From positions 1 through 61,225 of the forward strand of contig JAMFSE010000098.1 of NCBI GenBank assembly GCA_026225115.1: a stretch of DNA of 61,225 nt, written 5' to 3'. The notes under the pieces are model-generated. The model did no database searches, was not told the DNA's origin, and saw only the letters and a list, made by a program, of their open reading frames with translations. Of the stretch, positions 1 through 61,225 are shown in pieces. The stretch comes from Rhodovastum atsumiense. Its GTDB lineage: Bacteria; Pseudomonadota; Alphaproteobacteria; Acetobacterales; Acetobacteraceae. The translations under genes and the position numbers were made by a program. How positions within the stretch are numbered: the first letter of the stretch is position 1; each line of letters starts with the position of its first letter.

Positions 1-146
1 AAGGCAAGAAAGCGGTTCTTTTTTGAAAAAAAAGAACCAAAAAACTCTTTTTACTCTGAGCCATGGGCGTTGGCTCGGCCACAGCCCATGACTCAGAGTA
101 AAGAAGTCTTTTTGCTTCTTTTTCTTCAGAAAAAGAAGTGCTTCTC
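1..146. repeat. Three-hairpin intergenic repeat, copy A
   Basis: Three consecutive inverted repeats lie between the window edge and the stop codon of the efflux permease gene. The first is GGTTCTTTTTT paired with a matching GAACC arm (14-38). The second has arms ACTCTGAG/CTCAGAGT (53-60 and 92-99) with an inner ATGGGC/GCCCAT stem around the loop GTTGGCTCGGCCACA. The third is CTTCTTTTTC/GAAAAAGAAG (115-138). The central loop is the exact reverse complement of the loop in the copy at 9.4 kb, so this copy is inverted relative to that one. It probably acts as a transcription terminator for the leftward efflux operon. Confidence 0.8.
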
Positions 147-1661
147 TTAGCTTGCCTTCGGCGGGCGCATGAAGAAGACGCACATTATCGCCGGGATGGT
201 GGTCAGGAAGATCAGCTTGTAGTCGTCGGCATAAGCGATGATCTGGGACTGGGTGTCGACAATGCTGTTCAGTAACGAGGCGCCAGCCGGGGAGGCGGGG
301 TCCAGCATTACGTTGACGAAGCTCTGCATCGGCCTGGTAAAGGGCGTGACGTACTGCGCCAGCACCGCATGCTCAACTTGCGTCTGCCGGTCCAGCATTG
401 CGGAGGTGACGGCGATGCCGACGGCGCTGCCGATATTGCGCATCAGTGCCGAAAGTGCGGCGCCTTGCGTCCGGAGTGCTACCGGCAGCGTGGCGTAGGC
501 AAGGACATTCAGCGGCACGAACACAAAGCCAAGCCCGGCGCCGGAGAGTATGGTGGTCAGGGCGATATGGCCAGGGGAGACACCCGGCGTCCAGCCTTCC
601 TGCATGACCATTGCGGTCTCCAGCACGCCGTAGCCGAACAGCATCAGGAGGCGCGGGTCGAACCGGTTGGTTAGCCTGCCGGCAAGCATCATCGAGGCGA
701 TCATCCCAAGCCCGCGGGGCGCCATAACCATACCGGCGGATTGCACCGGGTAATTGCTGAGATTTTCCAGAAACGGCCCCAGCAACGCGGTCGATGAAAG
801 CGTGGAAAGCCCGACGGTTACCATGACGATCAGCGCGCCGTTGAAATTCAGATCGGCGAAGGCTGTTCGAGGAATGAATGGATTGTCCGCGGTCATCATG
901 TGCACGACAAACAAGTAAAGCCCCAGCGCTGCCACCACGGTGCAGGTGACGATTGTGCCGGAGCTGAACCAATCCAGCTGCTCGCCGCGGTCCAGCGCAA
1001 TCTGCATCGCCGTCAGCCCAAGCGCCAGGATCAGAAATCCGATCCAGTCGAAGCGCAGGGTTTTGTCGGATTCCACACGCGGCATGAAGAACAGCAGGCC
1101 CAGTATGGCAAGGATCCCAAACGGCACATTGATGAAAAACACATAGCGCCAGTCGTATTGCGCGGTGAGAAACCCGCCCAATGTCGGCCCGATAATCGGC
1201 CCAAGCATTACCCCGGAACTCCATATCGACATCGATATGCCACGCCGCTCCGGCGGAAACAGATCCAGCATGGTGGATTGCGAAAGCGGCACCAAAGCCG
1301 CCCCGAACATGCCCTGCAGAAAGCGCTCGACGACAATCTCAGGCAATGAGCTCGCCAGCCCGCACATTACCGACGTGATGATGAAGCTGATCAGGCAGGC
1401 CAGCATAAGATTCTTGCGGCCGAACCGCGCCGTCAGCCAGCCGACAGGTGCGGTAAAAATTGCGGAGGCGATGATATACGAGGTCAGGACCCAGGTAATC
1501 TGGTCATGCGAAGCAGATAAGCTGCCCTGCATATAGGGCAGCGCCACATTTGCCACGGTGGTATCGAGCGCCTGCATCAACGTCGCAATCATCAGGCAGA
1601 TGACGATGATCAGCGTATGCGGGGCGAGTCTACCTTCGGCTTCGACCGAAGCGGCCGGCAT
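147..1661 (-). CDS. emrB: DHA2-family multidrug efflux permease (EmrB-like)
   Basis: Inner-membrane drug:H+ antiporter of the major facilitator superfamily, 504 aa, the length expected for the 14-helix DHA2 group. Visible family signatures are ALDTTVANVALP (about residues 31-42), GWLTARFGRKN (74-84, loop motif A), GPIIGPTLGGFL (154-165) and WRYVFFINVP (171-180). The ATG overlaps the stop codon of the upstream adaptor gene by one base (TGATG), so the two are translationally coupled. Together they should form an EmrAB-type pump moving hydrophobic compounds across the inner membrane and periplasm. The substrate cannot be read from the sequence. The MarR gene at the head of the operon is the likely regulator. 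Confidence 0.93.
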   Translation of the reverse strand: MPAASVEAEGRLAPHTLIIVICLMIATLMQALDTTVANVALPYMQGSLSASHDQITWVLTSYIIASAIFTAPVGWLTARFGRKNLMLACLISFIITSVMCGLASSLPEIVVERFLQGMFGAALVPLSQSTMLDLFPPERRGISMSIWSSGVMLGPIIGPTLGGFLTAQYDWRYVFFINVPFGILAILGLLFFMPRVESDKTLRFDWIGFLILALGLTAMQIALDRGEQLDWFSSGTIVTCTVVAALGLYLFVVHMMTADNPFIPRTAFADLNFNGALIVMVTVGLSTLSSTALLGPFLENLSNYPVQSAGMVMAPRGLGMIASMMLAGRLTNRFDPRLLMLFGYGVLETAMVMQEGWTPGVSPGHIALTTILSGAGLGFVFVPLNVLAYATLPVALRTQGAALSALMRNIGSAVGIAVTSAMLDRQTQVEHAVLAQYVTPFTRPMQSFVNVMLDPASPAGASLLNSIVDTQSQIIAYADDYKLIFLTTIPAIMCVFFMRPPKAS

Positions 1662-2761
1662 CAGAACAGGTCGGAGAGATACCGATGATGCTTCGTATCA
1701 ATGGAGATTTCTGCGCTCATGCCGTCACGCAAGGGAAATTCGCTGGGCCCGCCGGTGATTTTCACGCGCACCGGAATGCGCTGCACCACTTTCACCCAGT
1801 TGCCGGATGAATTCTGCGCCGGCAATATCGAAAATTCCGAGCCGCTGGTTGGGCTGATGCTTTCCACCACGCCATGCCAGGTCTGCCCCGGATAGGTATC
1901 GACCTTGATGGACACGGACTGGCCGGGCCGCACCCAGGTCAGATCGCTTTCCTTCGGCTGCGCGGTTATCCAAATATCTTTATCGGAAACCAGGCCGAAG
2001 GCTGCGGTGCCGGCCTGCAAATACATGCCCGGCTGCAATTGCTCGACCATCGTCACATATCCCGAATAGGGCGCCGTGACGACGCTATCCGCGAGATCCA
2101 GCTCGGCATCCTTCAAATTACCCAGAGCGGAGCGATAGGCCGGCATATCCTCCACCGGAACATTCGGGTCATCATTCAATTTCGACAGCTGAATTGCCGC
2201 CTGATCCTGCAGCTCCGTCAAACGGGCCTGATCGGACTGCACCTGAAACTTCGCATTGTCATAGACAGACTGCGTAACGCCGCCGTCGTGCAGCACCGAG
2301 GCGTACCGTGCCAAATCGTCCTGCGCGCGTTTAACCTGAATTTCCTGCATGGTGATATTTTGCTGCGCATCGGCATAGGTGCGTTTCTCGCCTTCAATAT
2401 CGAGCTTCACCTGCGCCAGCTGCGCCTTGGCATTATCGACCGCAATCTGGTGCCCATTCTGGCCGATTTTAAACAGCACCTGTCCGGCGACGACGTGCTG
2501 GTTGTCATGCACGTCAACCTCATCCACCAGGCCGGAAACATCGGTCGAAAGCGAAACTTTTGCCGCATCAACATAGGTATCGTCGGAGGAGACATAGCGC
2601 CCGCCCATCAGCCAGAACACCAGCGAGCCGACGACGACAATCGCGATGCCACCGATCATCAAAACCGGACGCAGCAGCCGGGCGCGATTGGCGCGCCGCA
2701 CCGCCGCCTTGCCAGCGGTTTGCGTGGCGACATCCCGCGCCGCTACGTTCGCCTGAGACAT
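1661..2761 (-). CDS. emrA: HlyD/EmrA-family membrane fusion protein
   Basis: Periplasmic adaptor of the efflux pump, 366 aa. A short cytoplasmic N-terminus is followed by one membrane segment at about residues 31-53, a biotinyl-lipoyl-like half-motif (VDEVDVHDNQHVVAGQVLF), a long helical hairpin rich in Gln/Ala, and a beta-barrel region. The open frame extends upstream into the marR gene. The ATG at 2761 was chosen because it overlaps the marR stop codon as TAATG and gives the usual EmrA N-terminus (MSQANV). It lies between marR and emrB with one-base overlaps on both sides, so all three genes form one operon. Confidence 0.92.
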   Translation of the reverse strand: MSQANVAARDVATQTAGKAAVRRANRARLLRPVLMIGGIAIVVVGSLVFWLMGGRYVSSDDTYVDAAKVSLSTDVSGLVDEVDVHDNQHVVAGQVLFKIGQNGHQIAVDNAKAQLAQVKLDIEGEKRTYADAQQNITMQEIQVKRAQDDLARYASVLHDGGVTQSVYDNAKFQVQSDQARLTELQDQAAIQLSKLNDDPNVPVEDMPAYRSALGNLKDAELDLADSVVTAPYSGYVTMVEQLQPGMYLQAGTAAFGLVSDKDIWITAQPKESDLTWVRPGQSVSIKVDTYPGQTWHGVVESISPTSGSEFSILPAQNSSGNWVKVVQRIPVRVKITGGPSEFPLRDGMSAEISIDTKHHRYLSDLF

Positions 2762-3249
2762 TACGCGATCTCCCTGAGTGAGTCGGTATCGATGGTTCCA
2801 TCCGGACCCTGTGTTTCCGACTTTTGCGTTAAATTCATCTTCATCTGCAGCAGCCCTTCGATCATGGCTTCGCGCGTGCATGCTGGAACACCTTGCATCA
2901 CGAAGCTTTCCAGCGCTTCCCCCATCACCGACATTTTGGTCAGGATAGGTTCCGCCGCCGGCAGCAGATGCAGCCGCCAGATCCGCCGGTCGCTGGCATC
3001 GGCCCGCCGTTCGAGCAAGCCTGCCGCCTCCAGCCGGTCAACCATCCGGGCGACGGATATGGGCTCAACCTCGAGCGAGTCCGCCAATTCCTTTTGCGAC
3101 ATGCCGGGATGCTTGCCCAAGCGCGACATAAGGCTCCAGCCGGCCCGGGTCATTCCGTGCACCCGCGCACGCTTATCGGCCTCCACGCGGATCAATCGCG
3201 CCAAGTCATGCAACAGCGAGAACAGGTTGTGGTCGAGGTCCTTATTCAT
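2761..3249 (-). CDS. MarR-family transcriptional regulator of the efflux operon
   Basis: Winged-helix regulator of about 162 aa. The MarR core is visible as LTRAGWSLMSRLGKHPG-like helices, then MSQKELADSLEVEPISVARMVDRLEAAGLLERRADASDRRIWRLHL, which contains the recognition helix and the wing with its conserved DRR motif. The ATG at 3249 was chosen over an upstream start at 3303 because the extra 18 residues are not MarR-like and would place the operator inside the gene. First gene of the marR-emrA-emrB operon, so it probably represses its own transcription until a ligand binds. An inverted repeat sits just upstream of the start. Confidence 0.9.
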   Translation of the reverse strand: MNKDLDHNLFSLLHDLARLIRVEADKRARVHGMTRAGWSLMSRLGKHPGMSQKELADSLEVEPISVARMVDRLEAAGLLERRADASDRRIWRLHLLPAAEPILTKMSVMGEALESFVMQGVPACTREAMIEGLLQMKMNLTQKSETQGPDGTIDTDSLREIA

Positions 3250-3262
3250 AGCAAGGGATATA

Positions 3263-3276
3263 ATAAGGATGCTTAT
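3263..3276. promoter_or_regulatory. Candidate MarR operator
   Basis: ATAAG-GATG-CTTAT is a perfect inverted repeat with 5-bp arms and a 4-bp spacer, starting 14 bp upstream of the marR ATG. Size and position suit autorepression by the MarR dimer. Only the symmetry is observed; binding is inferred. Confidence 0.5.
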
Positions 3277-3358
3277 GATTTTGACCAGCCCCCCAGCATG
3301 CAATTTATGCGGAGCCGGTCTTCGGATAAATCCGGTCCGCCGCCACCTCCCGAGTCGT

Positions 3359-4135
3359 TCAAGCCTCCGGTTTACGGCCCCGTGCCAGTTCGGCGATTAT
3401 CCCATGCAGCGTGTTCAGCTCCTGTCCGGTGACCTCGCCCCGCTGGAAGAAATGCCGCAGGTTGCGGACCATGCCGGGGCGTTTCTGGGGGTTTTTGAGG
3501 AAGCCCGAGGCGTCACATTCGCAGATCAAATGCTCCATGAAGTTTTCCAGCTCGTACTTCGTGGCAACCTCCGCGCCATTGGTCTGCAGGCTTCGCGGCG
3601 GCTCTTCCGGGCCGCGCGCGATATACCATTCATAGGCCATGATCATCACTGCCTGGCTCAGGTTCAGCGACATGAAATCCGGATTCAGATCGTAGCGGAT
3701 CAGGCTATCGGCGCAGGCGATGTCGTCATTATCCAGCCCGGCGCGCTCCGGCCCGAACAAGATGCCGCATTTGAGCGCGCGCGCGCCGATCGCGTGGATC
3801 TCCACGGCAGCCCCGCGCGCGGTCAACATCGGCTTGATGATGTGGCGCGGGCGCGGGCAGGTGGCGAACACCCGGTGCAGGTCGGCCACCGCATCGGCGA
3901 CGGTTTCATGCAGTGTCAGGCTGTCGAGAATCCGGTGCGCGCCGGACGCCATGCGCCAGGCGCGCTCCTGCGGCCAGCCGTCGCGCGGCGCCACCAGCCT
4001 TAAATGGAACAGCCCGCCATTGCCCATGGCGCGCGCGACCGCGCCGATATTCTCCGCCAGCTGCGGCCGCACCAGGATCACCACAGGCGAGGGATCAATC
4101 GGTGTCAGCTCCGCGCCGCCGTCGCGGCCGGTCAT
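3359..4135 (-). CDS. trmJ: SPOUT-class RNA 2'-O-methyltransferase, TrmJ type
   Basis: 258 aa TrmH/SpoU-family enzyme. Motifs are AENIGAVARAMGNGG (28-41, motif 1), ILFGPERAGLDN (125-136, motif 2) and NLSQAV (158-163, motif 3), which form the trefoil-knot S-adenosylmethionine site. The short N-terminus and C-terminal helical extension fit TrmJ, which methylates the ribose of nucleotide 32 in tRNA. A related rRNA methyltransferase cannot be excluded. The ATG overlaps the cysS stop as ATGA, so the pair is translationally coupled. cysS next to this family is common in alphaproteobacteria, as far as I recall. Confidence 0.87.
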   Translation of the reverse strand: MTGRDGGAELTPIDPSPVVILVRPQLAENIGAVARAMGNGGLFHLRLVAPRDGWPQERAWRMASGAHRILDSLTLHETVADAVADLHRVFATCPRPRHIIKPMLTARGAAVEIHAIGARALKCGILFGPERAGLDNDDIACADSLIRYDLNPDFMSLNLSQAVMIMAYEWYIARGPEEPPRSLQTNGAEVATKYELENFMEHLICECDASGFLKNPQKRPGMVRNLRHFFQRGEVTGQELNTLHGIIAELARGRKPEA

Positions 4136-5478
4136 ATCTTCCGCCAGCTGGTGCCGGCGGCGGTATCCTCCAGCAAAATCCCATCGGCTTCGAGCGTTTT
4201 TCGGATTTCATCGGCCCTGGAAAAATTCTTCCGCGCCCGCGCTTCCCGGCGCTCAGCGATAAGCGCCTCGATTTTGGCGCCATCGGCATCCCCGCGAAAC
4301 CATTTTTCTGCTCCCTGATTGAACAGGCCAAGAACCTTGCCGGCTGCCAGCATTCCGCCAGCAGCACCGGCATCGCCGGAGAGCGCGGCATCGGCCATGC
4401 CATGCAGCCCGGCAATCGCAGCGGGCGTATTCAGATCGTCGCATAACGCATCAAATATCACCGGCGGAATATCTTGCGCGGGGGCGATACCGGGATGCGC
4501 CGCGATCGCGCGGTAAAACCTGTCCAGCTCCTTCTTTGCTTCCAGCAGCGCGGCGTCGGAGAAATCAAGGGTCGAGCGGTAATGCGATCGGATCAGCAGA
4601 AACCGCACCGCCTCCGCCGGCGCCGCGCCCAGCACCTCCCGCAATGTTTTGAAATTCCCCAGCGATTTGCTCATCTTTTCGCCATTGACGAGCAGCATGT
4701 GGTTATGCACCCAGATATTCGCAAAACCCGATCCGGGAAAGGCACAGCAGGATTGCGCGATCTCGTTTTCATGATGCGGGAAAATCAGATCATCGCCGCC
4801 GCCATGAATATCGAAGCTCTCGCCGAGATGGCGCCATGACATCGCCGAGCATTCGATATGCCAGCCCGGCCGGCCGCGGCCCCAGGGGGACTCCCAGCCC
4901 GGCAGATCGTCCGATGACGGTTTCCAGAGCACGAAATCACCTGGCTCGCGCTTATACGGCGCCACGTCCACCCGCGCTCCGGCGATTAGATCCTCGGGCG
5001 CGTGGCCGGAGAATTTGCCGTATTGCGGATCGGAATTGACGGCGAACAGTACATGGCCCTCGGCTTCGTAGGCATGCCCGCGGGCAATCAGCCGCTCGAT
5101 GATCATGATGATCTCGGCAATATGCGCGGTCGCGCGGGGTTCGATATCCGGCGGCAGCGTGAACAGCGCCGCCATGTCGGCATGGTAATCCGCGGTCGTA
5201 CGGGCTGTGATCGCCGCAATCGGCTCCCCGGTCTCTGCCGCTCGCGCGTTTATCTTGTCATCCACATCGGTGATGTTCCGCACATAGGTTACGCGCGGGT
5301 ACATGATGCGCAGCAAGCGCACCAGAATATCGAACACCACGACATTGCGCGCATTGCCGATATGGGCGAGGTCGTAAACCGTCGGGCCGCACAGATACAC
5401 GCCGACATTCGCCGGATCGATGGGGGTGAAAACTTCCTCGTGCCGGGTGCGGGTGTTATGCAGGGTTAAGCGCGTCAT
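4132..5478 (-). CDS. cysS: Cysteine-tRNA ligase
   Basis: Class I aminoacyl-tRNA synthetase, 448 aa, full length, charging tRNA-Cys in the cytoplasm. HIGN (39-42) and KMSKS (268-272) are the ATP-binding signatures. C30, C210, H235 and E239 match the family's zinc ligands, with the context FPHHENEIAQSCC. The longest open frame begins at a TTG 27 bp further upstream; the ATG at 5478 gives the typical N-terminus (TRLTLHNTRTRHEE) and is preferred. Its stop overlaps the start of the tRNA methyltransferase gene. It is divergent from the M20 peptidase gene, with 46 bp between the starts. Confidence 0.96.
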   Translation of the reverse strand: MTRLTLHNTRTRHEEVFTPIDPANVGVYLCGPTVYDLAHIGNARNVVVFDILVRLLRIMYPRVTYVRNITDVDDKINARAAETGEPIAAITARTTADYHADMAALFTLPPDIEPRATAHIAEIIMIIERLIARGHAYEAEGHVLFAVNSDPQYGKFSGHAPEDLIAGARVDVAPYKREPGDFVLWKPSSDDLPGWESPWGRGRPGWHIECSAMSWRHLGESFDIHGGGDDLIFPHHENEIAQSCCAFPGSGFANIWVHNHMLLVNGEKMSKSLGNFKTLREVLGAAPAEAVRFLLIRSHYRSTLDFSDAALLEAKKELDRFYRAIAAHPGIAPAQDIPPVIFDALCDDLNTPAAIAGLHGMADAALSGDAGAAGGMLAAGKVLGLFNQGAEKWFRGDADGAKIEALIAERREARARKNFSRADEIRKTLEADGILLEDTAAGTSWRKI

Positions 5479-5524
5479 ACCGGGCTTTTCGGCGAGGCAC
5501 GGCAACTAATCAAGGTTCTGACCG

Positions 5525-6910
5525 ATGGAAAAGATTCTGGCCCATATCGATGCGAATATCGACGCCTCGCTCGGCCGGCTGTTCGAACTGCTGCGCATCC
5601 CCAGCATCAGCGCCCAACCGGCGCACCGGCAGGACTGTCTGGACGCCGCCAACTGGGCGCTCACCGCGCTGCGGGAAATGGGTTTTACCGCTAGATTATC
5701 CGAAACGACCGGCCTGCCGGGAGTGGTCGCTCAGAATCACGAGGCTGGGCCGGACGCGCCGCATGTACTGTTCTATGGCCATTACGACGTCCAGCCGCCG
5801 GACCCGCTGGCGCTCTGGCATTCCGACCCGTTCGACCCGCAGCTGGTGGATGGCCCGCGCGGCAAGCGGATCGTGGCCCGGGGTGCCGTAGACGATAAAG
5901 GCCAGGTGGTGAGCTTTTTCGAGGCCTGCCGCGCCCATCTCGCCATCAACGGCAAGTTGCCGGTGCGCCTCACAGTGCTGCTGGAAGGCGAGGAGGAATG
6001 CGGCAGCCCTTCGTTGCATCAGCTGCTGACGCAAGAACGCGAGACGCTGGCGGCGGACTTCGTACTGATCGCCGACACCAACATGTGGAACCCCGAAACC
6101 CCGGCCATTACCATAAGCCTGCGGGGGCTGGCGGCGGTCGAGGTGACGCTGAAGGCTGCCTCCCGTGACCTGCATTCCGGTCTCTATGGCGGAATTGCGC
6201 TCAACCCGATTAATGCGTTGACGCGGATTCTGGGCGATCTGCAGGACGATCAGGGAAAAATCCGGATCCCGCATTTCTACGACGGCGTCGCCCCGGTGCC
6301 GGATAAACTCAGCCAATCATGGGCCACGCTTGGCTTCGACGGACAGGCGTTTTTGGGTGAGGTCGGTCTGGCCAGTCCGGCCGGCGAGCATGGCCAGTCG
6401 CCGCTGGCGCAATTATGGGCGCGCCCCACCGCCGATATCAACGGCATTTACGGCGGCTATCAGGGCGAGGGCACCAAAACCGTCATCCCGGCGCTGGCCA
6501 CCGCCAAGCTCACCTTCCGGCTGGTGCCGGGGCAGGACCCGCAGGTCGTGGTCAGGAATTTCGAACGCTTTGTCATCGAGCGCCTGCGCCCGGACGCGCA
6601 CGTCGCATTCAAACACCAGGGCGCCACCCCCGGCTTTGCGATGAACCCGGATGCGCCCTTCATGCGCGCCGCGCAGGCGGCGTTAAGCGCGGAATTCGGC
6701 AAGCCCGCGGCGCTCATAGGCTCCGGCGCCTCGATACCGATCGTGGAGAGTTTCAAAACCATCCTCGGCCTGGATTGCCTGCTCGCCGGCTTCGGCCTGG
6801 ATGACGATCGCATCCATTCGCCGAACGAAAAATTCGATCTCGCCTGCTTCCACCGCGGCACCCGCGCGCATGCCAGGCTGCTGACGGCATTCAAATCGAT
6901 ATTGGATTAG
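5525..6910 (+). CDS. M20-family metallopeptidase (dipeptidase-like)
   Basis: 461 aa zinc peptidase of the ArgE/DapE/ACY1/CPG2 group. The metal and catalytic residues are visible: H86 and D88 in FYGHYDVQPPDP, D123 in GAVDDKGQ, the glutamate pair in LLEGEEECGS (about 154-158), D183 in IADTN, and a C-terminal histidine in DRIHSPNEKF. The dimerisation lid domain lies between about residues 195 and 360. The length and the HYDVQPPDP motif fit cytosolic non-specific dipeptidases rather than ArgE or DapE, which are shorter. The substrate is not determinable here. The Kdo hydroxylase gene follows by 10 bp and may be co-transcribed. Confidence 0.9.
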   Translation: MEKILAHIDANIDASLGRLFELLRIPSISAQPAHRQDCLDAANWALTALREMGFTARLSETTGLPGVVAQNHEAGPDAPHVLFYGHYDVQPPDPLALWHSDPFDPQLVDGPRGKRIVARGAVDDKGQVVSFFEACRAHLAINGKLPVRLTVLLEGEEECGSPSLHQLLTQERETLAADFVLIADTNMWNPETPAITISLRGLAAVEVTLKAASRDLHSGLYGGIALNPINALTRILGDLQDDQGKIRIPHFYDGVAPVPDKLSQSWATLGFDGQAFLGEVGLASPAGEHGQSPLAQLWARPTADINGIYGGYQGEGTKTVIPALATAKLTFRLVPGQDPQVVVRNFERFVIERLRPDAHVAFKHQGATPGFAMNPDAPFMRAAQAALSAEFGKPAALIGSGASIPIVESFKTILGLDCLLAGFGLDDDRIHSPNEKFDLACFHRGTRAHARLLTAFKSILD

Positions 6911-6920
6911 ATCGCTGCAA

Positions 6921-7796
6921 ATGCTGCAAAAAATCGAAATTTCTTCAATTGACCAGATCGACCGCCAAGCCGCCGATCAGGCCGCCTCGGCATTGGAGCT
7001 GGGAAAAGTCGTGCTGTTTCCGCAGCTGGCATTTCCACTTGCAGCGGGGGAACGCCGGATCATCAGCCAGGACAATGCCACCAGCGATTCCAAAAACATC
7101 AGCTTCAACCCACAGGACGCAACGTTAAAGGGCTCGACGCTTCCAGTTCGGGATCAGAACGAACTTATTGACCTGCTGACGCGTTTCGGCGATTTCGCCG
7201 AAGCGCTGGTCTGCGCCATTGCGCCGCAATATCGCAGCGGCCTTGCCCGCATGCGCACCAGCTTCCGCCCTGTGGAAATCGCCGGCCGCAATTATTCCTG
7301 GCGCAAGGACGACCGCCGCCGCCATGTCGACGCCTTCCCCTCCTCGCCGACCCAAGGTGCCCGCATCCTGCGGGTGTTCGCCAACGTCGACCAGCATGAA
7401 ACCCCGCGAACCTGGCGGGTCGGCCCTGATTTCGAGACCTATGCCAAGGCGTTTCTGCCAAAAACCACCAGGCAGTTGCCGGGCCTGGCCGGGCTAATGG
7501 CGCTCACCGGCATCACCAAATCCCGCCGCAGCCTCTACGATCAGATCATGCTCGGGCTGCACGACGCCGCCAAACGTGACCTTACCTGGCAGGCGGCAAC
7601 GCCTGCCGAAGAAATCGGCTTTTTGCCCGGTCACATCTGGATGGCCTACACCGATCAGGTGCCGCATTCGGTCCTTTCCGGCCGTAACGCGCTGGAGCAG
7701 ACATTCATCGTCAGCCGCAACGTGCTGCAGCGGCCGGAGCAGTCTCCCGCGGCAATCATATCCCGGCTGCGCGGCGTGGATTGCCTGCCGGGCTAG
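6921..7796 (+). CDS. kdoO: Kdo hydroxylase family protein (KdoO-like)
   Basis: 291 aa protein resembling the Fe(II)/2-oxoglutarate-dependent Kdo 3-hydroxylase, which converts Kdo in the LPS inner core to Ko. The signature SWRKDDRRRHVDAFPS supplies an HxD pair (H135, D137), and VPHSVLSGRNALEQTF (from residue 248) supplies the third histidine (H249) and a candidate 2-oxoglutarate arginine (R255). Ko makes the Kdo-lipid A linkage more acid-stable, which would suit an acid-tolerant bacterium; that last point is inference. No LPS-core genes adjoin it. It follows the M20 peptidase gene closely, so they probably share a transcript. The family assignment rests on motif recognition. Confidence 0.8.
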   Translation: MLQKIEISSIDQIDRQAADQAASALELGKVVLFPQLAFPLAAGERRIISQDNATSDSKNISFNPQDATLKGSTLPVRDQNELIDLLTRFGDFAEALVCAIAPQYRSGLARMRTSFRPVEIAGRNYSWRKDDRRRHVDAFPSSPTQGARILRVFANVDQHETPRTWRVGPDFETYAKAFLPKTTRQLPGLAGLMALTGITKSRRSLYDQIMLGLHDAAKRDLTWQAATPAEEIGFLPGHIWMAYTDQVPHSVLSGRNALEQTFIVSRNVLQRPEQSPAAIISRLRGVDCLPG

Positions 7797-7898
7797 CGCG
7801 CCGCCGGCGGACATCGCCCATTTGACGAATCCCGCCACCGGTCCGATGCTGCCTCGCCGTACAAGAAGTAAAAAAACAATCTTCCGGAGGAAACCAAC

Positions 7899-9311
7899 AT
7901 GACCGCACCCGCGCTTTCCGGGCACCGGCTGCAACGCAACAGCCTTGGCCTATCGCAGATCATCGCCTCAACCCTCGCCAATATCGCCCCCGCCATGAGC
8001 TTCTTCTTCGGCTTTGGGCTCATCGTCTCGGGGGCCGGCGTCGGCGCCCCGATCACCATCGCCATCGCCATGGTGGTGATCCTGTTTCTCACGAACACCT
8101 TGGCGGAATTCTCGAAATACCGCCCCAGCACCGGCTCCTTCGTTACCTTTATCGGCATGGCTTTCGGCCCGGTCGCCGGCGCTTCGGCTTCCATCTTCGT
8201 CGTCACCGGCTATGTCATCGCCGCCTCTTCGGTGGTCGTCATCTCCGGCGGCTGGGCGCACAGCACCTTGTTGCTGTTCTTCCACATCAGCATTCCCTGG
8301 CAAATCCTCAGCCTGATCGTCACCGCCATTGTCGGCCTGCTGGTCGCGCGGGGGATCAGCCTGTCCACCACCTGGGCCGCGATATTCTTCTATTTCGAGC
8401 TCATCCTGCTGCTCATCGGCGCCATCATCATGCTGGTCGCCAACCACGGCAGCATCTCACTTGCCCCGCTTCTGCCCTCCAGCATTTCCGGCGGCCTGGC
8501 CGGCATCGGCCTCGGTTTTCCGCTGGCCATCTATTTGTTCATCGGCTGGGAAAATTCCGCCATGCTGGCCGAGGAAACCACCGACCCACGGCGCAACGTG
8601 CCCCGCGCGTTGATCACCGGCACAGTCGCTATCGGCATTCTTTATATATTTCTCGCTTTCGCCACGGAAACGGCTTTCCACAACGATGCTAAGGCCATCG
8701 GCGCGTCGGTCATTCCCTTCGTGGACGCATTCAAAGTATCGGCGGCGGGCCTGCTGTTCATTGCCTATCTCGCCGGCGTCACCAGCATCTTCTCCTGCCT
8801 GATCGGCCTTACCAACGCCCAGGCGCGCATCCTGTTCAATTCCAGCCGCGAAGGCCTGCTGCCAACATTCTTCGGCAAAATCCACCCGCAGCACAAAACC
8901 CCCTACGCCGCCATGTGGACCTATGTCCTGGTCGCCTTCGTAATCGTGATTATCTTCGGCTGGAACACCGACCCGGTAACCCTGTTCGGTGAAACAAGCA
9001 CGCTCGGCACCATCCCGGTCATTATCACCTATCTCATCACTAACCTGGCATTGCCCGTGTATATGCTAAAACACCACCGCGCGGATTTCAGCCCGGTCAA
9101 ACACCTCATCATCCCATTGCTCGGCACAGCGCTGATGCTGTTCCCGCTGTGGGGCCTGGTCGAGCCCGGCCAGCCTTACCCCTTCAACATCTACCCATAT
9201 CTGACCCTGGGCCTGCTGATCATCTCCCTGATCTACGGCAGCATCCTGGCGAAACGAAACCCGGACCTGGTACAGCGTATCGGCAGCTACGTCGCGGACG
9301 AAGAGTATTAA
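7899..9311 (+). CDS. APC-superfamily amino-acid permease
   Basis: 470 aa inner-membrane protein with about 12 hydrophobic segments along its whole length. The first (about 25-47, IIASTLANIAPAMSFFFGFGLIVSG) has the interrupted helix typical of APC transporters. IGWENSAMLAEETTDPRRNVPRAL is the characteristic loop after TM6, and ISTSTLGTIP-like sequence follows later. A strong ribosome-binding site (GGAGGAAACCAAC then ATG) marks the start. It is probably an amino-acid or polyamine importer/exchanger; the substrate is not readable. It ends against a three-hairpin repeat that separates it from the convergent ilvA gene. Confidence 0.88.
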   Translation: MTAPALSGHRLQRNSLGLSQIIASTLANIAPAMSFFFGFGLIVSGAGVGAPITIAIAMVVILFLTNTLAEFSKYRPSTGSFVTFIGMAFGPVAGASASIFVVTGYVIAASSVVVISGGWAHSTLLLFFHISIPWQILSLIVTAIVGLLVARGISLSTTWAAIFFYFELILLLIGAIIMLVANHGSISLAPLLPSSISGGLAGIGLGFPLAIYLFIGWENSAMLAEETTDPRRNVPRALITGTVAIGILYIFLAFATETAFHNDAKAIGASVIPFVDAFKVSAAGLLFIAYLAGVTSIFSCLIGLTNAQARILFNSSREGLLPTFFGKIHPQHKTPYAAMWTYVLVAFVIVIIFGWNTDPVTLFGETSTLGTIPVIITYLITNLALPVYMLKHHRADFSPVKHLIIPLLGTALMLFPLWGLVEPGQPYPFNIYPYLTLGLLIISLIYGSILAKRNPDLVQRIGSYVADEEY

Positions 9312-9312
9312 G

Positions 9313-9449
9313 CGAAGAAGCCGCTTTTTCGCAAAAAAGCGGCGCAAAAAACGCTTATTACTCTGGGCATGGGCTGTGGCCGAGCCAACGCCCATGCCCA
9401 GAGTCAAAGAAGTTTTTTGGTTCTTTTTTTCAAAAAAGAACCGCTTTCC
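9313..9449. repeat. Three-hairpin intergenic repeat, copy B
   Basis: The best-preserved copy, filling the whole gap between the convergent permease and ilvA genes. Hairpin 1 is GCCGCTTTTT/AAAAAAGCGGC (9320-9343). Hairpin 2 is a perfect 15-bp stem (9360-9374 with 9390-9404) around the 15-nt loop TGTGGCCGAGCCAAC. Hairpin 3 is GGTTCTTTTTT/AAAAAAGAACC (9419-9442). GC stems next to T-runs on both strands make this a plausible bidirectional terminator. Confidence 0.85.
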
Positions 9450-10646
9450 TTAAATCCTGCGCAGCGTAAAGGCTTCGCTCAAAGCTTTCTCGATTGCCAT
9501 GCCATGGGCGGCGTCGCGGGCTTCGATCATGATTTCCAGCTGCGCGTCCTGCACCGAGGGCGATGAGAACAGGCGGTGGTGGGCGACTTCGATGATATTG
9601 CCGCCGCGGTTGCCGATGCGGGTTGCGATATCGGCCAGCATGCCGGGGCGGTCCGGCATTTCCAACACCACGCGCAGCAGGCGGCCGTCGCGCAGCAGGT
9701 TGCGCATCAACGTGTTGGCGAGGATGCGCGGGTCGATATTGGCACCGCAGAGCGAGATGCCGATTTTTTTGCCGGCGAAGCGTTCGGGGAAGGAGAGCAC
9801 CGCGGCGAGGCCGGCGGCGCCGGCACCTTCGGAGACCTGTTTGGCGGATTCCACCAGCAGCGCGATCGATTGTTCGACGGCGTGTTCAGAGACAACCAGA
9901 ACCTCGACATTCAGCGCCTTCAGGATTTCCAACGGCGTTTGGCCGATATCGCGGACCGCGATGCCTTCAGCGATGGTTGGGCCGCCGACCGCGATCGGCT
10001 GGCCCGAAAGCGCCTGGGCGAAGGCCGAATAGTTCTCCACTTCGACGCCGAGAATTTCCATTTTGGGATTAAGCGCACGGCCGACGACGGCCGAGCCCGA
10101 GATCAGCCCGCCGCCGCCGGTGGCGACAATAAGAACATCGAGCTCGGGCTGATCCTGCAGCATTTCCAGCGCCATGGTGCCCTGGCCGGCGATGACCTGT
10201 TCATCGTCATAGGGATGGATGAACACATAGCCTTCGCTTTCCGCCAGCGCATGGGCGTGGGCGGCGGCTTCCGCCAGCGTCTCGCCATGCAGCACCACCT
10301 CAGCACCCCAGGACCGGGTGCGCGAGACTTTGGTGGAGGGCGTGAATTTGGGCATCACGATGGTCGCCTTGATGCCGCCCAGGCTGGCATGCCGGGCAAC
10401 TGCCTGGGCGTGGTTGCCGGCGGACATGGCGATCACCCCGGCCTTTCTTGCCTCCGGCGGTAGCAGCGCGATTTTATTCGCGGCCCCACGTTCCTTGAAG
10501 GCGCCGGTTGCCTGCAGATGGTCGAGCTTCAGGTAAATCTCGGCGCCGGTTGCGCGCGACAACCCATCGGAGCGCAGAAAGGGCGAACGAAGTACCGCGC
10601 CTTTGATCCGTTCGGCGGCGGCCTCGACATCGGCAAGCGTGATCAT
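9450..10646 (-). CDS. ilvA: Threonine ammonia-lyase with ACT domain
   Basis: 398 aa PLP enzyme that deaminates threonine to 2-oxobutanoate, the first step towards isoleucine. The PLP lysine is K51 in ATGAFKERGA, and the phosphate-binding glycine loop is TGGGG at 176-180. SAGNHAQAVARHA (75-87) is the substrate loop. A single ACT domain occupies about residues 325-398 (LEMPDRPGMLADIATRIGNRGGNIIEV). One ACT domain and ~400 aa fit the shorter TdcB-with-ACT subgroup rather than the 500-aa E. coli IlvA, so the role could also be catabolic. The ATG is 7 bp after the greA stop and is probably read from the greA transcript. Confidence 0.92.
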   Translation of the reverse strand: MITLADVEAAAERIKGAVLRSPFLRSDGLSRATGAEIYLKLDHLQATGAFKERGAANKIALLPPEARKAGVIAMSAGNHAQAVARHASLGGIKATIVMPKFTPSTKVSRTRSWGAEVVLHGETLAEAAAHAHALAESEGYVFIHPYDDEQVIAGQGTMALEMLQDQPELDVLIVATGGGGLISGSAVVGRALNPKMEILGVEVENYSAFAQALSGQPIAVGGPTIAEGIAVRDIGQTPLEILKALNVEVLVVSEHAVEQSIALLVESAKQVSEGAGAAGLAAVLSFPERFAGKKIGISLCGANIDPRILANTLMRNLLRDGRLLRVVLEMPDRPGMLADIATRIGNRGGNIIEVAHHRLFSSPSVQDAQLEIMIEARDAAHGMAIEKALSEAFTLRRI

Positions 10647-10653
10647 CTCAGCC

Positions 10654-11127
10654 TCAGCCGTAAGTGATTTTCAGGATCTCGTAATTGCGGTCTCCACTCG
10701 GCGCCGGCACGGAGACGGTGTCGCCGACGCGCTTGGCGATCAGCGCCTTGGCGAGCGGCGAGGTAATGGAAAGCAGCGCGCGTTTCACATCCGCCTCATA
10801 CATGCCCACGATCTGATACGTGACCTCTTTCTCGGTGTCTTCGTCGAGGAGAAGAATATTCGCGCCGAATTTTACGGTGTCGCCGGTGAGCGTGGCAGGG
10901 TCGATCACCTCGGCGGCGGAGGTGATTTCCTCCAGCTCGGCGATCCGGCCTTCAACAAAGGACTGGCGTTCGCGCGCGGCGTGGTATTCCGCGTTTTCGG
11001 ACAAATCGCCATGGGCGCGGGCCTCGGCGATGGCGCGAATGATGGCGGGCCGTTCCTGGGCTTTAAGTGTCCGCAGCTCTTCTTCGAGCGCTGCCAGGCC
11101 AGGGGCGGTCATGGGAAATTTCTGCAA
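10654..11127 (-). CDS. greA: Transcription elongation factor GreA (TTG start)
   Basis: 157 aa, the standard GreA length. It binds RNA polymerase's secondary channel and stimulates cleavage of backtracked transcripts. The N-terminal coiled coil includes [41 protein letters not shown] with the acidic tip (GDLSENAEY), followed by the FKBP-like C-terminal domain. The start was set at the TTG at 11127 because GAGGAG lies 6 nt upstream and the resulting QKFPMT N-terminus matches GreA. The longer open frame upstream has no resemblance and runs through a terminator hairpin. It lies between carB and ilvA on the same strand. Confidence 0.95.
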
Positions 11128-11180
11128 CGTGGTCTCCTCGGCCACTGCCCTGGCCGATGGGGTTGAGGTTAAAATACAAG

Positions 11181-11221
11181 CGCCGCCCCGAGAGGGCCCA
11201 AGCAGGGTCTCCGGGGGCGAC
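11181..11221 (-). terminator. Putative terminator downstream of carB
   Basis: Just after the carB stop, the minus strand has a GC-rich inverted repeat (GTCGCCCCCGGAGA pairing imperfectly with TCTCGGGGCGGC around a 14-nt loop) followed by GCGCTTGTATTTTAA. The U-tract is interrupted, so termination may be partial, allowing some read-through into greA-ilvA. Confidence 0.5.
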
Positions 11222-11224
11222 GAG

Positions 11225-14200
11225 TTAGAAAGGTTGGGGAAAGTACGACTGAAGCGGCGCAACTTCAAGACTGCCCGAAATCAGGGCAGCAATGGCATGC
11301 GCGGTGGCGCGCGCGGCGGCAATTGTGGTGAAATTGGGCACGCCGTGGGTCAACGCATCGCGGCGGATATCGTAGCTGTCGGTCACCGACTGGGCGCCAT
11401 GGGCGGTATTGATCACCAGCTGGATGTCGCCGGAGCGGATGGCGTCCACGCAATGCGGCCGGCCTTCCAGCACCTTGTTGATCGATTTTACGGCAATTCC
11501 GGCCTGGGTAAGTCTGGCGGCGGTACCCCGCGTGGCGAGGATCGAAAAACCCATTTCCGCCAGGCGGCGGGCCACCGGCACAATCGCCTCCTTGTCGGAT
11601 TCTTTTACGGACAGGAAGGCGGTGCCGGAAAGCGGTAGTTTTACCCCGGCGCCCAGCTGCGCCTTGGCGAAGGCGCGGGCGAAATTGGTGTCCAGCCCCA
11701 TGACCTCGCCGGTGGACTTCATTTCCGGCCCGAGCAGGGTGTCGACATTGGGGAAGCGGGCGAAGGGGAATACCGCCTCCTTCACGGCCACATGCGCGCG
11801 GGTGACGGTATCATCGAGCTTGAAGGAGGATAGTTTTTCACCGGCCATGACCCGAGCGCCGATTTTGGCGATGGCGACGCCGGTTGCCTTGGCGACGAAC
11901 GGCACCGTGCGGGAGGCGCGCGGGTTAACCTCGAGCACATAGATCAGGTCGTTCTGGATGGCGTATTGCACGTTCATCAGCCCGACGACATTGAGCGCCT
12001 TGGCCATTGCCTCGGTCTCCGCCCGCAATTCCGCGACGATGGCGGGCGAAAGCGAATAAGGCGGGATTGAGCAGGCGGAATCGCCGGAATGGATGCCGGC
12101 TTCCTCGATATGCTCCATCACGCCGGCGACATAGACGGTCTCGCCATCGCAGATGCAGTCGACATCGACTTCCGAGGCTTCGTTCAGGTAGCGATCGATC
12201 AGCACCGGGTTGTCGTTGGAGATGCGCACCACTTCGCGCATGTAACGGCCAAGGCCGTTGCGGTCGTAGAGGATTTCCATGGCGCGGCCGCCCAGCACGT
12301 AAGAGGGGCGGATGATGATGGGGTAGCCGATGCGCTCCGCAATGGCTTCCGCCTGTTCGGCCGAACGGGCGATGCCGTTTTCCGGTTGCCGCAGCCCGAG
12401 CTTTTGCAACAACACGGCAAAGCGCTCGCGGTCTTCGGCGATATCAATGGCGTCCGCGGACGTGCCGAGAATGGGAATGCTGGCTTCAGACAGCGCCTGG
12501 GACAGTTTCAGCGGGGTCTGGCCGCCATACTGCACGATGCAACCAAGAAGTTTGCCGTTCTGCTGTTCGCGGCGGATCAGGCTGATGACGTCTTCGGCGA
12601 ACAGCGGTTCGAAATACAGCCGGTCGGAGGTGTCGTAATCGGTCGAGACCGTTTCGGGGTTGCAATTGACCATGATGGTCTCGTACCCCGCATCGCGCAA
12701 CGCGTAGGCGGCGTGGACGCAGCAGTAGTCGAACTCAATGCCCTGACCGATTCGGTTCGGGCCGCCGCCGAGGATGATGATTTTATCGCGATCGGTGGGA
12801 TTGGCTTCGCAGATCGGCGCGCCGTAGGCGCCTTCATAGGTGCCGTACATATAGGCGGCGACGGAGCTGAATTCGCCGGCCGAGCTGTCGATGCGCTTGT
12901 ACACCGGCACGACGCCGAGTTTGAGGCGGGCGGCGGTGACGGCGGCTTCCTTCTGGCCGCTAAGCTCGGACAGGCGCTTATCGGCGAAGCCAAGAGATTT
13001 CAGTTTGCGCAGCGCAAAGCCGTCGCGCGGAACGCCGTTTTTGCGGACCTCGTTTTCGGCGGCGATGATGGCTTCCATCTGGCGCAGGAACCAGGGGTCG
13101 AACTTGGTGGTCTCGTTGATTTCGGCGACGCTTAATCCCGCGCGCAAGGCCTGGGCGGCCATCAGCAGCCGGTCGGGGCGGGCAAGCGAGAGTGCCGCGC
13201 GGTAGGCATCCGCCGTGCCGTCGCCTGGGGCGGGAATTTCATCGAGGCCGGAGAGCCCGGTTTCCAAACTCCGGAGACCTTTCTGTAGGGCCTCGGCGAA
13301 ATTGCGGCCGATCGCCATGGCTTCGCCGACGGATTTCATCGAGGTGGACAGCAGCGCCGGCGTGCCGGGGAATTTCTCGAAGGTAAACCGGGGTATTTTG
13401 ATGACCACATAGTCGATCACCGGCTCGAAACTTGCAGGCGTGGACATGGTGATATCGTTTTTGAGCTCGTCCAAAGTGTAGCCGACGGCGAGCTTGGCGG
13501 CGATTTTGGCAATCGGAAAGCCGGTTGCTTTCGAGGCCAGCGCCGATGAGCGCGAGACGCGCGGATTCATCTCGATGATCACCATCCGCCCATCCACGGG
13601 GTTGATGCCGAACTGCACGTTGGAGCCGCCGGTATCGACGCCGATTTTCCGCAGGCAGGCGATCGAGGCATCGCGAAGGATCTGGTATTCCTTATCGGTC
13701 AGCGTGAGGGCAGGGGCGACGGTGATGGAATCCCCTGTATGCACGCCCATCGGATCGATATTCTCGATCGAGCAGATGATGATGCAATTGTCCGCGGAAT
13801 CCCGCACGACCTCCATTTCGTATTCTTTCCAGCCCAGCACGCTTTCTTCGATGAGCACTTCATCGGTGGGCGAGGCGTCGATGCCGCCCAAGGCGATGTT
13901 GAAGAATTCCTCGCGATTATAGGCGATGCCACCGCCGGTGCCGCCCAAGGTGAAGGAGGGGCGAATAACCGCGGGCAGGCCGATTTCGGCGAGTGCGGCG
14001 TTCAATTCCTCGCGGTTATGGGCAATCGCACTTTTGGGGCCGGCAATGCCGATTTCGGACATGGCGTCGCGGAATTTCAAGCGGTCCTCGGCGCGGTCGA
14101 TCACCTCGGCCTTGGCGCCGATCAGCTCCACGCCAAGACGCTCTAGCGCACCGGATTTTGCCAGAGCCATCGCGGTATTCAGTGCCGTCTGCCCGCCCAT

Positions 14201-14467
14201 GGTCGGCAACAATGCGTCCGGCTTTTCTCGCAGAATAATCTTCTCGACCATCTCCGGTGTGATCGGCTCGATATAGGTGGCATCCGCCAGCGACGGGTCG
14301 GTCATGATGGTTGCGGGAGTGGAATTGACCAGGATCACCCGGTAGCCTTCCTCGCGCAGCGCTTTACATGCCTGGGCGCCGGAGTAATCAAACTCGCAGG
14401 CCGGGCCTATGACGATTGGCCCAGCACCGATGATCATGATGCTTTTTATATCGGTGCGTTTAGGCAT
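11225..14467 (-). CDS. carB: Carbamoyl-phosphate synthase large subunit
   Basis: 1080 aa, full length. It makes carbamoyl phosphate from bicarbonate, ATP and ammonia delivered by CarA, feeding arginine and pyrimidine synthesis. Two homologous halves each carry an ATP-grasp module. The first has [11 protein letters not shown] and [25 protein letters not shown]; the second has [14 protein letters not shown] and [25 protein letters not shown]. The N-terminus ([37 protein letters not shown]-type) is canonical. The C-terminal ~140 residues form the allosteric MGS-like domain ([19 protein letters not shown]). It lies 240 bp downstream of carA; that gap is filled with hairpins and could set the carB:carA ratio. 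Confidence 0.97.
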
Positions 14468-14491
14468 TTAAAGAAATCCAATCAAGAAAAC

Positions 14492-14531
14492 GCAGGACTC
14501 TGTCCTGCACCCGCTGGGGCCTGGAGGCCCC
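14492..14531 (-). terminator. Tandem hairpins with T-run just upstream of carB
   Basis: Two perfect inverted repeats: GCAGGAC-TCT-GTCCTGC (14492-14508) and GGGGCC-TGGA-GGCCCC (14516-14531). Read towards carB, the second-encountered stem is followed directly by GTTTTCTT, like an intrinsic terminator, only 25 nt before the carB ATG. It may be an attenuator or a leftover terminator/repeat element; which is unknown. Confidence 0.5.
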
Positions 14532-14597
14532 AAACCCCCATTAGTCAAAAACGTTTCTTTGTTCGGTTAAAAGGCTCGTTTCTTCGTCCCGGCCGAG

Positions 14598-14692
14598 TTC
14601 AGGAGCGTGCATAAGCGAAAAATGGTCAAGGCTGGCCGCAGGCCACCGCGCAGCGGTTGCCTTGACGATTTTTCGTGTTGCGCGATGCTGAA
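14598..14692. repeat. Long imperfect palindrome between carB and carA
   Basis: GTTCAG...CTGAAC form the outermost arms. Inside them, CGAAAAATGGTCAAGG (14616-14631) pairs with CCTTGACGATTTTTCG (14660-14675) with one mismatch in 16. The interior has two further small hairpins (TGGCC-GCA-GGCCA and a CCGC...GCGG stem), giving a cruciform-like fold. The compact nested symmetry resembles a REP/MITE-type element or a complex terminator after carA. I recall similar AAAAATGGTCAAGG palindromes in Acetobacteraceae, but cannot verify that here. Confidence 0.65.
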
Positions 14693-14707
14693 CGGTACCG
14701 GGGCACA

Positions 14708-16033
14708 CTATCCCATCATCTCCACAAACCGGCCAAACAGATATCCGGAATCAGAAGGCCCTGGCGATGCCTCAGGGTGATACTGCACCGAAAACACGCG
14801 TTTCGATTTGCACGCGATGCCTTCATTCGAACCATCGAACAGAGACACATGCGTGATCTCAACGCCATCTGGCAATGAATTATGGTCCACAGCAAAGCCG
14901 TGGTTTTGCGACGTGATTTCCACCCTGCCGGTTGCGAGGTCTTTCACCGGCTGATTGGCGCCCCGATGCCCGCGGGGAAGCTTGTAGGTTTTCGCGCCAA
15001 GCGCATGCGCCAGCAATTGGTGGCCGAGGCAAATCCCGAAAATGGGTACGCCGGCATTCATGACCCCCTGGATCGCGGGCACGGCGTAGGCTGCGGTCGC
15101 GGCTGGATCGCCCGGGCCGTTGGAGAGAAACACCCCGTCCGGCTTGTGCCGCAGGATATCCTCAGCTGAGGCTGCGGCCGGCACCACGATCACTTTGCAG
15201 CCAGCACTCGCCAGGCTGCGCAAAATATTCCGTTTGGCGCCGTAATCGACCGCGACAACCGTATGCGTGGTCTCAGGTTCGGCAAATCCGGCTTCCAGGC
15301 TCCAGCGCCCGCCGGTCCATTCGTAGCTCTGGGTGCAGGAAACCTCGGCGGCCAGATCCATGCCGTCCAGTCCGGGCCAGGCGGCGGCCTGGGCTGCGAG
15401 TGCCGCGATGTCGAATTTCTGGTCCGCGGGATAGGCCAGCACCGCGTTCGGGGCGCCGAGGTCGCGGATGCGCAACGTGAGCGCCCGCGTATCAACACCG
15501 GCAATGCCCGGCACGTTCTGCTTTTTCAGCCATTCATCGAGGCTGGCCGTGGCCCGCCAGTTGGCGGGAGCAGAAATATCTTCCTTCGTCACCAGCCCGC
15601 GGGCAGCGATGTTCACCGCCTCGATATCTTCCTCGTTCACGCCCACATTGCCGATATGCGGGAAGGTGAATGTGATGATCTGGCCGGCGAAAGACGGGTC
15701 GGTGAGGGTTTCCTGGTAGCCTGTCATCCCGGTGGAGAAACATAATTCGGCCGGCTTGCTCACCCCAAAGGCGCCAAATCCGCGGCCCCAGAACACGCTA
15801 GCATCCGCCAGCACTAAGGCGGCGGTGGCGCCGGGGGGTACGTCGGTCTCGGCGGACGGTGCAAGCTCTTCCATACCCAGCCCGGTTGCTGCCATAATGG
15901 CAGGCCAATGGCGGGACGGAATGGCGCTCGAACTCCGCCATTTGCGGATTGCGTCCAACGATACCCCGGTCAGCCGGGCAGCTTCGTCCTGCCCGCCTAA
16001 GCGGTCGATGAGCTCGGATATGGATATTGGCAT
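14708..16033 (-). CDS. carA: Carbamoyl-phosphate synthase small subunit with N-terminal HTH-like domain
   Basis: 441 aa glutamine amidotransferase subunit that supplies ammonia to CarB. The CarA body starts near residue 70 (AALVLADASVFWGRGFGAFG). The C-terminal class I GATase domain has the triad C335 (GICLGHQLL), H419 and E421 (QYHPEAS). Residues about 5-52 are an extra module resembling a Cro/YdaS-type helix-turn-helix: a LIDRLGG first helix, DEAARLTGVS, then LDAIRKWRSSSAIPSRHWPAI. Normal CarA is about 380 aa. Alternative ATGs at codons 47 and 54 would remove the module, but the whole open stretch keeps coherent HTH-like sequence, so the long form is preferred. Divergent from yqeY across 79 bp containing two palindromes. 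Confidence 0.93.
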   Translation of the reverse strand: MPISISELIDRLGGQDEAARLTGVSLDAIRKWRSSSAIPSRHWPAIMAATGLGMEELAPSAETDVPPGATAALVLADASVFWGRGFGAFGVSKPAELCFSTGMTGYQETLTDPSFAGQIITFTFPHIGNVGVNEEDIEAVNIAARGLVTKEDISAPANWRATASLDEWLKKQNVPGIAGVDTRALTLRIRDLGAPNAVLAYPADQKFDIAALAAQAAAWPGLDGMDLAAEVSCTQSYEWTGGRWSLEAGFAEPETTHTVVAVDYGAKRNILRSLASAGCKVIVVPAAASAEDILRHKPDGVFLSNGPGDPAATAAYAVPAIQGVMNAGVPIFGICLGHQLLAHALGAKTYKLPRGHRGANQPVKDLATGRVEITSQNHGFAVDHNSLPDGVEITHVSLFDGSNEGIACKSKRVFSVQYHPEASPGPSDSGYLFGRFVEMMG

Positions 16034-16045
16034 GAAATTGGTGTA

Positions 16046-16062
16046 CCGGAATTTATTTCCGT
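16046..16062. promoter_or_regulatory. Palindrome 1 in the carA/yqeY divergent promoter
   Basis: CGGAA-TTTAT-TTCCG is a perfect inverted repeat at 16047-16061, extending to TACCGGAA/TTCCGTTA with one mismatch. It ends 13 bp from the carA start. It shares 16 of 19 positions with the reverse complement of the second palindrome 38 bp away (centre to centre). Confidence 0.6.
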
Positions 16063-16083
16063 TATCAACGAGATAATGTAACG

Positions 16084-16100
16084 CCGGAAATTAACTCCGG
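16084..16100. promoter_or_regulatory. Palindrome 2 in the carA/yqeY divergent promoter
   Basis: CCGGA-AATTAAC-TCCGG, perfect 5-bp arms, ending 13 bp from the yqeY ATG. Its reverse complement (TACCGGAGTTAATTTCCG) nearly repeats palindrome 1, so the pair is arranged symmetrically and each gene sees an equivalent layout. A separate TTATC/GATAA inverted repeat lies between them (16062-16076). Confidence 0.6.
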
Positions 16101-16112
16101 TAAAGGACCAGA

Positions 16113-16568
16113 ATGCCCCTACGCGATGACCTGACCGCTGCCACCAAAACCTCGATGCTGGCGCGGGATGCCGACCGCACCTCTACGCTGCGGATGATCT
16201 CGGCCAAGCTGAAGGATACCGATATCGCCGCCCGCCCGAAGGGGATTGCCGCCATTCCGGATGACGAGATCATCGCCATGCTGCGGTCGATGATCAAATC
16301 CCGGCGCGACGCCGTCACCCTCTACCGACAGGGCAAGCGGGAGGAGCTGGCTGCGAAGGAAGAGGCAGAAATTGCTGTTATTGAAGAATTTTTATCGAAG
16401 ACGCTCATCGGTGATGAGCTGAATGCCGCCATTGCAGATGCCATTGCGGAAACTGGGGCGACCTCGCCCAAGGACATGGGAAAGGTCATCGCCGCGCTCA
16501 AAGCCAAGCACGGCCCGGCTCTGGACATGTCGGTGGCGTCTGGCGCCGTGAAAGCAGCTTTGGGCTAG
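16113..16568 (+). CDS. yqeY: GatB/YqeY domain-containing protein
   Basis: 151 aa YqeY-family protein, related to the tail domain of the GatB subunit of the tRNA-dependent amidotransferase. Typical features are the N-terminal LRDDLTAATKTSMLARDADRTSTLRMISAKLKD, the central RRDAVTLYRQGKREELAAKEEAEIAVIEEFLSK, and the C-terminal GATSPKDMGKVIAALKAKHG. The free-standing protein's molecular role is not firmly known; tRNA binding is inferred from GatB. AAAGGA lies 8 nt before the ATG. It heads a rightward run with dnaG and rpoD, as in many alphaproteobacteria, and shares the palindrome-bearing promoter region with carA. Confidence 0.93.
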   Translation: MPLRDDLTAATKTSMLARDADRTSTLRMISAKLKDTDIAARPKGIAAIPDDEIIAMLRSMIKSRRDAVTLYRQGKREELAAKEEAEIAVIEEFLSKTLIGDELNAAIADAIAETGATSPKDMGKVIAALKAKHGPALDMSVASGAVKAALG

Positions 16569-16574
16569 GAAGAT

Positions 16575-16602
16575 GGATTGCTTCGCTACGCTCGCAATGA
16601 CG
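16575..16602. repeat. REP-like short repeat (GGATTGCTTCGCTACGCTCG type)
   Basis: The gap between yqeY and dnaG holds a 28-bp segment that begins GGATTGCTTCGCTACGCTCG and ends CAATGACG. I recognise this from memory as a dispersed intergenic sequence found in many proteobacterial genomes (reverse form CGTCATTGCGAGCG...). A degenerate version with inverted arms is at 34.83-34.89 kb in this window. Confidence 0.55.
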
Positions 16603-16625
16603 ATTTTGGCAAAGCGTCCAGTTTA

Positions 16626-18464
16626 ATGGCGCTACCGCCAAATTTTCTGGATGAGCTACGCGCCCGCACGCCGCTGCAGGCGCTGATCGGCCGCAGCGTC
16701 CGGCTGACGCGCTCGGGCCGGGAATCCAAAGGCTGCTGTCCGTTCCATGGCGAGAAGACACCGTCTTTCTATGTATATGACGATCACTTCCATTGCTTCG
16801 GCTGCGGCGAGCACGGGGACGCCATCACTTTCGTCATGAAATCGCAGGGCGCCGGCTTCATGGAGGCGGTTGAAAGCCTGGCTGCCGAGGCCGGGCTGGA
16901 GGTTCCGAAAGCCAGCCCTGCGGAGGCCGAACGCGAGGCCAGGCGCGCCAGCATCCATGAGGTGCTGCAGGCGGCGGCGAAAACCTATCAGGACTGGCTG
17001 TTCGCACCGGGGGGCGCAGGAGCGCTGAGCTACCTCCGAGAACGGGGACTATCGGAAGCGACCATCAAAAAATTCGGACTGGGCTGGTCCGGCGAGGGCA
17101 GGGGCGCACTCGCCGCGGCCGTTGCCCGCCAAAACATACAGACGGACCAGCTGATTGAGGCCGGGCTGATGAAGCAAAGCGAAGCCGGCCGAGGCCCGGT
17201 CGACATGTTCTTCTCGCGCGTCATGTTTCCGATCCAGGACCGCCGCGGCGCCATCACCAGTTTTTCCGGCCGAATTCTCGGCGACGGCCAGCCTAAATAC
17301 GTCAACGGCCCGGAAACCCCGGCATTTTCCAAACGCCGCTCGCTGTTTGGCGTCCATTTCGCCCGCGAGGCGGTGCGCAAGGGCGAGGCATTGATCATCG
17401 TCGAAGGCCAGATGGACGTGATCGCGCTGTCGCAAGCAGGATTTGGCGGCGCGGTCGCGCCGTTGGGCACTGCACTGACCGAGGAGCAACTCGCGGAAAT
17501 CTGGAATCTCAGCCCGGAACCGGTGATCTGCTTCGATGCCGACAAAGCCGGCCGGAAAGCCGCCATGCGGGCGGTCGATCTGGCGCTGGCGGGGCTGGCG
17601 CCGGACCGTTCGCTCCGATTTTTGCGCCTGCCGGATGGCCAGGACCCCGATAGCCTGGTCCGGGCGCAAGGGCCGGCCGGGTTTCAGGCACAACTGGGCG
17701 ATGCGGCGCCGCTCTCGTCGGTATTGTTCGACATGCTCGCCGAAGGGGCGATCCGCGAAACGCCGGAGGGCCGCGCGGCGCTTCGGAAAAAACTGATGGA
17801 AATCGCTGACCGCATCACGGACAAATCGCTTGCCGGCGAATACCGGGCCATGCTGCTGGACCGGTTTTTTGCCGAACGCCGCAGCCCATCGGGGAAGGGC
17901 GGAGCCTCACAGCGAAATGGCGGTTTTGCCGGTCGCGCTCCGAATGCAGCGGCAAAACCCGCGATGCGCCCGGTCCGGGTCCCAATTGATCCAGCCAGCG
18001 CCGATATTGAGCGCGGCCGTATCCTGACCGCTATCCTAATCAATCACCCGACCTTGCTGCCGGATGTCGAGGAAGCCTTCGCGCTGATCGATCTGCCGCC
18101 GGCTTATGAACGCCTGCGCAACGCTTTCGCAAAGTTTCATGACAGCAATGTCACTCTTGACTCACCCGGCCTGCTCAACCACTTAGACGAATCCGGGTTG
18201 ATGGCTGTCGCTGGCCAGGTTCTGGCGATGTCTCCCCTACCGGCCTGTGCCGCTCCGGCGGCGACTTTGGCGGAAGCAGCGAATGGGTGGTGGGAGATGT
18301 TCGGTCTGATGAGAGCAAGCCGCAATAGACTGCGCGAGCAACGCGACGAACAGCAGCGCAGCTACCTCGAAAACCCGGCCGACCCCGTCGCGGTCGAAAA
18401 ACTGATCAAACTGAACGCCGCCCTATCCCGGGCCGAGCGGGCGGAACGGGATGCAGACGGCTAA
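16626..18464 (+). CDS. dnaG: DNA primase
   Basis: 612 aa primase that lays down RNA primers at the replication fork. The N-terminal CHC2 zinc finger has C38, H41, C57 and C60 (CCPFHGEKTPSF...HCFGCGEHGD). The catalytic core contains the Toprim motif IIVEGQMDVIALSQAGF and FDADKAGRKAA. The C-terminal ~150 residues form the DnaB-interacting domain. The ATG at 16626 gives the standard start (ALPPNFLDELRARTPL); the open frame continues upstream into the short repeat with no similarity to primase. Followed by rpoD, the macromolecular-synthesis order seen widely in bacteria (here with yqeY rather than rpsU in front). Confidence 0.96.
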   Translation: MALPPNFLDELRARTPLQALIGRSVRLTRSGRESKGCCPFHGEKTPSFYVYDDHFHCFGCGEHGDAITFVMKSQGAGFMEAVESLAAEAGLEVPKASPAEAEREARRASIHEVLQAAAKTYQDWLFAPGGAGALSYLRERGLSEATIKKFGLGWSGEGRGALAAAVARQNIQTDQLIEAGLMKQSEAGRGPVDMFFSRVMFPIQDRRGAITSFSGRILGDGQPKYVNGPETPAFSKRRSLFGVHFAREAVRKGEALIIVEGQMDVIALSQAGFGGAVAPLGTALTEEQLAEIWNLSPEPVICFDADKAGRKAAMRAVDLALAGLAPDRSLRFLRLPDGQDPDSLVRAQGPAGFQAQLGDAAPLSSVLFDMLAEGAIRETPEGRAALRKKLMEIADRITDKSLAGEYRAMLLDRFFAERRSPSGKGGASQRNGGFAGRAPNAAAKPAMRPVRVPIDPASADIERGRILTAILINHPTLLPDVEEAFALIDLPPAYERLRNAFAKFHDSNVTLDSPGLLNHLDESGLMAVAGQVLAMSPLPACAAPAATLAEAANGWWEMFGLMRASRNRLREQRDEQQRSYLENPADPVAVEKLIKLNAALSRAERAERDADG

Positions 18465-18552
18465 TAAATTCGTACTGTAAACCTCGTTCAGCCGCCCCAT
18501 TTTCTGATAATCACTAGAATTAAGTTCTAAATTCCCGGAGTATCGCCAAATC

Positions 18553-20463
<1,911 letters not shown>

Positions 20464-20467
20464 CCAT

Positions 20468-21061
20468 ATGCTGGACTACGCCCGCATTCCCGCTGGCGAG
20501 CCGGCCGACCGTGTGGCCGTGATGGTGACGTTCATGCACATGGCGGTGCCATCGCCGCGCCTGCCGGTACAATTTCCGGAGGACGGCATCCTGGCGCGGC
20601 AAAAACTATCGGTCGCCGCCTATCGGCAACTCTATCATGAAGTCGGCGCCCCCTGGCTGTGGTGGCTGCGCGAGGTGATGCCCGATACGATGCTGGCGCG
20701 GCATCTCGCATCGCCGTTGGTCTCCACCCATGTGCTTAGCGTCGACGGCAAGGCTGCAGGGTTCTTCGAGCTGGAACGCAGCAACTGGCCGGACGTCAAT
20801 CTCAATTACTTGGGCCTGGTTCCGGAGATGATCGGCCGCGGCTTTGGAATGAAGCTGCTGCGCGCGGCGATCAACGAGGTGTCGCTGATCAGGGACCCCG
20901 GTCCGGCGCGGCGGCTGACCGTAAACACCTGTACCGCCGACCATCCGCGCGCGCTGCCGAATTATCTGGCGGCTGGATTTGTGGAAATCCGCCGGCTTCG
21001 TGAGGTCTGGGACATCCCGCGGCGCCTCGGGCTGCGGATTCCGGATCATTTGCGCGCGTGA
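20468..21061 (+). CDS. GNAT-family N-acetyltransferase
   Basis: 197 aa acetyltransferase. The acetyl-CoA-binding motif A is visible as LNYLGLVPEMIGRGFGMKLLRAAI (about 116-139), and motif B as TVNTCTADHPRALPNYLAAGFVEIRR. The N-terminal half is not recognisable beyond the fold. The acceptor substrate is unknown. It starts 4 bp after the rpoD stop and its own stop overlaps the next gene as GTGA, so it is probably transcribed with rpoD and the pseudouridine synthase. Confidence 0.82.
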   Translation: MLDYARIPAGEPADRVAVMVTFMHMAVPSPRLPVQFPEDGILARQKLSVAAYRQLYHEVGAPWLWWLREVMPDTMLARHLASPLVSTHVLSVDGKAAGFFELERSNWPDVNLNYLGLVPEMIGRGFGMKLLRAAINEVSLIRDPGPARRLTVNTCTADHPRALPNYLAAGFVEIRRLREVWDIPRRLGLRIPDHLRA

Positions 21062-21714
21062 CCGCGCCTGAAATTCTGTTCTCGGATCATCGGTTCATCG
21101 TCATCAACAAGCCCGCCGGACTGCCGGTCCACGCAACCCGGGCCGGCGGACCGAATGTCGAGGATTTCTTCCCCGCTTTTACAAAAACCAAATCCGGCCC
21201 CTGGCTGGCCCACCGGCTCGACCGTGATACTGCTGGCTGTCTTGTTATCGCATTGAAAAAATCGGCACTGATTGCGGCGCAGGTCCTGTTTGCCAATGGC
21301 GGTGTATCGAAAACCTATTGGGCCCTGGTCAGCGGTACTCCCGGCGAATCCGCGGGCGAGATCGACCTACCGCTCGCGAAGGTGACCAGCGGCAAAAGCT
21401 GGAAAATGGCCCCTGAGGCGGGCGCGCCGGCCGCTTCCACAAGCTGGCGGCTGCTTGGCTCCGCGCCAAAATGCTCCTGGCTGGAACTGCATCCACATAC
21501 CGGCCGCACCCATCAGATTCGCGCCCATTGCGCGGCGATCGGCCATCCGATTATCGGCGATCCGGTCTATGGCGGCGGCAAAGGCGCGCTTAGCCTGCTG
21601 GCGCGCGCGATTTGCCTGCCCCTGGAGCCGCCGGTTGATGCGATCGCGCCGGTGCCACCCCATATGCTACAAGGTCTGCAGAATTGCGGCTGGATGGTAG
21701 ATGCTGAGAAGTGA
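21058..21714 (+). CDS. RluA-family pseudouridine synthase
   Basis: 218 aa enzyme that isomerises uridine in RNA. The catalytic signature AHRLDRDTAGCLV places the nucleophilic aspartate at D55. NKPAGLPVHATR (17-28) and ELHPHTGRTHQIRAHCAAIGHPIIGDPVYGGG are further RluA-family motifs. There is no N-terminal S4 domain, so it is closer to RluA/TruC-like single-domain enzymes than to RluC/RluD. The target (tRNA or rRNA) cannot be assigned. The GTG start overlaps the upstream stop codon as GTGA; its 3' end overlaps the DUF3553 gene by 14 bp. Confidence 0.9.
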   Translation: MTAPEILFSDHRFIVINKPAGLPVHATRAGGPNVEDFFPAFTKTKSGPWLAHRLDRDTAGCLVIALKKSALIAAQVLFANGGVSKTYWALVSGTPGESAGEIDLPLAKVTSGKSWKMAPEAGAPAASTSWRLLGSAPKCSWLELHPHTGRTHQIRAHCAAIGHPIIGDPVYGGGKGALSLLARAICLPLEPPVDAIAPVPPHMLQGLQNCGWMVDAEK

Positions 21715-21895
21715 ATTCGAACCGGGCGTTTATGTACGCCACCCCAAAAGACCGGAATGGGGCCTGGGCCAGGTGCAATCGGCTATCGGCGAGCGTGTCA
21801 CCGTGATGTTCGAACACGCCGGCAAAATACTGATCAACACCGCTGAGGTGACCCTGGACTGGGCTGACACAACCCCGGATGGTTCGAATGATTGA
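21701..21895 (+). CDS. DUF3553 domain-containing small protein
   Basis: 64 aa protein whose core [43 protein letters not shown] matches the DUF3553 family as I know it, a small SH3-like beta domain resembling the C-terminal region of some helicases. Function unknown. It overlaps the pseudouridine synthase gene by 14 bp at its start and moaA by 8 bp at its stop (ATGATTGA), so three genes are interlocked and probably translationally coupled. The small size does not weaken the call, because the domain is complete. Confidence 0.85.
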
Positions 21896-22874
21896 CCCGT
21901 TTGGCCGCGCCATCACCTATCTACGGGTCTCGGTCACCGATCGTTGCGATTTTCGCTGCGTCTATTGCATGTCCGAGGACATGGTTTTCATGCCGAAGAG
22001 GGACCTGCTTTCGCTGGAAGAGCTGGACCGGGTCTGTGCCGCCTTCATCCGCCAGGGCATCACCAAACTGCGGCTGACCGGCGGCGAACCGCTGGTGCGT
22101 CGCGATGTGATGTGGCTGATCCGCAAGCTCGGCTCCAGGCTGGGGCAGGGGCTGGAGGAGCTGACGATCACCACGAACGGCAGTCAGCTTGCGCGTTTTG
22201 CCGAGGATCTGGCCACCGCCGGCGTGAAGCGCATCAATGTCAGTATCGACACGCTCGATGCGGATAAATTCGCGCAAATCACGCGCTGGGGAAAACTGGA
22301 TGCGGTGCTTGCCGGCGTCATGGCCGCGAAGGCCGCCGGCTTGAGAATCAAGATCAACATGGTGGCGCTGAAGGGCGTCAACGAGGACGAAATCGACCGC
22401 ATGATCGAATATTGCGGCCGGCATCAATTCGATCTTTGCCTCATCGAAACCATGCCGATGGGCGAGATCGACGGCGATCGGATGGCGCAATATCTGCCGC
22501 TCTCTCTGGTGCGGGCGCGAATTGGCCAGAACTGGACGCTGAGCCCCAGTGCATACGCAACCGGCGGCCCGGCGCGCTATGTGGATATTGCGGAAACCGG
22601 GCAGCGTCTTGGTTTCATCACCCCGCTCACGCATAACTTCTGCGAAAGCTGCAACCGCGTACGCCTGACCTGCACCGGCACGCTGTTCATGTGTCTGGGT
22701 CAGGAAGATGCTGCCGATCTGCGCGCCCCACTCCGGCGCAGTTCGGACGATGGCGCATTGGACGCGGCAATTGCGGAAGCCATTTCGCGCAAGCCCGAAG
22801 GACATGATTTCGTGATCGACCGGCGCCACAGCCGGCCTGCCGTGGCGCGGCACATGAGTGTTACCGGCGGCTAG
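21888..22874 (+). CDS. moaA: GTP 3',8-cyclase MoaA
   Basis: About 328 aa radical-SAM enzyme for the first step of molybdenum cofactor synthesis. The N-terminal cluster motif is [10 protein letters not shown] (CxxxCxxC). The C-terminal second Fe-S cluster is in [21 protein letters not shown], and the protein ends with the functionally important GG dipeptide (SVTGG). [14 protein letters not shown] is the SAM-binding GGEP region. The ATG at 21888 gives the typical [20 protein letters not shown] start; another ATG at 21879 would add three residues. It is the only molybdopterin gene in view, so the rest of the pathway must lie elsewhere. Confidence 0.94.
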
Positions 22875-22876
22875 AC

Positions 22877-23554
22877 CTAGGCTTCATAATTGGCGAGAAA
22901 CATATCCACGACGCAATGGATTCGCGTGATCAATGCGGCCTTAGTGGGAACCTGCCGGAATCCGACCAAGGTGCTAAGCTGAAATTCGCCCAGCGCCATT
23001 CCGTAAAGTATGGCGCCCATTTCCTTGATCTGTGTTACCTCAATGTAATCCGGAGGGCCAATTTTTGAGAGCCAGTGCTCCAGAATGGCCTTGGTTTTCG
23101 TCACGCGTTTCTGCTGAAAAATCGTGCCGAATTTGTCGTTATGGGTATAGGCGGCCATAATCAGCCTGGTGCCCGCAATTCGTTCGGGCGCCAGCATGAA
23201 CTGGCTGATGGAGAGCAGCACATGGATCAGGCTTTCCCGGATCGTCCAATCATCTGGCATCGGTGGGATCACCAGCCTTCCGGCATGATGCGCCATCGTC
23301 GCCATGAAAAGATCTGACTTCGAATTAAATAACTTATAAACCGTTTTCTTTGACATTCCGGCGGCACTCGCGACATCGTTCATGGTCGCGTCGTGATAGT
23401 TTTTTTCCAGGAATATTTTTTCCGCAAATTGAACCAGCTGTAGCTTTTTTTTCGCATCGGACAACTCGGCCGGCGCCGGCGCTAACAGTGCGGCCGCGCG
23501 TTTGGCGGTACCGCCGCGGTGCTTCACTGTGTTCATTTCAGCGGCCATAGCCAT
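22877..23554 (-). CDS. TetR-family regulator of the RND pump
   Basis: About 225 aa. The TetR DNA-binding helix-turn-helix is AEKIFLEKNYHDATMNDVASAAGMSKKTVYKLFNSKSDLF (about residues 47-86). The C-terminal ~130 residues are the ligand-binding/dimer domain, of AefR-like type. Candidate ATGs lie at 23554, 23548 and 23536; a TTG at 23584 would put the start inside the palindromic operator and is rejected. Divergent from the three-gene RND operon, so it most likely represses that operon and itself through the 18-bp palindrome between them. The inducer is unknown. Confidence 0.87.
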   Translation of the reverse strand: MAMAAEMNTVKHRGGTAKRAAALLAPAPAELSDAKKKLQLVQFAEKIFLEKNYHDATMNDVASAAGMSKKTVYKLFNSKSDLFMATMAHHAGRLVIPPMPDDWTIRESLIHVLLSISQFMLAPERIAGTRLIMAAYTHNDKFGTIFQQKRVTKTKAILEHWLSKIGPPDYIEVTQIKEMGAILYGMALGEFQLSTLVGFRQVPTKAALITRIHCVVDMFLANYEA

Positions 23555-23572
23555 CGCCAATATCAGGCTTTC

Positions 23573-23590
23573 GGAAACTTGCAAGTTTCC
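23573..23590. promoter_or_regulatory. Perfect 18-bp palindrome, candidate TetR operator
   Basis: GGAAACTTGCAAGTTTCC is perfectly self-complementary. It lies 18 bp upstream of the chosen regulator start and 71 bp upstream of the RND outer-membrane gene, the classic position for an operator shared by a TetR repressor and its divergent target operon. Confidence 0.7.
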
Positions 23591-23626
23591 TGGCGCGAGC
23601 CCGGGCGTTTCGGATCTGTCGGCTGC

Positions 23627-23655
23627 TTGACGGACCCGGCAATCCCCGTTAGTCG
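23627..23655 (+). promoter_or_regulatory. Possible promoter of the RND operon
   Basis: TTGACG, a 17-bp spacer, then TAGTCG. The -35 is good and the -10 poor. Transcription would begin at or next to the ATG at 23662, implying a leaderless or nearly leaderless transcript, which fits the absence of a clear ribosome-binding site there. The real promoter may lie elsewhere. Confidence 0.35.
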
Positions 23656-23661
23656 AAGCCT

Positions 23662-25182
23662 ATGAAACCATCGGGTTTCCACTTTAGAGTTCCGGCATTG
23701 TTGCTGTGCTCGGGCCTCGCCGGTTGTGCTGTGGGTCCCGATTACCATCAACCCTCCGCCCCAGGCGTTTCTGGATATACGGCAAGCCCGTTACCCGGAA
23801 CCACGCGCGCGGCGGATGGCGTTTCACAGCAATTCGTAACCGGCGAGGATATTTCCGGCGATTGGTGGACGTTATTTCGCTCTCCAGAACTGAACAGCCT
23901 GATCAACACCGCGCTACAAAATAACCCGAATTTGCTGGCCGCCCAGAATTCACTGCTGGAAGCGGAGGAAAATGTGCGGGCCGAGCAGGGTGCATTTTTC
24001 CCCAGCCTGTCAGGCAATTTTCAGGCCGAGCGGCAAAAGCCCTCATCGGCCGAGCTCGCCACCGCCGGCGGCAGCCTGACCAATGTCGGGCCGGTCAATG
24101 TTCCGCCGTTCAGTCTGTACAATGCCAGTGTCAGCGTCTCCTATAGCCCGGATGTCTTCGGGCTAACGCGGCGACAGGTGGAGAGCCTGCAGGCGCAGGC
24201 CGATTATCAGCGCTACGAGCTGGAAGCCGCCTATCTGACTCTGACGTCGAATATCGTCACCGCCGCGGTTGCCGAAGCCTCATTGAACGCGCAGATCGCG
24301 GCGACCAAACAGATCATCGCCATCGATCAGTCGCAGCTGGATATTCTCAACAAGCAATTTTCTTACGGCGGCGTCGCGATGGCCGATGTGCTGAGCGAGC
24401 AGGCGGCGCTGGCGAGTGCCACGGCGACTCTCCCGCCGCTGGAATCCCAGCTGGCGCAGGAGCGCAACCAGCTGGCCGATTATGTCGGCACCTACCCAGC
24501 CAATTTTCACGTTGAGGATTTCACGCTTGCATCGTTGAATTTGCCGGGCTCGGTGCCGGTGAGCGTACCTTCCGCGCTGGTCAACCAGCGGCCCGATATC
24601 CAAGCCGCGGCCGCGCAATTGCACGAGGCTTCCGCCAATGTCGGCGTGGCGACCGCGAACATGCTGCCGCAGATCGAGCTTAGCGCGAATGTAGGACAGG
24701 AAGCGCTGCAGATGGGCAAGCTGTTCACATCCGAGAACATGCTTTGGAGTCTGGTGGCCGGCATTACCCAGCCGATTTTTGAGGGCGGAACGTTGAACGC
24801 CAAACGCAAGGCGTCGATTGCGGCGTTGCGGGCCGCCGGCGCGCAATATCAGGTGACCGTGCTCGCAGCATTCCAGAATGTTGCAAACGCGTTGCAGGCC
24901 TTGCAGTTCGACGCCGATACGCTGGCGGCGAATCAGCTGGCGGCACAGACATCGGCGCATAGCCTGCAGGTGACGCAAAGCCAGGTACAGCTGGGCGGCC
25001 AGCCATTCACCGCCGTATTGACGGCGCAGAGCACGTATCAGAACGCCGTCATCGCCGAGGTCAGGGCGGAGGCGTCGCGGCTTGCGGATACCGCGGCGCT
25101 CTATCAGGCGCTGGGTGGCGGCTGGTGGCATCGTGACGATGCAGCTATTGCATCAAATCCCTGCTGTGGTCTCATTCCATGA
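23662..25182 (+). CDS. RND efflux outer-membrane lipoprotein (NodT/OprM type)
   Basis: 506 aa outer-membrane channel of the tripartite pump. The signal peptide ends in the lipobox LAGC (19-22), so C22 should be lipidated. The mature protein starts AVGPDYHQPSAPG, the usual GPDY motif of this family. Two repeated TolC-type halves follow, rich in Gln/Ala helices (NLLAAQNSLLEAEENVRAEQGAFFPSL in the first, QVTVLAAFQNVANALQALQFDADTLAANQ in the second). First gene of the operon, followed by adaptor and permease genes. Placing the outer-membrane gene first is less common than last, but seen in several alphaproteobacterial pumps. Confidence 0.92.
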   Translation: MKPSGFHFRVPALLLCSGLAGCAVGPDYHQPSAPGVSGYTASPLPGTTRAADGVSQQFVTGEDISGDWWTLFRSPELNSLINTALQNNPNLLAAQNSLLEAEENVRAEQGAFFPSLSGNFQAERQKPSSAELATAGGSLTNVGPVNVPPFSLYNASVSVSYSPDVFGLTRRQVESLQAQADYQRYELEAAYLTLTSNIVTAAVAEASLNAQIAATKQIIAIDQSQLDILNKQFSYGGVAMADVLSEQAALASATATLPPLESQLAQERNQLADYVGTYPANFHVEDFTLASLNLPGSVPVSVPSALVNQRPDIQAAAAQLHEASANVGVATANMLPQIELSANVGQEALQMGKLFTSENMLWSLVAGITQPIFEGGTLNAKRKASIAALRAAGAQYQVTVLAAFQNVANALQALQFDADTLAANQLAAQTSAHSLQVTQSQVQLGGQPFTAVLTAQSTYQNAVIAEVRAEASRLADTAALYQALGGGWWHRDDAAIASNPCCGLIP

Positions 25183-25211
25183 AATATAACCCCAAAGCCA
25201 GGTGGATTTAG

Positions 25212-26390
25212 ATGGCCGAAACGCGCGCTGATATCATATCGCCTCCAAAACGGCGTCCGAGGCCGATGCTGCGGCTGATCATCATGTTGGTTAGCGTCGG
25301 CATCCTGTTGTTTCTAATTTTTGGTTTCGGCGCTTTCAGAAGCATCATGATCGGCAGGTTCCTCGCCACGCTGTCGAACCCGCCGCAGACGGTTGCCACC
25401 ATCCAGGCGGAGACCGCGACATGGCAAGGCACGCTCAATTCGGTCGGCAGCGTGGTCGCCATCAACGGCGCCAACCTGTCCTCGCAGGTGGACGGCATTG
25501 TCGATACGATCGATTTCAAATCCGGCGATATGGTGCCGGCAGGCGCGCTGCTGCTGACGCTGCGCCCGGTGAACGACGCCGCCGTGCTGGCGCAGCTGCA
25601 GGCGACGGCGGCGCTGGATTTCATCAACTATCAGCGCGATCTCAAACAGTTCAAGGCCGACGCCGTTGCCCAGTCCACCGTCGATACCGATCGCGAGACA
25701 TTGGCGGCGGCCCAGGCCCAGATCCAGGCGCAGCAGGCGCTGATCGCCGAGAAGCAGATCAAGGCGCCGTTTGCCGGTACACTTGGCATCAGGCAGGTGA
25801 ACATCGGCCAATTCCTTGCCGCCGGCACGGAAATCGTCACGCTGCAGCAGCTCGATCCGTTGTTCGTGGATTTCTATTTGCCGCAGCAGGCGCTGGCGCA
25901 GATCGAGGTGGGACAGACGGTCAACGTCAATGTCGACGCGTTTGCGGATAAAACGTTCACCGGCGCGATCACGGCGATCAGCTCTGCGTTGGATACCGCC
26001 ACCCGGACCGTGCAGGTGCGCGCTACCATTGCCAATGACGGATTGCTGCTGCGGCCGGGCATGTTCGCCACGGTGAGTATCACGGTCGGTGAGCCGCAGC
26101 AGTTGATCACTTTGCCGCAGACCACAATCGCCTATAATTCCTACGGCGACACTGTGTATCTTGTGAAGCACGGCAAGGATTCGAAGGGCAAGGATCAGCT
26201 GACCGCCGAGCAGGTGTTCGTTACTTTGGGTGATACCAGGGGCGACCAGGTCTCGGTTCTGAAGGGCGTCGCGGCGGGCGATGAGGTGGTTACCGCAGGC
26301 CAGGTCAAGCTTAAAAACGACTCGATCGTGATAATCAATAATTCGATCCAGCCGCCCAACGAATCCAATCCAAACCCGCCAAATGAATAA
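25212..26390 (+). CDS. RND efflux periplasmic adaptor subunit
   Basis: 392 aa membrane-fusion protein. An N-terminal hydrophobic segment (about 18-45) anchors it in the inner membrane. A lipoyl half-motif (SSQVDGIVDTIDFKSGDMVPAGALLL), an alpha-hairpin, and the returning lipoyl half (QIKAPFAGTLGIRQVNIGQFLAAGTEIVTLQQLDPLFVDFYLP) follow, then beta-barrel and membrane-proximal domains. AGGTGGA lies 6 nt before the ATG. The C-terminus is Asn/Pro-rich (SIQPPNESNPNPPNE). It bridges the outer-membrane channel and the permease encoded on either side. Confidence 0.92.
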   Translation: MAETRADIISPPKRRPRPMLRLIIMLVSVGILLFLIFGFGAFRSIMIGRFLATLSNPPQTVATIQAETATWQGTLNSVGSVVAINGANLSSQVDGIVDTIDFKSGDMVPAGALLLTLRPVNDAAVLAQLQATAALDFINYQRDLKQFKADAVAQSTVDTDRETLAAAQAQIQAQQALIAEKQIKAPFAGTLGIRQVNIGQFLAAGTEIVTLQQLDPLFVDFYLPQQALAQIEVGQTVNVNVDAFADKTFTGAITAISSALDTATRTVQVRATIANDGLLLRPGMFATVSITVGEPQQLITLPQTTIAYNSYGDTVYLVKHGKDSKGKDQLTAEQVFVTLGDTRGDQVSVLKGVAAGDEVVTAGQVKLKNDSIVIINNSIQPPNESNPNPPNE

Positions 26391-26401
26391 GCAGCGCCTT
26401 C

Positions 26402-29400
26402 ATGGGTAACTTCACCGATCTGTTCATCCGCCGGCCGGTTCTGGCCATCGTCGTCAGCGTGCTGATCTTCGTGCTCGGCCTGCGTGCGGTGATGTCGCTG
26501 CCGGTGCTGGAATACCCCTATACGCAAAGTGCGACGATCACCATAACGACAACCTATCCCGGCGCCGATCCGAGCGTCGTCGCCGGCTTTATCACTACGC
26601 CGCTGGAGAACGCGGTCGCGCAGGTCAACGGCATCGACTACATGACCTCGACCAGCCAGCCCAGCACCAGCACGATCACGCTTAACCTGCAATTGAATCA
26701 CGATCCGGATTCCGCACTCACCGAGATCAGCGCCAAAATTAGTTCGGTGTTAAACCAGCTGCCGATCGGCACGCAGCAGCCGGTTCTGGTGCTGCAGCAG
26801 AATGAAACCACCGATGCTGCCTATATGGCTTTCGACAGCACGGTCCTCAGACCGAACCAGATCAGCGATTATCTAACGCGCGTCGTGCAGCCGCAGATCC
26901 AGGCGGTGCCCGGCGTGCAGACGGCTGAGATCCTCGGCATCCGAAACTATTCGATGCGGGTTTGGCTCGATCCCAACAAGCTCGCGTCCTACGGGTTGAC
27001 GGCGCAGGATGTGTACACCGATCTCGGCACGAATAATTTTATCTCGGCGCTTGGCAACACCAAGGGCCAGACGGTACAGGTGACGCTTACGGCGTCCACC
27101 AACCTGCATACGCCTGAAGAATTCGGCAATCTCATTCTCAAGCAATCCAACGGTGCGATCATCCGGGTGCGTGATATCGGCACCGTTGAACTCGGCGATG
27201 ACAATTACGACCAGTACATTGCCTCCAACGGTAAGACCGGCGTGTTCATCGGCGTGCAGGTGGCGCCCGCCGCCAATCTGATCAGCGTGATCACAAATGT
27301 CCGCAAAATCCTGCCGGGCATATTCGCCCAGCTACCGAGCGGTCTGCATGGCAATTTGGCCTTCGATGCAACCACATTCGTGCACGCCTCGATCTACGAT
27401 GTCTTGAAATCGCTGGTCGAATCCCTGGTGATTGTCACGCTGGTGGTCTTCGCCTTCCTGGGGTCTCCCCGTTCGGTGCTGATCCCGGTGATCGCGATTC
27501 CGCTGTCGCTGGTCGGCGCCTTCGCGATGATGCTGCTGCTCGGATTCACCATCAATCTTCTGACCCTGCTGGCGCTGGTGCTGGGTATCGGTCTGGTGGT
27601 CGACGATGCCATCATCGTCGTTGAAAACGTCAACCGGCATATCGAAGATGGCGAAACACCTCTGGCAGCTGCCTTCTCGGCGGCGCGGGAATTATCGACG
27701 CCCATTATCACCATGACCATCGTGCTGATTGCAGTCTATGTGCCGATCGGCTTTCAAACCGGCCTTACCGGCGCATTGTTCACGGAATTCGCTTTTACCC
27801 TCGCGGGCGCCGTCACCATTTCGGCAATCGTTGCGTTGACCTTAACGCCGATGGCCTGCTCGCGGCTTTTGCGAAAAATCGACACTGAAAATCCCAATTG
27901 GGAAACCTGGCTGATCGGCTTCATCGACCGCCGGTTCGGCGAGGTGCACTGGATTTACATGAAGCTGTTGCGCGGATCGCTCAACACCATCGCCGTAACG
28001 CTGGTTTTTGCCGGTATCATCCTTACCAGCATCTATTTCCTGGCGACCGGCGCCAGCAGCGAGTTGGCGCCGAATGAGGACGGCGGATTTTTTGGGCTGA
28101 TCTCCACCTACCAGCCAAATGCCAGCTACACGCAGCATGCGCTGTGGGACAAGGCGATCAACAAGATTGTGCTCTCCTATAAGGAGGTTGAAAGCACGTT
28201 TCAGATCGATCAGCCCGGCTTCTCCTTGGAAGGCGTTATTCTGAAACCCTGGGACCAGAGGGTGAAAAGCGAAGCTTTGCTTTCCAACGAAATGCAGGCG
28301 GACATGAACAGCGGCATTTCCGGCGTGCAGATTGTCGCCTTCCAGCCGCCATCATTGCCCGGCTCCAACGGCCTGCCTTTTTCTTACGTGGTCAAAACAA
28401 CGGCCTCCTATAACGATCTCTATCCGATTTCACAGCAATTGCTGCAGGCGGCGATAAAAAGCGGCAAGTTCATCTTTCTCAGCAACGATCTGAAAATCGA
28501 TCAGCCGCAATCCAACGTGCTTATCGACCGCGACAAGGCATCCGAACTCAACCTCAACATGAGCGATGTCGGCGCGGCGCTATCCGATGCGTTGGGGGGC
28601 AACTACGTCAATTATTACAGCTATTACGACCGTTCATATAAGGTGATTCCGCAGGTCAACCGGGTATCGCGGCTCAACCCATCGCAACTGTCGGATTATT
28701 CCGTTACCTCGGTCAACGGCATTCCACTGCCGCTTTCAGCGATCGCAACGATTTCCACTTCCGTCATTCCGGAATCCATCAATCACTTTCAACAGCAAAA
28801 CTCGGCAACCCTGGGCGGGGTGGTCGCCCCCGGCGTGTCGCAGGCCGATGCGCTCGCCACGGTACAGAAACTCGCCGCGCAGATTCTGCCGCCGGGCTAT
28901 AAATCGGATTACGCCGGGCCGCTCAGGCAATATGTGCAGGAGAGCAACAGCTTCCTGGTCACCTTCGGTTTTGCCGTCATCATCATTTTCCTTTCGCTCT
29001 CGGCGCTGTTCAACTCATTCCGGGATCCGTTGATCATTCTGGTCTCGGTGCCGATGTCGATCGCCGGCGCGTTGATTTTCATCTATCTCGGCTTCGGCGG
29101 GGTGACGCTCAACATCTATACTGAGGTCGGGCTGGTGACGCTGATGGGGCTGGTCAGCAAGCACGGGATCCTGATGGTCGATGTCGCCAACACCGCCCAG
29201 TTGGAGGGTAAGTCTAAGCGCGAGGCGATCGAATACGCCGCCAGCATCCGCTTGCGGCCGATTCTGATGACCACCGCGGCGATGGTGCTCGGTGTCGTGC
29301 CGTTGATCCTGTCCACCGGCGCCGGCGCGGCTGCGCGTATCAACATGGGTGTCGTTATTGCCGGCGGCTTGGCGATTGGCACCGTTTTCACGTTGTTCGT

Positions 29401-29473
29401 GGTGCCGGCCGTTTATATGGTTCTTTCCACGCGCAAAGCCCCCGCCGCGCCGGCAAAGCCGGTGGTTGTTTGA
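26402..29473 (+). CDS. RND multidrug efflux permease (HAE-1/AcrB-like)
   Basis: 1023 aa inner-membrane proton-driven pump, full length. Twelve membrane segments with two large periplasmic loops (about 35-335 and 560-870). The proton-relay aspartate pair is in TM4 (LVLGIGLVVDDAIIVVENVNRHIEDG). TM10-11 contain VTLMGLVSKHGILMVDVAN, with the conserved lysine, and SIRLRPILMTTAAMVLGVVPLILSTGAGAAAR. The sequence is closer to the MdtBC/MexF-like multidrug group than to metal-exporting CusA types. Drugs or metabolites exported are unknown. Expected to be controlled by the divergent TetR protein. Confidence 0.94.
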   Translation: MGNFTDLFIRRPVLAIVVSVLIFVLGLRAVMSLPVLEYPYTQSATITITTTYPGADPSVVAGFITTPLENAVAQVNGIDYMTSTSQPSTSTITLNLQLNHDPDSALTEISAKISSVLNQLPIGTQQPVLVLQQNETTDAAYMAFDSTVLRPNQISDYLTRVVQPQIQAVPGVQTAEILGIRNYSMRVWLDPNKLASYGLTAQDVYTDLGTNNFISALGNTKGQTVQVTLTASTNLHTPEEFGNLILKQSNGAIIRVRDIGTVELGDDNYDQYIASNGKTGVFIGVQVAPAANLISVITNVRKILPGIFAQLPSGLHGNLAFDATTFVHASIYDVLKSLVESLVIVTLVVFAFLGSPRSVLIPVIAIPLSLVGAFAMMLLLGFTINLLTLLALVLGIGLVVDDAIIVVENVNRHIEDGETPLAAAFSAARELSTPIITMTIVLIAVYVPIGFQTGLTGALFTEFAFTLAGAVTISAIVALTLTPMACSRLLRKIDTENPNWETWLIGFIDRRFGEVHWIYMKLLRGSLNTIAVTLVFAGIILTSIYFLATGASSELAPNEDGGFFGLISTYQPNASYTQHALWDKAINKIVLSYKEVESTFQIDQPGFSLEGVILKPWDQRVKSEALLSNEMQADMNSGISGVQIVAFQPPSLPGSNGLPFSYVVKTTASYNDLYPISQQLLQAAIKSGKFIFLSNDLKIDQPQSNVLIDRDKASELNLNMSDVGAALSDALGGNYVNYYSYYDRSYKVIPQVNRVSRLNPSQLSDYSVTSVNGIPLPLSAIATISTSVIPESINHFQQQNSATLGGVVAPGVSQADALATVQKLAAQILPPGYKSDYAGPLRQYVQESNSFLVTFGFAVIIIFLSLSALFNSFRDPLIILVSVPMSIAGALIFIYLGFGGVTLNIYTEVGLVTLMGLVSKHGILMVDVANTAQLEGKSKREAIEYAASIRLRPILMTTAAMVLGVVPLILSTGAGAAARINMGVVIAGGLAIGTVFTLFVVPAVYMVLSTRKAPAAPAKPVVV

Positions 29474-29541
29474 AGGTGAACGAGTTAATTTAAAGTAAAG
29501 GCTTCTCAAAACGCTTGAGAAAGCGCACGCTATGCTTGCAT

Positions 29542-30297
29542 ATGGCCAAGCGTTCTGCACTCTCAGGTTTAGCCGATGCGACACTGCTGAGCAGCCTGTC
29601 GCCGGAAATCAGACCTGCCCAGCCTGCGTCAAGCTCTGTCGGCCATCGGGCCCGGCTGCGCGCACGGCTGCTCGCCGCCGGCGATGTGGCGCTCGCCGAT
29701 CATGAGCTGATTGAAATGGTCCTGTTTCTTGCCGTCCCGCGCCGGGACACCAAGCCGATCGCCCGCACGCTGATCGGCCGGTTCGGCAGCTTCGCGGCCG
29801 CCATTTCTGCTGCGCCAATGGAATTGCTGGATATCGACGGTCTGGGGGAGGCGGGCGTTTCGGCACTAAAGACCGTGCAGGCGGCCGCCCAGCGCCTAGC
29901 CAAGGCCGAGGTGCTTTACCGTCCGATTCTGGGCAATTGGGAACGGCTGATGGAATACTTGCAGTCCATCTTGGCGCGCGAGAAAATTGAGCAGTTCCGT
30001 ATCCTGTTTCTCGACAACCGCAACCGGCTGCTGGCCGATGAGGCGCAGGCGCGTGGCACCGTCAACCACACCCCGGTCTACCCCCGGGAAGTCGTCAAAC
30101 GGGCGCTCGATCTGCACGCGACCGCGATCATCCTGGTCCATAACCACCCGAGCGGCGACCCTTCCCCCAGCCAGGAGGATATCGCCATGACCAAGGAGAT
30201 AAAAAAAGGCGCCACCGCCCTCGGGATCGTGCTGCACGACCACGTCATCGTCGGCAACGGCCAATGGCTTAGTTTTCGGAAGACAGGATTGTTGTGA
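29542..30297 (+). CDS. radC: RadC-family JAB-domain protein
   Basis: 251 aa. An N-terminal helix-hairpin-helix region (LLDIDGLGEAGVSALKTVQAAAQRLA) precedes the JAB1/MPN-type metal-binding domain with HNHPSGDPSPSQED (from residue 200; H200, H202, S204, D206). Despite its name, a role in DNA repair is not established for this family. The ATG at 29542 is preferred over an upstream TTG at 29515. It follows the RND permease by 68 bp and converges with the methyltransferase gene, whose end is only 8 bp away, so there is no room for two independent terminators there. Confidence 0.9.
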   Translation: MAKRSALSGLADATLLSSLSPEIRPAQPASSSVGHRARLRARLLAAGDVALADHELIEMVLFLAVPRRDTKPIARTLIGRFGSFAAAISAAPMELLDIDGLGEAGVSALKTVQAAAQRLAKAEVLYRPILGNWERLMEYLQSILAREKIEQFRILFLDNRNRLLADEAQARGTVNHTPVYPREVVKRALDLHATAIILVHNHPSGDPSPSQEDIAMTKEIKKGATALGIVLHDHVIVGNGQWLSFRKTGLL

Positions 30298-30305
30298 GGC
30301 GGCGG

Positions 30306-31091
30306 TTAAGCGTTCCAGCCGGTCATGATGGCCATCCGTAATGTGGCCACAGCGCGGCCGTCGTGGCGCGGGAGATTGGCCAGCGCCAGGGGGAACAGTG
30401 CGCGGGGCGGGATTTTTCTGGAGCGTGCGGAGACTGCGTTGGTCTCGCCGGCAGCGCGCAGTTCGTGCAGCAGGGTCAGCGGGTTGGCGTATAGAAATTC
30501 GATCTCTTCGACATCGGCGACCGGCAATGCGAAGCCGGCCCGCTGCAGCAGTCCGGCGCAGTCGCGCAAATCCGGATATGGCGATACCCGCGGGCTGGCG
30601 CCGCCGCGCAACATTGCTTCGGCCTCCAACAAGGCGCTGCGCAGCTCCGCCAAGGTGCCCAAGGAGGGCATGCTGGCCAGAAAAAGCCCGCCGGGCCTCA
30701 GCGACCGGCGTAGCTGCAGCAATGCCCCCGGCAGGTCGTTGACCCAGTGCAGGCTCAGATGCGCGACGATCAGGTCGAATTTTTGCGCGCCGAACGGCAG
30801 GGCTTCGGCATCTATGGCAACAGGCAGACCGCCGGCCCTGATTGCCATTTTCGCGGAAAAATCGGCAGATACCACCTGCATGCCGCGGCTCGCCAGTGCC
30901 GGCGCCACTGAACCGCGGCCGCCGATTTCCAGTGCCGATTCGAAACGGGCCTTGGTGTCGTCCAGCCGGTCTAGCAGCCGCGCAGCCAAATCTTCCAGCA
31001 CCTCGGCGACCGTTCCGAGGCGCGCCGCCGCGCGGTCTCGCTGCCGCCTTACGGCACTCGCGTCAAAAATCTGGCTCACGGAATCCTGCAT
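30306..31091 (-). CDS. SAM-dependent methyltransferase (BioC/NDUFAF5-like)
   Basis: 261 aa class I methyltransferase. Motif I is degenerate (ALEIGGRGSVAPALASRG), motif II is VVSADFS, and the acceptor region is FDLIVAHLSLHWVNDLPGALLQLRRSLRPGGLFLAS, a sequence style shared with BioC and with NDUFAF5-type proteins. As I recall, the alphaproteobacterial protein at this locus (next to comF) groups with NDUFAF5, which acts on complex I; that remains inference. The ATG is only 5 bp from the divergent comF start, so its promoter must overlap the comF coding region. Confidence 0.82.
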   Translation of the reverse strand: MQDSVSQIFDASAVRRQRDRAAARLGTVAEVLEDLAARLLDRLDDTKARFESALEIGGRGSVAPALASRGMQVVSADFSAKMAIRAGGLPVAIDAEALPFGAQKFDLIVAHLSLHWVNDLPGALLQLRRSLRPGGLFLASMPSLGTLAELRSALLEAEAMLRGGASPRVSPYPDLRDCAGLLQRAGFALPVADVEEIEFLYANPLTLLHELRAAGETNAVSARSRKIPPRALFPLALANLPRHDGRAVATLRMAIMTGWNA

Positions 31092-31096
31092 TGCCG

Positions 31097-31855
31097 ATGC
31101 TTAGCAGCAACCTCGCGTCCTGGCTCCGGCCATTTGGGGTGCAGGTGCTGGATATGCTGCTACCTCCCAATTGCCTGGCCTGCGACGCACCGGTGGACGC
31201 CGACGGGCAGTTCTGCCTGCCGTGTTTCCGCAAGGCCAATTTTATCTCGGCGCCCTTATGCCCGCCATGCGGCGTGCCCTTGCCCTTCAGCCCGGGGGCA
31301 GGGCGGCTGTGCGAGGTTTGCGCCGTCGAGCCCCCGGCCTTTACCCAGGCCCGCGCTGCCTTGCGTTATGACGATCTCAGCCGCCGCCTGATCCTGCCGT
31401 TCAAATATGCCGACCGCACGGATGCGGCACTCGGCCTGGCCGTGCTGATGGCCCGCGCCGGTGCCGGTCTGCTGGCCAAGGCCGAAATCCTGGTTCCGGT
31501 ACCGCTGCACAAGACGCGCCTGCGGCAGCGCCGCTACAACCAGGCGGCGCTGCTGGCGGCCGCCCTTGGCCGGCTGGCTAAACGCCCGGCCAAGCTGGAC
31601 GCCCTGATCCGCAGCCGCGCAACCGTGCCACTGGGGCCGCTCAGCCGGGTGCAGCGCCGGGCCGAGCTGGAGGGCGCCGTCGCCGTGCGCGCCGGCCGGG
31701 CAGCCGGCCTTGTGGCCAAGCGAATCCTGTTGATCGACGATGTTATGACGTCCGGCAGCACCGCCAATGCTTGCGCGCTCGCATTACTGGCGGCCGGCGC
31801 GGCCCAGGTGAATGTACTGACCGCCGCGCGAGTTCCGGACCCGCGATTGGAATAG
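31097..31855 (+). CDS. comF: ComF-family phosphoribosyltransferase-like protein
   Basis: 252 aa. The N-terminus has two CxxC pairs typical of the ComF double zinc ribbon (C26/C29 and C40/C43; then C55/C58 and C72/C75). The C-terminal phosphoribosyltransferase domain carries LVPVPLHKTRLRQRRYNQAALLA and the PRPP loop ILLIDDVMTSGSTANACA. ComF proteins take part in DNA uptake in naturally competent bacteria, but many carriers are not known to be competent. The open frame extends far upstream on the opposite side of the methyltransferase gene; the ATG at 31097 is the first that fits the family. Confidence 0.9.
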   Translation: MLSSNLASWLRPFGVQVLDMLLPPNCLACDAPVDADGQFCLPCFRKANFISAPLCPPCGVPLPFSPGAGRLCEVCAVEPPAFTQARAALRYDDLSRRLILPFKYADRTDAALGLAVLMARAGAGLLAKAEILVPVPLHKTRLRQRRYNQAALLAAALGRLAKRPAKLDALIRSRATVPLGPLSRVQRRAELEGAVAVRAGRAAGLVAKRILLIDDVMTSGSTANACALALLAAGAAQVNVLTAARVPDPRLE

Positions 31856-31941
31856 GAACTTGCGCTGCTTTGCAGGCATACCACCTCCGACTCACCTTGC
31901 TTAAAGCCAATTCTCGCGTATGTGACGCTTAGGAGTCACTG

Positions 31942-32202
31942 ATGCCGAAGATCGAAATCTACACCCAACCTTTTTGCGGCTTTTGCGCCCGCGCCATGCG
32001 GCTGCTCAACGACAAGGGTGCCGCCTTCACCGAAATCAACGCCCCGCACGGCACCCCGGAACGCGAAACCGCGATCGCCCGCTCCAATGGCCGCAGCAGC
32101 GTGCCGCAGATTTTTATCGACGGGGTCCATATCGGCGGCTGCGACGACCTGGTCGCCCTAAACCGATCCGGCCGCCTCGACCCGCTGCTGGCGGCGTCAT
32201 GA
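31942..32202 (+). CDS. grxC: Glutaredoxin 3
   Basis: 86 aa dithiol glutaredoxin. The active site is CGFC (QPFCGFCARAMRLL, about residues 11-14), and the glutathione-binding residues are visible as RSSVPQIFIDGVHIGGCDDL (the conserved cis-Pro in VPQ, and the GGCDD loop). It reduces protein disulfides and mixed disulfides using glutathione in the cytoplasm. AGGAG lies 8 nt before the ATG. Its stop overlaps the next gene as ATGA. Confidence 0.95.
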   Translation: MPKIEIYTQPFCGFCARAMRLLNDKGAAFTEINAPHGTPERETAIARSNGRSSVPQIFIDGVHIGGCDDLVALNRSGRLDPLLAAS

Positions 32203-32672
32203 TCCATTACCAACTCTGCTGCGACGTCGACCATGAGTTCGACGGCTGGTTCAAGGACAGCGATAATTTTGAACGTCAGGCGGCCCGCAAGCTGATCGGC
32301 TGCCCGGTCTGCGCCAGCACGAAAATCCGCCGCGCGCTAATGGCGCCCGGTATCCGCAAAAAAGGCGCTGCGGCGGTGGTTGAGGCCGAACCGGCAGCAC
32401 CGGCGCCGCAGGTACCGCAAATATCGAGCCGCAGGTCCGGCGGCGTCATGCCCGACCAGGTGCGCTCCGCACTGCTCAAGCTGCGCGCCGAAGTGGAAAA
32501 AAACTGCGACTATGTCGGCCCGGATTTTGCCGAGGAAGCCCGTCGCATCCATAACGGCGAGGCGCAGCCCCGCGGTATCTACGGCGAAAGCACGGAAGCC
32601 GATGCCGAGGCTCTGGCAGATGACGGCATCGAAATTGCCCAGATTCCGTGGCTTCCAAGGGCAGATAGTTAA
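32199..32672 (+). CDS. DUF1178 family protein
   Basis: 157 aa conserved protein of unknown function. The N-terminus MIHYQLCCDVDHEFDGWFKDSDNFERQAARKLIGCPVCAS is the DUF1178 signature, with cysteine pairs (C7/C8 and C35/C38) that could bind zinc. The C-terminus KNCDYVGPDFAEEARRIHNGEAQPRGIYGESTEADAEALADDGI is also highly characteristic. The start ATG overlaps the grxC stop (ATGA). grxC followed by DUF1178 near comF is a conserved alphaproteobacterial arrangement from memory. It ends just before a three-hairpin repeat. Confidence 0.9.
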   Translation: MIHYQLCCDVDHEFDGWFKDSDNFERQAARKLIGCPVCASTKIRRALMAPGIRKKGAAAVVEAEPAAPAPQVPQISSRRSGGVMPDQVRSALLKLRAEVEKNCDYVGPDFAEEARRIHNGEAQPRGIYGESTEADAEALADDGIEIAQIPWLPRADS

Positions 32673-32683
32673 GGGCAAAAATA

Positions 32684-32807
32684 GCCGCTTTTTGAAAAAA
32701 GCGGCGCAAAAACTTTTGTTTATGCTGGGCATGGGCTGTGGCAGCACCAACGCCCATGCCCCAGGGTAAAAAAAGTCTTTTGGTTCTTTTCGTCCGAAAA
32801 GAACTGC
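32684..32807. repeat. Three-hairpin intergenic repeat, copy C
   Basis: Occupies the gap between the convergent DUF1178 and DUF779 genes. Hairpin 1 is GCCGCTTTTT/AAAAAGCGGC (32684-32705). Hairpin 2 has GCATGGGC/GCCCATGC arms around the loop TGTGGCAGCACCAAC, which differs from copy B at 3 of 15 positions. Hairpin 3 is GTTCTTTTCG/CGAAAAGAAC (32783-32804). Same orientation as copy B. Confidence 0.82.
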
Positions 32808-33149
32808 TTAGCTCTCCAACATCTTAGACCGGGTCAAGAACCTTTGCCCCGATCCGTTTTCCAATGAGAACATCCCGCCCATGCCGGGAATCACGTCGAT
32901 GATCAGTTGCATGTGTTTCCAGTACTCATATTGCGACGGGCTCATGTAGAATTTTGCCTCGCCGATTGCTCCGAGCTCGATGTCGTCGGGGCTGAGGAGG
33001 TAATCCCCAACCCCGAAGCACATCGGCGAGGAGCCGTCGCAGCAGCCGCCGGACTGGTGGAACATGATCTCGCCATGCGCCGCGCGAAGGCGGTTGATGA
33101 GATCGAGCGCCGCTTGCGTTGCGACGACTTTCTCCTGCGTTTCCGGCAT
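32808..33149 (-). CDS. DUF779 domain-containing protein
   Basis: 113 aa protein of the DUF779 family. Key features are IMFHQSGGCCDGSSPMCF (two adjacent cysteines plus a third, a possible metal or cofactor site) and EYWKHMQLIIDVIPGMGGMFSLENGSGQRFLTRS. Function unproven, but this family is regularly encoded directly after ExaC/AldB-type aldehyde dehydrogenases, as here, suggesting a partner role in aldehyde oxidation. It starts 4 bp after the aldehyde dehydrogenase stop and is surely in the same transcript. Confidence 0.88.
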   Translation of the reverse strand: MPETQEKVVATQAALDLINRLRAAHGEIMFHQSGGCCDGSSPMCFGVGDYLLSPDDIELGAIGEAKFYMSPSQYEYWKHMQLIIDVIPGMGGMFSLENGSGQRFLTRSKMLES

Positions 33150-33153
33150 GATG

Positions 33154-34686
33154 TTAGAAGAAGCCCAGCTTGTCCGGGCTGTAGCTGACCAGCAGGTTTT
33201 TGGTCTGCTGGTAATGGTCCAGCATCATTTTATGCGTTTCCCGGCCGATGCCCGATTGCTTATAGCCGCCGAACGCCGCGTGCGCCGGATACAGGTGGTA
33301 GCAATTGGTCCAGACGCGGCCGGCCTTGATGCCGCGACCCATGCGATAGGCGCGGGCGCCATCGCGCGACCATACGCCGGAGCCGAGACCGTACAGCGTG
33401 TCATTGGCAAGTTCCAAGGCTTCCGCTTCATCCTTGAAGGTTGTTACTGCCAGAACGGGACCGAAAATTTCCTCCTGGAAAATCCGCATCTTGTTATGGC
33501 CGCGGAAAATCGTCGGCTGGACGTAGAACCCATCCTGCAACGCGCCGCTCATTTGCGCGGCGCCGCCGCCGATCAGAAGTTCCGCGCCCTCCTGTCTGCC
33601 GACATCCATATAGGAGAGGATTTTCTGCACCTGCTCGGATGACGCCTGGGCGCCGAGCATGGTGGACATCTCGAGCGGGTTACCTTGCTTGATCTGCTTG
33701 GTGCGGGCGATCACGCGTTCCATGAAGCGGTCGTAGATGCTCTCCTGCACCAAAGTGCGAGACGGGCAGGTGCAGACCTCACCCTGGTTGAGCGCGAACA
33801 GCACCGCGCCCTCGATGGCCTTGTCGAGGAAGGCATCGTCGTCCGCGAATACGTCGTCGAAGAACACGTTGGGGGATTTGCCGCCGAGTTCCAATGTGAC
33901 CGGGATCAGATTGTGGCTGGCATATTGCATGATCAGCCGGCCGGTCGTGGTCTCGCCGGTAAACGCGATTTTGGCGATGCGGTTGGAGGAGGCGAGGGGC
34001 TTGCCGGCTTCCAACCCGTAGCCGTTGACGATGTTCAGTACACCGGGCGGCAGCATGTTGCCCACCAACTCGGCCAGGATCAAAATACTGATCGGCGTCT
34101 GTTCGGCCGGTTTCAGCACCACGCAATTGCCCGCGGCCAGCGCAGGTGCGAGTTTCCAGATCGCCATCAGGATCGGGAAATTCCACGGGATGATCTGGCC
34201 GACGACGCCGAGCGGTTCGTGAAAATGATAGGCGATGGTGGTCTCGTCGATTTCCGAAAGGCTGCCTTCCTGGGCACGCGCGCAGGCGGCGAAATAGCGC
34301 AGATGGTCGATGGCGAGCGGGATGTCGGCCAGCGTGGTCTCGCGGATCGGTTTGCCGTTATCGACGGTTTCGACATAGGCGAGCAGGTCGAGATTTTGCT
34401 CAAGCTTGTCGGCCATGCGGTTGAGGATCAGGGCGCGGGCAGCCATGGTCTGCTTGCCCCAGGATTCCGCTGCAGCATGGGCGGCGTCCAGCGCCAGGTT
34501 GATATCGGCGGCGTTCGAGCGCGCTGCCTGGGTGAACACATGCCCTGTGATCGGCGAGACATTGTCGAAATACTGGCCGTCGACCGGCGCGGTGAATTTG
34601 CCGTTGATGAAATTATCGTAGCGGGGCTTGAAGGAGAATCCGGAGAAGGCGCTCCCCGACAGGGGCGCTATTGCTGCATCGAGCAT
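33154..34686 (-). CDS. NAD-dependent aldehyde dehydrogenase (AldB/ExaC type)
   Basis: 510 aa. It oxidises an aldehyde, probably acetaldehyde or a short-chain one, to the acid. Catalytic residues visible are N169 (IIPWNFP), E266 (LELGGKSPN) and the nucleophile C305 ([10 protein letters not shown]), with a second cysteine at C307. The coenzyme loop is FTGETTTGR. The protein matches the 506-510 aa group that is co-encoded with DUF779. AAAGGA precedes the ATG at a good distance. The 219-bp upstream region holds a GCCCCG/CGGGGC palindrome and a REP-like element. Confidence 0.93.
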
Positions 34687-34784
34687 GGCAGTTTCCTTTA
34701 TGTTTTATTTGTCCTGGACGTTTTTTTTACGCGCAAGCAGCCGCCGGCGGAGGGCGACAGATCGCCGATAGTCCTAGAGTTATA

Positions 34785-34799
34785 GCCCCGATCCGGGGC
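34785..34799. promoter_or_regulatory. Palindrome upstream of the aldehyde dehydrogenase gene
   Basis: GCCCCG-ATC-CGGGGC has perfect 6-bp arms. On the minus strand it is followed directly by TATAAC, a good -10 hexamer, so it could be an operator occluding the promoter for aldehyde dehydrogenase. No matching -35 is obvious. Confidence 0.4.
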
Positions 34800-34827
34800 A
34801 AAGTACACGCCGCAGGTTTCCATAATT

Positions 34828-34887
34828 TCGTCATTGCGCGGCGGCGCAGCAGGCGCGGCTCTGCCACGCTTCGCTCGCAATTGACGA
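34828..34887. repeat. Degenerate REP-like inverted repeat
   Basis: Outer arms TCGTCATTGCG and CGCAATTGACGA pair with a one-base bulge, and the right half contains CGCTTCGCTCGCAA, matching the REP-like element at 16.58 kb. It lies between the divergently placed 3' end of serA and the promoter of the aldehyde dehydrogenase gene. Confidence 0.5.
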
Positions 34888-34905
34888 CCCGGTGTAGTAG
34901 CCGCC

Positions 34906-36492
34906 CTAAAAAGCCAGCGTGTTGGCCTGCATCACCAGCGGCAACGCCCGCACCTGGGCCAGCACCGCGTCCGGCGTGTCGCCGTCCGTGGAAACCAGAC
35001 AGATTGCATCACCGCCTTCGAGCGAACGGCCGAGATGGAAGGTCGCAATGTTCACCCCCGCATCCGCCAGCAGCATGCCGAACCGGCCGATGAAACCCGG
35101 TTTGTCCTGGTTGGTCACATACAGCATGTGGCGGGCAAAATCCGCCTCGACCTTGATGCCCTTGATCTCCACCAGCCGCGGCTTGCCGTTGCCGATCAGC
35201 GTGCCCGCCACCGAACGGCTGTTCTCATCCGTCGTCACGGTAATGCGCACCAGTGTCTGATATTCGCTAGGCCGATCATGCGTGGCTTCGGAAACTTCGA
35301 TCCCGTGGTCGCGCGCGAATACCGGCGCCGAGACCATATTGACTCCCTCCATCACCGGTCCCAGCAAGCCGGCCAGCGCAGCGGCGGAAAGCGGGCGATG
35401 GTTGAGCTCGGCCACCGCACCTTCATATTCGATCAGCACGCGCCGGATCACCCCGTCCTTGGCCTGAGTCAGCTGCCCGGCAAAGCCGCCGAGCAACCGG
35501 CACAAATCCATATAGGGGCGCAGCCGCGGGGCTTCCTCGGCTGTAACGGAGGGCATGTTCAGTGCGTTGCTGACAGAACCGTTCAACAGAAAATCGCTGA
35601 TCTGTTCTGCAACCTGCAGCGCCACGTTCTCCTGCGCTTCGGTGGTCGCCGCACCCAGATGCGGCGTGCAGATAACATTATCCAACGCGAAAAGCGGGCT
35701 CTCGGTCGCAGGCTCGGTCACGAACACATCCAAAGCCGCACCCGCGACATGGCCGGAAACCAGCGCGTCATACAACGCTTCCTCATCCAGCAGGCCGCCG
35801 CGCGCGCAGTTGACAATGCGCACGCCTTTTTTGGCTTTCGCCAGCGCCTCGCGCGACAATATATTTCGCGTGGCATCGGTAAGCGGCGTGTGGATAGTGA
35901 TAAACTCCGCCCGCGCCAGCAAATCCTCCAACTCGACCTTCTCAACCCCCAGCGCCACGGCGCGCGCCTCGGTCAGATACGGATCATAGGCCAGCACTTT
36001 CATCTTCAGTCCAACCGCGCGGTCGGCCACGATCGAGCCGATATTGCCACAGCCGATCAGCCCCAGAAACTTGCCGGTGAGCTCAACGCCCATGAACCGG
36101 TTCTTCTCCCACTTGCCGGCCTTGGTGGAGGCGGACGCCTCCGGCAGTTGCCGCGCCAGTGCGAACATCAGCGCAATCGCATGCTCCGCGGTCGTGATCG
36201 CGTTGCCGAACGGCGTGTTCATCACCACCACGCCGTGCGAGGTCGCGGTTTTCACATCGACATTATCGACGCCGATGCCGGCCCGGCCAACCACTTTCAA
36301 ATTCGTGGCGGCCTCCAGAACTTCCCGGGTCACTTTGGTAGCGGAACGAATGGCAAGCCCATCGTATTCGCCGATGATCGCTCGCAATTCCGGCGGCGTT
36401 AGCCCGGTCTTAACATCAACTTCAACCCCACGCTCTTTGAAAATCTCAATCGCAGCCGGTGACAGTTTGTCGCTAATCAAAACTTTTGGCAT
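34906..36492 (-). CDS. serA: D-3-phosphoglycerate dehydrogenase
   Basis: 528 aa, first enzyme of serine synthesis (3-phosphoglycerate to 3-phosphohydroxypyruvate with NAD). The NAD fold is FLGLIGCGNIGSIVADRAVG. Catalytic-region motifs are HTPLTDATRNIL, VNCARGGLLDEEAL and TPHLGAATTEAQENVALQVAEQ. An intervening domain follows at about 315-450, and a C-terminal ACT domain (DKPGFIGRFGMLLADAGVNIATFHLGR) for serine feedback. The longest frame starts at TTG 36498; the ATG at 36492 has AAGGAA 7 nt upstream and is used. Downstream of serC on the same strand, separated by a three-hairpin repeat. Confidence 0.95.
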   Translation of the reverse strand: MPKVLISDKLSPAAIEIFKERGVEVDVKTGLTPPELRAIIGEYDGLAIRSATKVTREVLEAATNLKVVGRAGIGVDNVDVKTATSHGVVVMNTPFGNAITTAEHAIALMFALARQLPEASASTKAGKWEKNRFMGVELTGKFLGLIGCGNIGSIVADRAVGLKMKVLAYDPYLTEARAVALGVEKVELEDLLARAEFITIHTPLTDATRNILSREALAKAKKGVRIVNCARGGLLDEEALYDALVSGHVAGAALDVFVTEPATESPLFALDNVICTPHLGAATTEAQENVALQVAEQISDFLLNGSVSNALNMPSVTAEEAPRLRPYMDLCRLLGGFAGQLTQAKDGVIRRVLIEYEGAVAELNHRPLSAAALAGLLGPVMEGVNMVSAPVFARDHGIEVSEATHDRPSEYQTLVRITVTTDENSRSVAGTLIGNGKPRLVEIKGIKVEADFARHMLYVTNQDKPGFIGRFGMLLADAGVNIATFHLGRSLEGGDAICLVSTDGDTPDAVLAQVRALPLVMQANTLAF

Positions 36493-36540
36493 TTTCAAAT
36501 TCCTTTGATAAGGAAACTTCTTTTTTTGAACAACAAGGCT

Positions 36541-36649
36541 GGCCGCCCGCGAACAAAAAACTTTTTTACTCTGGACCTGAGGCGCTGGCGTTATCGCGCC
36601 TCTGCCCCAGAGTCAAAAAAGTTTTTTGGTTCTTTTTTCAAAAAAGAAC
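36541..36649. repeat. Three-hairpin intergenic repeat, copy D (inside serC-serA)
   Basis: The central stem is ACTCTGG/CCAGAGT (36568-36574 and 36607-36613) with inner GAGGCGC/GCGCCTC, extended outward by CAAAAAACTTTTTT pairing with AAAAAAGTTTTTTG. Hairpin 3 is GTTCTTTTTT/AAAAAAGAAC (36629-36649). The conserved 15-nt loop is replaced, and hairpin 1 is not recognisable. Unlike the other copies, it lies between two genes on the same strand. Confidence 0.75.
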
Positions 36650-37827
36650 TACTTCCTGAATTCTGTTGAAACCGTATCAATCGCGTAATCGATCCAAGGC
36701 AGCAGCGCCTCAATATCGCTGCGTTCAACCGTCGCCCCGCCCCAGATTCGCAGCCCCGCCGGCGCATCCCGGTACGAAGCGGCATCAAAGGCTGCGCCGT
36801 TCTTCTCGAGCAATGCGGTAACCGCTTTGACCGCCTTCTGTTGCTGCTCATCTTCCAACGTCACGAACCAATCCGCCGTGATCTTCAAACAGATGGACGT
36901 GCAGGACCGCGTCGCCGCATTCTCGGCCAGAAACGCCACGCGCTCATTGCCCTCGACCCATGCGGCAATAGCCGCCAGGTTGCCTTCGGATCGCCCAATC
37001 AACTGCTGCAACCCGCCAACGGATTTCGCCCAGCGCAAACCATCCAGCGCATCCTCAACACAGAGCATCGAAGGCGTGTTGATTGTCTCGCCGACAAAGA
37101 TCCCCTCGGTCAGCTTGCCGCCGGACGTCATCCGGAAAATTTTCGGCAGCGGCCAGGCGGGTTTGTAGCTCAGCAACCGCTCAACGGCGCGCGGAGAGAG
37201 GGCAAGCATCCCATGTCCGGCTTCGCCGCCGAGCACTTTCTGCCAGGACCAGGTGACGACATCGAGTTTTTGCCAGGGTAGGTCCATGGCGAAGGCAGCC
37301 GAGGTGGAATCCGCAAAGACAAGCCCCTCGCGGTCGGCCGGAATAAAATCGCCGTTCGGAAACCGCACGCCGGAGGTGGTGCCGTTCCAGGCCAGCACGA
37401 CGTCATGTGAGAAATCAATCGCACTCACATCAGGCAACTTGCCGTATTCGGCGCTGAGGACCCGCGCATCCGGCAATTTCAACTGTTTGACCACGTCGGT
37501 CGCCCAGGCTTCCGAAAAACTCTCATGCGCCAGCACATCAACTGGTCGCGCGCCCAGCATCGACCACAAAGCCATCTCGATGGCCCCCGTATCGGAAGCC
37601 GGCACAATGCCAAGCCGCCAGTCCGCCGGAAGTCCCAGAATTTCCTTGGAGAGTGAAATCACCTCGGCCAGACGGGCCTTTGGTTCCTTGGCCCGGTGGC
37701 TGCGGCCCAGCAGGGCGCCTTCCAGGGCGCGCAACGAGAAACCGGGGCGCTTGGCGCAGGGGCCGGATGAAAAATTGGGATTTAGCGGTGCGCTCAGCGG
37801 CCGCGCCGGCGCGGAAATATCTGCCAT
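36649..37827 (-). CDS. serC: Phosphoserine aminotransferase
   Basis: 392 aa PLP enzyme of serine and pyridoxine synthesis, converting 3-phosphohydroxypyruvate plus glutamate to phosphoserine. The N-terminus has [27 protein letters not shown], typical of the alphaproteobacterial SerC subgroup. The PLP lysine is in [23 protein letters not shown]. The ATG at 37827 has GGGAGAG 7-8 nt upstream; the open frame extends 108 bp further through the leader RNA hairpin and is not coding there. First gene of the serC-serA unit; divergent from an Lrp-type regulator. Confidence 0.95.
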
Positions 37828-37834
37828 CGTTAAC

Positions 37835-37915
37835 TCTCCCTTACAGAAGAAAAGCGCCCCGGTGGGGGGACGTTTACCGGGAAGCGCTCTAGTCCCAAAA
37901 AATGAGCCGGGCAAT
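37835..37915 (-). ncRNA. Candidate serC leader RNA element
   Basis: Upstream of serC the transcript can fold an 11-bp stem: AGCGC-TT-CCCGGT (37888-37876 on the minus strand) with ACCGGGGCGCT (37863-37853), leaving a two-base bulge and the 12-nt loop AAACGTCCCCCC. GUCCC in this loop (37871-37867) is complementary to GGGAC just 5' of the stem (37896-37892), allowing a pseudoknot. UUUUCUU then the ribosome-binding site follow. From memory, a serC RNA motif is known upstream of alphaproteobacterial serC genes; I believe this is an instance. The regulatory mechanism is unknown. Confidence 0.6.
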
Positions 37916-37950
37916 AGGCATCTGCCCAACTTCATGGCAGTGTCACTCGC

Positions 37951-38406
37951 ATGTCAGAGCTGGATAATATCGACCGGGCCATCCTTCGCCTGCTGGCCAC
38001 GGATGCCTCGCTATCGCTGAATGATATCGCCGATAAGGTGGGCCTTACCGCCACGCCTTGCTGGAAGCGCATCAAGCATATGGAGGAAGCCGGCATCATC
38101 CGCGCCCGCGTGGCGGTGCTGGATGCCGACAAACTCGGTCTGCCGGTTTCGGTCTTTGTTTCGGTGGAAACTGCCGACCATTCCGCCGAATGGCTGGCCA
38201 AATTCGCGGAGACGATTGCCACCACGCCGGAGATCGTCGGCGCCTGGCGGATGAGTGGCGACGTAGATTACCTGCTGCACGTTATCGTGGCCGATATTGC
38301 CGCCTACGATGCTTTCTACCGCAAGCTTATTGCCGCGGTGCCGTTGCGCAATGTCTCCTCGCGCTTTGCGATGGAACGGATGAAGGACGGCGCGCTGCCG
38401 ATCTAG
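37951..38406 (+). CDS. Lrp/AsnC-family transcriptional regulator
   Basis: 151 aa. The N-terminal HTH is [47 protein letters not shown] (about 3-50), and the C-terminal RAM/AsnC effector domain is [28 protein letters not shown]...[31 protein letters not shown]. Such proteins are octameric amino-acid-responsive regulators. Divergent from serC with 123 bp between starts, so it may control serine synthesis, but neighbouring position is the only evidence. Its gene ends 65 bp before a convergent TetR gene. Confidence 0.9.
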
Positions 38407-38471
38407 AGCGCGATGCCAGTAGATGGGTTCGCTTGGCGAACGCATCCACTGTCTGAATCGCCCTCTGCAAA

Positions 38472-39053
38472 TCAGATTTCGTCAACGATGGCTTGCGTGA
38501 TTTGCGCAATCCAATGTTGCGTCGGCCCCACATGATCATCGGCAAGTTGGCGTAACGGCCCCAGCTGTCGCTGGGCGATAAAACCGGTCCAAAGGATGTT
38601 CAGCTGGGCCGCGCGGTCGAGCGCATTCGCGCCACCCAGCCAGGCCGCCAGCGGAACGATCACGTTTTGTTGCACCAGATCGCCGCAGAGTTCGCGGGCG
38701 TCCAGATCCGCCAGCGCCAGCATCGTGATGGCAACGGGATTGGTGATGTCGCCGGCCTTCAGCAGCCCCGTCGCCACGCGCTCACCGAACCCGGCGCGGT
38801 CGCCGGCGATAAGCGCCTCGATGTTTAACAAGGGCTCAAGGGCGGCGCGCAACAGACCCTGTTTGGAGCCGAAATAGCGTCGCACCAGGGCTGAATTTAC
38901 CCCCGCCTGGGTCGCGATCATGCGAACCCCGGTGGTTGCGTAGCCCTTTTCGGCGAACAGCGTCTGCGCCGCGCGCAAAATGGCGTCGCGGGTACGGATG
39001 GCGTCACGTGGGCGTTCAGGCGAACGTTCAACCGTCAGGGCGATATCGGTCAT
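38472..39053 (-). CDS. TetR/AcrR-family regulator of the BVMO operon
   Basis: 193 aa. The DNA-binding domain is [52 protein letters not shown] (about residues 22-73). The remainder is the helical ligand-binding domain, with an AcrR-like C-terminus. Divergent from the Baeyer-Villiger monooxygenase gene with 71 bp between starts, so it is expected to repress the monooxygenase/dehydrogenase pair until a ketone or related inducer appears. A TTTTGT/ACAAAA inverted repeat lies in the gap. Confidence 0.89.
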
Positions 39054-39089
39054 GCTTCCTGCCTAGACCAGTGGACAGGGTAAATCCAG

Positions 39090-39113
39090 TTTTGTACACA
39101 GTCGTAGACAAAA
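39090..39113. promoter_or_regulatory. Candidate TetR operator before the BVMO gene
   Basis: TTTTGT and ACAAAA form perfect 6-bp arms separated by 12 bp (ACACAGTCGTAG), in the 71-bp region between the TetR gene and the monooxygenase gene, just before its ribosome-binding site (AAGGGGAAACGAG). The centre is not symmetrical, so this is weaker than the RND operator. Confidence 0.45.
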
Positions 39114-39124
39114 GGGGAAACGAG

Positions 39125-40909
39125 ATGGGCATTACCGACCTTTCGCCGGCGGAATTGCAGGCCAAATACGCCGCGGAGCGGGAAAAGCGGCTGCGCCCGG
39201 ATGGCGCTGCGCAATACCGCGAGCCCGAGGAGGTTTTCGACGATTTCGACCGCGATCCCTACGTGGCGTGGACCGCACGCGACCCGGTTGTCGAGCAGGT
39301 CGAAGTGGCGATCATCGGCGCCGGCATCGGCGGACTGATGGCGGCGGCGCGGCTGATGGAGCAGAACATCACCAGCATCCGCGTCATCGACAAGGCCGGC
39401 GATTTCGGCGGCACCTGGTACTGGAACCGCTACCCGGGTGCGGCCTGCGATGTCGTCTCCTACATCTATCTGCCGCTGCTGGAGGAGACCGGTTATGTGC
39501 CGGTTGAGAAATACTCCAAGGCGCCGGAGATATTCGCGCATTGCCAGCGGATCGCCCGAAAATTCGAACTTTATCCGCGCGCGCTGTTTCAGACCGAAGT
39601 TGAGGGTCTGGCCTGGAATGAGGAGACCGGGCGCTGGCTGGTCAGCACCGATCGCGATGACGCCATCTCCGCGCGGTTTGTCATTCTGGCCGGCGGCCTG
39701 CTGCACCGCGCGAAACTGCCGGGCATTCCAGGGATTAAGGATTTCAAGGGCCGCAGTTTCCACAGCTGCCGATGGGACTATGCCTATACCGGCGGTGGCC
39801 CGGCGCAGATGATGGATAAGTTGCACAACAAGCGCGTGGCGCTGATCGGCACCGGCGCCACCGCCGTGCAGGTGATGCCGAAACTGGCGGAAGCGGCGGA
39901 GCAGCTTTTCATATTTCAGCGCACGCCGGCAGGCGTTGGCGTGCGCGCCAACCAGCCGACCAGCGACGCATGGAAACAGGCGCTGAAACCTGGCTGGCAG
40001 CGCGAGCAGATCGAGAATTTTACCCGCATTGTCTCCGGCAAGCGGGTTGAGCAGGATCTGGTGCAGGACGGCTGGACTGAGATATTTTTAAAGAACCCCG
40101 CAGTCTGGGGCTTGATGAATGAGGAACAGCTGAAGCTGGACGCTGCGAATATGGCGGCCATCCGTCGCCGCGTCGATGAAATCATTGCCGATCCTAAAAC
40201 AGCTGAAGCCTTGAAACCCTGGTACAACCAGCTGTGCAAGCGCCCCTGTTTTCACGACGAGTTTCTGCCGGCCTTCAACCGCCCGAATGTGACGTTGGTG
40301 GACACCGCGGGGAAGGGGGTGGAGCGCATCAGCGAAGATGCGGTGGTGGTGGATGGCGTCTCCTACCCGGTGGATTGCATCGTCTATGCGTCGGGCTTCG
40401 AGGTCGGCAGCTCGCATCTGCGGCTGCTTGGGTTTGAGATGCACGGTAAAGGCGGCGTCAGCCTTACCGAAGCCTGGGAACAGGGACCCTCGACCCTGCA
40501 CGGCATCTTTGCGCGCGGTTTCCCAAATTTGATTCGTTTCAGTCTCGTTCAGGGAGGTCAGGCAATCAATGTCGCGCATATGCTGGATGAGCTGGCACAG
40601 CATACCGCCTGGTTCCTCCGCCGCTGCCTGGATGAGAACATCGCCGAGGTAGAGCCGACGCGGGACGCCGAGGAAGCCTGGTTTCAGACCGTGCTTGCCA
40701 ATGCCGGTTCGCTTGGCGCGTTCTATGCGCAATGCACGCCGAGCTATGCGAATGGCGAGGGCTCGCGCGTTGCCAATCCTTCGGCGATGCGCCGCATGGC
40801 CTTCATGGGCGGCACGCAGGAATTTATCGACATCCTGCGCGATTGGCGCGAGGCTGGCGGGTATCCGGGACTTGAGATCAAATACCGGCACAACAACGAT
40901 AACGGATAA
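39125..40909 (+). CDS. Flavin-containing Baeyer-Villiger monooxygenase
   Basis: 594 aa FAD/NADPH enzyme that inserts oxygen next to a ketone carbonyl to give an ester or lactone. It has two Rossmann motifs, GAGIGG (65-70) and GTGATA (242-247), and between them the BVMO fingerprint [12 protein letters not shown] (207-218, FxGxxxHxxxWD). The ~55-residue N-terminal extension resembles the longer BVMOs such as PAMO or steroid enzymes rather than cyclohexanone monooxygenase; substrate remains open. The ATG at 39125 has a strong GGGG Shine-Dalgarno; the upstream open extension would run into the TetR gene. The SDR gene follows after 5 bp. Confidence 0.9.
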
Positions 40910-40914
40910 AAACA

Positions 40915-41676
40915 ATGCCAGCACCAGCCGATATGACGGGAAAAGCAGCTTTGGTCACCGGCGGCGCCTCCGGCCTGGGCCGGGCGACGGCGCTCGCACT
41001 GGCGAGGGCCGGCGCCGACATCTGCATCGTTGACCGCAACGCTGCCGGGCTTGACGAGACCGAAGCAATGCTGAGGGCGCAGGGCGTTCAGGTGCTGGTG
41101 CATGAGACCGATCTGTCGATCGCCGAGAAATGTTCCTATGCCGTCGCTGCCGCGCATGAAAAATTCGGACGGCTGGATGCGCTGTGCAACGTCGCCGGCG
41201 TGATCAGAATGTCGAACTCGGCGGAGATGGCGATCGCCGATTGGAATTTTATTCTGGCAGTAAATTTGAGCGCGCCGTTTCACATGATCCAGTCCGCCAT
41301 TCCGCATCTGCTGGAGGTGGGCGGTGCCGTCGTCAACGTCGCTTCTACCGCGTCGTTTTTCGGTCAGGCCTATCTCGCCGCCTACTGCGCCAGCAAAGCC
41401 GGCATCGCCAATCTCACCAAGGCGCTGGCGATGGAATTCATGCACAAGCCGATCCGTTTCAACGCGGTGGCGCCCGGCGGGATGGCAACCGGGATCATGG
41501 GATCATTCGGAATTCCTGAAGATATCGACCAGACTCTGCTCGGCCGCTACATGCCGATCCGTGGGCTGATTGAAGTCGACCAAGTGGCCGAGATGATCGC
41601 CTACCTGGCGTCCCCCGCTGCCAGCAATTATCACGGCGCCTGCATTACCGTCGATAACGGCACGACAGCAGGCTGA
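40915..41676 (+). CDS. SDR-family oxidoreductase
   Basis: 253 aa classical short-chain dehydrogenase. The cofactor motif is TGGASGLG (about 15-22), with an aspartate-containing IVDRN at the end of beta-2, favouring NAD over NADP. NVAG follows at about residue 92. The catalytic Ser and YxxxK are in VASTASFFGQAYLAAYCASKAG. The C-terminus (NYHGACITVDNGTTAG) is standard. Co-transcribed with the monooxygenase, it probably oxidises an alcohol to the ketone that the monooxygenase uses. That order of reactions is inference. Confidence 0.9.
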   Translation: MPAPADMTGKAALVTGGASGLGRATALALARAGADICIVDRNAAGLDETEAMLRAQGVQVLVHETDLSIAEKCSYAVAAAHEKFGRLDALCNVAGVIRMSNSAEMAIADWNFILAVNLSAPFHMIQSAIPHLLEVGGAVVNVASTASFFGQAYLAAYCASKAGIANLTKALAMEFMHKPIRFNAVAPGGMATGIMGSFGIPEDIDQTLLGRYMPIRGLIEVDQVAEMIAYLASPAASNYHGACITVDNGTTAG

Positions 41677-41678
41677 GG

Positions 41679-42593
41679 CTATTTCGCGGCGCCTGCGAGT
41701 GACGCGCTGCCGATGAATGGCAGCGGCGATCCGGGGCTGAGGTAGGTCGGCAGTGCGCCGTCCCATTTATCCAGCGCCTTCTGCTGCAGCAGCGGCGGGG
41801 TCAGCGATTGTGCAATCAGCAGATTGGCTTTCGACTGCGCCTGGCTGGTGAGCAGCAGCGCATTGGCCTGGCCGGTTGCGGTCTCAACCGCGGCGTCCGC
41901 CTGGGCCTTCGCCTGTACCACCTGCTGCTGCGCCGAAATCTGAGTTTGCTGCAGCGTATATTGCGCCTGCAACGCCTGCTGCTGGGCGACCTGCTTTTGC
42001 TCGATGGCTTGGGTATAGGCCGAGGAGAAGGCGAAGTTGGATACGTTCACGGCCTCGACCGTCAGGTGATAGGGCGCGAGCGAGGCGATGATCAGTTCCT
42101 TGATCTGGGCATCGACGCTGTCCCGCTTGGTCACCAGCTCCTGGGCGTCGTAATTTGCCGTCACCGCCTTCACGTCATTGCTCACCGCAGGGGCAATAAC
42201 GCGCGCGCCCAGCGTATCGAAATCCCGGAAATCCCGGTAAAAATCCGGCGCCGCTTCCGGGTCGACATGGAAGGTTACGGCGATGGAGGTATCGATCAGC
42301 TGCAAATCATGGGTGGAGCCGGTTTCATCCGAGCTAACCGTCTGCGGCTGCACCGAGACCTGGTTGATGGTCTGGTAGAACGGAATGGCGACATGCAGCC
42401 CGGGATAAAGCGGGGTCGACGAAACCGAGCCGAAATTCGACAGCACCCCGGCATAGCCGGATTGGACTTGCACGAACGGGTTGGCGAGAAGCACGAGCAG
42501 CACCACAACGAGAACCACGGCGGCGCCGACGATTAGTTTGAATTGGTTTTTCTGTTGCGGGGCGAGCCGTTCTACGGTGGGAAGAAATGCCAT
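41679..42593 (-). CDS. SPFH/prohibitin-family membrane protein
   Basis: 304 aa. One N-terminal membrane segment (about 20-40, LIVGAAVVLVVVLLVLLANPF) is followed by the SPFH/Band 7 domain (VQVQSGYAGVLSNFGSVSSTPLYPGLHVAIPFYQTINQVSVQPQTV), then a Gln/Ala-rich coiled coil (KQVAQQQALQAQYTLQQTQISAQQQVVQAKAQADAAV). It is prohibitin-like; such proteins form ring-shaped membrane scaffolds that modulate proteases such as FtsH. The ATG at 42593 is used because the longer frame runs into the next gene. Convergent with the SDR gene only 2 bp away. Confidence 0.88.
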   Translation of the reverse strand: MAFLPTVERLAPQQKNQFKLIVGAAVVLVVVLLVLLANPFVQVQSGYAGVLSNFGSVSSTPLYPGLHVAIPFYQTINQVSVQPQTVSSDETGSTHDLQLIDTSIAVTFHVDPEAAPDFYRDFRDFDTLGARVIAPAVSNDVKAVTANYDAQELVTKRDSVDAQIKELIIASLAPYHLTVEAVNVSNFAFSSAYTQAIEQKQVAQQQALQAQYTLQQTQISAQQQVVQAKAQADAAVETATGQANALLLTSQAQSKANLLIAQSLTPPLLQQKALDKWDGALPTYLSPGSPLPFIGSASLAGAAK

Positions 42594-42648
42594 GGCGCGC
42601 TTGTCGCATAATTTTGCCCGTCCTGCCACAAGCGGAAGTACAACGCCG

Positions 42649-43188
42649 TTATGGCGCGGATTGGCCGTATTTGCGGACCAGCCGGTCGGTCGCCCAGGCC
42701 ACCGCCAGGCCGACGCAGACGCCCCAGGCAACCTCGGACAGGCGCGATAGCAGGATGGATTGCGGCGTACCGGTATGCGGCACCAGCATGATGATGGTCG
42801 CCGTAATGCCGCCCAGCTGACTGGCGTCGCCGACATTCAGCAGCCAGCAGATCAGCACCGCCAGCACGACCGCGGAAGCGTAAACCACCAGGTTATCGCC
42901 AAAACCCAACGTCATGCCGAGCCCGATCGCACCGCCGACCGCGGCCCCGATGAATTGCTTGCGGGCAATGCTGCGGGTCGCCTTGAACTCCATTTGCGCC
43001 ACCGCGATTGCCGTGATCGCGCTCCAGAACGCCTGCTGCAGCCCGATGAAATGGGTCGGGATATAGGCGCAGAACGCCGCCACCACCGACACCGCCCCCT
43101 GGCGCACTCCCAGCAAAAACCGATGCGCAATTTCGCGAAACCGGCCGAATATCGCCAGCCTCGCCCAAACCCATTTGCGAAAGCTCAA
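42649..43188 (-). CDS. FUSC-family integral membrane protein (TTG start)
   Basis: 179 aa with about five hydrophobic segments (for example GAVSVVAAFCAYIPTHFIG, SAITAIAVAQMEF, FIGAAVGGAIGLGMTLGFG, VVYASAVVLAVLICWLLNV). It matches the FUSC/aromatic-acid-exporter group, in which the QAFWSAITAIAV stretch is typical; it is shorter than full AaeB or YccS exporters, which carry additional domains. No in-frame ATG or GTG precedes the first membrane segment, so the TTG at 43188, overlapping the upstream stop as TTGA, is the likely start. Transport function is inferred. Confidence 0.75.
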   Translation of the reverse strand: MSFRKWVWARLAIFGRFREIAHRFLLGVRQGAVSVVAAFCAYIPTHFIGLQQAFWSAITAIAVAQMEFKATRSIARKQFIGAAVGGAIGLGMTLGFGDNLVVYASAVVLAVLICWLLNVGDASQLGGITATIIMLVPHTGTPQSILLSRLSEVAWGVCVGLAVAWATDRLVRKYGQSAP

Positions 43189-44210
43189 ACCCCGGGAACG
43201 CCCTTGCTCGTCGAATACTCAAAATGCAGCGCCGTATCCGGATAGACGATGGGGTGGATGGCGTGCGCCGCCATCGCCGCTTCCGAAAATCCCTGCAGGA
43301 TCAGCTTGAGCTTGCCCGGATAGGTGGCGACATCGCCGATGGCGAAAATGCCCGGCGTCGAGGTCTCGCAGGTGGCCGGCGCGACGGCCAGATGGCTTTT
43401 CTCCAATGCCAGGCCCCATTCCGCGATCGGCCCCAGCTCCATCGCCAGGCCGAAAAACGGCAGCAGAATATCGGCTTCGATATGCCGGGTCTGCTCATCG
43501 AGATCAGCCACTTCGACACTGGCGAGCCTGCCGCCGTCGCCGTGCAAAGCGTGCAACTGGTAGGGGATCACCAGTTCGATCTGGCCTGCCGCTGCCGCCA
43601 CATCCAGCTGTGCGGCAGTCTCGGGCGCAGCGCGGAATTTCGGCCGCCGGTGGATGATGTGAATGCTGGCGGCGATGCCGTTCAGCGCCAGCGCCCAATC
43701 CACCGCGGAATCCCCGCCGCCGGCGATGACCACGCGCTTGCCGCGAAAATCCTCACGTTTTTTCACGTAATACTGCACCGCGCCGGTGGCCTCATAGCCG
43801 TCCAGCCCGTCCAGCGGCGGCCGGTTAGGCCCGAATGCGCCGGCCCCCGCCGCAATAATCACGGCTTTCGCGCGGATGCTGTCGCCCGCACTGGTCGTGA
43901 GGGTGAAATCCCCGGCGCTGCCGGTCAGGGTCTCGACGCGGCGGTTAAGCAGTTTACGCGCACCGAACGGCGCTATTTGAGCCTCTAATTTGGTGATTAA
44001 CTCGGCCGCCTCGATCGCCGGATGGCCGGGGATGTCGTAAATCGGCTTTTCCGGATACAGCGCCGCGCATTGGCCGCCGGCTTCGCCCAGCGCGTCCACC
44101 AGCAGCGAAGACAGTTTTAGCATTCCGCATTCAAACACCGCGAACAGGCCAACCGGCCCGGCCCCGATAATCGCAACATCCACATCCAAATTGTCACCCA
44201 TTACCCGCAT
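43185..44210 (-). CDS. Ferredoxin-NADP+ reductase (thioredoxin-reductase-like fold)
   Basis: 341 aa FAD-containing oxidoreductase. The FAD motif is DVAIIGAGPVGLFAVFECGM. The NADPH motif is VVIAGGGDSAVDWALALNG, followed by IHIIHRRPKFRAA. GIFAIGDVATYPGKLKLILQGFSEAAMAAHAI is the C-terminal FAD contact. There is no CxxC redox pair, and CAALYPEKPIYDIPGHP replaces it, which is diagnostic for the FNR branch rather than TrxB. It transfers electrons between NADPH and ferredoxin or flavodoxin. The start could be the ATG at 44210 or at 44201. Its stop overlaps the FUSC gene as TTGA. Confidence 0.9.
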   Translation of the reverse strand: MRVMGDNLDVDVAIIGAGPVGLFAVFECGMLKLSSLLVDALGEAGGQCAALYPEKPIYDIPGHPAIEAAELITKLEAQIAPFGARKLLNRRVETLTGSAGDFTLTTSAGDSIRAKAVIIAAGAGAFGPNRPPLDGLDGYEATGAVQYYVKKREDFRGKRVVIAGGGDSAVDWALALNGIAASIHIIHRRPKFRAAPETAAQLDVAAAAGQIELVIPYQLHALHGDGGRLASVEVADLDEQTRHIEADILLPFFGLAMELGPIAEWGLALEKSHLAVAPATCETSTPGIFAIGDVATYPGKLKLILQGFSEAAMAAHAIHPIVYPDTALHFEYSTSKGVPGV

Positions 44211-44254
44211 GTGCCGGAGGTGACTTCCCCAATCAAGGGGCGGTACGCTGAACC

Positions 44255-44698
44255 ATGCCCGACTCGCGCCTGACCCTGCCTGACGAAACCGCTACCGAGG
44301 CCTTGGCCGCGCGGCTGGCGGCCCTCGCCCGGCCCGGCGACGTACTGCTGCTCTCCGGGCCCCTGGGTGCTGGTAAAACCACCCTCGCCCGTGCCTTCAT
44401 CCGCGCCTGTGCTGCCGACCCTGTACTCGAAATTCCCAGCCCGACCTTCACGCTGCTGCAAAGCTACGACACCCCGGCCGGCCCGATCGCGCATTACGAC
44501 CTCTGGCGGCTGACGGGTCACCGCGCCATGGAGGAGCTGGGATGGGATGAGGCGTTATCGGGCATAGTTCTGGTGGAATGGCCGGACCGGCTGGGTCCGC
44601 TCACCCCGCCGGATGCGTTGCGATTGGCCATCTCGCTGACAGGCGAGGGGCGTGAGATAGTAATTTCCGGTGAGACAAGGTGGTTCGATGCGTCCTGA
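44255..44698 (+). CDS. tsaE: tRNA threonylcarbamoyladenosine biosynthesis ATPase TsaE
   Basis: 147 aa. Walker A is GPLGAGKTT (35-43), and SPTFTLLQSYDTPAGPIAHYDLWRL contains the characteristic TsaE substrate-contact region. It works with TsaB and TsaD to place the t6A modification at position 37 of ANN-decoding tRNAs. Divergent from the ferredoxin reductase gene by 44 bp. Overlaps the nucleotidyltransferase gene by 11 bp, so the genes tsaE, murU, addB and addA form one tightly overlapped operon. Confidence 0.95.
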   Translation: MPDSRLTLPDETATEALAARLAALARPGDVLLLSGPLGAGKTTLARAFIRACAADPVLEIPSPTFTLLQSYDTPAGPIAHYDLWRLTGHRAMEELGWDEALSGIVLVEWPDRLGPLTPPDALRLAISLTGEGREIVISGETRWFDAS

Positions 44699-45413
44699 TA
44701 CGGCAGTGATTTTAAGCGCGGGTCTCGGTACCCGCATGCGTCCGCTTACCCTCAAAACGCCGAAACCCCTGCTGCCGCTGGAAGGCCAACCCATCCTGGC
44801 GCATACGCTGGACCGGCTGCGCGATGCCGGGGTGAGCAATATCCTGGTCAATGCGCATCATCTGGCCGGCCAGATCGCAGATTTTCTTACGGCCTATCCA
44901 GAGGTGAAACTGAGCATCGAGGAGGAGCTGTTGGAAACCGGCGGCGCCATTACTGCCATGCGGGCCAAAAACCTGCTGCCGGAAAAACCGTTCTACATCA
45001 TCAATGGCGACGCCTTCTGGGTTGACGGTCCGGCGGACACGCTGGCGCGCCTGGCCGCTGCCTTCGATCCGGAAAAGATGGATGCGATGCTGCTGCTGGC
45101 GCGCGCCGCCGGGGCGGTTGCCGAAACCGGCCGGGGGGATTTTCTATGGCCGCGCGGCGGCACACTCAAGCGCCGTGAGGAACGCGATATCGCGCCCTAT
45201 CTCTATGCCGGCGTGCAGATCGTCACCCCGGCCTTGTTCGCCGATGCGCCGCCGCCGCCGTTTTCGATGAATTTGCTCTGGGACCGCGCGATCGAGGCCG
45301 GGCGGCTGGACGCCATCGTGCATGATGGGCTGTGGTTTCATCTCTCCACGCCCGATGACTTGGCGCGGGCAGACGCCATGCTGGACGCCCGCGAAGTCGG
45401 CAACGCGACATGA
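44688..45413 (+). CDS. murU: Nucleotidyltransferase, MurU-like
   Basis: 241 aa. The pyrophosphorylase signature AVILSAGLGTRMRPLTLKTPKPLLPL is at about residues 6-31, followed by the INGDAFWVDG metal-binding aspartate motif. The protein is probably the MurNAc-1-phosphate uridylyltransferase MurU of cell-wall recycling, because this position in alphaproteobacteria (after tsaE, before addB) normally holds it. In many relatives the MurNAc/GlcNAc kinase AmgK lies between tsaE and murU; it is absent here. The ATG at 44688 has AAGGTGG 5 nt upstream, so it is chosen over a GTG at 44670. Its stop overlaps addB as ATGA. Confidence 0.82.
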   Translation: MRPDTAVILSAGLGTRMRPLTLKTPKPLLPLEGQPILAHTLDRLRDAGVSNILVNAHHLAGQIADFLTAYPEVKLSIEEELLETGGAITAMRAKNLLPEKPFYIINGDAFWVDGPADTLARLAAAFDPEKMDAMLLLARAAGAVAETGRGDFLWPRGGTLKRREERDIAPYLYAGVQIVTPALFADAPPPPFSMNLLWDRAIEAGRLDAIVHDGLWFHLSTPDDLARADAMLDAREVGNAT

Positions 45414-48304
45414 AACTAGCCGCTTTCCCGACGGAAGCGGCGTTTCTACCGGCACTTGCCAATGCCTGGCTGGCCGAACCCGGTGATCCCAGTGCCGGCC
45501 TCATCATTTTGCCGAACCGACGCGCGGCGCGGGCGCTGGCCGCCGCCTTCCTACCGGCCAATCACGGCAAGGCTTTGCTGCTGCCGCGCATCATCGCGCC
45601 CGGCGCCATCGACGAGGCAGGCCTCGCTTTGACCGGCGCGCTGACGCTGCCGCCGGCCGTGCCGGTGCTCACCCGGCAATCCATCCTCGCCAAATTGATC
45701 CTTGCCTTGAAGGGGCAGAATGGCGCGCCGCGCAAACTGCCAGGCGCCTGGCGTCTGGCAGCCGATCTTGCCGCCTTGCTGGATGAAGCCGATGAGGCGG
45801 AAATCAACCTCGCCGATACCCTGCCGAATGTGGTCGCCGCAGAGCTTGCAGATCACTGGCAGAAAACGCTGAGGTTCCTTGAAATCGTCACCCATGCCTG
45901 GCCGGCGATTCTGGCCGATATGGGCATGCTGAACCCGATTGCGCGGCAGTCGGCGCTGATCAACGCGCAGGCGGAAACCTGGCGCGAGAACCCGCCGGCG
46001 GAGAAAATTTGGCTCGTCACCGCCGCTGCCAACCCGGCACTGACCCGGCTGGCCGGAATTGTGGCCCGGCTGCCGAATGGCGCTGTCATCCTCCCCGGCT
46101 ACGATTGGAACCTTGGCGAAGACGCCTGGGAGGCGCTGGAGGATTCGCATCCCGCCGCCGGCATTACCCGTCTGCTGGCTGCGCTGGGGGCGCGGCGCGA
46201 GGAAGTTGTTTTATGGGCGGCACATGCCAATGTGCCGCCGGCGCGCTCCAAACTGCTCTCGCAGGCGCTGCTGCCCGGTGCGGCGCTGGAATCCTGGCAA
46301 TCGCAAACGGCGTTCGATCTCACCGAAATACATCGCCTGGCCGCCGGTGATGAACAGCAGGAGGCCACCGCCATCGCCATGGCGCTCCGCGACGCGCTGG
46401 AAGTCCCTGGCGCCACTTGCGCCTTGATCACGCCGGATCGGGGCTTGGCCACTCGCGTTGCGGCGACGCTGAAGCGCTTTGGCATCACCGCCGATGACAG
46501 CGCCGGCGAGAATTTGACCGACACCCCGCCGGCGATCTTCCTACGGCTGCTCAGCCACGCCGCCACCGCCGCTTTTGCTCCCCTGTCTTTGTTGGCTCTG
46601 TTGAAACACCCGCTTTCCACCGCTGGGCTATTGCCGGAGGCATGCCGGGCGCAGGCGCGGGGGCTGGATGTTGTGTTGCGTGGCCCGCGGCCGTCGCCGG
46701 GCTTTGCCGGCATTAAATTCATCCTGCATGAACGCGGCACGCAGGCGCTGCGCGATTTTGTCGACCGGCTGGAAATGCGCCTGATCCCGGTGGCAGGCCT
46801 TGCCATTGCCATAAACCCGGCGGATGCGCTGACCGCTTTGATTACCGCGGCCGAGGCGCTGGCCGAAACATCGGAGTCTCCCGGTGCCGCGCAGCTTTGG
46901 TCCGGAGAGGCGGGCGCAGCACTTGCCACCTTGCTCGCCGAAGCGTTGCCGGTGCTGGAGGAGCAACCGCCCATCGCGCCGGCCGATCTGCCGGATTTGC
47001 TGGACGCACTGCTGCAGGGGCATGTCATCCGCCGTCCGCGTAGCCGCGACGGCCATCCCCGCATCGCCATCTGGGGCGTGCAGGAGGCCATGCTGCAAAC
47101 GGTGGATACGGGGATTCTCGGCGGCCTGGTCGAGGGGGTTTGGCCCAGCCTGCCGGAGCCCGGACCCTGGCTCAGCCGGCCGATGCGCAAGGCGGCCGGG
47201 CTACCGGCGCCTGAGCTTGGCATCGGCGCCGCCGCGCAGGAGTTTTTTGCCTTTGGCAGCCGCTGCAAAAACATCATTTTTTCAGCCCCGACACGGCGGG
47301 ATCGCGCGCCGGCCGTTCCGGCCCGCTGGCTCACCCGGCTGGACGCGCTGCTGGCGGCAACCGGGCAAAGCCTGCCGGCGCATCCGGCGGCGTCCTGGGC
47401 GCGGCTGCTCGATACGCCGGCCATTCGCATTAACCGCCCGAAACCGGCGCCGGCGCCGGCCTCAAATCTGCGGCCAAAAACGCTTTCCATCTCCGACATC
47501 GCCACGCTGATCGCCGACCCTTATGCGATTTATGCAGCGCATATTCTTCGGATTCGTGAACTGAAGCCGCTGGATGAGGAAAGCGATCCGAGCCTGTTCG
47601 GCAATATCGTGCATTCGGGGCTGCAAAATTTCTTTTCCCTTGAGCGAAGTTTCGACGCGCCGGATGCAGCCGAAAAATTATCTCTGGCGCTGCAGATTGC
47701 GATGCGCGAGCACCGGCCGCGCGCAGCGCTGGAAAACTGGTGGTCGGCGCGGCTGGATCGCATCGCCGGCTGGATTATCGAGGCGGAGCGCCAGCGCCGC
47801 CGGGATGGGTTGCCGGTTGAACTGGAGCTGGAAAAATCGGGGAGGCTGGCAATTCCAGGCGGGTTTACGTTGAGGGGCCGCGCCGATCGGATCGAGAAGC
47901 GCGCAGATGGCAGCGTCTTCATCATGGATTATAAAACCGGCACGCCGCCCAATGAGAACGCCGTTGAAGCCGGATCGGCGCCGCAGTTGCCGCTGGAAGC
48001 GGTGATGGCGCAGAGCGGCGCGTTTGGAGAATCGCTGCAAGGCCCGGTGACGGAACTCCGATTCTGGAAACTCACTGGCCGCAACACCAACGGCGAGGAC
48101 AAGCCGCTGTTCGCCAAAGACCCCGCGAAGCTTCAGGAGGTCATTAATACCGCCGCCGAAAAGCTTCCCGCTCTGTTCAGTAAATTCGACCGCGAATCCA
48201 CGCCTTATCTTGCCACGCCGCATCCCGGCCGCAGCACCTATGACAACCCGTATCACGGCATCTCCCGCCACGGCGAATGGGGCGGGGAGGGCGGCGATGA
48301 TTAG
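45410..48304 (+). CDS. addB: Double-strand break repair protein AddB
   Basis: 964 aa subunit of the AddAB helicase-nuclease, the alphaproteobacterial counterpart of RecBCD. The N-terminus (LIILPNRRAARALAAAFL) lacks a Walker A, as seen in alphaproteobacterial AddB. The C-terminal nuclease domain has GNIVHSGLQNFFSLE and the PD-(D/E)XK core GFTLRGRADRIEKRADGSVFIMDYKTGTPP. No four-cysteine iron-sulfur arrangement is evident, unlike in Bacillus AddB. The start overlaps murU (ATGA) and the end overlaps addA by 8 bp. Confidence 0.93.
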   Translation: MKLAAFPTEAAFLPALANAWLAEPGDPSAGLIILPNRRAARALAAAFLPANHGKALLLPRIIAPGAIDEAGLALTGALTLPPAVPVLTRQSILAKLILALKGQNGAPRKLPGAWRLAADLAALLDEADEAEINLADTLPNVVAAELADHWQKTLRFLEIVTHAWPAILADMGMLNPIARQSALINAQAETWRENPPAEKIWLVTAAANPALTRLAGIVARLPNGAVILPGYDWNLGEDAWEALEDSHPAAGITRLLAALGARREEVVLWAAHANVPPARSKLLSQALLPGAALESWQSQTAFDLTEIHRLAAGDEQQEATAIAMALRDALEVPGATCALITPDRGLATRVAATLKRFGITADDSAGENLTDTPPAIFLRLLSHAATAAFAPLSLLALLKHPLSTAGLLPEACRAQARGLDVVLRGPRPSPGFAGIKFILHERGTQALRDFVDRLEMRLIPVAGLAIAINPADALTALITAAEALAETSESPGAAQLWSGEAGAALATLLAEALPVLEEQPPIAPADLPDLLDALLQGHVIRRPRSRDGHPRIAIWGVQEAMLQTVDTGILGGLVEGVWPSLPEPGPWLSRPMRKAAGLPAPELGIGAAAQEFFAFGSRCKNIIFSAPTRRDRAPAVPARWLTRLDALLAATGQSLPAHPAASWARLLDTPAIRINRPKPAPAPASNLRPKTLSISDIATLIADPYAIYAAHILRIRELKPLDEESDPSLFGNIVHSGLQNFFSLERSFDAPDAAEKLSLALQIAMREHRPRAALENWWSARLDRIAGWIIEAERQRRRDGLPVELELEKSGRLAIPGGFTLRGRADRIEKRADGSVFIMDYKTGTPPNENAVEAGSAPQLPLEAVMAQSGAFGESLQGPVTELRFWKLTGRNTNGEDKPLFAKDPAKLQEVINTAAEKLPALFSKFDRESTPYLATPHPGRSTYDNPYHGISRHGEWGGEGGDD

Positions 48305-51300
48305 CGATGGAATGATCACTCCGCTCGAGCGCGCCAATGCCGAACAGCGCGCCGCATCCGACCCGGCGGTTTCCGCCTTCGTCGCGGCGTCCGCGGGCAG
48401 CGGTAAAACCAAGCTTCTGACGGACCGGCTGCTGCGGCTGATGCTGGCGGGCACAAGGCCGGAGCGCATCCTGTGTCTGACCTATACCAAGGCAGCGGCA
48501 GCGGAAATGACGATCCGGTTAAACCGCCGCCTGGGCGAATGGGTCGCCATGGGGCAGGCGAAACTGGATGCGGAACTGCGATCGCTCGCGGTTGCACCAA
48601 CTCCTGAAAACCGCATCCGGGCGCGAAAGCTTTTCGCCGATGTGCTGGATATTCCGGGCGGCATGCGCATCGGCACCATCCATGCCTTCTGCCAGTCGCT
48701 GCTGCGGCGTTTCCCGTTGGAAGCCGGCGTATCCCCCCATTTCGTGCTGGAGGACGAGGTTGACGCCGCCGCCCGGCTGCGGGAATCCCGGGAACTGGTA
48801 TTGGCGGCCCCCGCGCATCGCGATGCCATTTCGGCATTGGCGGGGGAGACCAATGAACAGGATTTCGCCAAGCTCACAGCCAGCCTGACAGCGGGCGATA
48901 ATGACCTGCATGCGCTGCTGCGGGTTTTTGGCAGCACGGGGCTCAAAGCCATGCAAGCGGCCGCGCTGAACGCCGGCGATCAGCACCATGAAGATATCCT
49001 GCGGGCGGCCACCCAATGGGAACGCGAGCAGCATCTGCATGCAGTGCTGCGCCGTATCGAAGGTGCGGGAACGCCGAGCGGTCAAAGCTGGGCGCTGGGC
49101 GGGCTCGAATGGCTGGCGCGCGAGGCCGAACATCGTTTTCTCAGCTGGGTCGAATGGGTCGACGCCCATTTCACCAAAGCCGGCGAACGAAAAAAAATGA
49201 ACAGACTTATCGGCAAGGCGCTCGCTGCCGAACAGGAGATTCTGCAAGCCGAGATCGAGCTGGAACACGCGCGGATCGAGGCGGTTGAGGAGCAAAGGAC
49301 GGCGGCGAAACTTGCCGCGCTCAATGCCCAGCTGCTTAGCCTGATCACGCCGATATTGCAGCAGGACAGCGCCGCCAAATTCGAGCGCGCCAATGTCAGC
49401 TACGGCGATCTTATCGCCATGACCGGCAAGCTTTTGAAGGACCCCGGCGCCGCCTGGGTACTTTACAAGCTCGATGGTGGCATCGAGCACTTGCTGCTGG
49501 ACGAGGTGCAGGACACCGCGCCCGCGCAATGGAAAATCGCCGAGGCCATTGCCGAGGAGTTTTTCGCGGGCGCCGGCGCGAGCGATGCCAAACGCAGCAT
49601 CTTCGCGGTCGGGGACGCCAAGCAATCCATCTTCTCCTTCCAGGGCGCCGATCTGGTAAGTTTTGAGACCTACCGGGAAAAATTTCGCAACAAAGTGAAA
49701 AACGCCGGTGAGACCTGGCTGGACGGCGAGCTTTCCGTCTCCTTCCGCTCCACCGCGCCGATCCTGGCGCTGGTCGATGCGGTTTTTGCAGGCGGGCTGG
49801 CGCAGCCCGGCGTCGCGCCCCCGAGCGGACTCTTTCACGGCGTCAGCCGCCAGGGCCAGGCCGGCAGCGTGACTTTGTGGCCGCTGGCAAAGGCCGAGGC
49901 AGCGCCCGATCTTGCCGCCTGGTCGGTGCCGGATCATTACGCCACCGAGCTCTCCGCCAAATCCAGTCTCGCCGCTCAGATCGCCCAACACATCAAAGCG
50001 CGGCTGGCTTCCGATGAAACGTTGCCAAGCCGCGGCCGTGCCGCCACGCCGGACGATTTTCTGATTCTGGTGCGCCATCGCGACGAACTTGTCACCGCCA
50101 TAACCCGTGCCCTGAAGGAACAAAAAATTCCGGTGGCCGGGCTCGACCGCATGGTGTTGACCGAGCAACAGGCGGTCAGCGATCTGCTGGCTCTCTGTGA
50201 TTCCCTGCTGTTGCCGGATGACGACCTGGCCTTCGCGCAATACCTCGTTTCGCCTTTAGGTGGCCTCAGCGATGCCAGCCTGATGGCGCTTGCCGTTGAC
50301 CGCCCGGCATCGCTTTCCGCCGCGCTGGCGGCCGGCCATATAAAACGGCCGGACTGGGCTGCCGCCTTTGAATTCTTCAATGCCTTGCGCAGCCGCGCCG
50401 ATTTCATTCCACCTTATGCCTTGCTCGCCGAAGCTTTGGGCCCGCTCGGAGGCCGCGCCAGGTTGCTGCAGCGCCTGGGGCCGGAAGCGGCCGAGCCGAT
50501 CGATGAGTTCCTCGCCGAAGCGCTCGCCTTTGCCAGGCGGGAGCCGGCATCCCTGCAGAATTTTGTGTTTTTTCTCCGCCAGTCCGGCGCGCAGATCAAA
50601 CGCGAGGCAGAGTCAGCTGGCGATGTCGTGCGCATCATGACCGTGCACGGCGCCAAGGGATTGCAGGCACCGATCGTCATTCTCCCGGATACCACCGGCC
50701 TTCCGAATGCGCGCGAGACTCTGTTCTGGCTGCGGCCCCCGCAACAGCCCGATACCAGCGTGCCGATTTTTTGCCCGCGCAAGGATTTGCGATCGGCGGC
50801 GGTGCAGGCGGCGGTGACGGAGAACAAGGCGGCGCAGATGGAGGAACAAAACCGCCTGCTCTACGTGGCACTCACCCGCGCCGAGGATGAGCTGATCGTC
50901 TGCGGCGCAGAGCCTAAACGAAAGCCGCCGGAAAACTGCTGGTATCTTTCGGTGGCGGAAGGGTTTGTCCGGCTCGGCATTCCGGAGGCGGCGAATGGCG
51001 AGCGCGCCTTCTCCGTGCCGCAATCGGCGGCGCCGGATCGGATCAAACCCGCGGATGCCGTCGCCGGAGTGATCACCATGCCAGGTTGGGCCGGGCAGGC
51101 GCCGGACTGGCAGGCAATGGCGCCCGCGGTCGAGACAACCCGGCCGGAACCCCTGGCGCCCAGCCGGAATACCGAGGATCAATCCGGCCAGGCTGTCATC
51201 GCCTCGCCGCTGGGAGCCGCCCTGGCAAAACTCCGCCAGGCCCGTGCTGTGGCACTGGCCAAAGGCAGGATGGTGCACGCTTTGCTGCAGCATCTGCCGG

Positions 51301-51779
51301 ATGTGCCCGCACAAGCACGCGCCAATGCCGCTGCCAACTACATTTCGCATGCCGCCGAGGGCCTTACCCCGGGTGCGCAGGAAGACATCCGCAGCGCCGT
51401 GCTGAAAATCCTCGACGACCCGGAACTGAAACTGCTTTTCGAACCCGGCTCCCGCGCCGAGGCCCCGATCACCGGCGTCGTCGGCGATGTGGAAATTGGC
51501 GGGTTGATCGATCGGCTGGCCGTCGGGACAGAAAAAATCCTGGTCGCCGATTACAAAACTGACCGACAGCCGCCGAATGATGCGGGCGCCATCCCCGCCG
51601 CTTATCTACGGCAATTGGCGGCATACCGGGCATTGCTGGCGCAGATCTACCCGTCCCACAACATCCAATGCATTTTGATCTGGACCGAATCGGCCTTGGC
51701 CATGCCAGTTCCGGAGGCCTTGCTCGTCGCGCATGCACCGGCGCCGGGCCAGCCATACGCGCCAGGTGAAGCGGCTTGA
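48297..51779 (+). CDS. addA: Double-strand break repair helicase AddA
   Basis: 1160 aa UvrD-family helicase/nuclease. Walker A is SAGSGKT (32-38), motif Ia/TxGx-like LCLTYTKAAAAEM, Walker B LLLDEVQDTAPAQW, motif III VGDAKQSIFSFQGAD, motif V VRIMTVHGAKGLQAPIVILPD, and motif VI RLLYVALTRAEDELIVCG. The C-terminal nuclease has LIDRLAVGTEKILVADYKTDRQPP. It resects double-strand breaks for RecA loading. The ATG at 48297 is used; another ATG at 48312 is possible, and the open frame continues upstream inside addB. trxA follows. Confidence 0.95.
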   Translation: MISDGMITPLERANAEQRAASDPAVSAFVAASAGSGKTKLLTDRLLRLMLAGTRPERILCLTYTKAAAAEMTIRLNRRLGEWVAMGQAKLDAELRSLAVAPTPENRIRARKLFADVLDIPGGMRIGTIHAFCQSLLRRFPLEAGVSPHFVLEDEVDAAARLRESRELVLAAPAHRDAISALAGETNEQDFAKLTASLTAGDNDLHALLRVFGSTGLKAMQAAALNAGDQHHEDILRAATQWEREQHLHAVLRRIEGAGTPSGQSWALGGLEWLAREAEHRFLSWVEWVDAHFTKAGERKKMNRLIGKALAAEQEILQAEIELEHARIEAVEEQRTAAKLAALNAQLLSLITPILQQDSAAKFERANVSYGDLIAMTGKLLKDPGAAWVLYKLDGGIEHLLLDEVQDTAPAQWKIAEAIAEEFFAGAGASDAKRSIFAVGDAKQSIFSFQGADLVSFETYREKFRNKVKNAGETWLDGELSVSFRSTAPILALVDAVFAGGLAQPGVAPPSGLFHGVSRQGQAGSVTLWPLAKAEAAPDLAAWSVPDHYATELSAKSSLAAQIAQHIKARLASDETLPSRGRAATPDDFLILVRHRDELVTAITRALKEQKIPVAGLDRMVLTEQQAVSDLLALCDSLLLPDDDLAFAQYLVSPLGGLSDASLMALAVDRPASLSAALAAGHIKRPDWAAAFEFFNALRSRADFIPPYALLAEALGPLGGRARLLQRLGPEAAEPIDEFLAEALAFARREPASLQNFVFFLRQSGAQIKREAESAGDVVRIMTVHGAKGLQAPIVILPDTTGLPNARETLFWLRPPQQPDTSVPIFCPRKDLRSAAVQAAVTENKAAQMEEQNRLLYVALTRAEDELIVCGAEPKRKPPENCWYLSVAEGFVRLGIPEAANGERAFSVPQSAAPDRIKPADAVAGVITMPGWAGQAPDWQAMAPAVETTRPEPLAPSRNTEDQSGQAVIASPLGAALAKLRQARAVALAKGRMVHALLQHLPDVPAQARANAAANYISHAAEGLTPGAQEDIRSAVLKILDDPELKLLFEPGSRAEAPITGVVGDVEIGGLIDRLAVGTEKILVADYKTDRQPPNDAGAIPAAYLRQLAAYRALLAQIYPSHNIQCILIWTESALAMPVPEALLVAHAPAPGQPYAPGEAA

Positions 51780-51836
51780 TTGCCGCCGCAGGAGCAGCCA
51801 TGTTCATTACAACTTCTACAGTCAGGATTCGAAATC

Positions 51837-52154
51837 ATGAGTAAAGCTGTAACCGATGCTACCTTCGAGGTGGATGTACTTAAATCCGGCGCCCCCGTGC
51901 TGGTCGATTTCTGGGCGGAATGGTGCGGCCCCTGCCGCGCGATCGCGCCCTCGCTCGAAGAACTCGGCACCGAATTCGCCGGCAAGCTCGATATCGTCAA
52001 GGTGAATATCGACGAGAACCCGCTTACCCCCAGCCAGTTCGGCGTGCGCGGAATCCCCACCTTGATCCTGTTCAAGGACGGCAAACCCGCCGCTACCCAG
52101 GTCGGCGCCGCGCCGAAAAGCGCTTTGAAAGCCTTCATCGAGAAAAGCCTCTAA
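51837..52154 (+). CDS. trxA: Thioredoxin
   Basis: 105 aa, full length. The active site is [13 protein letters not shown], with the redox pair in CGPC (about 31-34), plus the cis-proline region [12 protein letters not shown]. It is the general cytoplasmic disulfide reductant. The ATG at 51837 gives the usual [14 protein letters not shown] start; the open frame extends 57 bp upstream without similarity. It lies 57 bp after addA, the conserved addB-addA-trxA order of alphaproteobacteria. The thioesterase gene follows after 3 bp. Confidence 0.96.
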
Positions 52155-52157
52155 ACC

Positions 52158-52562
52158 ATGACCGCCGAGACGCCGGCCGAGCACCCGCCGGCCGGTGTTC
52201 CGATGATCCGCACCATCGCCATGCCGGCGGATGCCAACGCCAATGGCGACATCTTCGGCGGTTGGCTGATGGGGCAGATGGATCTTGCCGCAAGCAACAT
52301 GGCGACTCGCATCTCGCATGGCCGCTGCGCCACCGTCGCGGTCGACGCGATGAGTTTCATCACACCGGTGAAAATCGGTGACGAGGTCAGTGTTTATTGT
52401 TCGCTGGTCAGCACCGGCCGAACGTCGATGAAAATCAACGTCGAAGCCTGGCGGCGCGCCAGAGTCCGCGAAGAAGAATTCCGCGTAACCCGCGCCATAT
52501 TCACCTTCGTCGCCATCGATTCCGAAGGCCGCCCGCGGGCCATAGGTTCGTCAGAAACCTAG
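52158..52562 (+). CDS. Acyl-CoA thioesterase, YciA-like hotdog fold
   Basis: 134 aa. The N-terminal MIRTIAMPADANANGDIFGGWLMGQMDLAASNMATRISHGRCATVAVDAMSFITPVKIGDEV contains the YciA-type active-site aspartate (NGDIFGGW) and the central hotdog helix. It hydrolyses acyl-CoA to free acid and CoA. Starts 3 bp after trxA and so is probably co-transcribed with it. Followed by a three-hairpin repeat. Confidence 0.9.
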   Translation: MTAETPAEHPPAGVPMIRTIAMPADANANGDIFGGWLMGQMDLAASNMATRISHGRCATVAVDAMSFITPVKIGDEVSVYCSLVSTGRTSMKINVEAWRRARVREEEFRVTRAIFTFVAIDSEGRPRAIGSSET

Positions 52563-52570
52563 GCAAGCAA

Positions 52571-52698
52571 GAAGCCGCTTTTTTGAAAAAAAGCGGCGCA
52601 AAAAACTTTTGTTATGCTGGAGCCGGGATTTTTGAACGCCCACGGCCCAAATAAATAAAAGTCTTTTGCTTCTTTTCTTCCGAAAAGAAGTGCTTTCC
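52571..52698. repeat. Three-hairpin intergenic repeat, copy E
   Basis: Between the convergent thioesterase and transpeptidase genes. Hairpin 1 is GCCGCTTTTTT/AAAAAAAGCGGC (52574-52597). Hairpin 3 is CTTCTTTTC/GAAAAGAAG (52669-52690). The central stem has decayed, though GAACGCCCA still echoes the consensus (CCAACGCCCA). The flanking AAAAAACTTTTGTTATGCTGG and GTCTTTTG closely match copy C. Confidence 0.75.
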
Positions 52699-53193
52699 TT
52701 AACCTATAACGTGAATCGCTGTCAGGCCCGCAGCCAGAGATTCGATGAGATCCGGCAGTGCGAGGGCCACACATCCGGCCGTGGGTTCGTAATCCGCCGT
52801 AGCGACATGCAGGAATATGGCGGACCCGTGATGCGGAATGATGGGATGGGTATTCCAGTCCAGCACGCCGATGATGTCGTACAGGGAATCCTGCCGCCAC
52901 AGCGCTTCATGGCGCCCGTAATAGGGCGTGGTGACCTTGCGGTTATAGAGCGGATCCGCCGGGTCGTCGCACCAGCCGTCATCGGGTGCGATCGGCTCGA
53001 CGGGTACGGCGCAGATTGGCGGTTTGACATGGCCGGCGCGGTACAGAACCCGCGTCAGGCGCAGCAGGCCGACCGGGGTGGCGCCGTCGCCTTCTTTTTT
53101 TTCGGTGGTGCGCCCGCCACGGCCAATGGCGGCGCGGAAGCGCAAGCCCCCGCCGACGAGGAACCCGTGTTTGAGGAGCAGAAATTCAGTCAA
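52699..53193 (-). CDS. L,D-transpeptidase catalytic-domain protein (YkuD family)
   Basis: About 164 aa. The YkuD catalytic signature is HHGSAIFLHVATADYEPTAGCVAL: H129, the glycine, and the nucleophile C141. No signal peptide is visible, so it may act on muropeptides in the cytoplasm or be mis-started; the GDGATPVG and TTPYYGRHEALWRQDSLYDIIG motifs fit the signal-less YkuD/ErfK branch. Several starts are possible. The TTG at 53193 overlaps the ribA stop (TTGACTGA) and gives a natural N-terminus, so it is used; an ATG lies at 53256, inside ribA. Confidence 0.8.
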   Translation of the reverse strand: MTEFLLLKHGFLVGGGLRFRAAIGRGGRTTEKKEGDGATPVGLLRLTRVLYRAGHVKPPICAVPVEPIAPDDGWCDDPADPLYNRKVTTPYYGRHEALWRQDSLYDIIGVLDWNTHPIIPHHGSAIFLHVATADYEPTAGCVALALPDLIESLAAGLTAIHVIG

Positions 53194-54307
53194 GCAAATG
53201 TCCGAAACGCAGAGCCTTGGTGGAGAGATAGGCGTCGTTGATGCCGTTGGGCTCAAAGCTGTGCGGCACCCGCTCGGCGACGTCGATGCCGCAGCCGAGC
53301 AAGCCGGATAATTTATCCGGATTATTGGTCAGCAGCCGGATGCGGGGCATGTTCAGTTCACGCAGCATGGCGGCGGCGATGTGAAAATTGCGCTCATCGG
53401 CCTGCCAGCCAAGCGCACGATTGGCGTCCAGCGTATCCAGGCCGTTATCCTGTAGCGTATAGGCGCGTAATTTGTTGATCAGCCCGATGCCGCGGCCTTC
53501 CTGGCTGAGGTAGAGGACGGCGCCGGAACCTTCGGCCGCCATGCGCAAAATGGCGCCGCGCAATTGCGGTCCGCAATCGCAGCGCAGCGAGCCGAGCAGG
53601 TCGCCGGTGAAGCATTCGGAATGGATGCGCACCAGAGGCGCGGGCTGGGACGCGGGGTCGCCGACCAATATCGCCATGTGCTCGATGCCCTGATCGAGCG
53701 CCCGGAAGGCGATCAGCCTGGCATCGGGCGCGCCGTCCAACGGCACCGCGACCTCCGCCACTTTGGTTAGCGACGCCGCCAGCAGGCTGGGATAGGCAAG
53801 CAGGTCACCTGCGGGGACGGTTAGCAGGTCCGATCCCGCCGGCAGCGAGGCCCAGCCGGGACGCACCGGGGCGGCGACCATCGCTGGCAGCAGCCTGGCC
53901 AGCTTGCCCAATGCCAAGGCAGCCGCAGCCTCATCGGGCGCATCGATCAGTTCGAAATCCGGCAGGATCTGCTCCATCGTCGGGTCGGCGGCGCGGCGCA
54001 ATGTGGCGGTATCGATCAAGGGCCGCGCGAGTTTGAGCGCGATGGCGGGGGCGGTTGCCGGCAGGTCATGTTTGAGGACCGCGGCGGCGCGGGAAGGGGC
54101 CAGCAACAGGCTGGCCGCGCCGTTCGAGAGCAGGTCGATCAGCCGCAGCCCTTCGGCGCCGACGGTTTCAGCGGGTGCAACGATCAGCGGGCGCCTTGCC
54201 GCCAGGACCACGGGAACCCCGCGCCTTGCCTCCGCAATGGCCCGGTGGACTGCGCGGGTGCGTGGCGTCCCCAGGCCAGCTTCGGACAAAAATGGTTTTG
54301 CGGTCAT
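53186..54307 (-). CDS. ribA: GTP cyclohydrolase II with N-terminal extension
   Basis: 373 aa. The C-terminal ~190 residues are GTP cyclohydrolase II, first step of riboflavin synthesis: VRIHSECFTGDLLGSLRCDCGPQLRGA with zinc ligands C232, C243, C245, and LYLSQEGRGIGLINKLRAYTLQDNGLDT. Residues 1-180 resemble a decayed DHBP-synthase-type partner (HRAIAEARRGVPVVLAARR, LRLIDLLSNGAASLLLAPS) but lack the acidic RxEDE-type catalytic motif of RibB, so they are probably non-catalytic. ATGs at 54307 and 54328 both fit. It is divergent from the response regulator gene. Confidence 0.87.
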   Translation of the reverse strand: MTAKPFLSEAGLGTPRTRAVHRAIAEARRGVPVVLAARRPLIVAPAETVGAEGLRLIDLLSNGAASLLLAPSRAAAVLKHDLPATAPAIALKLARPLIDTATLRRAADPTMEQILPDFELIDAPDEAAAALALGKLARLLPAMVAAPVRPGWASLPAGSDLLTVPAGDLLAYPSLLAASLTKVAEVAVPLDGAPDARLIAFRALDQGIEHMAILVGDPASQPAPLVRIHSECFTGDLLGSLRCDCGPQLRGAILRMAAEGSGAVLYLSQEGRGIGLINKLRAYTLQDNGLDTLDANRALGWQADERNFHIAAAMLRELNMPRIRLLTNNPDKLSGLLGCGIDVAERVPHSFEPNGINDAYLSTKALRFGHLLD

Positions 54308-54433
54308 GAAATGCAGATAAGACTTCATGCAATCCAAAGCTATAGGACGTATTTCAACGCTGCCCTTCATCGTCCTGCACTAATAATATTAACGACTATT
54401 ACAACGATCTTAAAACCTGCGTATAACCGGAGA

Positions 54434-55138
54434 ATGGCTAACCGACACCCCGTTTTGGTCATCGACGACGACCTGGCCCTCCGGACCGAGCTGATCGAGC
54501 AATTGGCTTCGGGTGGCGAGTTTGCACCAGACGGCGCGCAGTCGATCGAAGAGGCCTCTGCTAAGCTCGGCGTGGTCGATACGCGATTTGACGCAATTTT
54601 GCTGGATGTCAGTCTGCCCGATGGCGACGGGCGTGATTTTTGCAAAAAGCTGCGCCTTAGCGGGCTGAAGATACCGATTATCATCCTGACCGGTTCCGGT
54701 GCTGAAACGGATGTGGTGCGGGGGCTGGATGCCGGGGCGAATGATTATATCACCAAGCCGTTTCGTCTGAATGAATTGCTGGCGCGCCTGCGGGCGCAGC
54801 TCCGGAGTTTCGAGAGCAGCGAGGATGCGGTTTTCACCATCGGGCCTTATGTATTCCGCCCGGCCGCAAAACAGCTGCTGGAGCCGATCAAGAACCGGCG
54901 GATACGGCTGACCGACAAGGAAGCCTCGATTTTGAAGTTTCTGTACCGGGCGGCCGGCAGGCCGGTGGCGCGCCAAGTCCTGTTGAATGAGGTCTGGGGC
55001 TATAATGCGGCGGTGACCACCCATACGCTGGAAACCCATGTCTACCGACTGCGGCAAAAGATTGAACCGGACCCGACTTCCTCGAAACTGCTTTTAACCG
55101 AGGGCGGCGGCTACCGGTTGGACCCGGCTGCCACCTAG
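54434..55138 (+). CDS. OmpR-family response regulator (orphan)
   Basis: 234 aa. The receiver domain (1-~118) has acidic residues D11-D13, phosphoacceptor D58 (LLDVSLPDGDG), T86 and K108 (ITKPFR). The C-terminal winged-helix DNA-binding domain (~135-234) includes RLTDKEASILKFLYRAAGRPVARQVLLNEVWGYNAAVTTHTLETHVYRLRQKIE. No histidine kinase gene is nearby, so its partner and regulon are unknown. The ATG at 54434 is the family start; upstream open sequence overlaps ribA on the other strand. Confidence 0.92.
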   Translation: MANRHPVLVIDDDLALRTELIEQLASGGEFAPDGAQSIEEASAKLGVVDTRFDAILLDVSLPDGDGRDFCKKLRLSGLKIPIIILTGSGAETDVVRGLDAGANDYITKPFRLNELLARLRAQLRSFESSEDAVFTIGPYVFRPAAKQLLEPIKNRRIRLTDKEASILKFLYRAAGRPVARQVLLNEVWGYNAAVTTHTLETHVYRLRQKIEPDPTSSKLLLTEGGGYRLDPAAT

Positions 55139-55156
55139 CCATCCGGCTTGCCACCG

Positions 55157-55185
55157 TTTATCCGGCAGGCGGGATAGGGTATAAC
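55157..55185 (+). promoter_or_regulatory. Putative tRNA-Arg promoter
   Basis: A good -10 hexamer TATAAC (55180-55185) is preceded at 17 bp by a weak -35 TTTATC. Transcription would start at about 55192, two bases before the tRNA. The GC-rich stretch GCCCGCAC between -10 and start resembles the discriminator of stringently controlled stable-RNA promoters. Confidence 0.5.
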
Positions 55186-55193
55186 GCCCGCAC

Positions 55194-55270
55194 GTCTCCG
55201 TAGCTCAGCAGGATAGAGCACAGGATTCCTAATCCTGGGGCCGTGGGTTCGAATCCCGCCGGGGACGCCA
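55194..55270 (+). tRNA. tRNA-Arg (anticodon CCT)
   Basis: A complete cloverleaf: acceptor GTCTCCG/CGGGGAC (one T-G pair), D-arm AGCTCAGCAGGATAGAGC, anticodon stem CAGGA/TCCTG with loop TTCCTAA (anticodon CCT), T-arm GTGGGTTCGAATCCCGC, and an encoded CCA end. It decodes the AGG arginine codon, which is rare in such high-GC genomes. No integrase or repeated 3' end is visible beside it. Confidence 0.95.
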
Positions 55271-55317
55271 TGAGAGATCAAGCGCGGCATCGCCCAAGCG
55301 TTGTGCCGCGGTTATCC

Positions 55318-55346
55318 TTGAGCAGTATTTGTCGGTGGGCTAGTAT
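55318..55346 (+). promoter_or_regulatory. Putative promoter of the amidohydrolase gene
   Basis: TTGAGC, 17-bp spacer, TAGTAT. It lies in the 170-bp gap after tRNA-Arg and would give a 5' leader of about 90 nt. That gap also contains a GCGGCA/TGCCGC hairpin just after the tRNA, which may end its transcript. Nothing else is recognisable there. Confidence 0.4.
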
Positions 55347-55440
55347 GTTATCTGGCCCTCGAATCGCGGCGCGGGCTCTCGCCTTTCGGCGAGGTCGAGC
55401 GCTGTCCGCCATGACGACTGGAACCGAGAGGAATACGAAT

Positions 55441-56760
55441 ATGAAAATGGAAGAAATGATTCTGGTCAGCGTTGATGACCATATCACCGAGCCGGGTAAT
55501 GTTTTCGACGCCCATTTGAAAGGCGAAGCCTATGAGACGGCGCCGAAACTGCGCACTTCGCCGACCGGCACGCATTATTGGGAGTATCTCGGCAAGGAAA
55601 TCCCCTCGGTCGGCCTGAATGCCGTGGTGGGACGGCCGCCGGAGGAATATGGCATGGAGCCGACTTCTTTCGAGCAACTGCGCGCCGGCTGCTTTGATCC
55701 GAACGAACGCGTCAAGGATATGAACGTCAACGGCATCGCCGTTTCGATGAACTTCCCGAGCTTCCCGGGGCTGGATGGCGGATTGTTCCTGATGGGCCAA
55801 AAAGGCCACGGAATGCAGCATCTGCAGGCCTATAACGACTGGCATATCGACGAATGGTGCGCGAGCAACCCGGGCCGCTTCATTCCCTGCTGCCTGCTGC
55901 CACTTTGGGACATGGATGCAACCGTCGCCGAGGTGAAGCGCCTGGCGGATAAGGGCTGCCACTCGATTTCGATGAACGACAATCCGGGCGCCCGCGGCCT
56001 GCCGAGCATCCACAAGGAATATTGGGAGCCGCTTTGGAAAGCGGTGAGCGATAACGGCACCACCATCTGCCTGCATATCGGCGCCGGCCATCCGGCTCCG
56101 CACGCTTCGTCGGATTCGCCGATTGAGGCCTGGATCACCACCATGCCGATGTCGATCTCGATCGGCGCCTCGGACTGGCTGAACCTGGCGGCGCTGCATA
56201 AATACCCCGACATGCGGATCGCGCTGTCGGAAGGTTCCATCGGCTGGGTGCCGTATTTCACCGAGCGGGCGGATTTCGCGCATCAGCAGCACAAGGCCTG
56301 GACGCACTCCAATAATTATATGGGGGATCTGAAGCCGAGCGATCTGTTCAAGCGGCACTTCCTGAACTGCTTTATCGACGATAAATTCGGCCTGCATAAT
56401 GTCGAATGGATCGGCGAAGACAACATCGCCTATGAATGCGACTACCCGCATTCCGACACCCTCTGGCCAAAGTCGCCGGAGATTCTATGGGATTCGTTGA
56501 AGCATCTGAACCAGACGCAGATCGATAAAATCACGCATCAGAACGCCTTGCGCGATTTCAAGTTCGATCCGTTCACATCCATCCCCAAAGATCAGCTCAC
56601 GGTCGGCGCGCTGCGCGCTAAGGCGAAGGCTGAGGGGGTCGACGTGTCGTTTAAATCCAGCGGTGGCGCTGCGCCGCTGGCGGCGGGCGAGGAGCCCCGT
56701 CCGATCACGTCCGGCGATATTATCAACATGTTCACCAAACACGCCCAGCGCGCGGCGTAA
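55441..56760 (+). CDS. Amidohydrolase-family protein (ACMSD-like)
   Basis: 439 aa metal-dependent TIM-barrel hydrolase or decarboxylase. The N-terminal metal motif is a VDDHITEP variant (11-18) of the VDxHxxEP seen in this group. Further metal/active-site candidates are LHIGAGHPAPHASSD, LSEGSIGWVPYF and YECDYPHSDTLWPKSPE with its aspartate. This belongs to the ACMSD-like branch often found in aromatic, terpene or steroid breakdown, but the substrate is unknown and no pathway neighbours help. AGAGGA 9 nt upstream supports the ATG at 55441 over earlier starts overlapping the tRNA. Confidence 0.86.
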   Translation: MKMEEMILVSVDDHITEPGNVFDAHLKGEAYETAPKLRTSPTGTHYWEYLGKEIPSVGLNAVVGRPPEEYGMEPTSFEQLRAGCFDPNERVKDMNVNGIAVSMNFPSFPGLDGGLFLMGQKGHGMQHLQAYNDWHIDEWCASNPGRFIPCCLLPLWDMDATVAEVKRLADKGCHSISMNDNPGARGLPSIHKEYWEPLWKAVSDNGTTICLHIGAGHPAPHASSDSPIEAWITTMPMSISIGASDWLNLAALHKYPDMRIALSEGSIGWVPYFTERADFAHQQHKAWTHSNNYMGDLKPSDLFKRHFLNCFIDDKFGLHNVEWIGEDNIAYECDYPHSDTLWPKSPEILWDSLKHLNQTQIDKITHQNALRDFKFDPFTSIPKDQLTVGALRAKAKAEGVDVSFKSSGGAAPLAAGEEPRPITSGDIINMFTKHAQRAA

Positions 56761-56804
56761 TGCAGACTGCTGCCCGCGCCTGATGTGGCGCGGGTGGTTA
56801 GCCT

Positions 56805-57287
56805 TTAAAGCCCGAGGTCACTAAGGCCCGGGTGGCCGACGGGGCGGGCATTGGCGATGTCCCACAGAAATTTGCGTTCGCTATGCGTTATTGCCACATC
56901 GTTGATGCTGGCTTGGCGTTCGAGCATCAGGCCGTTCTCATCGAATGCCCAATTCTCATTGCCGTAGGAGCGAAACCATTCGCCGTTTTCGTTATGCCAT
57001 TCATAGGCGAAACGAACTGCGATTCGCGCATCGGTAAAGGCCCAGACTTCCTTGATCAGGCGGTAGTCCAGTTCCTTCGCCCATTTGCGCGTCAAAAATT
57101 CAATAATCGCCGGCCGGCCCGATAAGAATTCGCTGCGGTTACGCCAGCGGCTATCCGGCGTGTAGGCAAGGGCGACGCGCGCCGGGTCGCGGCTGTTCCA
57201 GGCATCTTCCGCCTTGCGGGCTTTCTCGATGGCAGTGTCCAGCGTGAAAGGTGGAAATGGCGGCCGTGGTTCGAAAGCTGGGCACAT
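56805..57287 (-). CDS. DUF1348 (NTF2-like) protein
   Basis: 160 aa. The sequence [106 protein letters not shown] is characteristic of DUF1348, an NTF2/SnoaL-like alpha+beta barrel. Function unknown. It is convergent with the amidohydrolase gene, 44 bp away, and otherwise stands alone: the next gene on its strand is 90 bp downstream. Confidence 0.87.
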
Positions 57288-57377
57288 GCGGGTTTCCTGG
57301 ACCGTGGTTTGAGGCGGTGCAGGGAGGTTAGAACGAAACAGTTCGTATGGAAATTACGCCGGCCGGACCAGACTCAT

Positions 57378-58031
57378 TCAGTAGGCATGTTTGCTGATGA
57401 TTTCGCGCATTGCCGTGAGGGCAATGATCCTCAGGTCGAAGCCAACCGACTGCATCCTGATATATTCCAGATCGTAAGCGATCCGTTTGTGGAGATCGTC
57501 AGACACCACGAGCTGACCCCTGGCGCCATTCACCTGGGCCCATCCGGTTATTCCGGGTTTAACATTGTAGCGCAGTAAATAATCACGGCTCAATGCCGGC
57601 AGCAATTCGCCAGCCACGCGGGTTTTGGGCGCATGCGGCCGCGGGCCCACCAGGGACATCTCACCCCGCAGAACATTCAAAAGCTGTGGCAGCTCATCAA
57701 GGCTGAGCGAGCGCAGCCAGCGTCCGACGCGGGTAACCCTTGGATCGTCCGATGTGGTTTGATTTTCGACCGAAACGTCCGTCAGATGGACAAACATCGA
57801 ACGGAACTTGAAAACGCGGAACAGCCGGTTATGCAGGCCGCGCCGCGGCTGGCGGAAAAACACCGGCCCGGGGGAATCAAGCTTCACCGCAATCGCGATC
57901 GCCAGCAGTAGCGGCGCAAAAAGCACTATTGCCGCCAACGCCAGGGTATAATCCATGACCTGCTTGGCGGCAGTGCCGGGGATGCGGGCAGCATCGTTGA
58001 CTGGCCCGCCAGGGAGATTTTCGCTGTTCAT
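57378..58031 (-). CDS. Sugar transferase (bacterial polyprenyl-phosphate type)
   Basis: 217 aa monotopic membrane enzyme that starts exopolysaccharide or O-antigen units by moving a sugar phosphate from a nucleotide sugar to undecaprenyl phosphate. A hydrophobic segment at about 26-48 leads into KFRSM (75-79), [10 protein letters not shown] (112-121), [10 protein letters not shown] (123-132) and [14 protein letters not shown]. The short form (no N-terminal multi-TM domain) is ExoY/PglC-like. No other glycan genes are adjacent, so the pathway cannot be named. GGCGAGAAT lies before the ATG; the promoter region is AT-rich. Confidence 0.9.
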
Positions 58032-58073
58032 TTATTCTCGCCGGATCGTATTGAAGAATTGCTGGTGCGGTAT

Positions 58074-58088
58074 CTGACATTTTGTCAG
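58074..58088. promoter_or_regulatory. Palindrome in the sugar-transferase leader
   Basis: CTGACA-TTT-TGTCAG has perfect 6-bp arms, 43 bp upstream of the ATG and downstream of the likely promoter. It could be an operator or an RNA hairpin in the 5' leader. Confidence 0.4.
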
Positions 58089-58140
58089 CGAAGCAGATCG
58101 CATGCGCAGCGCTTTGGGCTACGCTTTACATACGGTTAAT

Positions 58141-58280
58141 AGAACCGGAAAATAAATAATCTGGCGAGATTGTCAACAGAAATACAACCTTAAAAAGTAA
58201 AAAATCTTAAAATCGAGCAAAAATTAAGATAAAATATATAAGTATCTATAAAATAGTTATAATTTAAATTAAAAATATGA
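58141..58280. promoter_or_regulatory. AT-rich promoter region of the sugar transferase gene
   Basis: On the minus strand TTGACA (58176-58171), a 16-bp spacer and TATTTT (58154-58149) form a good sigma-70-type promoter. Just upstream of it, about 105 bp up to the ureG stop is overwhelmingly A/T (for example AAAATATATAAGTATC), in striking contrast to the rest of the window. It may be an UP element or a site for a nucleoid-associated silencer. No gene is visible in the 249-bp gap. Confidence 0.55.
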
Positions 58281-58934
58281 TCAGCATTCTGCTGACAGAC
58301 CCCCTGACCGGAGAATAAAGGCGGCAATCTCCGGCACGCCCTTGCCGGTTTTGATGTTGGTAAAAATAAAGGGCCTCTCTCCGCGCATGCGTTTGGAGTC
58401 ACGATCCATCACCTCCAGGCTGGCGCCGACCAACGGCGCCAAGTCGATTTTGTTGATCACCAGCAGATCGCTCTTGGTAATGCCGGGGCCGCCTTTGCGG
58501 GGGATTTTATCGCCGGCGGAGACGTCGATGACGTAGATGGTAATGTCGGCCAGTTCCGGGGAGAACGTCGCCGCCAGATTATCGCCGCCGCTTTCGATCA
58601 GCAGCAGGTCGAGCAGCGGGAACTGCTTGCAGAGCTGCGAGACGCCGGCGAGGTTGATGCTGGCATCCTCGCGGATGGCGGTATGCGGGCAACCGCCCGT
58701 CTCGATGCCGAGGATGCGCTCGGGCGGTAGCGAGCCGGCGCGGGTCAGGAACTCCGCATCTTCCTTGGTATAGATATCATTTGTGATGGCGGCGATTTCG
58801 ATCCGGTCCCGGAAGGTTTTGCAAAGCGCGTCCATCAGCGCGGTCTTGCCGGTGCCGACTGGGCCGCCGATTCCGACGCGAAGGGGACCGTTTTTAGACT
58901 CTCCGCGGAGTGGACGATTCTGAGATTGATTCAT
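58281..58934 (-). CDS. ureG: Urease accessory GTPase UreG
   Basis: 217 aa GTPase that supplies energy and nickel during urease activation. The P-loop is GGPVGTGKT (23-31). [17 protein letters not shown] contains the conserved CPH nickel-binding motif. [33 protein letters not shown] includes the NKxD guanine-specificity motif. There is no His-rich N-terminal extension. The ATG overlaps the ureF stop as ATGA. Last gene of the visible ure cluster. Confidence 0.97.
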
Positions 58935-59590
58935 GTGCGGAACAGCCTTGTGTATTGGGTTTCGTGACGCATGGAGGCGATGTCCGAGCGCCAGCAGGCG
59001 GTGCCGAGATCATCGAGGGCGGCGGTTCGGGTTAGCGTGGCAGTTGCCAGTATGGCGGGCTCGAGTGCCGCCTGGGCGCGCAGGCCGGCGGATTGGCCGA
59101 GCGGGATCAGCCGCACCGCGGCCGAGATCAGATTGGCGATACCGGCGTGCAGAAAGGCCAGCACCGTATCATCTTCCGGAATAGCCTGCGCCGCCGCCAG
59201 AATACCGATGGCGATGGGGTAGGGCAGGGGGTCATCCGGCCAATCCTCAAGTGCCGCCGCCGGCCAGGGTTTGGCAGCTTCCCGGAACGCCGCACCTTGT
59301 GCCGAAGTTTCCAACCGGCGTTCCAGCGAGGGCCCGAGCGCCTTGGCGAGTTTTGCCAGCTCCGGCAACCTGTCCGCCGGCGCGCGCTGGGCGTAGCGGA
59401 GCAGAATAGCGTCGGACCAAAGGGTGCCGTGTTCGAGAATATCGCTGAGCCAGGCGATCAACTCGGCCTCATTTGTCACATCGCCGCATTCCACGCTCCA
59501 TTCCAGCGCATGCGAATAGGCGAACCCGCCGGTGGGGAAAGCCGGAGAGAGCCAGGTGAGCAAGCGGAGCAAGGCGCCTTGTTCACCCAT
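58931..59590 (-). CDS. ureF: Urease accessory protein UreF
   Basis: 219 aa all-helical activation factor in the UreD-UreF-UreG complex. Family landmarks are [38 protein letters not shown] at the N-terminus and [20 protein letters not shown] near the C-terminus (the GQ pair and the arginine-containing loop). The ATG overlaps the ureE stop by 8 bp (ATGGGTGA), giving tight translational coupling, as with ureG at its other end. Confidence 0.94.
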
Positions 59591-60023
59591 GTTGATAAGC
59601 GCCGGATTCCGGATCGAACGGGGCGGAAATCTCCGCCGCGTTGCCGCCGAGTAGCAGAATCATTTCGGCGATCACGTGGTCGCGCAAAATGCGCAGGCTT
59701 GCGGGCAAGATCTGCACCGCCAGATGCCGGTTGCCGAGATGCCAGGCGAGCCGGGTGAGGGCATGGGCGTCGGGCGCGGTGATTTCCAGCAAATCCTCGG
59801 GTGCTGCGCGCACGCTGATGCAACCGCCATTTTCCAATGCCATGGCGTCGCCGTCGCGAATATGAATGGCGTCCGGCAGGTCCAGCAGAATTTCAGCACC
59901 GCTGCCGGTGGTGAAGCGATGACGGCGGCGGTGCCGGCGGTCGTAATCCAATGTGATCTCGTCAATAACACTGCCAGGCGCGTAAGCGCCGGCCGGCAAA
60001 ATGCTTGTCGCTCGCAGAGTCAA
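59583..60023 (-). CDS. ureE: Urease accessory nickel chaperone UreE (TTG start)
   Basis: 146 aa metallochaperone that delivers nickel to urease. The N-terminal peptide-binding domain is [33 protein letters not shown], and the C-terminal metal domain includes [17 protein letters not shown] with the conserved interface histidine. It lacks the His-rich C-terminal tail of the Klebsiella protein (it ends GAYQHG). The start is most likely the TTG at 60023, overlapping the ureC stop as TTGA and leaving the normal [10 protein letters not shown]-type N-terminus. Longer alternatives lie inside ureC. Confidence 0.88.
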
Positions 60024-61225
60024 AACAGGAAATACCGTTGCGCCATCGGCAACACCTCGGCCGGTTCGCATATGAGAAGTTCGCCATCGGCGCGAACCTC
60101 ATAGGTTTCCGCATCGACCTCGATATTTGGCGTGGCGTAGTTATGGATCATAGAGCGTTTGCCGATGCCAGAGCGCGTATTCGTCACCGCGACAAGTTTG
60201 CGCGTCAGGCCGAGGGATTTGCCGAGATCGGCATCGAGTGCAGCACCCGAGACAAACAGCAGCGAGGATTCGACCAGCGCGCGCCCATAGGCGCCGAACA
60301 TCGGCCGGTAATGCACGGGTTGCGGGGTCGGGATGGAGGCATTGGGATCGCCCATCGCCGCCATCACGATCGAGCCGGATTTCAGCACGAGGTCGGGTTT
60401 GACGCCGAAGAAGGCCGGCGACCAAAGCACCAGGTCCGCGAGCTTGCCGGGTTCGATCGAGCCGATCTCATGAGCCATGCCCTGCGCAATGGCAGGGTTG
60501 ATCGTATACTTGGCGATATAGCGTTTGACCCGATTATTATCCGCTCGAGAATCGCCAGGTGCTGCGCCCCTTTGGATTTTCATTTTATGCGCGGTCTGCC
60601 AGCAACGGATGATGATCTCGCCGACCCGGCCCATCGCCTGGCTGTCCGATGAGATCATCGAAAGCGCGCCGAGATCATGCAGGATATCCTCCGCCGCGAT
60701 GGTCTCCTTGCGGATGCGGGATTCCGCGAAGGCAATGTCTTCCGGGATCGAGGGGTCGAGATGATGGCAGACCATCAGCATGTCGAGATGCTCGTCCAGC
60801 GTGTTGACGGTATAGGGGCGCGTCGGGTTGGTGGAGCTTGGCAGCACGTTGGGCAGGCCGGCGACGCGGATGATATCGGGGGCATGGCCGCCGCCGGCAC
60901 CTTCGGTATGAAAGGCGTGGATGGTGCGGCCAGCGATGGCGGCGATCGTGTCCTCGACAAAGCCGGATTCGTTCAGCGTGTCGGAATGGATCATGACCTG
61001 GATGTCGTAATCGTCGGCGACCGAGAGGCAGTTGTCGATCGCCGCCGGCGTGGTGCCCCAATCTTCGTGCAGCTTGAGCGCGCAGGCGCCGCCCTTGATC
61101 ATCTCGACGAGAGACGCCGGACGCGAGGCATTGCCCTTGCCGGAAATGCCGAGATTGACCGGAAACGCATCGAACGACTGGATCATCCGCCCCATGTGCC
61201 AGGGGCCGGGCGTGCAGGTGGTTGC
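60020..61225 (-). CDS. ureC: Urease subunit alpha (partial, 5' end beyond the window)
   Basis: The C-terminal ~401 residues of the roughly 570-aa catalytic subunit, which hydrolyses urea to ammonia and carbamate. Nickel-site elements are present: the carbamylated lysine in ALKLHEDWG, the ligand histidines in [10 protein letters not shown] and [14 protein letters not shown], the flap region VCHHLDP with the catalytic histidine, and [12 protein letters not shown] with the aspartate ligand. The first residues in the window, [13 protein letters not shown], belong to the conserved [10 protein letters not shown] block. Followed by overlapping ureE. ureA, ureB and ureD are presumably just outside the right edge. 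Confidence 0.97.

What the first reader, a model, noticed from the sequence alone, without database searches (positions are those of the whole stretch)
15869..16033. CarA carries an N-terminal helix-turn-helix-like domain
Residues 1-55 of the CPSase small subunit form a complete Cro/YdaS-like HTH ahead of a normal CarA that begins near residue 70. A DNA-binding-like module fused to a metabolic enzyme suggests a moonlighting regulator, so carbamoyl-phosphate supply might be sensed and fed back to DNA directly. I vaguely recall a short HTH-like domain annotated as 'carph-isopro' in NCBI families, so the fusion itself may already be noted in databases, but its function is, to my knowledge, undescribed.
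Basis: partly seen in the sequence, partly recalled or inferred. Interest (0 to 1): 0.8.

Follow-up and report, generated by a model that had tools for sequence, protein, structure and literature searches.

The report
Enzyme that likely represses itself
In acetic acid bacteria and their relatives, one subunit of an enzyme that starts arginine and pyrimidine synthesis carries a phage-repressor-like DNA-binding head, and its own promoter carries a matching pair of sites, so the enzyme probably controls its own gene directly.

Summary
CarA (14708-16033, minus) has a complete N-terminal Cro/YdaS-like HTH (NF046037 "carphisopro", residues 5-57) before a normal CarA that starts near residue 71. The fusion is family-wide: 152 of 156 carA upstream regions studied encode it in frame, while none of 27 carA genes from other families does.

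The new part is the target. A 17-nt palindrome with a GGAA-N5-TTCC core stands upstream of carA in 146 of 152 HTH-carA genes and 0 of 27 HTH-less ones. The window has two copies (16046-16062, 16084-16100). In 97 of 152 loci the gene-proximal copy exactly fills the 17-bp spacer of a TTGnnn/nAnnnn promoter whose predicted start coincides with the ATG. A second copy lies 38-40 bp upstream in 91 of 127 two-site loci. The one genus that lost the HTH lost the palindrome. Perfect copies elsewhere in 80 genomes are near background, apart from one repeat.

Best reading: CarA is an enzyme and the autorepressor of carAB. DNA binding, direction of control and any metabolite sensed are inferred, not shown.

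The parts
14708..16033 (-). carA, carbamoyl-phosphate synthase small subunit with N-terminal HTH (441 aa)
   Evidence: TIGR01368 at residues 71-440
15863..16021 (-). Cro/YdaS-like HTH domain (carphisopro), residues 5-57
   Evidence: NF046037; model
15929..15958 (-). predicted recognition helix, residues 26-35 (contains W32 and S34)
   Evidence: DSSP of the model; covariation
15824..15862 (-). linker between HTH and CarA body, residues 58-70; length varies in relatives
   Evidence: pLDDT under 50 at 58-63
16046..16062 (.). proximal operator, ACGGAAATAAATTCCGG on the carA strand; fills the promoter spacer
16084..16100 (.). distal operator, CCGGAGTTAATTTCCGG on the carA strand; 38 bp from the proximal one
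16063..16068 (-). -35 element TTGATA of the carA promoter (predicted)
16040..16045 (-). -10 element TACACC of the carA promoter (predicted); ATG six bases further, hence a leaderless mRNA is predicted
11225..14467 (-). carB (large subunit), downstream of carA on the same strand, 240-bp gap
   Evidence: carB-like gene found within the flank and on the same strand in 64 of 80 named relatives
16113..16568 (+). divergent gene, YqeY-like (name recalled); its ATG is 12 bases beyond the distal operator
   Evidence: divergent homologue in 73 of 80 named relatives

Best explanation
CarA of this family (Acetobacteraceae) is a trigger enzyme: a working glutamine-amidotransferase subunit that also binds DNA through a phage-Cro-type HTH. 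Two HTHs, paired by CarA/CarAB oligomerisation or by Cro-like helix packing, bind a 17-bp palindrome lying between the -35 and -10 boxes of the carA promoter, shut out RNA polymerase and so repress the leaderless carA-carB transcript. A second palindrome about 39 bp upstream is bound together with it. Shown by sequence: the HTH, its conservation, the operators, their place in the promoter, their association with the HTH, their near-exclusive presence at carA. Inferred: binding, repression rather than activation, cooperativity, and control by ligands or assembly state.
For: GGAA-N5-TTCC in 146 of 152 HTH-carA upstreams (200 nt; 145 of 152 in 150 nt), at most 8 for any other spacer from 0 to 12, and 0 of 27 HTH-less carA upstreams of 150 nt. 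In 97 of 152 loci the operator is the 17-bp promoter spacer: the hexamer before it begins T, T, G in 99, 94 and 96%, the one after it has A at position 2 in 92%; Gluconobacter oxydans promoters mapped by RNA sequencing read ttGnnn and nAtnnn (PMC5756330, passages). Second site at 38-40 bp in 91 of 127 two-site loci, in both promoter layouts (60 of 84 and 31 of 43). Operators stay beside carA whatever the distance to the divergent gene. Perfect TGGGAA-N5-TTCCCA in 80 family genomes: 79 sites in 50 genomes, 75 listed, of which 55 at carA, 11 copies in one genome, 9 elsewhere; reversed control 7. HTH and operator both absent in the one genus without the HTH. The best solved sequence relatives are Cro proteins, also among the top fold matches. 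Catalytic motifs CLGHQ and HPE kept in 80 of 80 named relatives.
Against: No binding or expression data. 30 of 80 genomes have no perfect Gln-type palindrome anywhere; their sites are imperfect or of the other type. Covariation is weak after allowing for descent: residue 34 changes 5 times on the tree, and of 3 independent pairs on well supported branches 1.7 go the expected way, 0.0 against, 1.3 show no difference on average; not significant. 15 of 91 Gln-34 proteins have the C-type operator, and residue 10, outside the HTH pair, is almost as informative as the best three columns. The joint loss is one event in a genus of two genomes. In 55 of 152 loci, acetic acid bacteria among them, the proximal site is not next to the ATG and its relation to the promoter was not settled. 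PDB and Foldseek E-values are weak (0.0033-0.053 and from 0.042). The consensus promoter scan found no promoter in the window.
Confidence: 0.8

Rival explanations
1. The palindromes are operators of a separate repressor of carAB; the HTH of CarA does something else, such as contacting a protein, or is a relic.
For: No binding was tested, and Gln-34 proteins occur with both operator types.
Against: Operators go with the HTH: absent from 27 HTH-less carA upstreams outside the family and from the one genus inside it that lost the HTH. The site is almost carA-only, as expected for self-control. The HTH keeps its recognition helix (A28, R30, K31, W32 invariant in 51 sequences), unlike a relic.
Confidence: 0.13
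2. CarA binds the operators but activates, or acts on both carA and the divergent gene, for example as a bridge between the two promoters.
For: The distal site is 12 bases from the divergent gene's ATG in the window, and a divergent homologue is present in 73 of 80 relatives.
Against: The distance to the divergent gene varies from under 100 to over 1000 bases among the 40 of 73 distances printed, while the operators keep their place at carA. A site inside a normal 17-bp spacer is a usual repressor position (established knowledge).
Confidence: 0.2
3. Translation really starts at codon 47 or 54, or the HTH is an unused upstream reading frame.
For: ATG codons exist at 47 and 54.
Against: In-frame HTH in 152 of 156 loci, domain conservation and a promoter that places the transcript start at the first ATG in 97 loci.
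Confidence: 0.02

Closest known systems
NCBIfam NF046037 carph-isopro domain
   Same: The HTH is a member by score (62.7 bits against 38); 'carph' in its name presumably points to this fusion (inference).
   Different: A domain entry without function, target or mechanism in what I saw; no paper with the term in the library.
Phage Cro repressors (N15, Xfaso 1, P22 Cro)
   Same: Best solved sequence relatives and among the top fold matches; both go with palindromic operators (for Cro: PMC4997575, passages, and established knowledge).
   Different: Cro is a free-standing phage protein; here the module heads a metabolic enzyme and the operator lies in that enzyme's own promoter.
Trigger enzymes with a fused DNA-binding domain (PutA, NadR, BirA as recalled)
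   Same: Enzyme and DNA-binding domain in one chain with a presumed own-promoter target; the class is described in PMC3901225 (passages).
   Different: Different enzyme, a Cro-type HTH, and no known effector. PutA, NadR and BirA come from memory; a search for the three together gave no paper.
Known carAB regulators (ArgR; PepA, PurR, RutR recalled)
   Same: They act at carAB promoters; ArgR-carAB in gammaproteobacteria is in PMC5343134 (passages).
   Different: Separate proteins with other motifs (motifs not compared here).

Membership tests
NF046037 carph-isopro domain | score above the curated cut-off | tested here: met
   62.7 bits against 38
Glutamine-dependent CPSase small subunit (TIGR01368) | score above cut-off and catalytic Cys/His motifs | tested here: met
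   447.3 bits against 307.35; CLGHQ and HPE in the window protein and in 80 of 80 relatives
YdaS_toxin PF15943 / P22_Cro PF14549 | score above Pfam gathering cut-off | tested here: not met
   29.3 against 30 and 21.6 against 30.2: resembles, not filed as a member
Cro-type HTH fold | helical HTH matching solved Cro structures | tested here: inconclusive
   model pLDDT 82.9; Cro chains among the best matches, but E 0.04 and above
Trigger enzyme / autoregulating enzyme | DNA-binding domain in the same chain as an intact enzyme | tested here: met
   by sequence only
Trigger enzyme / autoregulating enzyme | binding site at the own promoter | tested here: inconclusive
   operator found and associated with the HTH; binding itself not testable here
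Trigger enzyme / autoregulating enzyme | DNA binding switched by substrate, product or assembly | not testable with these tools
   needs biochemistry

The most novel reading that the evidence does not exclude
The whole CPS oligomer is the repressor: HTHs on neighbouring CarA subunits of one CarAB oligomer span the two operators about 39 bp (or roughly one helical turn more, 48-50 bp) apart, and the same allosteric ligands that set CPS activity or assembly (UMP, ornithine, IMP) open or close this clamp, so flux control and gene control share one protein without any separate transcription factor.
Probability: 0.35. Interest if true: 0.87.

Novelty: new variant of a known kind. Interest (0 to 1): 0.74.

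Why it matters
CPS makes the shared precursor of arginine and pyrimidines and is a classic object of regulation. How this family, which includes industrially used acetic acid bacteria, controls carAB was not found in the papers searched (open-licence PMC only). The answer may be the enzyme itself. The operator makes this directly testable with one gel shift and one reporter strain, and offers a first function for a domain that I found only as a database entry.

Tried and rejected
A blind best-palindrome score (17-mers, 150 nt) gave at least 7 of 8 pairs in 65 of 152 HTH-carA upstreams, 3 of 27 controls and 135 of 1520 shuffles; the spacer-specific test was far sharper. With one core mismatch allowed, mononucleotide-shuffled upstreams match in 199 of 3040, against 152 of 152 real ones. 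Control upstreams were 150 nt and HTH upstreams 200 nt; cut to 150 nt the HTH count is 145 of 152.

Further targets: in the window's genome the one-mismatch C-type pattern has 29 sites against 26 for the reversed control, two of them at carA, so no wider regulon is supported. The residue-34/operator covariation is not significant once descent is counted. Helical phasing of the second site is only suggested: 48-50 bp in 9 of 127, none at 45-47. Rfam has no hit at 14300-16700, so no known RNA element explains the palindromes.

Rows dropped: of 149 family genomes with a match, six with only fragmentary or paralogous hits (G019, G026, G039, G069, G110, G146) were not used; 143 plus 13 make the 156. 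Four of 156 gave no in-frame HTH (L151, L157, L176, L177): L157 is cut by a contig end; in L151 I read the HTH by eye in another frame of the DNA printed; L176 and L177 lack it. Starts of L013 and L017 were set by hand to the HTH start. One of 28 control loci (L204) had no anchor; some control starts are rough. L205 matched a loose HTH expression, but its frame shows no HTH. The alignment of one control (L211) began at residue 28, but its frame shows no HTH. For the tree, 132 loci were found and 117 kept (identical proteins and site-less loci dropped). A regex labelled 20 of 80 loci 'not CarA'; all 20 have CarA length and both catalytic motifs. A YqeY expression found 0 of 33 and was replaced by tblastn.

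Full report
The observation. The minus-strand ORF 14708-16033 encodes a 441-aa CarA. Its residues 5-57 match NCBIfam NF046037 'carphisopro' well above cut-off, and the CPSase small-subunit model starts at residue 71. Pfam's YdaS_toxin and P22_Cro fall below their cut-offs. AlphaFold gives a compact helical domain with helices 15-22 and 26-35 as the HTH pair (mean pLDDT 82.9). In the full-length model (22 sequences, mean pLDDT 66.3, poor at residues 84-186) the linker is of low confidence. A profile of 51 HTHs finds Cro of phage N15, the XPH1 hybrid of two Cro proteins, Cro of Xfaso 1 and P22 Cro as the best four solved relatives (E 0.0033-0.053). Foldseek with the HTH model puts the 434 repressor domain and the N15, Xfaso 1 and P22 Cro chains on top (E 0.042 and above).

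Distribution. Of 150 genomes drawn from the window's family, 149 have a match to CarA (six of these matches are fragments or paralogues). Where the alignment began later than residue 35, reading the frame upstream usually showed the HTH with a longer linker. Of 156 upstream regions studied, 152 carry the HTH in frame; of the other four one is cut by a contig end, one shows the HTH in another frame, and two, the only two genomes held of one small-genome genus, lack it. Of 96 genomes drawn from the class, 81 (two of them from the family) have a match of some kind. I took 28 of the non-family carA loci: 27 had an anchor, and none of the 27 encodes the HTH in frame. Elsewhere in the class the domain occurs too (52 of 289 genomes over cut-off, four of the 289 from the family), but in the 29 non-family loci fetched it heads proteins without CarA motifs, mostly mitofilin-like ones (name recalled); the other non-family matches were not looked at. 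A scan of named genomes with the HTH alignment confirmed 345 stretches; the best 80, all that were returned, are CarA fusions with both catalytic motifs, from Acetobacter, Komagataeibacter, Acidiphilium, Acidocella, Rhodopila, Acidisoma and others. The window's genus is probably Acidocella: the carA contig of G068, same genus, has the length and position of the Acidocella sp. KAb 2-4 record (inference).

The operator. Two similar palindromes lie upstream of the window's carA. In 200 nt upstream of 152 HTH-carA genes, GGAA-N5-TTCC occurs in 146, and with one core mismatch in all 152; no other spacer from 0 to 12 exceeds 8; none of 27 HTH-less upstreams (150 nt) has it, even with one mismatch. 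Half-sites read mostly TGGGAA where residue 34 is Gln and mostly CCGGAA where it is Ser, as in the window. In 97 of 152 loci the site nearest the gene ends within 15 bases of the ATG; the hexamer before it begins T, T, G in 99, 94 and 96%, and the one after it has A at position 2 in 92%. This agrees with promoters mapped in Gluconobacter oxydans, -35 ttGnnn and -10 nAtnnn (PMC5756330, passages; that text does not mention carA). The palindrome is thus the promoter spacer, and the transcript should begin at or next to the ATG. In the window this reads TTGATA, ACGGAAATAAATTCCGG, TACACC, AATTTC, ATG.

Two sites. 127 of 152 loci have two sites; their spacing is 38, 39 or 40 bp in 91 and 48-50 bp in 9. 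The 38-40 spacing is as common where the pair sits farther from the ATG (31 of 43) as in the main layout (60 of 84). A spacing kept across two layouts suggests a constraint from the bound protein. A divergent homologue of the window's neighbour gene is present in 73 of 80 named relatives, at distances from under 100 to over 1000 bases among the 40 printed, while the operators keep their place at carA.

Who binds it. Presence and absence go together with the HTH outside the family and in the genus that lost it (one event). The site is nearly exclusive: in 80 family genomes the perfect Gln-type palindrome has 79 sites, in 50 genomes; 75 were listed, of which 55 lie at carA, 11 are copies in one genome and 9 lie elsewhere, against 7 for the reversed control (assignment by my comparison with the coordinates). 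Residues 34, 25 and 36, in or beside the recognition helix, are the three of 40 columns with most information on operator base 2 (0.263, 0.224, 0.223 bits), but residue 10 follows closely (0.216), and the association is not significant once descent is counted. The idea of such correlations for Cro proteins is that of Hall and colleagues (cited in PMC4997575, passages; their paper not read).

Mechanism. A site that fills a normal promoter spacer is a usual place for a repressor (established knowledge). carB follows carA on the same strand in the window and in all 64 of 80 relatives where it was found within the flank. I therefore take CarA to repress carAB. That a ligand, or the balance of free CarA and CarAB, switches binding is expected for such an enzyme but rests on analogy only.

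Known or new. The fusion is already implied by an NCBIfam domain name. Six searches on the topic turned up no description of its function or operator; five gave no paper, and one search gave six, of which I looked only at passages of PMC5343134. Subscription papers and preprints were not covered. [quoted passage not shown] this CarA is, as far as I could find, a new case with a new operator.

Noticed in passing
L034-L063 (without L056): In other alphaproteobacterial families the carphisopro domain heads mostly 400-600-aa mitofilin-like proteins (name recalled). The 450 nt upstream of the domain are rich in GTACG/CGTAC (117 against 25.4 in mononucleotide shuffles; 23 of 29 loci with two or more): perhaps another self-binding fusion with another operator. 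Part of the region is coding and no dinucleotide control was run.
   Followed up: partly
L053, just upstream of the start codon: A carphisopro-headed protein has TTTGTACGTATTTTACGTACAAG close to its ATG, an operator-like palindrome.
   Followed up: no
L176 and L177 (genomes G029, G116): One small-genome genus has lost both the HTH and the operator of carA, a natural deletion experiment.
   Followed up: yes
genome G072, 11 places: TGGGAA-N5-TTCCCA occurs in 11 copies with nearly the same spacer, as if inside a dispersed repeat.
   Followed up: no
genome G176, C1:1546-1704, 4140-4298 and 4597476-4597634: Three equally scoring carphisopro matches in long frames near the contig ends.
   Followed up: no
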